This document shows positions 1 to 34,571 of a stretch of DNA of 34,571 bases, piece by piece. A model generated the notes under the pieces. That model saw nothing but the letters and a program-made list of their open reading frames with translations, was not told the DNA's origin and searched no databases. The translations under genes were made by a program, and so were the position numbers. Positions within the stretch are counted from its first letter, which is position 1, and each line of letters opens with the position of its first letter. Origin of the DNA: Aeromicrobium sp. (lineage in GTDB: Bacteria; Actinomycetota; Actinomycetes; Propionibacteriales; Nocardioidaceae); NCBI GenBank assembly GCA_025965435.1, contig JAOPWZ010000051.1, forward strand, positions 1 to 34,571, given 5' to 3'.

Positions 1-70
1 CCGATCCGACGGCGATGGCTCCGGCGGCGACGAGGGTGGCGAGCGGGAGGAGGATCTTGGTGGTCTTCAT
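1..70 (-). CDS. Secreted protein, 5' end only (signal peptide)
   Basis: Only the first 23 codons are in the window; the gene runs off the left edge. The peptide begins MKTTKILLPLATLVAAGAIA, a short basic N-terminus followed by a hydrophobic core, as in a Sec signal peptide. The ATG at 68-70 is preceded by AAGGA (on the minus strand) at normal ribosome-binding distance, so the start is well supported. No function can be assigned from this piece. Upstream lie a TAGGTT -10 hexamer and four 11-nt direct repeats, so expression is probably controlled by an OmpR-family response regulator. Confidence 0.75.
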   Translation of the reverse strand, partial: MKTTKILLPLATLVAAGAIAVGS

Positions 71-119
71 GGTGTGTCCTTCGTGTGAGCGGCGATGCGC
101 TGCGGTGGCTTGTGACTTC

Positions 120-176
120 AACCTACGAAGGCGCGATCCACACGATCTCCACACAAGGTCCCCACGAGCTCCACAC
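120..176 (-). promoter_or_regulatory. Promoter with four 11-nt direct repeats
   Basis: Read on the minus strand, GTGTGGAGCTC (176-166), GTGGGGACCTT (165-155), GTGTGGAGATC (154-144) and GTGTGGATCGC (143-133) follow one another without gaps. A -10 hexamer TAGGTT sits at 125-120, so the last repeats cover the -35 position. An 11-nt period in direct repeats is the usual layout of PhoB/OmpR-family activator sites, but the core GTGTGGA differs from the PHO-box core GTTCACC seen elsewhere in this window. The regulator is unknown. Confidence 0.6.
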
Positions 177-208
177 TTCGGTACCACTGGCACCGGGGGT
201 GGTCAGGC

Positions 209-1417
209 TCAGACCGGCAGGTCGAACCAGACGCTGGTGCCGCCGGCGGCGGGGGTCTGCATGCCGATGGTCCCGCCGTGCGCCTCGACGATGCGCCGCG
301 CCGTCGCCAGGCCGATCCCGTGGCCGGCGGTGCCGTCGTCGGCGCGGGAGAACAGCTCGAACATGGCGGCCTGCCGGTCCTCGGGCACGCCGATGCCGTC
401 GTCGGTGACCCACACCCGCCAGTGCTCGGACAGGCGATCGGCGGTGATCCACACGGTCGGCCGGGTGCCCGGCCGGGCGAACTTGATGGCATTGGTGAGC
501 AGGTTCAGGACCACGGAGTAGAGCAGCTCCGGATCCGCCTGCAGGTGCGGGAGCTCGCCGAGGCGGATGTCGGCATCGTCCCGGCGCACCAGGGGCGCGA
601 TGTCGGCGAGCACCTTGCCGACGACCTGGGCCACATCCGTCTCGACCATGCGCAGGCGTCCGCCCTCGCGGGCATAGGAGAGCATCTCCTCGATCAGGGC
701 GTCCATGCGGTGGCCCGCCTTGCTGACCGCCCCGACCATGGCAGAGACGTCGGCATCGCCCTCGACCACAGGCTCGCTCGCCAGCATCTCGGCGTTGATG
801 AGGATCGCGGTCAGCGGGGTGCGCAGATCGTGGCTGATCTGGCCGGCGAACTGGGTGAGGTGCTCGTTGGAACGGCGCAGCTCGTCGCGGACCGTGGTGA
901 GCTCGACCAGGGAGGTCTCGAGCGCCCGGCTGCGGAACCGCAGGGCGAGCAGGTCGGTGATCTGACCGGCCATGATCCCCAGCGCCTTCTGCTGCACGGG
1001 GGTCAGCTCGCGAGGCGCCTCGTCGAACACGCACAGGCGCCCGATCAGCACGCCCTCGGGCGTCAGGACCGGAACAGAGGCATAGAACCGGATGGCCCCG
1101 AGACGTCCGGTGACCCGAGGGTCGTCCGCGAAGCGCGGGTCGCGGCTGGCGTCGGGCACGACCACCAGGCCCGGCTCGTCCATGACCACGGCGCAGATCG
1201 AGTCGCCGCGTCCGTACACCGACGGCTCGAAGCCGTGCGCGACGATCTCGCGCTGCTCAACGGTGCCGATCGTGCTGATGGCCGCGCACGAGACCTCGCA
1301 GATCGCTGCCACCAGATCGACCAACGACTGCAGGTCGCGACGGGGCTCGCGGTCGAGCAGCCCGTAGCGATGTATCTCGCGGTCGACCGGCGAGACCGTG
1401 CGGACAGACGATGTCAT
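209..1417 (-). CDS. GAF-domain sensor histidine kinase
   Basis: A 402-aa soluble kinase without membrane segments. Residues about 30-160 form a GAF sensor domain. A dimerisation/phosphoacceptor domain follows with the H-box SHDLRTPL (His196), then the ATPase core with N-box NLLTNAIKF and glycine boxes DDGIGV and GHGIGLA. It would autophosphorylate on His196 and pass the phosphate to a response regulator, but no such partner lies next to it, so it is an orphan kinase here. GAF domains bind small ligands or chromophores; the ligand cannot be told from sequence. The ATG at 1415-1417 has a GGAG ribosome-binding site upstream. It shares a strand with the partial secreted-protein gene at 1-70, which has its own regulated promoter. 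Confidence 0.9.
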   Translation of the reverse strand: MTSSVRTVSPVDREIHRYGLLDREPRRDLQSLVDLVAAICEVSCAAISTIGTVEQREIVAHGFEPSVYGRGDSICAVVMDEPGLVVVPDASRDPRFADDPRVTGRLGAIRFYASVPVLTPEGVLIGRLCVFDEAPRELTPVQQKALGIMAGQITDLLALRFRSRALETSLVELTTVRDELRRSNEHLTQFAGQISHDLRTPLTAILINAEMLASEPVVEGDADVSAMVGAVSKAGHRMDALIEEMLSYAREGGRLRMVETDVAQVVGKVLADIAPLVRRDDADIRLGELPHLQADPELLYSVVLNLLTNAIKFARPGTRPTVWITADRLSEHWRVWVTDDGIGVPEDRQAAMFELFSRADDGTAGHGIGLATARRIVEAHGGTIGMQTPAAGGTSVWFDLPV

Positions 1418-1560
1418 GCGTCTCCGATGGCAGGGGACTTAAGTCCATATCGTCTCACGTCCGGGGCATCTGCGGCAGTGTCGCGCAACGCCGGCGATCG
1501 AGTCACTGTGTCACGATCGCGGGAGCGTCGAAACGTCGTGTGTCACTCCCAGTGACCGGC

Positions 1561-1619
1561 TAGCCTCTGGAGGGGGGAGATCAGTGTGGCGGCCCGGCCG
1601 CCACGGGTCTCCCTTGTTT
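1561..1619 (+). promoter_or_regulatory. -10 hexamer followed by nested hairpin with T-rich tail
   Basis: A TAGCCT -10 hexamer at 1561-1566 is followed by a two-tier inverted repeat. The outer arms are GGGAGA (1575-1580) and TCTCCC (1608-1613); the inner arms are GTGGCGGC (1586-1593) and GCCGCCAC (1597-1604) around a 3-nt loop. TTGTTT follows at 1614-1619. This is the shape of an intrinsic terminator placed in the leader of the small gene at 1657, so it could be an attenuator or a simple structured 5' end. No -35 box is clear. Confidence 0.5.
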
Positions 1620-1656
1620 GATGCCGGAATCCGAACGACGTTGGAGTGCACCCCGT

Positions 1657-1809
1657 ATGCCCGAGCCACTGGACAGTCGTCTGCGTGACGACCAGGCGCT
1701 GGACGAGATCGAGCTGACCAGCCGGCTCATCATCGCGGCGTCGTCCAAGGACGGTCACCTGTCGCAGCGCGAGGTCGACGAGATCCTCGGCATCGCCGCG
1801 GCCGGCTGA
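1657..1809 (+). CDS. 50-aa conserved-looking micro-protein
   Basis: Encodes 50 residues beginning MPEPLDSRLRDDQALDEIEL and ending in EVDEILGIAAAG. It is acidic and predicted largely helical. The pattern LDEIELTSRLIIAAS...LSQREVDEILG recalls small actinobacterial proteins of unknown function, but I cannot name a family with confidence. The ATG at 1657 has GGAG at 1643-1646; an in-frame ATG at 1621 would add 12 residues but abuts the hairpin and has no ribosome-binding site. Strong C/G third-base use supports real coding. No function is assigned. Confidence 0.6.
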   Translation: MPEPLDSRLRDDQALDEIELTSRLIIAASSKDGHLSQREVDEILGIAAAG

Positions 1810-1829
1810 CACCCCGGGAGCACCCGCGA

Positions 1830-1860
1830 TTGGCAGCGGCGAACAGCGTGCCTCTAACAT
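1830..1860 (+). promoter_or_regulatory. Promoter of the phoU-like/pit operon
   Basis: TTGGCA at 1830-1835 and TAACAT at 1855-1860 are separated by 19 nt and lie 35 nt before the GTG of the PhoU-like gene. No PHO-box repeats are present, so this low-affinity uptake operon does not look phosphate-starvation controlled, in contrast to pstS and ppk. Confidence 0.5.
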
Positions 1861-1895
1861 GGGCTTGCCCTACTCAGCATTGACAGGAGCTAGTC

Positions 1896-2513
1896 GTGCG
1901 TTTTCGCATTCGACCAGTCGAAACGTCCTTCTACGACTTGTTCTCCGAAATGGCGAACCATCTCGTGGAGGGTGCAAATCTGCTGGCGCAGATGCTCGAT
2001 CCCAGCACCGACAAGAGCGTCCTCGGCGAGAAGATGCGCGAGGCGGAGCACCAGGCGGACGAGACGACGCACGCGATCATCCGGCGCGCCAACTCCACGT
2101 TCATCACCCCGTTCGATCGCGAGGACATCTACCGCCTCGCGAGCAGCCTCGATGACGTCATGGACTTCATGGAGGAGACCGTCGACCTGGTCGGCCTCTA
2201 CGAGCTGGGGGACCTGCCGGCCGACTTCGCGCCCCAGGTCGAGGTGCTGCAGCGGGCGACGCAGCTCACCGCCGACGCCATGCCGCGTCTACGCACCATG
2301 AAGGACCTCGACGAGTACTGGATCGAGATCAACCGGCTCGAGAACCAAGGCGACCGCTCGTACCGTCGCATCGTCGCGCACCTGTTCAACGGCACCTTCA
2401 AGTCGCTGGAGGTCCTGAAGCTCAAGGACGTCGTCGACTCTCTCGAGCACGCCATCGACGCGCTGGAGTCCGTCGCGAACACGGTGGAGCAGATCGCCGT
2501 CAAGGAGTCCTGA
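1896..2513 (+). CDS. PhoU-like (DUF47) phosphate transport regulator
   Basis: A 205-aa all-helical protein of the DUF47/PhoU-like family that accompanies Pit transporters. It carries the usual acidic helical features, including EAEHQADETTHAI and FDREDIYRLASSLDDVMDFMEE (metal-binding acidic stretches in this family). It starts at a GTG at 1896 with AGGAG at 1885-1889. The pit gene begins 3 nt after its stop, so the two are surely co-transcribed and probably translationally coupled. Family members are thought to modulate the partner permease at the membrane; that role here is inferred from context. It is distinct from the PhoU usually paired with Pst, none of which is seen beside the pst genes. 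Confidence 0.9.
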   Translation: MRFRIRPVETSFYDLFSEMANHLVEGANLLAQMLDPSTDKSVLGEKMREAEHQADETTHAIIRRANSTFITPFDREDIYRLASSLDDVMDFMEETVDLVGLYELGDLPADFAPQVEVLQRATQLTADAMPRLRTMKDLDEYWIEINRLENQGDRSYRRIVAHLFNGTFKSLEVLKLKDVVDSLEHAIDALESVANTVEQIAVKES

Positions 2514-2516
2514 GTA

Positions 2517-3539
2517 GTGGATCTCGTCCTGGCGCTGGTGATCGCCACCGTCGCCATCGCCCTGTTCTTCGACTACACCAACGGATTCCACGACGCGGCC
2601 AACGCGATCGCGACCTCCGTGTCGACCCGCGCCCTCACACCCCGTATCGCGCTGATGATGGCCGCGGTCCTCAACTTCGTGGGTGCCCTGCTGGGCGTCG
2701 GCGTCGCCAAGACGATCAAGGAGATCCTGGTCGGCTTCGACGACATGAGCTCTGAGCATGCGTTGACCGTCGTGATGAGTGCCCTCGTCGGCGCGATCAC
2801 CTGGAACCTCATCACGTGGTACTTCGGCATCCCGTCGTCCTCGTCGCACGCCCTGATCGGCGGCCTGATCGGGGTCGGTCTCGCGGCCGGCGTCACGGTC
2901 GACTGGGACAAGGTCGTCGACAAGGTCGTCATCCCGATGATCATGAGCCCGGCGCTGGGCTTCGGCGGCGCGTTCCTCGTGATGCTCTCCATCATGTGGC
3001 TGTTCAGACGTGCCAATCCGCACACGGTGAATCGCGGATTCAGGCACTCGCAGGTGGTGTCGGCCGCGGCGCTGTCGCTCGGCCATGGCCTGCAGGACGC
3101 CCAGAAGACCATGGGCGTCATCGTGCTCGCGCTGGTCGCCGGCGGCTACGGGCCGGGCCCCGACGAGCGCGAGATCCCCTACTGGGTCGTCTTCGCCGCG
3201 GCGGGTGCGATCTCGCTCGGCACCCTCTCCGGCGGCATGCGCATCATGCGCACGATGGGCCGGCGCATCATCGCCCTCGATCCGCCGCGCGGCTTCGCGG
3301 CCGAGTCCACCGCTGCGGTCGTGCTGTACGGCATGGCGATCGGCCTGCACGCGCCCGTCTCGACGACCCACACCATGACGTCGGCCGTCATGGGTGCCGG
3401 TGCCACCAAGCGGTTCAGTGCGGTGCGCTGGGGCGTCGCCCGCGGCATCGTCACCGCCTGGATCGTGACGATCCCGGCCGCCGCGGCCGTGGGTGCCGTC
3501 ACCTATCTCCTGCTGCGCGTGGTCATCCCGGGCAACTGA
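2517..3539 (+). CDS. pit: Inorganic phosphate transporter, PiT family
   Basis: A 340-aa multi-spanning membrane protein. The PiT signatures are present near both ends: GFHDAANAIA close to the N-terminus and GHGLQDAQKTMGV in the second half, with SSSSHALIGG and STTHTMTSAVMG as the paired repeats of the inverted-topology fold. It would carry metal-phosphate or phosphate into the cell using the cation gradient, as a low-affinity constitutive route. It starts at GTG 2517, 3 nt after the upstream PhoU-like gene. The family is certain; the substrate is phosphate by family precedent. Confidence 0.93.
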   Translation: MDLVLALVIATVAIALFFDYTNGFHDAANAIATSVSTRALTPRIALMMAAVLNFVGALLGVGVAKTIKEILVGFDDMSSEHALTVVMSALVGAITWNLITWYFGIPSSSSHALIGGLIGVGLAAGVTVDWDKVVDKVVIPMIMSPALGFGGAFLVMLSIMWLFRRANPHTVNRGFRHSQVVSAAALSLGHGLQDAQKTMGVIVLALVAGGYGPGPDEREIPYWVVFAAAGAISLGTLSGGMRIMRTMGRRIIALDPPRGFAAESTAAVVLYGMAIGLHAPVSTTHTMTSAVMGAGATKRFSAVRWGVARGIVTAWIVTIPAAAAVGAVTYLLLRVVIPGN

Positions 3540-3554
3540 GTCGGACAGGCGCAG

Positions 3555-4724
3555 ATGATGTCGCGGACCGGGCGTGAGCTGCCGGTCCGCGCGTCGGTCG
3601 TGATCATCGGCGGTGGGGCGATGGGCGTCAGCGCCGCATATCACCTGGCTCGCGCCGGGGTCACCGACGTCGTCCTGCTGGAGCGGGACGCGCTCGGCGA
3701 GGGATCGACGTGCCGCGCCGCCGGCGGCGTGCGGGCGCAGTTCTCCGACGAGGTCAACATCTCCCTGGGCCACCGCAGCCTCGGCGTGTTCGAGCGTTTC
3801 GGGACGATCTTCGACCAGGAGATCGACCTGCACCAGGTCGGCTACCTCTTCCTGCTCGACACCCCCGAGAGCGTGGCCGCCTTCGAGGCCAACGTCGCGC
3901 TGCAGAACTCGCTCGGCGTCTCGACCCGGATGATCACCCCGGCCGAGGCCCGGGCCCTCTCGCCGAGCATCAGCACCGAGGGCCTGCTCGCCGCGGCGTT
4001 CTCGCCCCGCGACGGGCACTGCTCCCCGGAGTCGGTCGTGCTGGGTCTCGCGACGGCCGCCCGGCGCCACGGCGCACGGCTCGTGACGGGGTGCGAGGTC
4101 ACGGGCATCGAGACGGTCGACGGCACCGTCGTCGCCGTCACGACCGAGGGCGGCCGCATCGAGACCGACACCGTCGTGTGCGTCGCCGGGGCCTGGTCGC
4201 GCCGGGTCGCGGCGTTCGCGGGCGTCGACCTGCCGGTCACACCCGTCCGTCGTCAGGTGCTGATCACCGAGCCGGTACCGGCCATCGACCCCGCGACGCC
4301 GTTCACGATCGACTTCTCCACGAGCTACTACTTCCACCGCGAGGGGGAGGGCCTGCTGCTCGGCATGTCCGACCCCGACGAGGTTCCGGGATTCCAGCTG
4401 GGACGCTCCGACGCCTGGCTGCCCCGCCTCGGGGAGGCGCTGGCGCGCCGCACCCCGGGCTTCGCCGACATCGGCATCGCGAGCGGCTGGGCGGGACTCT
4501 ACGAGATGACGCCCGATCACAACGCCCTGATCGGGGAGGCCCCGGGCGTCTCGCGCTTCCTCTACGCCACGGGCTTCTCCGGGCACGGCTTCCTGATGTC
4601 GCCGGCCGTCGGCGAGGTGGTCCGCGATCTCTACCTGGGCCGGACGCCCGAGGTCGACGTCAGCGGGCTCGACGCCGCACGGTTCGACGGTCACGAGGTG
4701 CGTCCGGAGATCGCCATCGTGTGA
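3555..4724 (+). CDS. FAD-dependent amine/sarcosine oxidase-like oxidoreductase (DAO family)
   Basis: A 389-aa flavoprotein of the glycine/D-amino acid oxidase family. The Rossmann dinucleotide motif VVIIGGGAMGVSAAYHLA is at about residues 15-32 and is followed by an LLERD acidic position for the FAD ribose. GSTCRAAGGVRAQFS matches the region following the FAD site in sarcosine oxidase beta-like proteins. The C-terminal GLYEMTPDHNALIGE and FSGHGFLMSPAVGE blocks are the family's substrate/FAD motifs. It probably oxidises a secondary amine such as an N-methyl amino acid, but the substrate is not determined. It has ATG at 3555 or 3558, 15 nt after pit, and may be in the same transcript. The neighbours give no pathway clue. 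Confidence 0.85.
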   Translation: MMSRTGRELPVRASVVIIGGGAMGVSAAYHLARAGVTDVVLLERDALGEGSTCRAAGGVRAQFSDEVNISLGHRSLGVFERFGTIFDQEIDLHQVGYLFLLDTPESVAAFEANVALQNSLGVSTRMITPAEARALSPSISTEGLLAAAFSPRDGHCSPESVVLGLATAARRHGARLVTGCEVTGIETVDGTVVAVTTEGGRIETDTVVCVAGAWSRRVAAFAGVDLPVTPVRRQVLITEPVPAIDPATPFTIDFSTSYYFHREGEGLLLGMSDPDEVPGFQLGRSDAWLPRLGEALARRTPGFADIGIASGWAGLYEMTPDHNALIGEAPGVSRFLYATGFSGHGFLMSPAVGEVVRDLYLGRTPEVDVSGLDAARFDGHEVRPEIAIV

Positions 4725-4736
4725 GAGGTCGCTTGC

Positions 4737-4930
4737 GGTGGTTCCTGAGGAGCGAGCGCAGCGAGCGTCTCGAAGGGCCGGAGCCTCGAAACCACCGAGC
4801 CTTTCAACTGACTGGGTCTCGACAACGGGACGCGCTTCGCGCGTGTCGCGCGCCCCCGCAAGCCGGAGGTGCCCCCAGACCTGAGCTCACGCCGCTCGCT
4901 GCGCTCGCTTGGCTCACCCACGCTTCGCGC
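4737..4930. repeat. Composite REP-like intergenic element
   Basis: This sits between the convergent oxidoreductase and pstB genes and contains no gene. GGTGGTT (4737-4743) is inverted as AACCACC (4790-4796) around a first module. A 17-bp sequence starting AGCGAGCGCAGC at 4751-4767 recurs exactly in inverted orientation at 4893-4909. CG-rich short palindromes such as GCGCTTCGCGC (near 4831) fill the middle. This resembles interspersed palindromic elements common in Nocardioidaceae genomes; it may also end transcription from both sides. Confidence 0.6.
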
Positions 4931-4939
4931 GATTCGGCC

Positions 4940-5719
4940 TCATCCAAACCGGCCCTGGATGTAGGCCTCGGTGGCGGGGTCCTGCGGGTTGGAGAAGATC
5001 GTCTCGGTGCGACCGACCTCGATGAGGCGGCCCGGCTTGCCGACGCCCGACAGGTTGAAGAACGCCGTCTCGTCGGAGACACGGGCGGCCTGCTGCATGT
5101 TGTGGGTCACGATGACGATCGTGTACTGCGTCTTGAGCTCGTGGATGAGGTCCTCGATGACGCTGGTCGAGATCGGGTCGAGGGCCGAGCAGGGCTCGTC
5201 CATCAAGAGGACCTCGGGCTCGACGGAGATCGCGCGGGCGATGCACAGGCGCTGCTGCTGACCGCCCGACAGGCCCGAGCCGGGCCGGTCCAGCCGGTCC
5301 TTGACCTCGGCCCAGAGGCCGGCGCTGCGCAGGGACCGCTCGACGATGTCGTCGGACTCGGCCTTCTTCATCCGCTTGCTGTTGAGCTTCTGGCCGGCCA
5401 GGACGTTGTCGTAGATCGACATCGTCGGGAACGGGTTGGGCCGCTGGAAGACCATGCCGATCATGCGGCGGACGTTGACGGGATCCATGTCGGAGCCGTA
5501 CAGGTCCTGGCCGTCGATCAGCACCTTGCCCTCGACGCGCGCGCCGCGGATGACCTCGTGCATGCGGTTGAGCGACCGCAGGAACGTCGACTTGCCGCAG
5601 CCGGAGGGCCCGATGAATGCGGTGACGGACTTCGCCGCGATCGGGATCGTGACGTCCTCCACGGCGAGGAAGTCGCCGTAGTAGATGTTCAGGTCGGAGA
5701 CATCGATGCTCTTGGCCAT
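4940..5719 (-). CDS. pstB: Phosphate ABC transporter ATP-binding protein PstB
   Basis: A 259-aa ABC ATPase. It has the Walker A motif GPSGCGKS at residues 37-44, the signature LSGGQQQRL, Walker [14 protein letters not shown] and the switch histidine in [14 protein letters not shown] after the Walker A region and the ...GRFG end are typical of PstB. It powers high-affinity phosphate import through PstC/PstA. The ATG at 5717-5719 is preceded by AGGAAGGA. It is the last gene of pstS-pstC-pstA-pstB, 23 nt after pstA, and no phoU follows it; its stop faces the repeat element. Confidence 0.97.
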
Positions 5720-5742
5720 GGTGGGTGTCCTTCCTGGACGGT

Positions 5743-6822
5743 TTAGCGCTCGCCCTTGGGCGAGAAGAAGTAGGAGACGAGGCGGGCGACGAGGTTGAGG
5801 AGCATGACGATCACGAGCAGCGTCAGGGCTGCGCCCCAGGCGCGGTCGATGCTGAACTCCGGCGGGATGCCGGGGCTGCGGACCGAGCTGTAGGTGAACA
5901 CCGGCAGGGTCGCCATGCGTCCGTCGAACAGGTTGAAGTTCACCGAGTCGGTCATGCCGGCGATGATCAGCAGGGGAGCGGTCTCGCCGATCACGCGGGC
6001 GACGGCCAGCGTGATTCCGGTGACGATGCCCGCGAGGGCCGTCGGCAGCACGACCTTCGCGACGGTGCGCCACTTCGGCACGCCGAGCGCGTACGAGGCC
6101 TCCCGCAGCTCGTTCGGGACGAGCTTGAGCATCTCCTCGGTCGACCGCACGACGACCGGGATCATCAGGACCGCGAGCGCGACGGAGCCGCCGACGCCCA
6201 GCCGGACGCCCTCGCCGAAGAACAGCACGAACAGCGCGTACGCGAACAGACCCGCGACGATCGACGGGATACCGGTCATGACGTCGACGAGGAAGCGGAT
6301 CCAGCGCGAGAGCCGGTTGCCGTCGGCGTACTCGACGAGGTAGATCGCAGCGAACAGGCCGATCGGGATCGAGATGACCGCTGCGCCTCCGGTGATCAGC
6401 AGCGTGCCGATCGTCGCGTGGTAGATGCCGCCGCCCTCACCGACGACGTTGCGCATCGAGTAGGTGAAGAACTCCGCCGAGAGGACGCGTGCCCCATTGC
6501 TGATGACCGTGTACAGGATGCTCACGAGCGGGAACATCGCCAGGACGAATGACGACGTCACCAGCACCGTGACCAGCCGGTCGGTGGCCTTGCGGCGGCC
6601 CTCGACGGCGACCGACCACGCGGGGAGGGCGAGGCTGACCACGAACACCACGAGCGCTGCGAGGACCAGGTTGACGCCGAGGAGGTAGAGCGCCAGGCCG
6701 ATCAGGACGCCGGCGCCGATCACGGCCTTGGCGGCCCACGACGGCAGCTGTGCGCCGTAGAGCTCCTCGTGGATGTCGACGGGCCCGGAGTCGCGGTTGC
6801 GGGAGGAAAGCGTGGTCGTCAT
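5743..6822 (-). CDS. pstA: Phosphate ABC transporter permease PstA, N-terminally extended
   Basis: A 359-aa permease. The second half is the usual MetI-like domain with the coupling-loop motif [20 protein letters not shown] and a PstA-type ending. At 359 residues it is longer than the common 280-300. Before the conserved core there are two additional hydrophobic segments (about residues 31-48 and 50-70) joined to a soluble N-terminus, so the topology is extended. It forms the membrane channel with PstC. Its ATG (6820-6822) overlaps the pstC stop by one base, so the two are translationally coupled. Confidence 0.95.
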
Positions 6823-7772
6823 CAGTTGGCTCCGGAGAATTCCTTGCGGCGGTCCACGATGGCCCGCGCTGCGAAGTTGACGAGGAAGGTGATCACGAAC
6901 AGCACCAGACCGCTGGCGATCAGAGCGTTGACGGTCAGGCCGCTGGCCTCGGGGAAGATGAGCGCGATGTTGGCCGCGATCGTGTTCGGGTTGTCGTTGC
7001 TGATCAGGTTGGCCGTGACCGTCGACCCGACGCCGACCGACAGCACCATCGCCACGGCGAGCGTCTCGCCGAGAGCGCGGCCGAGGCCGAGCATCGCGGC
7101 CGAGACGATGCCGCTGCGGGCGTACGGGAAGATCGCGAGGCGGGCCATCTCCCAGCGGGTGGCACCGAGGGCCAGCGCCGCCTCTTCGTGCAGACGCGGC
7201 GTCTGCAGGAAGATCTCGCGGCAGATCGCGGTCATGATCGGCAGGATCATGACCGCCAGGACGATGGAGACGGTCAGGATCGTGCGGCCGCCGGAAGCGG
7301 CCGGACCGGCGAAGAACGGGATGAAGCCGAGGTTGTCCTCGAGCCACTTGTAGGCCGGAGCCATGTTCGGGGCGAGGAACTGGATGCCCCAGAGGCCGTA
7401 GACGACGCTGGGTACTGCGGCGAGCAGGTCGACCAGGTAGCCGAGCAGCTGCCCGAGACGGCGGGGGGAGTAGTGCGAGATGAACAGGGCCACGCCGATG
7501 GCGACCGGAACCGCGATGAGCAGGGCGATGACCGCCGCGAGCAGCGTCCCGTAGACGAGGGGCCAGACGAAGGGCAGGAAGGCCTTGCCGCTCTTGACCT
7601 CGTCGGGGCTGGCCGTGATGCCGGGAATGCCCTCGATCGTGAGGAAGGCGGCGACCCCGGCGAGGACCACGAGGATGGCAAGCCCGGCGCCGGTCGACAG
7701 GCCCGCGAAGATGCGATCGCCGGGGCGGACGACGGCGGAGCCCTTGCGAGAGGGTTCCAGCGTGCTGGTCAC
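6822..7772 (-). CDS. pstC: Phosphate ABC transporter permease PstC
   Basis: A 316-aa membrane protein of the PstC family with about six hydrophobic helices and the coupling-loop motif LHEEAALALGATRWEMARL that docks on PstB. It partners PstA in the inner-membrane channel. It starts at GTG 7770-7772 with AAAGG upstream. It lies 110 nt after pstS; that gap holds a perfect 17-bp inverted repeat, which could set the expression difference between binding protein and permeases. Confidence 0.96.
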   Translation of the reverse strand: MTSTLEPSRKGSAVVRPGDRIFAGLSTGAGLAILVVLAGVAAFLTIEGIPGITASPDEVKSGKAFLPFVWPLVYGTLLAAVIALLIAVPVAIGVALFISHYSPRRLGQLLGYLVDLLAAVPSVVYGLWGIQFLAPNMAPAYKWLEDNLGFIPFFAGPAASGGRTILTVSIVLAVMILPIMTAICREIFLQTPRLHEEAALALGATRWEMARLAIFPYARSGIVSAAMLGLGRALGETLAVAMVLSVGVGSTVTANLISNDNPNTIAANIALIFPEASGLTVNALIASGLVLFVITFLVNFAARAIVDRRKEFSGAN

Positions 7773-7830
7773 AGGCGGTGCCTTTCAGCTGCAAAGTCGA
7801 AGATGTTGGTGGCGGTGATGAACCGCCGTT

Positions 7831-7875
7831 GTTCCTTGAGCCTGTCGAAAGGTCCTTCCGACAGGCTCAAGGAAC
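7831..7875. repeat. Perfect 17-bp inverted repeat between pstS and pstC
   Basis: GTTCCTTGAGCCTGTCG (7831-7847) and its exact reverse complement (7859-7875) flank an 11-nt loop. The core CCTTGAGCCTGTCGAAAGG belongs to a REP-type sequence found widely in bacterial genomes. There is no T-tract, so a classic intrinsic terminator is unlikely; an RNA stem protecting the pstS message from 3' decay, or partial attenuation, fits the site. Confidence 0.75.
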
Positions 7876-7882
7876 GAGTGGG

Positions 7883-8980
7883 TCAAGCGGCCTTGATCGT
7901 CTCGATCGCAGCCAGGACCTTCTCGGAGAACGCATCCGAGAGGGCAGCCGAGCCGGCGGTGGAAGCGGCTGCTTCCTGTCCCTCGGAACCGGCGACGTAC
8001 GTCAGCCAAGCCTTGACAAGATCGGCCGTGGCCGCATCCTCGTAGGTCTGGCAGGCGATCTGGTAGGACACGAGGACGATCGGGTAGACGCCGGCCTCCG
8101 TCGTCTTGCGATCGATGTCGACCGCGAGGTCGGTCGCCGCGCGTCCTTCGACGGGGGCAGCGGTGTCGAGCACCTTGGCAGCCGCCTCCGGGGTGGGCTC
8201 GGTGTACTCCTCGCCGACCTTGACGTGGACCTTGCCGAGCTCGCCGGCCTGGCTCTCGTCGGCGTAGCCGATCGAGCCGGAGCCGCCCTTGACCGCGGCC
8301 ACGAGGCCGGAGGTGCCGTTGGCGCCCTCGCCACCCTTGACGGGCCACGTCTCGACGACGCCGCCGGTCCAGCCGCCCTCGGACGCCTGGTCGAGGTAGT
8401 CGGTGAAGTTCTTCGTGGTGCCCGAGTCGTCCGAGCGGTGGACCGGGGTGATGTCGCTGTCCGGCAGGTCCGCGTCGGGGTTGTCGGCGACGATCGCCGC
8501 GTCGTTCCACTTGGTGATCTTGCCCTCGAAGATCTGACCGATGGTGTTGGCCGAGAGGTTCAGCTCGTCGACGCCGTCGAGGTTGTAGATCACGGCGATG
8601 GGGCTCACGTAGACCGGAACCTGCACGATGTCGCTGCCGCACTTCTCGGCGGCCGCGGCCACCTCGTCGTCGTCCAGGTACGAGTCCGAGCCGGCGAACG
8701 TCACGCCACCGGCGATGAACTGCTCACGGCCTCCACCCGAACCGGAGGGGTCGTAGTTGACGGTGACGTCGGGGTTCGCGGTCTGGAAGCCCTTCTTCCA
8801 AGCGGCGATGGCGGCTTCCTGGGACGTCGCGCCCGCGCCGTTGAGCGTGCCCGAGACGGTCTCGCCGGACGCGGGGCTGGCTCCTTCGGAGTCTTCGTTT
8901 CCTGCTCCGCAGGCGCTGAGGCCGAGGGCGAGGGCGAGCATGGCCGCAGGGGCGGCGATGCGCAGGTTTTTGCGGTTCAC
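7883..8980 (-). CDS. pstS: Phosphate ABC transporter substrate-binding lipoprotein PstS
   Basis: A 365-aa extracellular phosphate-binding protein. A signal peptide ends in the lipobox LSAC, so the mature protein is a lipid-anchored lipoprotein at the outer face of the membrane. The phosphate-binding motifs are recognisable: GAGATSQEAAI, DPSGSGGGREQF and HRSDDSGTTKNF. It hands phosphate to PstC/PstA. The start is GTG 8978-8980 with an AGAGAGGGA ribosome-binding site. It is the first gene of the pst operon, and three PHO-box units lie 73-105 nt upstream. Confidence 0.96.
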   Translation of the reverse strand: MNRKNLRIAAPAAMLALALGLSACGAGNEDSEGASPASGETVSGTLNGAGATSQEAAIAAWKKGFQTANPDVTVNYDPSGSGGGREQFIAGGVTFAGSDSYLDDDEVAAAAEKCGSDIVQVPVYVSPIAVIYNLDGVDELNLSANTIGQIFEGKITKWNDAAIVADNPDADLPDSDITPVHRSDDSGTTKNFTDYLDQASEGGWTGGVVETWPVKGGEGANGTSGLVAAVKGGSGSIGYADESQAGELGKVHVKVGEEYTEPTPEAAAKVLDTAAPVEGRAATDLAVDIDRKTTEAGVYPIVLVSYQIACQTYEDAATADLVKAWLTYVAGSEGQEAAASTAGSAALSDAFSEKVLAAIETIKAA

Positions 8981-9052
8981 GGGGGTCCCTCTCTGGGATC
9001 TGGTGGTGCTTACACCGTGAACGTAGAAGGCGCAGGTGTATCGATCTGCGAC

Positions 9053-9085
9053 CGAGAGTGAACGCAAGGTGAACGGTACTGGAAC
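9053..9085 (-). promoter_or_regulatory. PHO box (three 11-nt units) for pstS
   Basis: On the minus strand GTTCCAGTACC (9085-9075), GTTCACCTTGC (9074-9064) and GTTCACTCTCG (9063-9053) form three contiguous direct repeats matching the actinobacterial PhoP consensus, whose core is GTTCACC. They lie upstream of the pstS GTG at 8980 and point toward it. Phosphate starvation would therefore induce the whole pst operon. Confidence 0.85.
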
Positions 9086-9107
9086 GGTGGAGGCCTGGGT
9101 CCCTGGA

Positions 9108-9992
9108 TCAGAGCAGCTTCTCGGTGGCGTGAACGGCGCCGCCGCGGTGATGAACCACGATCCCCTGCCCGGGCGCGAGCTCTGCGAGATCGACGCCGAT
9201 CGCCTGCAGCACCCACGGCACCGTCGGCCGGTGCGAGCACAGCACCACGGGCTTCTTGCGGTCGAGGAGTGCTCCGACGGATCGGCCCACCTGCAACGCC
9301 GTGGTGTCCTCGGAGAGCCGGTCGTCGATCTCCAGGAAGGTGCTGATCGAGCGCGCGTACGGTTCGACGGTCTGCGCGCACCGGACGGCCGGGCTGCTGA
9401 CGACGCGGCGGATGCCATAGGCCTCCAGGAGGGGGATGAGCTCCTTCGCGCGGGTGGTGCCGACGGTCGTCAACGGACGCTCGAGATCGTCCACCGTCTC
9501 GGAGCGGGGTGCTGCCTTGCCGTGCCGCAGGACGACGAGCGTGCGGGTGCGATGGGCCTGCTGCTCACGCAGCTCGAAGAATGCCTCGAGCAGCTCGACG
9601 TCGTGCGAGAAGGTCAGCAGGTCGCGGGCATCGCGAAGACCGACCCACCGGACCTCGTCGACCTCCTTGTTCGGCACGAACGAGGCATCGGTGTCGGGAC
9701 GGATCAGCCGCGCGCACCAGTAGGACACCTGCTTGGTGCCACCGCTCACGGGATACGAGATCTGCTGCAGCGGATGCCCCAGACGCACCCGGACGCCGGC
9801 CTCCTCGGCGATCTCCCGCACGGCGGTCTCCTGCAGCGTCTCGCCGGGGTCGGACTTGCCCTTCGGGAAGGTCCAGTCGTCGTAGGACGGGCGGTGGACG
9901 ACGAGGACCTCGATCCGGGGCTCCGGGCGAGGCCCCGGACGTCTGCGCCAGACGACTCCGCCGGCGGCCGTGATGATCCGTTCGCTTGCCAT
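9108..9992 (-). CDS. mutT1: MutT1-like NUDIX hydrolase fused to histidine phosphatase
   Basis: A 294-aa two-domain enzyme. Residues 1-140 are a NUDIX fold with a perfect box, G45-x5-E51-x7-REIAEEAGV (45-67). Residues about 150-294 are a histidine-phosphatase domain with LRHGKA (His157) and the SSPAVRC and CSHRPTV blocks. Mycobacterial MutT1 has the same fusion and hydrolyses 8-oxo-dGTP and related nucleotides and diadenosine polyphosphates, protecting replication from oxidised guanine. Its nearness to ppk repeats the mycobacterial arrangement. The ATG at 9990-9992 lies 7 nt after a GACAAT hexamer (10005-10000), suggesting a leaderless message. Confidence 0.9.
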   Translation of the reverse strand: MASERIITAAGGVVWRRRPGPRPEPRIEVLVVHRPSYDDWTFPKGKSDPGETLQETAVREIAEEAGVRVRLGHPLQQISYPVSGGTKQVSYWCARLIRPDTDASFVPNKEVDEVRWVGLRDARDLLTFSHDVELLEAFFELREQQAHRTRTLVVLRHGKAAPRSETVDDLERPLTTVGTTRAKELIPLLEAYGIRRVVSSPAVRCAQTVEPYARSISTFLEIDDRLSEDTTALQVGRSVGALLDRKKPVVLCSHRPTVPWVLQAIGVDLAELAPGQGIVVHHRGGAVHATEKLL

Positions 9993-9999
9993 GGTGCGT

Positions 10000-10005
10000 A
10001 TTGTC
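10000..10005 (-). promoter_or_regulatory. Probable -10 of mutT1
   Basis: GACAAT on the minus strand ends 7 nt before ATG 9992, a weak leaderless promoter. Confidence 0.4.
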
Positions 10006-10046
10006 CCCCGGGGAAGTGAACGTCAGATGTGGGAGGTGTGGCCGCA

Positions 10047-11117
10047 GTGCATCGTCGCCTGATCGTGCGTGCCGTCCTCGTCCCGCTGCTGGCCATCGCC
10101 CTGGCGGTGGCGCTCGGCTCGTGGGCCTCAGGGCGTCAGCCCGACACCCGGTCGTCCCTCGTCTCGGCGCTCGACGCGCTCCCGGCCGGCACGCTGGTGG
10201 CCGGCTTCACCGACTGGGCCGCGATCCGTGACGAGCTCGATCTCGGCTCGGCGTCGACGGCCGCCGCGCGAGCGTCCCTGACGGAGGGCGCCTCGCTGCG
10301 CGACCTCACCACTCGATCGGTCCTCGGCGGGGTCGTCGCCGACATGCACGTCGCGTACGGCTGGTCCGCTGCCGACCTCGACTGGGAGGTCTACGGCCAG
10401 GCGCCGGGCGGCGCCGCGATGGTGGCCCGCCTCGACGACGCGGTCTCGATCGAGGACGTCGAGGATCGCCTCGAGTCGATCGGCTACACCAGGCGCGGTG
10501 ACGTGTGGACGCTCGGCGAGCGCGCCGCGACGGAGGTCGGTCCCGAGCTGGCCGCCACGCTGGGCCACGTGTCGATCGTCCCGCGTCAGCGTCTCGTGGT
10601 GGCGGCGGACCAGGCGGCCTATGCCTCCACGGTGCTCGACACCATCGCCGGCAGCGAGCCGTCCGCGCTGTCGGTGCGACCGATCGCCGACGTGGCCGAG
10701 TCGCTCGTCGGCTCCGACACGGCGGTGGTGCAGTCGGGTCCGTTCGCGTGCCGGGCCACGTCGCTCGACGCGTTGGGCGACGACGTCGTGGCGCAGGGGC
10801 GTGCTGCGGTCGCACGGGCGGGCGCGCTGGTGGCGCCGACGTTCACGGGTCGTGGACTGGTCGACGGTGCGCCCACGCAGACCATCCGGTTCGTGGCGGC
10901 GTTCGACTCCCCGGGCCGAGCAGCCGGCCAGGTGAAGGTCCGCTCCGCGCTCGCGTCGGGGCCGTTCATCGGGCGGGCCGGACGGGTCGAGGACTCGCTG
11001 GACCTGCTGGACGCGACGGTCGACGGGAGCGTCACCGTCCTGCGCTTCGCCCTCGATCCCGACTCCGCCGCCTACATGAGTGGCGAGGGGCCGGCGCTGT
11101 TCGCCGGCTGCCCCTAG
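10047..11117 (+). CDS. Membrane-anchored or exported protein of unknown function
   Basis: About 356 aa. An N-terminal hydrophobic segment ([19 protein letters not shown]) forms a signal anchor, followed by a long extracytoplasmic part rich in Ala, Asp and Val. A region reading [20 protein letters not shown] opens the outer domain; I do not recognise the family with confidence. Three in-frame GTG starts exist (10029, 10038, 10047); the last has GGGAGG at 10031-10036 with proper spacing. It converges on ppk and the two genes share the bases CTAG (11114-11117) for both stop codons. A cell-envelope role is possible but unproven. Confidence 0.75.
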
Positions 11118-13258
11118 GCTTTCTGGCGCGACCGGCGCGATCGGGCGCGGGCGATCAGCTTGGACTGGAGGTCCGACGTGCCGACGTGCCGTTCCCAGTC
11201 GCCGTCGGCCCCCAGGTGCCACGACGTCGTGTCGGGATCGAGCGACCGGGCGAGCAGATCTCCGAGCGCCTCGGTGTGCTCCGGCGTCGGGACGCGGACC
11301 AGCACCTCGACGCGGCGGTCGAGGTTGCGGTGCATGAGGTCGGCCGATCCCATCCAGGCCTCGGGCTCGCCGCCGCCGGCGAACCAGTAGACGCGGCTGT
11401 GCTCGAGGAATCGTCCCAGGATGCTGCGGACGCGGATGTTCTCGCTCAGGCCCGGCAGGCCGGGGCGCAGCGTGCAGATGCCGCGGATGACCAGGTCGAC
11501 CTGGACGCCGGCGCGGGACGCCTCGTACAGCTTGTCGATGATGGCCTCGTCGACCAGCGAGTTCACCTTGATGCGGATGCCCGAGGGCCGGCCCGCGCGG
11601 TGGTGCTCGATCTCGGTTTCGATGCGTTCGACGATGCCTTCGCGCAGTCCGGCGGGGGCGACCATGAGCCGCTGGTAGGAGAAGTCCTGGGCGAACCCCG
11701 ACAGGTTGTTGAACAGGTCGGTGAGGTCGTGCGTGATGGTCGGGTCGGCCGTCAGCAGGCCGAAGTCCTCGTAGAGGCGCGCGGTCTTGGGGTTGTAGTT
11801 GCCGGTGCCGATGTGGGCGTAGCGCCGCAGCCCGTCGGCCTCGTCACGCACGACGAGGGCGAGCTTGCAGTGGGTCTTGAGTCCCACGAGTCCGTAGACG
11901 ACGTGGCAGCCGGCCCGCTCGAGCTTGCGCGCCCAGCGGATGTTGGCCTGTTCATCGAAGCGCGCCTTGATCTCCACGAGAACCAGCACCTGCTTGCCGG
12001 CGCGGGCGGCGTCGACCAGCGAGTCGATGATGGGGGAGTCGCCGGACGTGCGGTAGAGCGTCTGCTTGATCGCGAGCACGTGCGGATCGGCCGCAGCCTG
12101 CTCGATGAACCGCTGCACGCTGGTCGCGAACGAGTCGTACGGGTGGTGCACCAGCACATCGCGCTTGCGCAACGCGTTGAACAGGTCGGCCGGCTCGGAG
12201 GTCTCGACCTCGGCCAGGTGCTGGTGGGTACCGGGGACGAAGGGCTCGAAGCTGAGCTCGGGCCGGTCGAGGTCGGCGATCTCGTTGAGGCTGGTCAGGT
12301 CGAGCGGACCCTTGAGGCGGATGACCTCGTCGGCCTTGACGCCGAGCTCGGAGACGAGCAGGTCGAGCACGCCGGGGTCGATCGACTCCTCGACCTCGAG
12401 GCGGACCGGCGGGCCGAACTTGCGGCGCAGCAGCTCCTTCTCGAGTGCCTTGAGCAGGTTCTCGGCGTCATCCTCCTCGACCTCGAGGTCCTCGTTGCGG
12501 GTCACGCGGAACGCGTGGTGGGCGACGACCTCCATGCCGGGGAACAGCAGGTCGAGGTGGGCCGCGATGACCTCCTCGAGCGGGACGAACCGGCCGGGAC
12601 CGGCCTCCATCCACCGGTTGATGATCGGCGGCACCTTGACGCGGGCGAAGTGGTCCTTGCCCGTCGCAGGATTGCGCATCACGAGCGCGAGGTTCAGCGA
12701 GAGACCCGAGATGTACGGGAACGGGTGGGCGGGGTCGACCGCCAACGGGGTCAGGATCGGGAACACGCGGTCGCGGTACAGGGCGCGGACGTGCTTCTGC
12801 TCGTCCGGGGTCAACGCCTTCCAGTGCAGCAGCTCGATGCCCTCGGCGGCGAGGGACGGGAGGAGCTCGTCGTGGTACGTCTGGGCCTGGCGTGCCATGA
12901 GCACCTGGCTCGCGGCGAGGCTGCGGGTCAGCACGACGCGGGGGCTGAGCCCGCTCGCGTTGGGCATCGCCACGCCGGCGGCGATACGGCGCTTCAGGCC
13001 GGCGATCCGCACCATGAAGAACTCGTCGAGGTTGCTGGCGAAGATGGCGGCGAACCGGACGCGTTCCAGCAGCGGCAGGTCGGGGTCCTGCGCCAGCTCG
13101 AGCACCCGCTCGTTGAAGGCGATCCACGACAGCTCGCGATCCAGGAAGCGGTCGGCGGGCAGCGCGCTGTGCGCCGGGTCGAACGGCGGATCGACGTCGA
13201 ACTCGTCGGGCGATGCCGGGTCCTCGAGGTCGGCAACGGCGATGTCGTGTGTGTCCAC
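11114..13258 (-). CDS. ppk: Polyphosphate kinase PPK1
   Basis: A 714-aa kinase that makes polyphosphate reversibly from ATP. N-domain: [17 protein letters not shown] and [16 protein letters not shown]. Catalytic domains: the autophosphorylated histidine in LKTHCKL is His463 and the second conserved histidine in MHRNLDRR is His643. The length fits the family. The start is taken at GTG 13256-13258: GGAGAG lies immediately before it and a CATTCT hexamer is 6 nt upstream, so the message may be leaderless. Two PHO-box units lie just upstream, linking polyphosphate synthesis to phosphate starvation. Confidence 0.95.
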
Positions 13259-13264
13259 CTCTCC

Positions 13265-13297
13265 AGAATGGCAGATCAAGGTGAACGCGCACTGAAC
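13265..13297 (-). promoter_or_regulatory. PHO box and -10 of ppk
   Basis: On the minus strand GTTCAGTGCGC (13297-13287) and GTTCACCTTGA (13286-13276) are adjacent 11-nt direct repeats; the second shares GTTCACCTTG with the pstS box. A weak -10, CATTCT, occupies 13270-13265, 6 nt before the ppk GTG. The repeats thus cover the -35 position, the standard layout for activation by PhoP. Confidence 0.75.
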
Positions 13298-13324
13298 GAA
13301 CGTCCCGGCCGCCGTTGCAGGCGC

Positions 13325-13330
13325 TAGCGT
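13325..13330 (+). promoter_or_regulatory. -10 hexamer of leaderless esterase gene
   Basis: TAGCGT ends 6 nt before the ATG at 13337, so transcription should start at or next to the start codon. It is the near-mirror of the ppk promoter, 55 nt away. Confidence 0.6.
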
Positions 13331-13336
13331 GTGCTC

Positions 13337-14380
13337 ATGTCTCTCGTACCCCAGCTGCTCGGCGCCGTGCGAGGTGCCAGTGCCCGTTCGGTCATGCGGA
13401 TGCCGAGGCCGGTCATCGCCCGCCTCGCCGGGTCGCCGGTCGTGGTCGACGGACGGACGCTCGACCCCGAGATGCAGCTGCTGCTCAGGTTGCAGCATCT
13501 CGAGGGACCCGCGGCCGAGAGCGTTGCGATCAGCCGGGGGCGCAAGATCATCGTGTCCTCCTCGCGGCTCGCGGGCGGCAACCCACCGATCGGGGCCGTC
13601 ACGGACCGCACGATCGACGGCCCGGGTGGCCCGCTCGGACTGCGGTTCTACACGCCGCGGGGACTGTCCGGCCGCTCACCCGCCCTGTTGTTCTTCCACG
13701 GCGGCGGCTGGGTCTACGGCGACCTGGAGAGTCACGACGCGACCTGCCGGTTCCTGGCGGAGCAGGCACAGGTCCGCGTCGTCGCGGTCGACTACCGGCT
13801 GGCGCCCGAGGCACCGTTCCCGGCGGCCGTCGACGACGCCATGGCGGCCTGGACCTGGATCACCGAGCACGCGCAGGGCCTCGGCATCGATCCCGGGCGG
13901 ATCGCCGTCGGCGGCGACAGTGCGGGCGGCAACCTGGCGGCGATCGTCGCGCAGCAGACCGTTGCGGCCGGTGGCCCGAGCCCGGCCTTCCAGCTGCTGA
14001 TCTATCCCGCGACCGACTTCGCCGAGAAGGCGCCCAGCCGGCGCACGTACGCGAAGGGCTTCTTCCTCACCCAGGCGTTCATGGACCTCGCCGAGGAGAA
14101 CTACCTGGTCGGTGGCGAGGACCGGTCGGACCCGCGCCTGTCACCCCTCTACGGCGATGTCACCGGTGTGGCCCCCGCCTACGTCGTCACCGCGGGCTTC
14201 GATCCACTGCTCGACGAGGGCGACGCGTACGCCGAGAAGCTGCGCGCGGCCGGGGTCCCGGTCGAGCACGTCTGCGAGGACGGCCTGATCCACGGCTTCA
14301 TCAACATGGTCGCGATCGGCCGCACAGCCCCCAAGGCCGCCCGCCGGGCCGCGGCCGCCCTCCAGCGCGGCCTCTCCTGA
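13337..14380 (+). CDS. Alpha/beta hydrolase, HSL-family esterase/lipase
   Basis: A 347-aa hydrolase of the hormone-sensitive-lipase group. The oxyanion-hole motif [10 protein letters not shown], the nucleophile motif GDSAGGN, the acid in DPLLDEG and the histidine in LIHGFINM make a complete Ser-Asp-His triad. It would cleave short-chain esters; the natural substrate is unknown. No signal peptide is evident, so it is cytoplasmic. ATG 13337 is chosen over GTG 13331 because TAGCGT lies 6 nt before it. Its stop TGA at 14378-14380 begins the first half-site of the repeat array that follows. Confidence 0.9.
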
Positions 14381-14574
14381 CCCGTCCCATCCGCTGACGG
14401 GTCACTTCCCGCCCGCTGACGGGTCGGTTGAGGCCCGGTGAAGGGTCGGTTGAGGCCCGCTGACGGGTCATTTGTCGGCGCTCGACGGTCGGCTGGTGCC
14501 GCCAAGCGAGCGCGGACCGACTCGTCACGGGGCCAGGAGCGACGCGTCACGGGGCCGGAAGTGACCCGTCAGCG
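14378..14574. repeat. Mirrored array of 22-nt repeats between convergent genes
   Basis: TGACGGGTC-type cores recur every 22 nt in forward orientation at 14395, 14417, 14439 (TGAAGGGTC) and 14461, then in reverse orientation at 14519-14527, 14541-14549 and 14563-14571, again 22 nt apart. The outer copies are perfect 18-bp inverted arms (14392-14409 and 14557-14574). The two gene stop codons, TGA at 14378-14380 and TGA at 14571-14569 (minus), both lie in half-sites. Possible roles are a bidirectional terminator or a multimeric protein-binding site. There is no unique-spacer pattern, so this is not CRISPR. Confidence 0.8.
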
Positions 14575-15378
14575 CTGGTAGAGCGTGTCCTTGGCGTGCT
14601 CGGTGAAGCCGAGGTTGCGGTAGACCTTCAGGGCAGGGGCGTTGTCGCCCTCGACGTACAGGTCGACGACCGCGACGCCGCGCTCGTGCAGGTGCCGCAG
14701 CCCTCGGGCCGTCAGCGCCGTGCCGAGCCCGCCGCCCTGGGCGTCCGGATCGATGCCGACGACGTAGACCTCGCCGATCCCGTCCTCGATCTTCGTCCAG
14801 TGGAAGCCGACGACCTCCCCGTCGCGCTCGGCGATGAACAGACCCGCAGGGTCGAACCACTCGGACGCCATGCGGCGATCGAGGTCCGCGCGGTCCATAG
14901 CGCCCTGCTCGGGGTGGTGCGCGAAGGCACGGGCGTTGACGGCGACGACCCGGTCGGCGTCGTCGGGGGCATAGGTGCGCAGCACGACCCCGTCGGGCAC
15001 CCGCTCGGGCTCCGGGGGCCCGTCGAACGTCAGCCTCAGCACCAGCAGGGTCCGTTCGACCGTCAGGCCGGCCGACGCCGCGAGGGCCTGTGCCGCGGGC
15101 AGGTCGCCGTGCGCCCAGAAGTGCTCCTCCCCGTCGGCGAGGAGCTCGTCGAGGATGCGGCGCCCGATGCCTGCCCGCCGTCGATCGGGGTCGACCACGA
15201 TCTCGACCGGCGCGTCGCCGACGGCGTAGGCCGCCGCCACGATCGTCCCGTCGGGCGCGGACTGGTGGACGATGACGCGTGCGCGCGCGCCGTCGCGAAG
15301 GGCGAACAGGCTGGCCTCGTTGAACGGGGCGACGCCATCGGCGCGGGTCGCCCGGTCGGCGAGGTCGATCAGGCTCAT
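14569..15378 (-). CDS. mshD: Mycothiol synthase (acetyltransferase) MshD
   Basis: A 269-aa protein with two tandem GNAT domains. The first includes VEIVVDPDRRRAGIGRRI (acetyl-CoA loop); the second includes VYVVGIDPDAQGGGLGTAL and the LYVEGDNAPALKVYRNLGF ending typical of MshD. It acetylates Cys-GlcN-Ins with acetyl-CoA in the last step of mycothiol synthesis, the main redox thiol of actinobacteria. Its ATG (15376-15378) overlaps the stop of the upstream accD gene in ATGA, so the two are translationally coupled. The stop codon lies inside a 22-nt repeat unit. Confidence 0.93.
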   Translation of the reverse strand: MSLIDLADRATRADGVAPFNEASLFALRDGARARVIVHQSAPDGTIVAAAYAVGDAPVEIVVDPDRRRAGIGRRILDELLADGEEHFWAHGDLPAAQALAASAGLTVERTLLVLRLTFDGPPEPERVPDGVVLRTYAPDDADRVVAVNARAFAHHPEQGAMDRADLDRRMASEWFDPAGLFIAERDGEVVGFHWTKIEDGIGEVYVVGIDPDAQGGGLGTALTARGLRHLHERGVAVVDLYVEGDNAPALKVYRNLGFTEHAKDTLYQR

Positions 15379-16799
15379 CGGGCCCTCAGCGCCACGAGCT
15401 GGGCACCGATCTCGGCGGCCATGGCGCGCGCGAACGACTCGGAGGTGTCGCCGGGAGGCTCCGGGACGATGTGGTGCACGGTGCCGTTCTCGAACAGGTC
15501 GAGGGCTCCCACCCGCTGCGCCTCGGCCATCTCCGCGGCGTGCTCGAGGTCGCCGTGGACGATCGCGCTGGCTCCCTCGGGGGGCAGTGGTGAGAGCCAG
15601 GCGTTCTCGGCGGCGATGACGACGTCGGCGGGCAGGAGCGCGAGCGCCCCTCCGCCGCAGCCCTGGCCCAGCAGCACCGACACGGTGGGCACCTTCATGG
15701 TCGACATCCAGCCGATGCACCGGGCGATCTCGCCCGCGATCGCCCCCTGCTCCGCCTCCGGAGACAGCTCGGCCCCCGGGGTGTCGATGATCGACACCAG
15801 GGGCAGCCGCAGCTCGTTGGCCAGCCGCATGCCGCGCCGGGCCTCCCGCAGTGCTGCCGGCCCCATCGGCTTGAAGCGCGTCTGCGTCGTCCGGTCCTGG
15901 CCGATCACGACGCACGGCTGACCGTCCAGCCGCGCGAGGGCCACGATCATGGCGCTGTCGCGCTCGCCCTTCTCGGTTCCCTGCAGGCGCAGGGTCGCAT
16001 CGCTGCCGTAGCGCAGGACCTCGCGGACGCCCGCACGCCGAGACGACCGGGTGATCTGGATCGAGTCCCACGCACTGCGCTCACGGTGCACCTCGGCGGT
16101 GCGGAGCTCGCGGGTCTGGCGGGTCGGCGGATCCACGAGCAGGCTCAGTGCGCGGTCGACCAGCAGGGGCAGCTCGTCGGGAAGGACGACCGCGTCGATG
16201 ATGCCGCGGTCGGCGAGGTTCTCGGCGGTCTGCACGCCGGGCGGGAACGGCTTGCCCTCCATGAGCTCGTAGACCTTGGGACCCAGGAACCCGATGAGGG
16301 CGCCGGGCTCCGCGATGGTGATGTGCGCGAGCGATCCCCACGATGCGAAGACGCCGCCGGTCGTGGGATGACGCAGGTAGATCAGGTAGGGGAGTCCGGC
16401 CGCGCGGTGGTCCATGATCGCCCGGGTGATGTCGATCATGTGGACGAAGGCCGGGGTGCCCTCCTGCATGCGGGTGCCTCCGGAGGCGGTCGTCGCCAGC
16501 ACCGGGATGCCCTCGGCGGTCGCCCGCCGCACGGCCGACCCGATACGCATCGCGGCGGCGCGGCCGATCGATCCGGCCAGGAACCGGAACTCGTTGACGA
16601 CGACCGCGACGGGCCGGCCGCGCATCAGGCCGCGTCCGGTCAGGACGGACTCATCGGTGCCGGAACGCTCCGCGGCCGCCGCGAGCTCCTGCTGGTACGC
16701 CGGATCGAGGCCCGACCGGTCGACCGGCTCGTCCCACGACTCGAACGATCCCTCGTCGAGGACGAGATCCAGGAGACCCTGCGCGGTGAGATGAGCCAT
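15375..16799 (-). CDS. Acetyl-CoA carboxylase carboxyltransferase, fused beta/alpha (AccD3-like)
   Basis: A 474-aa carboxyltransferase combining both crotonase-fold halves. The beta-like half carries ASGGTRMQEGTPAF, TTGGVFASWGS and IGFLGPKVYELM; the alpha-like half carries SIIDTPGAELSPEAEQGAIA and GQGCGGGALALL. It would transfer carboxylate from biotin to acetyl-CoA (or another acyl-CoA). The N-terminal Cys4 zinc finger of Escherichia coli AccD is not seen, as in mycobacterial AccD3, its likely closest relative. It lies 29 nt after glnR on the same strand and overlaps mshD; no biotin carboxylase subunit is in the window. Confidence 0.85.
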   Translation of the reverse strand: MAHLTAQGLLDLVLDEGSFESWDEPVDRSGLDPAYQQELAAAAERSGTDESVLTGRGLMRGRPVAVVVNEFRFLAGSIGRAAAMRIGSAVRRATAEGIPVLATTASGGTRMQEGTPAFVHMIDITRAIMDHRAAGLPYLIYLRHPTTGGVFASWGSLAHITIAEPGALIGFLGPKVYELMEGKPFPPGVQTAENLADRGIIDAVVLPDELPLLVDRALSLLVDPPTRQTRELRTAEVHRERSAWDSIQITRSSRRAGVREVLRYGSDATLRLQGTEKGERDSAMIVALARLDGQPCVVIGQDRTTQTRFKPMGPAALREARRGMRLANELRLPLVSIIDTPGAELSPEAEQGAIAGEIARCIGWMSTMKVPTVSVLLGQGCGGGALALLPADVVIAAENAWLSPLPPEGASAIVHGDLEHAAEMAEAQRVGALDLFENGTVHHIVPEPPGDTSESFARAMAAEIGAQLVALRAR

Positions 16800-16828
16800 G
16801 GGCCCAGTGTCTCAGGCCGCGAGCGGGG

Positions 16829-17542
16829 TCAGGCCTGGGCGGCCGCGGTGTCGCGGGCCGGCTCGGACTTGGTCGCCACGAATCGGTAGCCGACGTTGCG
16901 GACCGTGCCGATCAGCGTCTCGTTGTCGGTGCCGAGCTTGGCCCGGAGGCGACGCACGTGGACGTCGACCGTGCGGGTGCCGCCGAAGTAGTCGTAGCCC
17001 CACACCTCCTGCAGCAGCTGCTGGCGGGTGAACACCCGGCCGGGGTGCTGCGCAAGGAACTTGAGCAGCTCGAACTCCTTGAAGGTGAGGTCGAGCGTGC
17101 GGTTCTCGAGCTTGGCCGTGTAGGTCGCGTCGTCGACCACCAGGCCGCTCGAGGAGATGACGTGGCTCTCGGTGTCGCCGTCGAGCGACGCAGCCACCCG
17201 GCCGATGCCGAGGCGCAGGCGAGCCTCGAGCTCGGCCGGTCCGGCGGTGGTGAGGATGACGTCGTCCATGCCCCAGTCGGAGGCGGCGACGGCGAGCCCA
17301 CCCTCGGTGAGGATCAGGATCAGCGGGCACTCGACGCCCGTGGTGCGGATGACGCGGGTCAGGCTGCGGACCTGCGCCAGGTCGTGACGGCCGTCGACCA
17401 GCACGGCATCGCACGGGGGAGCGTCGAGCAGGGCGCTGGCCTCGGCGGGCAGGATCTTGACGTGGTGCGGAAGCAGAGCGAGCGCGGGCAGCACCTCGAC
17501 CGAGGACTGTGTGCTCTTCGTGAGCAGGAGCAGATGGGACAT
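16829..17542 (-). CDS. glnR: Nitrogen-response regulator GlnR (atypical OmpR family)
   Basis: A 237-aa regulator. The start [20 protein letters not shown] and the winged-helix domain (about 140-230) with [40 protein letters not shown] and the [11 protein letters not shown] end match actinobacterial GlnR. Asp50 and Arg52 (VDGR) are present; in GlnR this aspartate makes charge contacts in a dimer rather than accepting phosphate. It controls nitrogen-assimilation genes such as amtB and glnA in Streptomyces; no such target is in the window. ATG 17540-17542 has CGGAGG upstream. It may be co-transcribed with accD and mshD. Confidence 0.88.
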
Positions 17543-17598
17543 CGTCGCTACCTCCGGTGCTGCGATTCGTGCGGGGCACAGTGTGCAGTTATGCGAAA

Positions 17599-17623
17599 AG
17601 GCCATGGTGAGTCACCGTGGCCT
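17599..17623. promoter_or_regulatory. 25-bp palindrome in the glnR/moaD divergent region
   Basis: Arms AGGCCATGGTGA and TCACCGTGGCCT meet around a single central G (17611) with one mismatched pair. It lies 57 nt upstream of glnR and 26 nt upstream of the MoaD-like GTG, covering the -35 position of the latter. The symmetry and site suggest an operator for a dimeric regulator. It could also fold as RNA and is followed by TCTTT, so a terminator for transcripts entering from the glnR side cannot be excluded. Confidence 0.5.
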
Positions 17624-17635
17624 CTTTGCATGGCC

Positions 17636-17641
17636 GACAAT
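17636..17641 (+). promoter_or_regulatory. Probable -10 of the MoaD/ThiS gene
   Basis: GACAAT ends 7 nt before GTG 17649. The same hexamer stands 7 nt before mutT1, supporting a weak leaderless promoter. Confidence 0.4.
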
Positions 17642-17648
17642 ACGGGAT

Positions 17649-17942
17649 GTGACGGATCAATTGCCACGAGATGACGCGAATGAGAACGACGTCACAGTGC
17701 GGTACTGGGCTGCGGCGCGGGCAGCGGCGGGCATCGCCGAGGAGCGGGTGAGCGCCACCGACCTGGCCGGGCTGCTCGCCGAGATCAGCCGCCGGCACGG
17801 TCACCGCGACCGCTTCGACGACGTCATCGAGTACTGCTCGATCCTCGTCGGCGAGACGCCCGTGGGGGCCAAGGAGCCGTCGGAGGTCAGTCTCGCGCCG
17901 GGCGTGAGCGTGGAGTTCCTGCCACCGTTCGCCGGCGGCTGA
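17649..17942 (+). CDS. MoaD/ThiS-family sulfur carrier protein
   Basis: A 97-aa ubiquitin-fold protein ending LPPFAGG. The terminal Gly-Gly is the site at which these carriers are adenylated and loaded with sulfur as a thiocarboxylate for molybdopterin, thiamine or cysteine synthesis. VTVRYWAAARAAAGI at the N-terminus is the usual first strand and helix. The start is taken at GTG 17649; an in-frame ATG at 17605 would lie inside the palindrome. The membrane protein at 17947 follows by 4 nt. Which sulfur pathway it feeds is not shown by the neighbours, though thioredoxin and sulfurtransferase genes follow. Confidence 0.82.
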   Translation: MTDQLPRDDANENDVTVRYWAAARAAAGIAEERVSATDLAGLLAEISRRHGHRDRFDDVIEYCSILVGETPVGAKEPSEVSLAPGVSVEFLPPFAGG

Positions 17943-17946
17943 GTCG

Positions 17947-18777
17947 GTGACTGGCATCATGCGTGGGGTGTCACGACTCGGATCCACGCTGCTGTCCCTC
18001 GCCCTGGCGGGCGTCCTCACGCTCGCGGCGTACACCGATCCGGTCCTCCTGGCCGCCGCGGTCGTGCTCGTGCAGGTGCTCGTCGCCGCCGCTCCACCCC
18101 TGTTGTCGTCGGCCGGCACGGTCATCGCCTCGCCCCGATTCGCGCCGGCCATCGTCGCCGGGGTCGTCGCGACGATCCTGACGCTCGAGCCGGACCTGCT
18201 CGACGGAGCCGGCGGCACCTCGTCCGACGTCATCGGGGCGACCGACACCGGCACCCTGGCCGGCGTCCTCCCCGCGATCATGGCGGGTGTGTTCGTCGCG
18301 CTCGCGGCGCAGATGCTCAGGAAGGACGGCCGCACCCACCTGGTGCAGTCGGTGGCCTATGCCGTGACCCTCTCCGTCGTGGCGGCCTTCGCGGCGGGCT
18401 GGATCGGCACCGAGCGCTCGCTGGGCGACGCCGATGCCGTCGCCGTGGCGGCGGCCGGGCTGGCCGCCGGACTCGTCGTCTGGGCGGTGCCGATCGACCG
18501 GTGGGTGGGCCTGGGCCTGTCGACCATCGCCGGCGCCGGCGGAGGTGCCGCCGTCGCGGCGACCGTCGACTCCAGCATGACGGTCTACTTCGGTGTCCTC
18601 GTCGGATCGGCTGCGGCCGTCTTCGCGGTGCTCGGCCAGGTCGTGGCGCGTGCCATGGCGCGCGGCAGCCAGCAGCCCGCAGCGCGGTGGGGGTTCCCCG
18701 GTGCGGTGGCAGTCGCCTTCGCGGCACCCGTCGCCTACCTCGGCGGACAGCTCTTCACGGCTCCCGGCCTGCGCTGA
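17947..18777 (+). CDS. Polytopic membrane protein of unknown function
   Basis: A 276-aa, strongly hydrophobic protein with roughly seven or eight predicted membrane helices (for example LLSLALAGVLTLAAYTDPVL and VLPAIMAGVFVALAAQM). I see no catalytic motif. It occupies the position of a conserved exported/membrane gene next to thiX and glnR in mycobacteria, so the association is probably old. The GTG at 17947 is 4 nt past the MoaD/ThiS stop, implying coupling; ATG 17959 is an alternative. A role linked to sulfur or redox metabolism is only an inference from the neighbours. Confidence 0.75.
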   Translation: MTGIMRGVSRLGSTLLSLALAGVLTLAAYTDPVLLAAAVVLVQVLVAAAPPLLSSAGTVIASPRFAPAIVAGVVATILTLEPDLLDGAGGTSSDVIGATDTGTLAGVLPAIMAGVFVALAAQMLRKDGRTHLVQSVAYAVTLSVVAAFAAGWIGTERSLGDADAVAVAAAGLAAGLVVWAVPIDRWVGLGLSTIAGAGGGAAVAATVDSSMTVYFGVLVGSAAAVFAVLGQVVARAMARGSQQPAARWGFPGAVAVAFAAPVAYLGGQLFTAPGLR

Positions 18778-18793
18778 CCACATCGCGCCGACG

Positions 18794-18799
18794 TAGGCT
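18794..18799 (+). promoter_or_regulatory. -10 hexamer of leaderless thioredoxin gene
   Basis: TAGGCT ends 6 nt before GTG 18806, fixing that start and implying a message without a leader. Confidence 0.65.
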
Positions 18800-18805
18800 G
18801 GCCGC

Positions 18806-19234
18806 GTGACCGGCCTCCTCGTGCTTCTCGGCGCCCTCGCGGGTGCTGCGGCGATCGCGCTGCTGCTGCGCTGGAAGAACGGTCGCTTCACGACGGCGGC
18901 GATGCCCGACGACCGTGAGCGGCTCACCGCCGACCAGATCGGCGTACCGCTCGGCGAGCGCGCCACCATGGTGCAGTTCTCGAGCGCGTTCTGCAGCCCA
19001 TGCCGGGCCACCCGCGTCCTGCTGGCCGACGTGGCGACCAAGGTGCCGGGGGTCGTCACGGTCGAGATCGATGCCGAGGAGAACCTCCAGCTGGTCCGCG
19101 ACCTCGACATCATGCGCACGCCGACGGTGCTCGTGCTGGACGCCACGGGGGCCGTGACGACGCGCGCCTCGGGGCTGCCACGCAGGGAACAGGTCCTGGG
19201 GGCGCTGGCTCGCGCCGTGGAGCCCGGTCAATAA
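18806..19234 (+). CDS. Membrane-anchored thioredoxin-like protein (ThiX type)
   Basis: A 142-aa protein. An N-terminal helix (LLVLLGALAGAAAIALLL) anchors it, and the rest is a thioredoxin fold with the active site FCSPCRA (Cys63, Cys66) and the cis-proline loop MRTPTVLV. The orientation of the domain is not certain: the RWKNGR that follows the helix would place it in the cytoplasm. It would reduce or shuttle disulfides or sulfane sulfur. Mycobacteria carry the same gene, thiX, beside the cysA-sseC sulfur cluster, as here. Confidence 0.82.
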   Translation: MTGLLVLLGALAGAAAIALLLRWKNGRFTTAAMPDDRERLTADQIGVPLGERATMVQFSSAFCSPCRATRVLLADVATKVPGVVTVEIDAEENLQLVRDLDIMRTPTVLVLDATGAVTTRASGLPRREQVLGALARAVEPGQ

Positions 19235-19320
19235 CCCCTGCGATGGCGTCTTTTGCGCCACGATGTGGGACTGGCGTCCACATGGTGGGATTGAATCGTG
19301 ATGAACATCGTGTCGTTCCC

Positions 19321-19326
19321 TACTCT
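19321..19326 (+). promoter_or_regulatory. -10 hexamer of the cysteine leader peptide/cysA operon
   Basis: TACTCT ends 6 nt before the leader-peptide ATG at 19333, so the transcript should begin with the leader ORF itself. The upstream gap from 19235 holds TGTGG/CCACA repeats near 19265-19281 but no clear -35. Confidence 0.6.
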
Positions 19327-19332
19327 GGTCAC

Positions 19333-19413
19333 ATGCTCCGGACCACACACCTGACGCGCCGCCGTGCAGTGGACAACTGCCGCACGAGCACGTCGCTGTG
19401 TCGCACGCGCTGA
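19333..19413 (+). CDS. Cysteine-containing leader peptide
   Basis: A 26-residue ORF whose pattern is LTRRRAVDNCR...SLCR, with Cys16 and Cys23. The arrangement Arg-Arg-Arg-x-Val-Asp...Cys near the end is the hallmark of small leader peptides upstream of sulfur genes in actinobacteria. Related short cysteine-bearing leaderless ORFs in mycobacteria attenuate downstream sulfur operons according to cysteine supply. It precedes DUF4395-cysA-sseC by 69 nt, and a hairpin lies in that gap. Ribosome stalling at Cys codons when cysteine is scarce would change folding and raise downstream expression. Confidence 0.78.
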   Translation: MLRTTHLTRRRAVDNCRTSTSLCRTR

Positions 19414-19432
19414 TCTTCAACCGTCAGCCCGT

Positions 19433-19458
19433 GCACGACCGCCTCGGCCAGGTCGTGC
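19433..19458 (+). promoter_or_regulatory. Hairpin between leader peptide and DUF4395 gene
   Basis: GCACGACC (19433-19440) and GGTCGTGC (19451-19458) can pair over a 10-nt loop, 19 nt after the leader stop and 15 nt before the AGGAG ribosome-binding site (19474-19478). CTCC at 19465-19468 could itself pair with that site. There is no U-run, so control by translation initiation or Rho is likelier than intrinsic termination. Confidence 0.55.
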
Positions 19459-19482
19459 TTCCACTCCCCACGCAGGAGCACC

Positions 19483-19923
19483 ATGTCCCAGCCCACCCAG
19501 GTGGACCCTCGCGGCCTGCGGGTCGTCGCCGGCATCACGGCGGCGGTCCTCGCGGCGGTGCTGGCGATCCCGTCCGAGCCCGTGCGGATCGCCCTGCTCG
19601 CCGTCCAGGTGGCGGTGTTCGCGATTGCGGCATTCGTCGGGCTGACGGCATCGCCGTACGCGAAGTTCCATGCGGCGGTCGTCCGGCCGCGACTCGGCCC
19701 GCCGGCTGAGCTCGAGGACTCCCGTCCGCCGCGCTTCGCCCAGCTGGTGGGCCTGACCTTCACCGCCGTCGCGCTCGTGGCACTCCTGACGGGTGCAACG
19801 ACGGCGGCCCTCGTCGCGACGGGCCTCGCCCTCGTGGCGGCCCTGCTCAACGCGGCCGTCGGCCTGTGCCTGGGCTGCGAGCTGTACCTCGTGCTGCGCC
19901 GGTTCACGCCGGTCGGCACCTGA
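19483..19923 (+). CDS. DUF4395 membrane protein
   Basis: A 146-aa membrane protein with about four hydrophobic helices and the conserved ending GLCLGCELYLVLRR, whose CxxC pair is typical of DUF4395. It always seems to travel with rhodanese/sulfur genes, and here it is the first gene of the leader-controlled operon. The CxxC may bind metal or take part in persulfide transfer at the membrane; neither is established. ATG 19483 has AGGAG at 19474-19478. cysA begins 62 nt later. Confidence 0.82.
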   Translation: MSQPTQVDPRGLRVVAGITAAVLAAVLAIPSEPVRIALLAVQVAVFAIAAFVGLTASPYAKFHAAVVRPRLGPPAELEDSRPPRFAQLVGLTFTAVALVALLTGATTAALVATGLALVAALLNAAVGLCLGCELYLVLRRFTPVGT

Positions 19924-19985
19924 CGACTTCCCTGACCATCCACTTCATCACAACCAACGCCCAGCCGGGCACAACGGAGGTAACC

Positions 19986-20834
19986 ATGAGCCGCGAATCC
20001 GCGCTCGTCACTGCAGACTGGGTCGAGGAGCACCTCGGCGACCCGTCGATCGTCCTCGTCGAGGTCGACGAGGACGCCGAGGCGTACGACAAGGGGCACA
20101 TCCCCGGCGCCGTCAAGCTCGACTGGAAGAAGGACCTCCAGGACGGAGTCCGTCACGACTTCGTCACCAAGGAGAAGCTCGAGGCGCTGCTGTCCGCCAA
20201 GGGCATCGGCAACGACGACACCCTCGTCTTCTACGGCGGCAACAACAACTGGTTCGCCGCGTACGCCTACTGGTACCTCAAGTACTACGGCCACGAGAAC
20301 CTGCGTCTGCTTGACGGCGGCCGCAAGAAGTGGGAGCTCGACTCCCGCGAGCTGACCACCGACGTCGTGGACCGTCCGGCCACGACGTACACGGCGAAGG
20401 ATGCCGACACGTCGATCCGCGCCTATCGCGACGAGGTCATCGAGGCGATCGGCACGAAGAACCTGATCGACGTCCGCAGCCCCGACGAGTTCGCCGGCCG
20501 GCTGCTGGCCCCGGCGCACCTGCCGCAGGAGGCTGCCCAGATCGGCGGCCACATCCCGACGGCCGGCAACGTGCCGTGGAGCAAGGCGGCCAATGACGAC
20601 GGCACGTTCCGCAGCGACGACGAGCTCAAGGCGCTGTACGCCGGCGCCGGGCTCGACGAGGGCAAGGACACCATCGCGTACTGCCGCATCGGCGAGCGCA
20701 GCTCGCACACGTGGTTCGTGCTCAAGGAGATCCTGGGCCACGACAACGTCAAGAACTACGACGGCTCGTGGACCGAGTACGGCTCGCTGCGCGGCGTCCC
20801 GGTCGCCCTGGGCGACGAGCCGGGTGTCGCCTGA
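19986..20834 (+). CDS. Thiosulfate sulfurtransferase (rhodanese), CysA2 type
   Basis: A 282-aa protein of two rhodanese domains. The active-site loop AYCRIGERSS in the second domain has the catalytic Cys233; CRIGERSS is the form seen in actinobacterial thiosulfate sulfurtransferases. The first domain is inactive and structural. It moves sulfane sulfur from thiosulfate to a thiophilic acceptor. ATG 19986 has GGAGG at the right distance. Its TGA overlaps the sseC ATG by one base, so the two are coupled. The symbol cysA is ambiguous with the sulfate ABC ATPase and is avoided. Confidence 0.92.
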   Translation: MSRESALVTADWVEEHLGDPSIVLVEVDEDAEAYDKGHIPGAVKLDWKKDLQDGVRHDFVTKEKLEALLSAKGIGNDDTLVFYGGNNNWFAAYAYWYLKYYGHENLRLLDGGRKKWELDSRELTTDVVDRPATTYTAKDADTSIRAYRDEVIEAIGTKNLIDVRSPDEFAGRLLAPAHLPQEAAQIGGHIPTAGNVPWSKAANDDGTFRSDDELKALYAGAGLDEGKDTIAYCRIGERSSHTWFVLKEILGHDNVKNYDGSWTEYGSLRGVPVALGDEPGVA

Positions 20835-21130
20835 TGTGCGGCGCGGTCAAGGGCGGCCCCTCCCTCGAGGGTGTCGACGTCCAGAACCAGGCAGTCATCC
20901 AGGGTGTCGTCACGCGTGACGGCCAGCCCGTGGGCAATGCGTACGTGCGGCTGCTCGACCGGACCGGTGAGTTCACGGCCGAGGTCCCGACCTCTGCCAC
21001 CGGACAGTTCCGCTTCTTCGCCGGACCCGGCGAGTGGACGCTGCGCACCCTGGCACCGAAGGCAGTGTCGGTCGACAGCCCGGTGACGGCCGCCAAGGGC
21101 GCCGTCGCGGAGGTCGCGGTCGCCGTCTGA
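20834..21130 (+). CDS. sseC: DUF1416 protein SseC
   Basis: A 98-aa protein of the DUF1416 family that accompanies the sulfurtransferase in actinobacteria. It opens MCGAVKGGPSLEGVDV, and after the first cysteine contains a beta-sandwich-like segment (IQGVVTRDGQPVGNAYVRLL). Family members lie next to cysA2 in mycobacteria as sseC. The exact function is unknown; an accessory role in sulfur transfer is inferred. It starts on the ATG overlapping the previous stop (TGATG). Confidence 0.88.
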   Translation: MCGAVKGGPSLEGVDVQNQAVIQGVVTRDGQPVGNAYVRLLDRTGEFTAEVPTSATGQFRFFAGPGEWTLRTLAPKAVSVDSPVTAAKGAVAEVAVAV

Positions 21131-21157
21131 CGCAGCTCTCCTGCCGGAGACATGATC

Positions 21158-21190
21158 AGGGCCCCACCGGACACGCTCCGGTGGGGCCCT
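21158..21190. terminator. Bidirectional terminator-like hairpin
   Basis: Perfect 14-bp arms (AGGGCCCCACCGGA, 21158-21171, and its complement, 21177-21190) around CACGC, between the convergent sseC (ends 21130) and dtd (ends 21206). There is no long T-run, but the stem is very stable. Confidence 0.8.
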
Positions 21191-21205
21191 CTCACGTCTT
21201 CGGCG

Positions 21206-21646
21206 CTACATCTCCAGCAGGACGGTCGTGGGCCCGTCGTTCGTCAGGGTCACGGCCATGTCCGCGCCGAAGACGCCCTCGGCGACGTCGGCTCCCAGCG
21301 CCCGGAGCGACCGGCAGAACTCGTCGTAGATCGGCTCGGCGACGGGCCCCGGCGCGGCGGCGGTCCACGTCGGACGGCGACCCTTGCGGGCGTCGCCGTA
21401 CAGCGTGAACTGGCTGACCACCAGGACGCCGGCACCGACGTCGGCGGCCGACTGCTCGTCGCGCAGGATGCGCAGGTTCCAGATCTTGGCCGCCAGACGA
21501 CCGGCGGTCTCGGCGGTGTCGTCGTGCGTCACCCCCAGCAGCACCATGAGGCCGGCGCCGATCTCGCCGACGACCTCCGCGGGCCCTGAGCCTGCCGAAA
21601 CGACCTCGACCCGGGCCCGTGTGACTCTCTGCACCACCGCTCGCAT
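21206..21646 (-). CDS. dtd: D-aminoacyl-tRNA deacylase
   Basis: A 146-aa DTD-family enzyme that removes D-amino acids from mischarged tRNA. Its motifs SQFTLYGD and TNDGPTT are present, close to the family forms SQFTL and NxGPVT. The N-terminal strand pair is longer than usual: residues about 17-23 (SAGSGPA) occupy the place of the common two-residue turn. That stretch is encoded by a REP-like sequence (21584-21600). The ATG at 21644-21646 lies 6 nt after a TAGGCT hexamer, so the message is leaderless. It is divergent from the nitrobindin-like gene. Confidence 0.93.
21584..21600. repeat. REP-like fragment inside dtd
   Basis: CCCTGAGCCTGCCGAAA resembles the REP core at 7831-7847 (CCTTGAGCCTGTCGAAA) with two changes. 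On the coding strand it spells part of VSAGSGPA, read in frame without harming dtd. Confidence 0.55.
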
Positions 21647-21652
21647 GCCGCG

Positions 21653-21675
21653 AGCCTAGTGGGGCCCACTAGAAT
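21653..21675. promoter_or_regulatory. Palindromic divergent promoter of dtd and nitrobindin gene
   Basis: CTAGTGGG and CCCACTAG (21656-21672) form a perfect palindrome around one G. The minus-strand -10 TAGGCT (21658-21653) and plus-strand -10 TAGAAT (21670-21675) sit at its two ends and point outward, 6 and 7 nt from the two ATGs. The whole intergenic gap is only 36 nt, so the two genes share their promoter DNA. Confidence 0.75.
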
Positions 21676-21682
21676 GGAGTCC

Positions 21683-22177
21683 ATGCCGTTCGAGATCCCG
21701 TCCGACCTTCATCCCGATCTGATGCCGGTGGTGTGGTTGCTCGGCAACTGGCACGGCAACGGGCAGGGCGACTACCCCACGATCGACGCGTTCTCGTACG
21801 AGCAGGACGTGGTGTTCGCCCACGACACCCGGCCCTTCCTGCACTACTTCAGCCGGACGTGGATCACGAACGAGGCCGGCGAACGGATCCGTCCCGGCGC
21901 CCTCGAGACCGGGTTCCTGCGTCCCGCCGGAGACGGTCAGCTCGAGCTGGTGCTCGCGCACCCGACCGGCTATGCCGAGGTCTGGTACGGCGAGGTCAAG
22001 GGCGCCCGGGTGACCCTCGCGACCGACCTCGTGGCGCGCACCTCGACGGCCAAGGAGTACACGGCCGGACAGCGCATGTACGGCCTCGTCGACGGCGACC
22101 TGATGTACGCGTACGACATGGCGGCCGAGGGCCAGGACATGCAGTCGCACCTGTGGGGACGGTTGAAGCGTGTCTGA
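21683..22177 (+). CDS. Nitrobindin-like / FABP-fold heme protein
   Basis: A 164-aa beta-barrel protein of the THAP4/nitrobindin family (mycobacterial Rv0813c type). The signature GNWHGNGQGDYP is at residues 21-32, and a late histidine (His156, in SHLWGRLKRV) is in the position used to bind heme. Nitrobindins scavenge nitric oxide or isomerise peroxynitrite; that role is by family precedent. ATG 21683 is favoured because TAGAAT is 7 nt upstream; ATG 21674 would overlap that hexamer. ygfZ overlaps its end by 8 nt, repeating the mycobacterial order. Confidence 0.83.
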   Translation: MPFEIPSDLHPDLMPVVWLLGNWHGNGQGDYPTIDAFSYEQDVVFAHDTRPFLHYFSRTWITNEAGERIRPGALETGFLRPAGDGQLELVLAHPTGYAEVWYGEVKGARVTLATDLVARTSTAKEYTAGQRMYGLVDGDLMYAYDMAAEGQDMQSHLWGRLKRV

Positions 22178-23117
22178 CGAGAGCTCGCGCCCCAATCCGC
22201 TGCTGAGCCTGCCTGGCGCCGTGCCCGGCGATGCGCCCGACGGTGCGGTCGCCGCGCACTACGGCGCGATCACGGCCGAGCAGCGCCGGTTGGTCGACGG
22301 CGGGACGTTCGTCGACCTCTCGCACCGCGACGTCGTCACGATCAGCGGGCCCGACCGCCTGACCTGGCTGCACTCGCTGACCACGCAGTTCCTCGAGAAC
22401 CTCGCACCCGGCATCCCCACCGAGGTCCTGCTGCTGTCGCCGCAGGGTCGCATCGAGCACGGCTTCTCCGGCATCGACGACGGCGAGACGTTCTGGGCGC
22501 ACACCGAGCAGGGCGCGGGAGCGTCGCTGGTGGAGTTCCTCGACCGGATGAAGTTCTTCATGCAGGTCGAGGTCAGCCTCGTGACCGAGGCCTGGGCCGT
22601 CATCGGCCTGCCCGGGCTCGCCTGGCGGATCGTGCCGCGCGAGACGCTGCCCGACCTGCCCGCCGAGCTCGGCGATCCCGTGGGGCTCTGGGCCTGGGAG
22701 GCGCTGCGCATCGAGGCCGGTGTCGCGCGCGTCGGCCTCGACACCGACGAGAAGACGATTCCCAACGAGGCCGGGCTGCTCGGCGTCGCGGTCCACCTCA
22801 ACAAGGGCTGCTACCGCGGTCAGGAGACCGTCGCCCGTGTGCACACCCTCGGACGTCCGCCGCGGCGTCTGGTCCGGCTGCTCCTCGACGGCTCGGTCGA
22901 CCACCTCCCGCCGCACGGGACCGACGTCATGCTGGACGGCGTCCGGGTCGGATTCGTCGGCACGGCCGCACGCCACCACGAGCTCGGGCCGATCGCCCTC
23001 GCGATGGTCAAGCGCAGCGTCGACGTCGGCGCGACGCTCCTGGCCGACGGCGTCGCGGCCTCGCAGGAGGTCTTGGTCGATCCCGACGCCGGGCTCCACT
23101 TCCGCCCTGTCCTGTAG
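22170..23117 (+). CDS. ygfZ: Folate-binding protein YgfZ (GcvT-like)
   Basis: A 315-aa protein with a GcvT-like folate domain and the diagnostic YgfZ signature KGCYRGQE (from residue 212), including the conserved cysteine. YgfZ proteins use tetrahydrofolate to support iron-sulfur cluster assembly or repair. It overlaps the nitrobindin-like gene by 8 nt. The GTG at 22170 gives the full N-terminus; no closer in-frame ATG would retain the first helix. The last part, LVDPDAGLHFRPVL, is a typical short C-terminal barrel end. Confidence 0.9.
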   Translation: MSDESSRPNPLLSLPGAVPGDAPDGAVAAHYGAITAEQRRLVDGGTFVDLSHRDVVTISGPDRLTWLHSLTTQFLENLAPGIPTEVLLLSPQGRIEHGFSGIDDGETFWAHTEQGAGASLVEFLDRMKFFMQVEVSLVTEAWAVIGLPGLAWRIVPRETLPDLPAELGDPVGLWAWEALRIEAGVARVGLDTDEKTIPNEAGLLGVAVHLNKGCYRGQETVARVHTLGRPPRRLVRLLLDGSVDHLPPHGTDVMLDGVRVGFVGTAARHHELGPIALAMVKRSVDVGATLLADGVAASQEVLVDPDAGLHFRPVL

Positions 23118-23318
23118 CGCCTGTAGCGATCGGCGCGGGCAGTTTCCACCGCGCGCGGGCGTTCCTTCGACCGGGTGAGTCCGGGCCCACGTGCCGTGAG
23201 TTTCTCCGAACCCGGTGTCGGGCGATATCGTGGGTACCGCGCGTGTACTGCCTGTCGACTGTGAGGTTGCACCGGTCCCGGCCGATCCGGTCCCGCGTCA
23301 CCCGATCCAGGAGCACAC

Positions 23319-25187
23319 ATGACCACTGAAGCGCCCGACATGCCCACGTTCGCCGATCTCGGCCTCGCCGAGACCTTGGTCAGCAGGCTCGCCTCGCTCG
23401 GCTACGAGACGCCGACCCCGATCCAGGCCCGGGCGATCCCGACGCTGCTCGAGGGCAAGGACGTCGTCGGCCTCGCGCAGACCGGCACCGGCAAGACGGC
23501 GGCGTTCGCGCTGCCGATCCTGCAGAAGATCGATCCGTCCAACAGCAAGACCCAGGCGATCGTGCTGGCACCGACCCGTGAGCTCGCGCTCCAGGTCTGC
23601 GAGGCCATCACGACCTACGCGGTCAACATCCCGGGCATCCGGGTGCTGCCGGTCTACGGCGGGCAGGGCTACGGCTTCCAGCTCTCCGGCCTGCAGAAGG
23701 GCGCGCACATCGTCGTCGGCACGCCCGGCCGGGTCATCGACCACCTGGAGCGCGGCAGCCTCGACCTGACGGCCCTGGAGTTCCTGGTCCTCGACGAGGC
23801 CGACGAGATGCTCAACATGGGCTTCGCCGAGGACGTCGAGCGGATCCTGGCCGACACCCCGGAGTACAAGCAGGTCGCGCTGTTCTCGGCCACGATGCCG
23901 AAGATGATCCGCGGCCTCGCCAAGAAGTACCTCCACGACCCCGTCGACATCGCGACCCCCAAGGCGACGACGTCGACCACGACAGTGCGCCAGCGCTGGA
24001 TCCAGGTCTCGCACCACCACAAGCTCGACGCCCTCACGCGTCTGCTCGAGGTCGAGACCGGCGACGGCATGCTGGTCTTCGTCCGCACCAAGTCGTCCAC
24101 CGAGGAGCTCGCGGACAAGCTGCGCAGCCGCGGGTACTCCGCGGCCGCCCTCAACGGTGATCTCGTGCAGGCCCAGCGCGAGCGGACGGTCTCCCAGCTC
24201 AAGTCCGGTGCCATCGACATCATCGTGGCCACCGACGTCGCGGCCCGTGGCCTCGACGTCGAACGCATCACCCACGTCGTCAACTACGACATCCCGCACG
24301 ACACCGAGGCCTACGTCCACCGCATCGGCCGCACGGGCCGCGCCGGACGCACGGGCGAGGCGATCCTGTTCGTCACTCCGCGCGAGCGTCGGATGCTGTC
24401 GGCCATCGAGAAGGTCTCGGGTCGCCCGGTCGAGGAGATGAGCGTCCCCTCCGCCGAGGAGGTCAACGAGCGCCGGGCAGGCCGCTTCGCGCAGGCCATC
24501 ACGTCCAGCATGGGCTCGCTGCAGTTCCACGCGTTCCGCACCCTGGTGGAGGAGTACTCCTCCGAGAACGACGTCTCGATGACCGATGTCGCCGCGGCGC
24601 TGGCGGTCATGAGCCAGACGGACAAGGAGTTCTTCCTGCGTCCCGACCCGCCCAAGGCGGCACCGCGGGCCCGTGACTTCGAGCCGCGGCCCAAGCCCGC
24701 CGGCTACGAGCGGTCCGACCGGCTGCCGGCCGAGGGTGCCGCTGTCTACCGGGTCGCGGTCGGCAAGCGCCACAAGGTCGGACCGTCGGCCATCGTCGGT
24801 GCGCTCGCCAACGAGGGCAGCCTCAAGCGGTCCGACTTCGGCAAGATCACGATCGGCCAGGACCACACGCTCGTCGAGCTGCCGGCCGACCTGCCCGACG
24901 CCGTCTTCGAGGCGCTCGCCAACACCCGCATCTCCGGCAAGCTGATCGACCTGCAGCCCGACTCCGGGCCGCCGATCCGTCGGACGCGTGAGGACCGCAA
25001 TCCCCAGAGCGCGAAGCGCTCCGGGGGCCCCACGAGCAAGAAGTCCCACGAGAACCGGGCGTACCCGTCGAAGGCTCCCGAGACGTGGGAGAAGAAGAAG
25101 CCGCACGAGAAGACCTACGAGAAGAAGGCGCCGCGGACGGGCGATGGCCCCGCGGGCGACTCGACACGCAAGCCGCGCCACAAGTAG
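23319..25187 (+). CDS. DEAD-box RNA helicase (DeaD/CsdA type)
   Basis: A 622-aa helicase with every core motif: Q-motif PTPIQ (Gln36), AQTGTGKT (53-60), PTRELA, TPGR, DEAD (159-162), SAT, RGLD and HRIGRTGR (from 334). Residues about 475-550 resemble the DbpA-like RNA-binding domain (VGKRHKVGPSAIVGALANE), and the end is a long Lys/Arg tail. It unwinds structured RNA in ribosome assembly or cold adaptation. ATG 23319 follows AGGAG. The 201-nt upstream gap holds the promoter region (GATATCG near 23224, TACTGCC near 23247), but I cannot fix one box. Confidence 0.93.
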   Translation: MTTEAPDMPTFADLGLAETLVSRLASLGYETPTPIQARAIPTLLEGKDVVGLAQTGTGKTAAFALPILQKIDPSNSKTQAIVLAPTRELALQVCEAITTYAVNIPGIRVLPVYGGQGYGFQLSGLQKGAHIVVGTPGRVIDHLERGSLDLTALEFLVLDEADEMLNMGFAEDVERILADTPEYKQVALFSATMPKMIRGLAKKYLHDPVDIATPKATTSTTTVRQRWIQVSHHHKLDALTRLLEVETGDGMLVFVRTKSSTEELADKLRSRGYSAAALNGDLVQAQRERTVSQLKSGAIDIIVATDVAARGLDVERITHVVNYDIPHDTEAYVHRIGRTGRAGRTGEAILFVTPRERRMLSAIEKVSGRPVEEMSVPSAEEVNERRAGRFAQAITSSMGSLQFHAFRTLVEEYSSENDVSMTDVAAALAVMSQTDKEFFLRPDPPKAAPRARDFEPRPKPAGYERSDRLPAEGAAVYRVAVGKRHKVGPSAIVGALANEGSLKRSDFGKITIGQDHTLVELPADLPDAVFEALANTRISGKLIDLQPDSGPPIRRTREDRNPQSAKRSGGPTSKKSHENRAYPSKAPETWEKKKPHEKTYEKKAPRTGDGPAGDSTRKPRHK

Positions 25188-25207
25188 CAGCCGTTCTAGA
25201 CTGGCTG
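25188..25207 (+). promoter_or_regulatory. Promoter -10 inside an imperfect palindrome (manA)
   Basis: CAGCC (25188-25192) and GGCTG (25203-25207) flank TCTAGA (25195-25200), all centred on 25197.5. The -10 TAGACT (25197-25202) lies inside. An operator over the manA promoter is possible; the manA ATG is 38 nt further on. Confidence 0.4.
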
Positions 25208-25240
25208 TCTGCCACGAAGATCCACGACCCGGGGTGACCG

Positions 25241-26443
25241 ATGTATCTGCTCGACAACGCGTCTCGCGCCTATCACTGGGGCTCTGCCTCGGAGATCCCC
25301 AGGTTCCTCGGGCAGCAGCCCGACGGGGGACGCCTGGCCGAGGTCTGGATGGGCACGCACCCGCTCGGACAGTCCACCGTGCCTGATGCGGGCGGTACCC
25401 CGGTCGCCCTGTCGGACGTGGCGGGCGACCTGCCCTTCATGCTCAAGATCCTCGCCGCCGACCGACCGCTGTCGCTGCAGGTGCACCCGGACGCCGCGAT
25501 GGCGCGGGCGGGCTTCGCCGCCGAGGAGGCGGCCGGCGTGCCGCTCGACGCACCGCACCGGACGTACAAGGACCCGTCGCACAAGCCCGAGATGGCGTAC
25601 GCGCTGACCACCTTCGACACCTTGGTCGGCTTTCGCCCCACGGCCGAGATCCTGCGCGTCCTCCACGGCATCGACACGCCGCTGGCCCAGAGCCTGGCCG
25701 ACGACCTGCACGCCGCCCCGGGCTTTCGCGGCATCGTCCACCTCGTCGAGCGGTTGCTGACCGACGGCGTCGCGGCCGAGGAGATCACCGCAGTCGTCGA
25801 TGCCTGCCGTGAGCTCGTCGACGCCGGCATCGACGTGAAGCGGGCCTACGTCACGGCACTCGAGATCGCCGAGTTCTACCCGGACGACGTCGGCGTCATC
25901 ATCTCGTTGACGCTCAACCGCCTCACGTTGCAGCCGGGCGAGGCCGCGTTCCTGGGCGCCGGGATCATCCACGCGCACCTCAAGGGGATGTGCCTGGAGA
26001 TCATGGCCGCGTCCGACAACGTCCTGCGGGCGGGTCTGACCACGAAGGCGCTCGACCCCGAAGGCCTCGTCCAGTGCCTCGAGGAAGGCATGTCGCGGCT
26101 GGCGCGCGTGACGCCCGAGCCCTTCGGCTTCTCGACCGACGTGTTCAACCCCGACGTCGAGGAGTTCGCGCTGGCGGTCAGCCAGTGCTCGAAGGCCGAG
26201 CCCGAGGGAACGCTGCTCCCGCCGGGCACACGGCGCATCGTGGTGTGCACCGGGGGAGAGGTCGAGCTGGTCAGCACCAGCGGCCAGCGGCTCAAGCTGG
26301 GACGCGGCGACTCGGTGTACGCCGGGGCCGACGACGGCGAGATCAGGGTCGTGGGCACGGGAGAGGTCGCCCAGGCGTACATGCCCGACCCCGACGTCCC
26401 CACCGGCGAGCTGATCGATCTCGTGGGCAAGCCCAAGCGGTAG
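25241..26443 (+). CDS. manA: Mannose-6-phosphate isomerase, type I
   Basis: A 400-aa zinc enzyme converting fructose-6-phosphate and mannose-6-phosphate. The N-terminal YLLDNASRAYHWGSASEIP and the LSLQVHPD zinc-ligand motif are type I hallmarks, with a later FLGAGIIHAHL block. It supplies mannose-6-phosphate for GDP-mannose and mannosylated glycans. ATG 25241 follows GGGGTGA. It ends one base from the convergent manC stop. The deaD gene lies 53 nt upstream but has its own promoter signals here. Confidence 0.92.
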   Translation: MYLLDNASRAYHWGSASEIPRFLGQQPDGGRLAEVWMGTHPLGQSTVPDAGGTPVALSDVAGDLPFMLKILAADRPLSLQVHPDAAMARAGFAAEEAAGVPLDAPHRTYKDPSHKPEMAYALTTFDTLVGFRPTAEILRVLHGIDTPLAQSLADDLHAAPGFRGIVHLVERLLTDGVAAEEITAVVDACRELVDAGIDVKRAYVTALEIAEFYPDDVGVIISLTLNRLTLQPGEAAFLGAGIIHAHLKGMCLEIMAASDNVLRAGLTTKALDPEGLVQCLEEGMSRLARVTPEPFGFSTDVFNPDVEEFALAVSQCSKAEPEGTLLPPGTRRIVVCTGGEVELVSTSGQRLKLGRGDSVYAGADDGEIRVVGTGEVAQAYMPDPDVPTGELIDLVGKPKR

Positions 26444-26444
26444 C

Positions 26445-27527
26445 TCAGACGAGATCGTCGCGCTGGCGACGCTTGATCTCGGCCACGACGTCCTTGACCT
26501 GCTGCGCGTGATCGCGGGCCACGACGAGCAGGGCGTCGTCGGTGCGCACCACGATGACGTTCTCGAGGCCGACGACCGCGATCGTCGTGCCGTCCTCGGA
26601 GATCGCGAGGCCGCTGGCGTCGACCCAGATGGTCTCGGGCGACGAGGCGGCGCCGACGTCCTGCAGCGCGGCGAAGTCGCCCACGTCGTCCCAGGTGAAC
26701 TCGCCGGGGACGACGGCCATCCCGCCCTCCAGCGCGACGGGCTCGGCGATCGCGTGGTCGATCGCGATCTTGGTGAGACCGGGCCACGTGGCGTCCAGGA
26801 CGTCCTGGCGGTCCGCGGTCGTCCAGGCTGCGGCGATGCGCGTGAGTCCTTCGTGCAGGCCCGGCTGGAGCCGGGCGAGGTGCCCCAGGATCGCGTCGGT
26901 ACGCGTCACGAACATGCCGCCGTTCCAGCTGTACGAACCGCTGGCGACGTAGGCGGCGGCGGTGGCCGCGTCGGGCTTCTCCACGAACGACGTGACGGCG
27001 CGTGCCGAGTCCGCCCCGTCGATCGTGAGCTGGTCGCCCGACTGGATGTACCCGAACGCGGTCGACGGACCGGCCGGGGTGATGCCGATGGTCGTGACGA
27101 GACCGGAGCGCGCGACGGCGACGGCCTGGCCGATGGCCTCGGCGAACGACACCTGGTCGTCGATGACGTGGTCGGCCGCGAAGGAGCCGATGATCGCGCC
27201 GGGATGGGCGGCCTCGATGACCGCCGCTGCCAGGCCGATCGCCGGCATGGAGTCGCGCGGCGACGGCTCGACGAACACGCTCGTCAGCTCGGGGAGCTGC
27301 TCGCGGATCGCGGCGGCATGGGCGGTTCCGGTCACGACGTGGATGCGCTCGGCCGGGATGAGGTCGTTGAGCCGGTCCCAGGTCTGCTGCAGCAGTGAGC
27401 GGCCGGAGCCGTCGAGGTCGAGCAGGAACTTGGGGCGGGCAGCCCGCGACAGCGGCCAGAGCCTCGTGCCGGCGCCCCCTGCGGGGATCACGGCGTGGAA
27501 CGAGTCGAGATTCTCTGGGGGCATCAC
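26445..27527 (-). CDS. manC: Mannose-1-phosphate guanylyltransferase
   Basis: A 360-aa nucleotidyltransferase. GGAGTRLWPLSRAARPKF is the GDP-mannose pyrophosphorylase signature, and FVEKP is the typical substrate block. It joins mannose-1-phosphate to GTP to form GDP-mannose. Bacterial bifunctional forms have an extra isomerase domain; this one lacks it, which suits the separate manA next door. The start is GTG 27525-27527 (ATG 27524 also possible): a TAGGAT hexamer lies exactly 6 nt upstream, inside the last codons of the previous gene. Four nt separate the two genes. Confidence 0.9.
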   Translation of the reverse strand: MMPPENLDSFHAVIPAGGAGTRLWPLSRAARPKFLLDLDGSGRSLLQQTWDRLNDLIPAERIHVVTGTAHAAAIREQLPELTSVFVEPSPRDSMPAIGLAAAVIEAAHPGAIIGSFAADHVIDDQVSFAEAIGQAVAVARSGLVTTIGITPAGPSTAFGYIQSGDQLTIDGADSARAVTSFVEKPDAATAAAYVASGSYSWNGGMFVTRTDAILGHLARLQPGLHEGLTRIAAAWTTADRQDVLDATWPGLTKIAIDHAIAEPVALEGGMAVVPGEFTWDDVGDFAALQDVGAASSPETIWVDASGLAISEDGTTIAVVGLENVIVVRTDDALLVVARDHAQQVKDVVAEIKRRQRDDLV

Positions 27528-27531
27528 GGCG

Positions 27532-29133
27532 TCATCCTACCGACGCGGGGGCGGCGTCGATCGCGGTAGCCGGCGTCGGGTCGCCGATCGAGACCCGGCG
27601 CGCGTCCAGCGAGATCACGGCGCTCACCGCGTTGTGATCGGACACGACCGGGGTCGTGTACCGGCCGTTCGTGATCCGTACGAGCTGCTCCCAGGAGTCG
27701 ACGTCGAACTCCGGACTCAACCAGAAGTGGTCGATGTGCGCGCCCGAGGACGGGATGGACGTGGCGAACGTGTGCCCCGTGTTGTACTGCGCGTTCGTGA
27801 CGTCCTGGGTGAGGAGCTCGGCGTCGCCGAAGCCCAGTGCGCGCATCTTGTCGCCGGGGGCGTCCTGGTCGCGGTGGATCCCGGAGTTGAAGTCGCCGCC
27901 GTAGACCATCGGCTTGTCGGTGTCGTTGATGAGCGCCATCTGCGAGAGCATCCGGTCCATCTCACGGGCCCGCCGGGAGTTCGCCTCCTTGCTCTTGCCG
28001 TTGTCCAGATGCACGTTCACGTAGTAGAAGACGCGGTCGGTCTCCTTGATGCGGAACTTCGCCCACGTGGTGTCGCGGTCGTCCCCGATGTCGAAGCTGC
28101 CGCCACTGATCTGCTCGAACAGCGCAGGGCGGTAGAAGATGTAGCGGGCCTTCGCTCCGCCGTCGGCGCGGACGAAGCCCCGTGTGCCACCGGAGAAGAT
28201 CGAGTTGGTGACGGCGCCGACGCGGATGCCACCGGACTCCTGCAACCCGAACATGTCGACCTGGTTGTCGTTCAGGAACCGGGCCATGATCTGGGCGCGC
28301 CCCGCGTAGCCCTTGCACTTCTCCGAGCACACGTTCCAGGTGGCCACCTTGAACGACGACTTGCGCACCGCGGTCCGGAACGACACCGGCTCCGAGAACG
28401 CCCCGACCTGCTCCCCGTTGACCGGGCGGACCTTGATCCAGTACTTCGTGTCCGGGTTGAGGCCCTTGGCGACGAACTCGGTGGCGGCGGCGATCGTCCG
28501 CATCGCGCTGGGCTCCTGGGTGAAGGACTTGTCGCGGGCGAGCGCCACGTCGAACTGACGGGCGTTCTCGACGCCCTTCCAGGCGGCCTCGTAGCCCGTC
28601 GCGGTCACCGCGGTGACCGCCAGGTCACGCACCTCGCCGGGCAGCAGGGTGAACCGTCCTGTGCGGGATGAACGGATCTCGCCCTCGCGCACCGCGTCGA
28701 CCCGGTAGTACCGGTCGATACCGGGGGTGGTGGCGGCGATGTCCGACAGCGTGAGCTTGGTGCCCTTGGCGGGCACCGTCTTGCTGACCGCGGCCGTGAG
28801 GGCGCGGTCGTCACCGACCTTGATCACGTACGAGTCGACGTCGCCGGAGCCGGCCCAGTCGATCTCGACGCTGGTGGGGGACAACGGCTTGGCGGAGATC
28901 TTGGTCGGGGCGTCGAGACGGTTGTGCTCGGCGTACGTCGTCGAGAGTCCTCCGACGAGCGCCGCCACCAGGAGCGCGCCGACGCAGGCGATCAGCAGAC
29001 GGCGGCGGTCGCGCTTCCTGCGGCGACCGGCGATGCGCCGAGGCGCGCTGGTTCCCGAGGATTCGGCGCGTCGGCGGGGTGCAGCGATCTTTCTTCGGGT
29101 GGCGACGGCGGGACTCCAGGAACGGTCGGACAG
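27532..29133 (-). CDS. Membrane-anchored FN3-EEP phosphodiesterase/nuclease, probable CTG start
   Basis: A membrane-anchored two-FN3, one-EEP protein of about 533 aa. Measured from GTG 28968, FN3-like domains occupy about residues 20-108 and 112-200 and the endonuclease/exonuclease/phosphatase domain about 206-460, with ATWNVCSEKC, GGDFNSG and VSDHNAV as catalytic and metal-site motifs. The GTG at 28968 lies in the middle of a membrane helix (RRRLLIACVGALLVAALVGG), so the true start is upstream; that region has no ATG, GTG or TTG in frame. CTG 29133 is the first usable codon after a stop, 9 nt after a TAGAAT hexamer. The function, extracellular nuclease or phosphodiesterase, is inferred from the fold. 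Confidence 0.75.
   Translation of the reverse strand: MSDRSWSPAVATRRKIAAPRRRAESSGTSAPRRIAGRRRKRDRRRLLIACVGALLVAALVGGLSTTYAEHNRLDAPTKISAKPLSPTSVEIDWAGSGDVDSYVIKVGDDRALTAAVSKTVPAKGTKLTLSDIAATTPGIDRYYRVDAVREGEIRSSRTGRFTLLPGEVRDLAVTAVTATGYEAAWKGVENARQFDVALARDKSFTQEPSAMRTIAAATEFVAKGLNPDTKYWIKVRPVNGEQVGAFSEPVSFRTAVRKSSFKVATWNVCSEKCKGYAGRAQIMARFLNDNQVDMFGLQESGGIRVGAVTNSIFSGGTRGFVRADGGAKARYIFYRPALFEQISGGSFDIGDDRDTTWAKFRIKETDRVFYYVNVHLDNGKSKEANSRRAREMDRMLSQMALINDTDKPMVYGGDFNSGIHRDQDAPGDKMRALGFGDAELLTQDVTNAQYNTGHTFATSIPSSGAHIDHFWLSPEFDVDSWEQLVRITNGRYTTPVVSDHNAVSAVISLDARRVSIGDPTPATAIDAAPASVG
27534..27539 (-). promoter_or_regulatory. -10 hexamer of manC within preceding coding end
   Basis: TAGGAT occupies 27539-27534 on the minus strand, overlapping the final Gly codon and stop (GGA TGA) of the upstream gene, and ends 6 nt before the manC GTG. 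Confidence 0.5.
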
Positions 29134-29142
29134 GTTGAGTGG

Positions 29143-29148
29143 ATTCTA
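29143..29148 (-). promoter_or_regulatory. -10 hexamer before the EEP gene
   Basis: TAGAAT (29148-29143, minus) also contains the in-frame TAG that bounds the coding region on the left. It places transcription start close to the proposed CTG. Confidence 0.5.
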
Positions 29149-29184
29149 GGACGCGGCGAGCAGGCTCGCCCGCCGCGCCGCGGC

Positions 29185-30429
29185 TCAGCCGATTCTGACG
29201 TCGACGATGATCGGGCTGTGGTCGGAGGGGATCGGCTTGACCATCTTGCCGTTCGCGTCGAGCAGCGCGTGGTTGTACCAGCCGTCGACGCGGACCTTCC
29301 ACGGGTCGACCCACACCTTGTCGATGTGGTTGCCCCACTTGGTGCCGATGCGCGGCGTCGTCTTGAAGTCGTTGTAGCTGTTCAGGTGCTGGCCCGACAC
29401 CTTGCGCGCCAGGTCGAAGGCGTCGTAGAACTTGCTGCTGTGCATCGGGGGCCGCACGGAGTCGCTGGTCTGGGTCTGCTTGTGCGAGTTGAAGTCGCCC
29501 GCGTAGATGACCGGCAGACGCTTGGTGTTCGTCGCCTTGATGGTCGAGATCATCTGGTTGACCTCGGCGCGGCGGTAGTCCGTCGTGGCCTTGGTGTTGC
29601 CCGAGACCGTGTGGACGTCGACCATCAGGAAGCTGCGACCGGTCGCACGTTCGACCAGCTCGGCCCAGACCGCGTAGCGGCAGCCGCTGGCGTGACGACC
29701 GAGGAAGATGACTCCGGTCGGAAGGCCCAGCTCCGACGTCACACGGCACCCCTTGGCGTCCTTGACGTTGCTGGGCAGTGCGCCGGCGGCCAGCTGGAAG
29801 CGTGCGGTGCTGAAGTAGAGCCGCTTGGCGCTGTGGCTGATGGCCTGCGTGTATCCGGGAAGCTCGCTGGGCAGCTTGCCGGCCTCCTGCGTCGCGATGA
29901 TGTCGGCGCCGGAGCTGCCGATCCGCTCCAGCACGGCGCTCTGACGCGAGGTGGCCCACTGGTACGGGGTGGTGGCCTCCACGTCGCACACGTCGCTGCA
30001 GACGTTGTAGGTCAGGATGCGGACGGGCATGAGGTTGTCCGCCGGCCCGGGGCGCAGGATCGTCGTCCGCGCGGCCACGCTGGACTTGGAGCCGCGCTTC
30101 TTGCCGTTGATGCCGCGAACCTGGAAGTAGTAGTCCTTGCCACGAGCCAGCTTCTTGATCGTCGTCTTGCTCGACTTCTGGCGGTACGTCTTGGCCTTCT
30201 TCATCGAGGGCGACTTCGACACGAAGATCTCGTACTTCTTGGCGTAGCGCGCATCGGGCCAGTCGAGCGACAGCGTGGTCCGGTGGGTGTTGCGGTCGTA
30301 GTCGGCCTTGACGAACGACACGAGTCCGACCTTGGCGGGCCTCTTGCCCCCGGCGGCGCTCGCCGGCTGGGCCTGGAGGCCGGAGATGACGAGGAAGCCG
30401 ACGATGGCGGCGACGAGTGATCTGCGCAT
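29185..30429 (-). CDS. Secreted FN3-EEP phosphodiesterase/nuclease
   Basis: A 414-aa exported protein. The signal peptide MRRSLVAAIVGFLVISGLQA ends near ASA-AGG. A fibronectin-like domain precedes an EEP catalytic domain opening LTYNVCSDVC, with IIATQEAG, AGDFNS and SDHSPI as active-site motifs. It is a paralogue of the next gene on the same strand; both share NVCSxxC, likely a disulfide, which suggests an oxidising extracellular site. The likely reaction is phosphodiester cleavage of nucleic acid or lipid phosphates. ATG 30429 lies 7 nt after TAAGGT (30442-30437), so the message is leaderless; no ribosome-binding site is visible. Confidence 0.85.
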   Translation of the reverse strand: MRRSLVAAIVGFLVISGLQAQPASAAGGKRPAKVGLVSFVKADYDRNTHRTTLSLDWPDARYAKKYEIFVSKSPSMKKAKTYRQKSSKTTIKKLARGKDYYFQVRGINGKKRGSKSSVAARTTILRPGPADNLMPVRILTYNVCSDVCDVEATTPYQWATSRQSAVLERIGSSGADIIATQEAGKLPSELPGYTQAISHSAKRLYFSTARFQLAAGALPSNVKDAKGCRVTSELGLPTGVIFLGRHASGCRYAVWAELVERATGRSFLMVDVHTVSGNTKATTDYRRAEVNQMISTIKATNTKRLPVIYAGDFNSHKQTQTSDSVRPPMHSSKFYDAFDLARKVSGQHLNSYNDFKTTPRIGTKWGNHIDKVWVDPWKVRVDGWYNHALLDANGKMVKPIPSDHSPIIVDVRIG

Positions 30430-30436
30430 GGAGAAA

Positions 30437-30442
30437 ACCTTA
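30437..30442 (-). promoter_or_regulatory. -10 hexamer of leaderless secreted EEP gene
   Basis: TAAGGT ends 7 nt before the ATG at 30429. Between this and the asparaginase promoter (30625) I see no other gene. Confidence 0.65.
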
Positions 30443-30624
30443 AAGATTGGCGTCAGGCTGTTTGTCTTCATCGTGCTCACGCCGGGCGCCGTAGGTGCCA
30501 CACCGGAACTGAGGGTGCGGCCATGCGGGCATCGTGTGGCGGGGAAGCGGCCCGTTGCCGAGCCGACCAGTTTCCGAGGGTAGACGAAAAAATGCTCGAA
30601 CGGCACCTTCCGCCGTGAACCACA

Positions 30625-30630
30625 TAGGGT
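30625..30630 (+). promoter_or_regulatory. -10 hexamer of leaderless asparaginase gene
   Basis: TAGGGT ends 7 nt before GTG 30638 and only 1 nt before the alternative GTG 30632, so it selects the former. Confidence 0.65.
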
Positions 30631-30637
30631 CGTGACT

Positions 30638-31567
30638 GTGGAAGTACTGGCTGAGGTCGTCCGTTCGGGGCTCGTCGAGAGCCGTCATCGTGGTGTCGCC
30701 GTCCGGGTCGATCCCTCGGGTGAGGTGGCCTGGTCGATGGGCGACCCGGGCACCGTCATCTTTCCGCGGTCGGCCAACAAGCCCATCCAGGCGTTGGGCA
30801 TGCTGCGCGCCGGGCTGCCCTTGGACGGTCGGCTGCTGGCCCTGGCGTCGGCGAGCCACTCGGGTGAGCCGTTCCACCTCGACGCGGTGCGCGAGATCCT
30901 CTCACTGGCCAGGCTCGACGAGTCGGCGTTGCAGACGCCGCCGTCGTACCCGCTCGACCCGCACGTGCATGCCGACCTCCTGCGCGCGGGCGGCGTCCGC
31001 GCGCCGATCCTCATGGACTGCTCGGGCAAGCACGCCGCAATGCTGCTGACCTGCGTGGTCAACGACTGGGACGTCACCAGCTATCTGGATCCCGACCACC
31101 CGGTGCAGAAGATCATCACGGCGACATTCACCGAGCTCACGGACGGGCCGCCGTCCGCGGTGGGCACGGACGGGTGCGGGGCGCCCCTGCTCGGCACCCC
31201 GCTGCAACAGCTCGCCCGCGCGATCGGCCGGATCGTGCAGGAGGGACCCGGATCGCACGGGGCCCGCCTGGTGGGTGCCATGAGGTCGCATCCGGAGTAC
31301 GTCAGCGGGACGGGACGGGCCGAGCGTGAGCTCATGGCGACGTTCCCGCAGCTGGTGGCCAAGTCGGGTGCCGAGAGCGTCTACGTCGTGGCGCTTCCCG
31401 ACGGCACGACCTTCGCGCTCAAGATCGAGGACGGCGCCGAGCGTCCCCTCTACGCCGTCATGGGCCGCATGCTCGAGCTCGCCGGTCTGGATGCCGACGT
31501 GCTGCGGGCCCGGCCGCCGATCTTGGCCGGTGGCCAGCAGGTCGGGGAGGTCCGCACGGCCTTCTGA
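30638..31567 (+). CDS. L-asparaginase, type II Rhizobium-like (Asparaginase_II family)
   Basis: About 309 aa. The serine-lysine dyad motif FPRSANKPIQ (Ser45, Lys48) and DCSGKHAAML, GTDGCGAP and SHPEYVSG are signatures of the Asparaginase_II family (Rhizobium etli type), unrelated to the Escherichia coli enzymes. The family has a penicillin-binding-protein-like fold and hydrolyses asparagine to aspartate and ammonia. The start at GTG 30638 follows from the -10 spacing. It stands alone between the nuclease pair and the XRE-HbhA operon; no asparagine transporter is nearby. Confidence 0.9.
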   Translation: MEVLAEVVRSGLVESRHRGVAVRVDPSGEVAWSMGDPGTVIFPRSANKPIQALGMLRAGLPLDGRLLALASASHSGEPFHLDAVREILSLARLDESALQTPPSYPLDPHVHADLLRAGGVRAPILMDCSGKHAAMLLTCVVNDWDVTSYLDPDHPVQKIITATFTELTDGPPSAVGTDGCGAPLLGTPLQQLARAIGRIVQEGPGSHGARLVGAMRSHPEYVSGTGRAERELMATFPQLVAKSGAESVYVVALPDGTTFALKIEDGAERPLYAVMGRMLELAGLDADVLRARPPILAGGQQVGEVRTAF

Positions 31568-31609
31568 CCTGCGACGACAGGCGTTGTGACCCATGTCGCA
31601 AACAGGTCT

Positions 31610-31635
31610 GCTTGCATTTGCTAACTTTTGCAAGC
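31610..31635 (+). promoter_or_regulatory. Candidate autoregulatory operator and promoter
   Basis: GCTTGCA (31610-31616) and TGCAAGC (31629-31635) are inverted arms around a 12-nt spacer that contains the -10 hexamer TAACTT (31622-31627). GCAAA at 31599-31603 and TTTGC at 31617-31621 are further half-sites. A dimer binding here would cover the core promoter, as in repression by the XRE protein encoded just downstream. Confidence 0.55.
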
Positions 31636-31652
31636 ACGATGGAGGCATGGCC

Positions 31653-32057
31653 ATGCTGAACATGCACGTGAGCGTCGAAGGACTCGGCGAGTACCTGCGT
31701 GAGCAGCGCAGCCAGGCGCAGATGTCGCTTCGCCAGCTCGCCGAGCTGACGGACGTGTCCAATCCGTACCTCAGCCAGATTGAGCGCGGACTGCGTCGGC
31801 CATCGGCAGAGGTCCTGCAGCAGATCGCCAAGGCGCTCAGGATCTCCGCCGAGTCGCTCTACGTTCGCGCCGGCATCCTCGACGCCGACGAGAGCGGAGC
31901 CCGCATGGTCGAGGACGCCATCGCCCTCGACCAGCGGCTCACCGAGCGTCAGAAGAGCGCGCTGCTCGACATCTACCGCTCGTTCGTCGGCACCGCCGAG
32001 GCGACCGACACCGAGCTGGCCACCACCGTGACTGAAGCCAACCAGGAGGAAAAATGA
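31653..32057 (+). CDS. XRE-family transcriptional regulator (Rv0474 type)
   Basis: About 134 aa. A helix-turn-helix (LREQRSQAQMSLRQLAEL and VSNPYLSQIERGLRRPS) is followed by the short C-terminal helical part DADESGARMVEDAIALDQRL. Mycobacteria have an equivalent regulator next to hbhA. ATG 31653 has GGAGG (31641-31645) at 7 nt; the in-frame ATG 31647 would be too close. Its TGA overlaps the hbhA-like ATG as ATGA, so the two are co-translated. It probably controls its own promoter. Confidence 0.85.
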   Translation: MLNMHVSVEGLGEYLREQRSQAQMSLRQLAELTDVSNPYLSQIERGLRRPSAEVLQQIAKALRISAESLYVRAGILDADESGARMVEDAIALDQRLTERQKSALLDIYRSFVGTAEATDTELATTVTEANQEEK

Positions 32058-32836
32058 CCATCACCGACACCATCGCGACCCAGGTCAAATCGCTCGTCGA
32101 CGACGTCAGGGGACTGCCCGAGTCCTTCCAGAAGGACGTCGCCGATCTGCAGAAGCAGGCCCAGGGGCTCGCGCAGCTCGCCATGGGCACCGCGACCAGC
32201 ACCTACTCCGACTTCGCCAAGCGGAGCGAGGACTTCGTCGCCAAGGCCGACGACTTCGTCACCAAGGCCAAGGGCCTCAACGTCGACGACATCCGCAAGT
32301 CGGCTGACGGCTTCTTCGACAAGACCGAGGACAGCGTGGAGGTGGCCCTCGAAGAGGTCGCCAAGCAGGCCAAGGTCCTCGCGGCCGACGCCCAGAAGCT
32401 CGCCTACGCGTATGTGTCCGTCGCCAAGGCGCAGGTCACCAGGGTGACGTCGAAGGCGCCGACGACCGCCCGCAAGGCGGCCGAGAAGGTCGACACGACG
32501 GTCAAGAAGGTCCCGGAGCCGGCCAAGCGGGCTCCCGCGGCCAAGAAGGCCCCGACGGCCAAGAAGGCTCCTGCCAAGAAGGCCCCGGCCAAGAAGGCGT
32601 CGGCAGCCGCGAAGAAGACGGCCTCGACCTCCTCGGCGGCGGCCAAGAAGACGGCCTCGACCTCCTCGGCGGCGGCCAAGAAGACGGCCTCGACCACGTC
32701 GACGGCGGCCAAGAAGACCGCTTCGACCTCCTCGACGGCAGCCAAGAAGGCCCCGGCCAAGGCTGCTCCGGCGAAGAAGGCCCCGGCGAAGACCACTGAG
32801 GCAGCGGCGACGAAGGCTCCCACCACGGACTCCTGA
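32054..32836 (+). CDS. HbhA-like Lys/Ala-rich coiled-coil protein
   Basis: A 260-aa protein. Residues 1-125 are helical and rich in Lys, Ala and Asp, likely a coiled coil (LPESFQKDVADLQKQAQGLA). From about residue 130 it is a Lys-Ala-Pro-rich tail, as in mycobacterial heparin-binding haemagglutinin HbhA, where the tail binds heparan sulfate. Residues 187-230 are four tandem 11-residue units (KKTASTSSAAA type, 33 nt each). There is no signal peptide, as in HbhA. An adhesin or a nucleoid-binding histone-like role are both possible; the neighbours support the former. Confidence 0.82.
   Translation: MTITDTIATQVKSLVDDVRGLPESFQKDVADLQKQAQGLAQLAMGTATSTYSDFAKRSEDFVAKADDFVTKAKGLNVDDIRKSADGFFDKTEDSVEVALEEVAKQAKVLAADAQKLAYAYVSVAKAQVTRVTSKAPTTARKAAEKVDTTVKKVPEPAKRAPAAKKAPTAKKAPAKKAPAKKASAAAKKTASTSSAAAKKTASTSSAAAKKTASTTSTAAKKTASTSSTAAKKAPAKAAPAKKAPAKTTEAAATKAPTTDS
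32612..32743 (+). repeat. Four tandem 33-nt repeats inside the hbhA-like gene
   Basis: Units start at 32612, 32645, 32678 and 32711 and encode KKTASTSSAAA with minor changes (TTS, TSST). The first two are nearly identical, so recombination or slippage could alter tail length by 11 residues without shifting the frame. Confidence 0.85.
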
Positions 32837-32851
32837 TCGCCCTGCTCCACG

Positions 32852-32884
32852 AAGAGGCGGACCCCCGACGGGGGTCCGCCTCTT
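32852..32884 (+). terminator. Strong intrinsic terminator of the XRE-hbhA operon
   Basis: A perfect 15-bp stem (AAGAGGCGGACCCCC, 32852-32866, with 32870-32884) around GAC, 16 nt after the hbhA-like stop. The right arm ends TCTT and CTGTGT follows. Confidence 0.9.
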
Positions 32885-32895
32885 CTGTGTCCCGG

Positions 32896-32901
32896 TAGCC
32901 T
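32896..32901 (+). promoter_or_regulatory. -10 hexamer of leaderless DUF2516 gene
   Basis: TAGCCT ends 6 nt before ATG 32908, directly after the operon terminator. Confidence 0.65.
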
Positions 32902-32907
32902 TCGGGC

Positions 32908-33174
32908 ATGTTCGAAGTGCAAGGCAGCCTGATGATGATCCTGTCGATCGCGCTGTTCGCCGCCAAGGGGTTCGCGCTGGTCGACTGCGTCGCACGGCGG
33001 TCGGCGCAGTTCACCCATCTCGACACGCTCCCCAAGCAGACGTGGCTCATCGTGCTGGGTCTGGCCCTGTTGGCCCACCTGTTGTTCTGGTACCCGCTCG
33101 GGTTGCTGAACCTCATCGGCACGGTCGCGGCGCTGGTCTACCTGGCGCAGGTGCGGGGATCGATCAGCCGCTGA
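32908..33174 (+). CDS. DUF2516 small membrane protein (Rv0476 type)
   Basis: An 88-aa membrane protein with about three hydrophobic helices (MMILSIALFAAKGFALVDC, WLIVLGLALLAHLLFW and LLNLIGTVAALVYLAQV). The VDCVARRSAQF loop is Arg-rich. The pattern is that of the DUF2516 family found beside hbhA in mycobacteria. Its function is unknown. ATG 32908 is fixed by the -10. It ends 15 nt from the convergent small gene at 33190. Confidence 0.8.
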   Translation: MFEVQGSLMMILSIALFAAKGFALVDCVARRSAQFTHLDTLPKQTWLIVLGLALLAHLLFWYPLGLLNLIGTVAALVYLAQVRGSISR

Positions 33175-33189
33175 GCGCGTTCCGGGCGG

Positions 33190-33483
33190 TCAGCGGGGAC
33201 GGGCCGGGTGCAGCCACCGGGTGATGATGCGCCGCAGATCCGCGAGATCGGCGTCGGCGTCGACATCGACATGCGTCGCCCGGATGACGTGGTACGCCGC
33301 CACGAGGCCCGTCAGCCAGCGGGCGACATCGGCCGTGTGCAGCTCGATGTCGATGTCGCGAGCCTCGATGGCCTCCGCGGTGAGAGCGGCGAAGGCCCGC
33401 TCCACGCCCGGGTCGCCGGCCGCCGTCGCGTCGGCAGCAAGATGGTCGACCAGCTCGAGCAGCCGGTCCCAGGCGGAGTCCAT
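33190..33483 (-). CDS. 97-aa protein of unknown function
   Basis: A helical, acidic 97-aa protein (MDSAWDRLLELVDHLAADAT...RRIITRWLHPARPR). I recognise no family or motif. It has the ATG at 33481-33483, a TAGGCT hexamer (33496-33491) 7 nt upstream, and good C/G third-base use, so it is probably real. Its promoter lies 16 nt from an SOS box shared with the divergent alkB-like gene, raising the possibility of DNA-damage control. Confidence 0.6.
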   Translation of the reverse strand: MDSAWDRLLELVDHLAADATAAGDPGVERAFAALTAEAIEARDIDIELHTADVARWLTGLVAAYHVIRATHVDVDADADLADLRRIITRWLHPARPR

Positions 33484-33490
33484 GCCCGCG

Positions 33491-33538
33491 AGCCTAGTGC
33501 GTCAGGGACTAGAACATGCGTTCGATCGGTCGTATGCT
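33491..33538. promoter_or_regulatory. Divergent promoters with SOS (LexA) box
   Basis: GAACATGCGTTC at 33512-33523 matches the GAAC-N4-GTTC LexA box of actinobacteria. The plus-strand -10 TATGCT (33533-33538) is 6 nt before ATG 33545, so LexA would sit over its -35. The minus-strand -10 TAGGCT is at 33496-33491, about 16 nt from the box, so the same box could also affect the 97-aa gene. Confidence 0.72.
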
Positions 33539-33544
33539 CGGGGC

Positions 33545-34168
33545 ATGTCCGAGTTCTTCCAAGGATCCCTGCTCGACGCGGGAGAGACGCCCGATCTGGG
33601 CGCCCTCGAGCCGTCCCGCACGGTGCTCGACCATGGTGCCTGGGTCGACTGGCAGCCCGGATGGGTCACGGGGTCCGACGGGCTGTTCCTGCGCCTGCAG
33701 GACGACGTGCCGTGGCGGGCCGAGAAGCGCGAGATGTACGACCGCGTGGTCGACGTGCCGAGACTGCTCTCCTTCTACGGATCGAACGACCCGCTGCCCG
33801 ATCCGCTGCTCGACCGGATGCGTGACCAGCTGAGCCAGCACTATGCCGACGAGCTGGGGGAGCCCTTCGTGACCGCCGGCCTGTGCAACTACCGCGACGG
33901 CCACGACAGTGTGGCCTGGCACGGCGACCGCATCGGGCGCAGTCGCGACCGCGACACGATGGTCGCCATCGTCTCGGTCGGCACGGCCCGGCGGCTCTCG
34001 TTGCGCCCGCGCGGTGGCGGGGAGCAGATCGGCTTCTCCCTCGGCCACGGCGATCTCGTCGTCATGGGAGGTTCCTGCCAGCGCACGTGGGACCACGCGA
34101 TCCTCAAGACCGCTCGTCCCGTCGGAGCTCGCATCAGCATCCAGTTCCGTCCGCGGGGCGTGCTCTGA
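33545..34168 (+). CDS. AlkB-like 2OG-Fe(II) oxygenase (nucleic acid dealkylase)
   Basis: A 207-aa dioxygenase. The iron facial triad is visible: His126-x-Asp128 (WHGDR) and His184 (TWDHAI). Arg196 and Arg202 in RISIQFRPR are placed to bind 2-oxoglutarate and substrate, as in AlkB. CNYRDGHDSVAWHGD is the family's core. It would oxidatively remove alkyl groups from DNA or RNA bases. The SOS box just upstream suggests damage induction. ATG 33545 is fixed by the -10 TATGCT. The next feature is the rRNA promoter region. Confidence 0.88.
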   Translation: MSEFFQGSLLDAGETPDLGALEPSRTVLDHGAWVDWQPGWVTGSDGLFLRLQDDVPWRAEKREMYDRVVDVPRLLSFYGSNDPLPDPLLDRMRDQLSQHYADELGEPFVTAGLCNYRDGHDSVAWHGDRIGRSRDRDTMVAIVSVGTARRLSLRPRGGGEQIGFSLGHGDLVVMGGSCQRTWDHAILKTARPVGARISIQFRPRGVL

Positions 34169-34265
34169 AACCGTCGTCGGCAGCCCTCGTGCGACCCCGC
34201 GCCGGCGCCTTCTGCCGGAACCGCAGGGGCTGAGACGCGAGGGCCAGGCCGAGAGGGGACCCGAT

Positions 34266-34295
34266 TTGGTGTTTCGATCCGGGGGCAGGTATGGT
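34266..34295 (+). promoter_or_regulatory. rRNA promoter P1
   Basis: TTGGTG (34266-34271) and TATGGT (34290-34295) are 18 nt apart. Confidence 0.6.
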
Positions 34296-34440
34296 TCTTC
34301 TTGTTGGACAGCACAGCGGGACGGACGGCCGAGAGGCTCTTCGCGCCGGGCTGCCAGCCAGTTCAAGTGGTCGACGGCACGGTGTGTGAACACCCGGAGA
34401 CGGACCGCAACATGAGCTGACATGGTGACCGACCCGGGTT

Positions 34441-34469
34441 TTGTCCGGTGAAAACGAGCCGTGTAAGTT
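34441..34469 (+). promoter_or_regulatory. rRNA promoter P2
   Basis: TTGTCC (34441-34446) and TAAGTT (34464-34469) are 17 nt apart. Confidence 0.6.
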
Positions 34470-34523
34470 GGACGAGTTGCCCTGAGGCTTCGCCGTGAGG
34501 TGGGGTTGAGGTGAGCGTCTGAT

Positions 34524-34546
34524 CCTTGAGAACTCAACAGTGTGCC
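34524..34546 (+). promoter_or_regulatory. 16S rRNA leader motif (boxA-like region)
   Basis: CCTTGAGAACTCAACAGTGTGCC, of which TTGAGAACTCAA (34526-34537) is near-palindromic, is the conserved sequence found just before 16S rRNA in many actinobacteria and linked to antitermination and processing. Confidence 0.8.
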
Positions 34547-34571
34547 AAAAATCGACGAGATTAATTAGTAG

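Follow-up and report, generated by a model that had tools for sequence, protein, structure and literature searches.

The window, the whole stretch of Aeromicrobium sp. DNA that was analysed (34,571 nt; G and L numbers below are our labels for genomes and loci), contains two convergent genes with an inverted array of 22-nt repeats between them at 14378-14574. The upstream gene encodes an alpha/beta hydrolase, on which the LipP1 model scores under its cut-off, and the facing gene encodes mycothiol synthase. The genome is incomplete (2.15 Mb, 58.8% complete). The locus is composed of the following features:

13331-14380, forward strand: upstream convergent gene, alpha/beta hydrolase (esterase/lipase-like), Abhydrolase_3 match
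14378-14380, forward strand: esterase stop codon, outside any in-register unit
14392-14409, forward strand: outer forward arm, the first 18 nt of unit F1 (CGCTGACGGGTCACTTCC)
14392-14479, forward strand: forward array, units F1-F4, cores at 14395, 14417, 14439 and 14461, step 22
14480-14508, no strand: central stretch separating the arms; a decayed core resembling the forward ones lies near 14482
14509-14574, reverse strand: reverse array, three units, cores at 14519, 14541 and 14563, step 22
14557-14574, reverse strand: outer reverse arm, exactly complementary to 14392-14409; the mshD stop (complement 14569-14571) lies in its CGCTGA
14569-15462, reverse strand: mshD, mycothiol synthase, facing convergent gene, TIGR03448 above cut-off (274.9 bits), start codon not settled

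The forward cores read TGACGGGTC at 14395, 14417 and 14461 and TGAAGGGTC at 14439, and they face the reverse cores GACTCGTCA, GACGCGTCA and GACCCGTCA at 14519, 14541 and 14563, the step always being 22 nt. A sequence-only reading of the same DNA had described exactly these four forward and three reverse cores at a strict 22-nt step, as well as perfect 18-bp end arms, and both descriptions are confirmed: 14392-14409 and 14557-14574 are exact reverse complements. The first forward unit and the last reverse unit are the only two that share this 18-bp match, and single changes occur in three of the seven cores (one of four forward, two of three reverse). The same reading had placed both stop codons inside half-sites. 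This is correct for mshD, whose stop falls in the last unit, but not for the esterase, whose TGA opens TGACCCGTC, a stretch with a core of the reverse type that starts 17 nt ahead of the first forward core and lies outside the 22-nt register. The esterase also ends in TGACC in several array-free relatives. Elsewhere in the window, positions 32054-32836 encode a 260-aa protein whose long, repetitive tail is rich in Ala and Lys and is encoded by tandem repeats of 33 nt and 15 nt.

A clade-specific gene-end repeat is dispersed in Aeromicrobium, and the window array is one of its copies. BLASTN with the window array results in matches in 8 of 58 genomes, its own included, all of them Aeromicrobium, with 9 matches on four contigs of its own genome and 27 in G023. 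Arrays of G012 and G029 used as queries match 5 and 4 of the 49 genus genomes, respectively, and find 28 and 27 matches in the genome they come from. A unit profile built from sequence alone (26 double units) matches 24 of the 49 Aeromicrobium genomes (E 0.01), of which 13 have at least six matches and 11 have one to five weak ones. Counted as matches, several per array, the 13 genomes contain 8 (G000), 6 (G003), 10 (G008), 69 (G012), 40 (G013), 21 (G023), 6 (G027), 52 (G029), 19 (G033), 95 (G034), 7 (G063), 70 (G064) and 21 (G069), those of G003 and G063 all having E above 1e-4. Family-wide, 12 of 245 Nocardioidaceae genomes are matched, all Aeromicrobium and thus 1 of 26 genera (E 1e-4, with filters that lose weak matches). 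The idea of a dispersed repeat element is therefore borne out, as other loci in the genome and the genus carry units. Plasmid (72,556) and phage (50,697) records contain no DNA similar to the array, Rfam 15 gives no match in window positions 14000-15000 up to E 5 or in six loci up to E 0.1, and searches of open-licence literature yielded no account of the gap array repeat.

Individual arrays are placed at gene ends. A loose pattern gave 142 clusters, many of them chance matches inside genes, and these were cleaned to 103 arms of 2-12 head-to-tail units. Among the arms, which come from similarity-found loci, 93 follow closely on the end of a gene read in the same sense as the arm, at an offset of -6 to 74 nt, and 10 do not. 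An independent view comes from 400 kb each of G023 and G034, in which genes were called by codon frequency, with a script that took three window genes as its first training set and was extended from there, so that small genes may be overlooked and a few contexts misassigned. Gaps shorter than 30 nt enter the counts without a scan. Here, tandem arrays of several families occupy 8 of 120 convergent gaps versus 1 of 629 others (p 2.8e-6), or 8 of 120 versus 2 of 629 (p 1.2e-5) when a weaker score limit admits a weak 24-nt repeat. The eight include one 29-nt and two 31-nt families; 21/22-nt arrays alone account for 5 of 120 convergent and 1 of 629 other gaps (p 5e-4). Profile matches in these 800 kb fall at six loci, all of them gaps, five convergent and one co-directional. 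The gene-end setting with two facing arms, as read from the window, is thus supported. Even where just one of the two neighbouring genes is directed towards the array (L013, L028, L030, L164, L169, L181), the far arm can be present, as an RNA stem would need.

Further observations concern the surroundings of the arms. A C-rich sense strand is frequent between the stop and the outermost unit, for example CCCCACCCCCAA (G012, G029, G034, G027). In G034, contig C1:460244-460457 (joined from L213-L232) carries a third unit, CGTTTCGACAAGCTCAACGGGC, at a 29-nt step in a convergent gap. At L031:1317-2312, a nitrilase-like gene (CN_hydrolase) of about 1 kb lies between two well kept eight-unit arms. 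Genes also lie between the arms at L183:2734-3660 and L036:2574-3437, in matching gaps of two genomes and in opposite orientation; the L183 gene is an AbiEi_4 match and the L036 gene has no Pfam match, the two being similar by eye.

The sequence-only reading had proposed that the array expanded from stop-containing sites; such expansion could be local growth of each gene's own stop region by slippage. The TGA of a unit is indeed a real stop in 26 of the 93 arms (offset -6, where CGCTGA provides the last codon and the stop), whereas CGCTGA ends 39 of the 751 background genes in the two 400-kb stretches, and CGCTGA closes mshD in several array-free relatives too. However, one unit recurs behind many unrelated genes and is lineage-specific throughout, which argues for spread rather than growth from each stop, and we consider local slippage very improbable. 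Two related ideas were rejected. With a 22-nt step, successive units would bring TGA into every reading frame, yet arrays of this kind also occur in lineages whose step of 21 nt is divisible by three; and the outermost unit does not behave as a backup in-frame stop, its offsets having no clear frame preference (26/24/17).

In the arrays, a forward arm of head-to-tail units faces a reverse arm, with one inversion per array. The step is 22 nt in G000, G023, G027 and G008, 21 nt in G012, G029 and G034, and both in G013. A skeleton, CGCTGAcG.G....TT.cCG, is common to the units; lineages differ at positions 9 and 11-14 and by one base in the linker. Units are common to many loci within a lineage and are spelled differently between lineages throughout. 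In arms of three or more units (from the 103 cleaned arms), TGA is retained in 0.97 (G012) and 0.93 (G029) of outermost units versus 0.54 and 0.45 of those inside (p below 5e-5), making the outermost unit the best kept in these two genomes, with no significant difference in G034 (p 0.18) or G023 (p 0.20). Retention extends to outermost units whose TGA is not the gene's stop (0.93 of 67). Two unit subtypes occur together in G012 (L156-L174), where GCGCG is found in 0.86 of outermost units versus 0.56 (p 1e-4), an enrichment not seen in G029, and where neighbouring units are alike in subtype more than expected (0.68 versus 0.43). The core subtype correlates with linker bases, most strongly with the base after the core. 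A single unit folds slightly better than its shuffles (z -0.3 to -2.0, best of 14 offsets), too weakly for a stable small hairpin, a candidate that we rejected.

As a whole, the array has a strong predicted RNA fold. Positions 14375-14577 reach -136.3 kcal/mol versus a shuffle mean of -98.0 (sd 4.5), with none of 200 shuffles as good (z -8.5), and the opposite strand has a z of -7.0. Array length ranges from about 97 to 390 nt (39 arrays), and a slight palindromic tendency is seen in the central 22 nt (0.469 versus 0.408, p 0.011). A G+C-rich stem followed by a T run, the form of a U-tract terminator, occurs at 0 sites in 14200-14750. To our knowledge, U-tract terminators are scarce in high-G+C actinobacteria.

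Our preferred reading, held tentatively at a probability of about 0.4, is that the array acts as a bidirectional transcript-end boundary formed by a lineage-specific, REP-like gene-end repeat. Transcription from either convergent gene would enter the inverted array, the array RNA would fold back into a long stem, and this stem could stop the transcript or stabilise its 3′ end and bar read-through into the facing gene. This reading is favoured because of the relation to gene ends, the fold and the hairpins that some relatives have in the same gap. The data show the array's place, orientation and dispersal, a strong predicted fold and a change of spelling from lineage to lineage; that RNA ends at the array, that the fold rather than a bound protein would be the cause, and that selection keeps the array at all are inferred.

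The behaviour of the two arms speaks both for and against such a boundary stem. Unit numbers of the facing arms correlate across 44 two-armed arrays (rho 0.64, and 0.83 in G012; L031 left out), which speaks for it, while they are uncorrelated within G029 or G023, which speaks against it. Also against it, the arms do not covary within genomes: an arm's own partner is no more complementary to it than the arms of other arrays are (permutation p 0.27 to 1.0), and a hairpin kept by compensation is accordingly not seen. These tests used 39 chosen two-armed arrays, among which the ends of L167, L185 and L190 were set off the unit, and 31 arrays with G-U pairs allowed, excluding L013, L041, L167, L185 and L190 (first letters not CG/GG) and three of G027. 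One arm alone is detected in 13 of 57 arrays; in L011, L017, L019, L022 and L183, one or more units do appear on the far side or past an insert, so at most eight arrays are truly one-armed. The units of one-arm-detected arrays are near consensus (0.88 versus 0.68 mismatches). The lack of a U-tract and the arms of L031, about 1 kb apart, likewise count against a boundary stem.

Spacing between the arms provides a further test. In 43 arrays, the innermost forward-reverse distances have a best period of 10.5-10.6 bp (R 0.82-0.83), a strength unequalled in 200,000 uniform random sets, in which arrays are treated as independent; when each matched gap contributes a single array (n 25), R averages 0.80. 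The 43 come from 47 arrays, of which four lacked a clean pair (L011, L013, L014, L024); the 47 include no locus from G003, G013 or G033 and none that is one-armed or split. The suggestion of the sequence-only reading that the spacing is near whole helical turns thus gains support, as arm distances are quantised at about 10.5 bp. For the 22-nt type, 14 of 14 distances fall on 54+22k within 3 nt, and for the 21-nt type, 20 of 29 fall on 54+21k within 1 nt. Six of the nine off-lattice distances of the latter are about half a unit, or one turn, away (p 0.005, in a test chosen post hoc). The lattice part of the distances can arise by whole-unit growth round a common 54-nt core, so only the half-unit class, spotted after the fact, speaks for helix phasing as such.

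An RNA stem does not explain spacing tied to the DNA helix, and this counts against the boundary stem. The units may instead be phased double-stranded sites for a putative lineage-specific DNA-binding protein that sits along one face of the helix and serves as a roadblock or insulator from both sides, with the lineage-wide change in spelling resulting from co-evolution of sites and protein. A bound protein is favoured because of the helical spacing, the lack of arm covariation and the lineage-wide spelling, and we regard it as possible but doubtful. Either step, 21 or 22 nt, comes close to two turns of the helix, arm distances are quantised and include the half-unit class, the skeleton is kept while positions 9 and 11-14 vary by lineage, units of one-arm-detected arrays stay near consensus, and the outermost unit is best kept in G012 and G029. 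On the other side, whole-unit growth round the 54-nt core fits 20 of 29 (21-nt) and 14 of 14 (22-nt) distances, the random sets treat arrays as independent, and forward and reverse unit numbers correlate overall. No binding protein was found, and we know of no protein that binds the unit. A broader version, in which a putative fast-evolving protein on helically phased inverted arrays would mark gene-end boundary sites genome-wide as a bidirectional insulator, seems unlikely; under it, 17 to 19 places (G029, G012) would change spelling together while the places at convergent ends stay.

Relatives show what the gap looks like with and without the array. The esterase/mshD pair is present in 25 of 30 loci, the window's own included, with stops at most 32 nt apart in 18, 62 nt apart in G033 and 111 to 248 nt apart in G030, G023, G029, G004, G000 and G012. 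The 18 short gaps belong to 18 of the 24 relatives with the pair; 17 of them are without units, and the 32-nt gap of G013 carries two. Profile matches in this gap occur at 5 of the 30 loci (G000, G012, G029, G013, G023), and in G033 units are seen by eye. Units at other loci and in the same gap of some relatives thus agree with what the sequence-only reading expected of a repeat element, but most relatives have none in this gap. Since their stops lie close together without units, the array is dispensable, and the unit-free short gaps of 17 relatives also speak against a boundary stem. Of the 17 gaps that are array-free and no longer than 32 nt, 11 were tested for folding, as was that of G013; five gaps of at most 1 nt (other than that of G035) and the overlap of G026 hold nothing foldable. 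In four of the 11, the fold is better than that of 97% of the shuffles (combined p 0.003), and the other seven have no hairpin beyond chance, again against the boundary stem. At mshD 3′ ends (L045-L061), a small stop-to-stop hairpin is present in some array-free species.

In G004, the esterase/mshD gap contains an unrelated second hairpin family with compensatory changes, which speaks for a boundary at this place. This family consists of GCGGTGA..TA units at 30-31 nt, forward facing reverse (G004, G009, G032, G061, G033), and is found in 5 of 149 family genomes (E 1e-6). The central stretch, which runs from GCGGTGA to TCACCGC, measures 51 nt at 13 of 13 distinct places (20 loci) with the best anchors by eye; a script with loose pairing returned this length for just 6 of 12 loci, and the by-eye length was used for later alignment. 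The 13 stretches (L233:1568-1618, plus L234-L240, L243-L245, L248 and L249) align without gaps. Both sides have changed in 12 of 21 pairs, with a covariation of 0.284 versus 0.114 shuffled and 0.02-0.10 slid; within G004 alone it is weak (p 0.08, five arrays). A model of the family matches 61 of 293 genomes of the order, in 4 of 37 genera (E 1e-4, the E-values being rough). The loci tried have no Rfam match, and 12 of the 20 best loci are convergent.

The dispensability of the array favours it being a passenger: a repeat, selfish or neutral, that moves from one gene end to another because insertions are least harmful there, that is homogenised in spelling by copying within each genome, and that has no function at gene ends. 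We think this rather improbable. It fits the array-free esterase/mshD pair of most relatives, the patchy distribution (at least six matches in 13 of 49 genus genomes), the units common to loci within a lineage and the genes that have inserted between arms. GCGCG in the outermost units of G012 is what end growth or conversion could give, although G029 lacks this pattern. Against a passenger, places are common to genomes: 18 matched gap groups have loci from at least two genomes, and 9 of these join 22-nt and 21-nt types. Such spread would not necessarily produce strict sense orientation or helical spacing. As for a mover, neither a RAYT nor a plasmid or phage copy was found; the RAYT/Y1_Tnp transposase (PF01797) is absent from all 49 genus genomes (0/49), with a control search positive in 5 of 14, and on this ground RAYT-driven REP spread was rejected.

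Several known systems resemble the array in part. Like bidirectional intrinsic terminators, it is an inverted repeat between two stops with a strong fold on both strands; unlike them, it has repeated units, a length of about 97 to 390 nt, no U-tract and arms that do not co-vary. BIME-2 elements are gyrase-binding repeats at convergent ends, similar in place and repeat nature, but for gyrase, a universal enzyme, sites spelled differently from lineage to lineage would be unexpected. MIRU repeats overlap stop codons, as the array repeat can (a neighbour's stop falls inside it in 26 of 93 arms), and are longer and located between co-directional genes. REP/BIME elements are described, in the passages of PMC3733652 that treat them, as short dispersed extragenic repeats, often species-specific and often in opposite orientation, placed mostly downstream of genes, between convergent or co-directional ones; head-to-tail REP pairs are given there as absent, under-represented or negligible. 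The array repeat is like these GTAG- and CGTC-tagged elements in having many dispersed extragenic copies per genome, and unlike them in its head-to-tail units at a fixed 21-22 nt, its single inversion per array and the lack of a RAYT gene in the 49 genus genomes. CGTC is present in the reverse-strand core, but by eye not as an unpaired tag of the stem. As two tested features (RAYT and unit arrangement) fail, we do not file the array as REP despite its REP/BIME-like form. The word 'Actinobacteria' is absent from the main text of PMC3733652, and a 2025 survey tabulates REPs for some Actinomycetota, the words Aeromicrobium and Nocardioides being absent from its main text (PMC12306157). Abundant intergenic head-to-tail short direct repeats are reported for the Beggiatoaceae, with the unit TAACTGA (PMC4679880); going by that paper's abstract, these are set apart from the array by another unit and another lineage.

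How the transcripts of facing genes are separated in high-G+C actinobacteria is poorly mapped. The array repeat tends to keep its places and helical spacing while swapping its spelling genome-wide, and in this way it provides a natural experiment. Sister species that have different units, or none, at one and the same gene pair would allow both a boundary function and a possible co-evolving protein to be tested.
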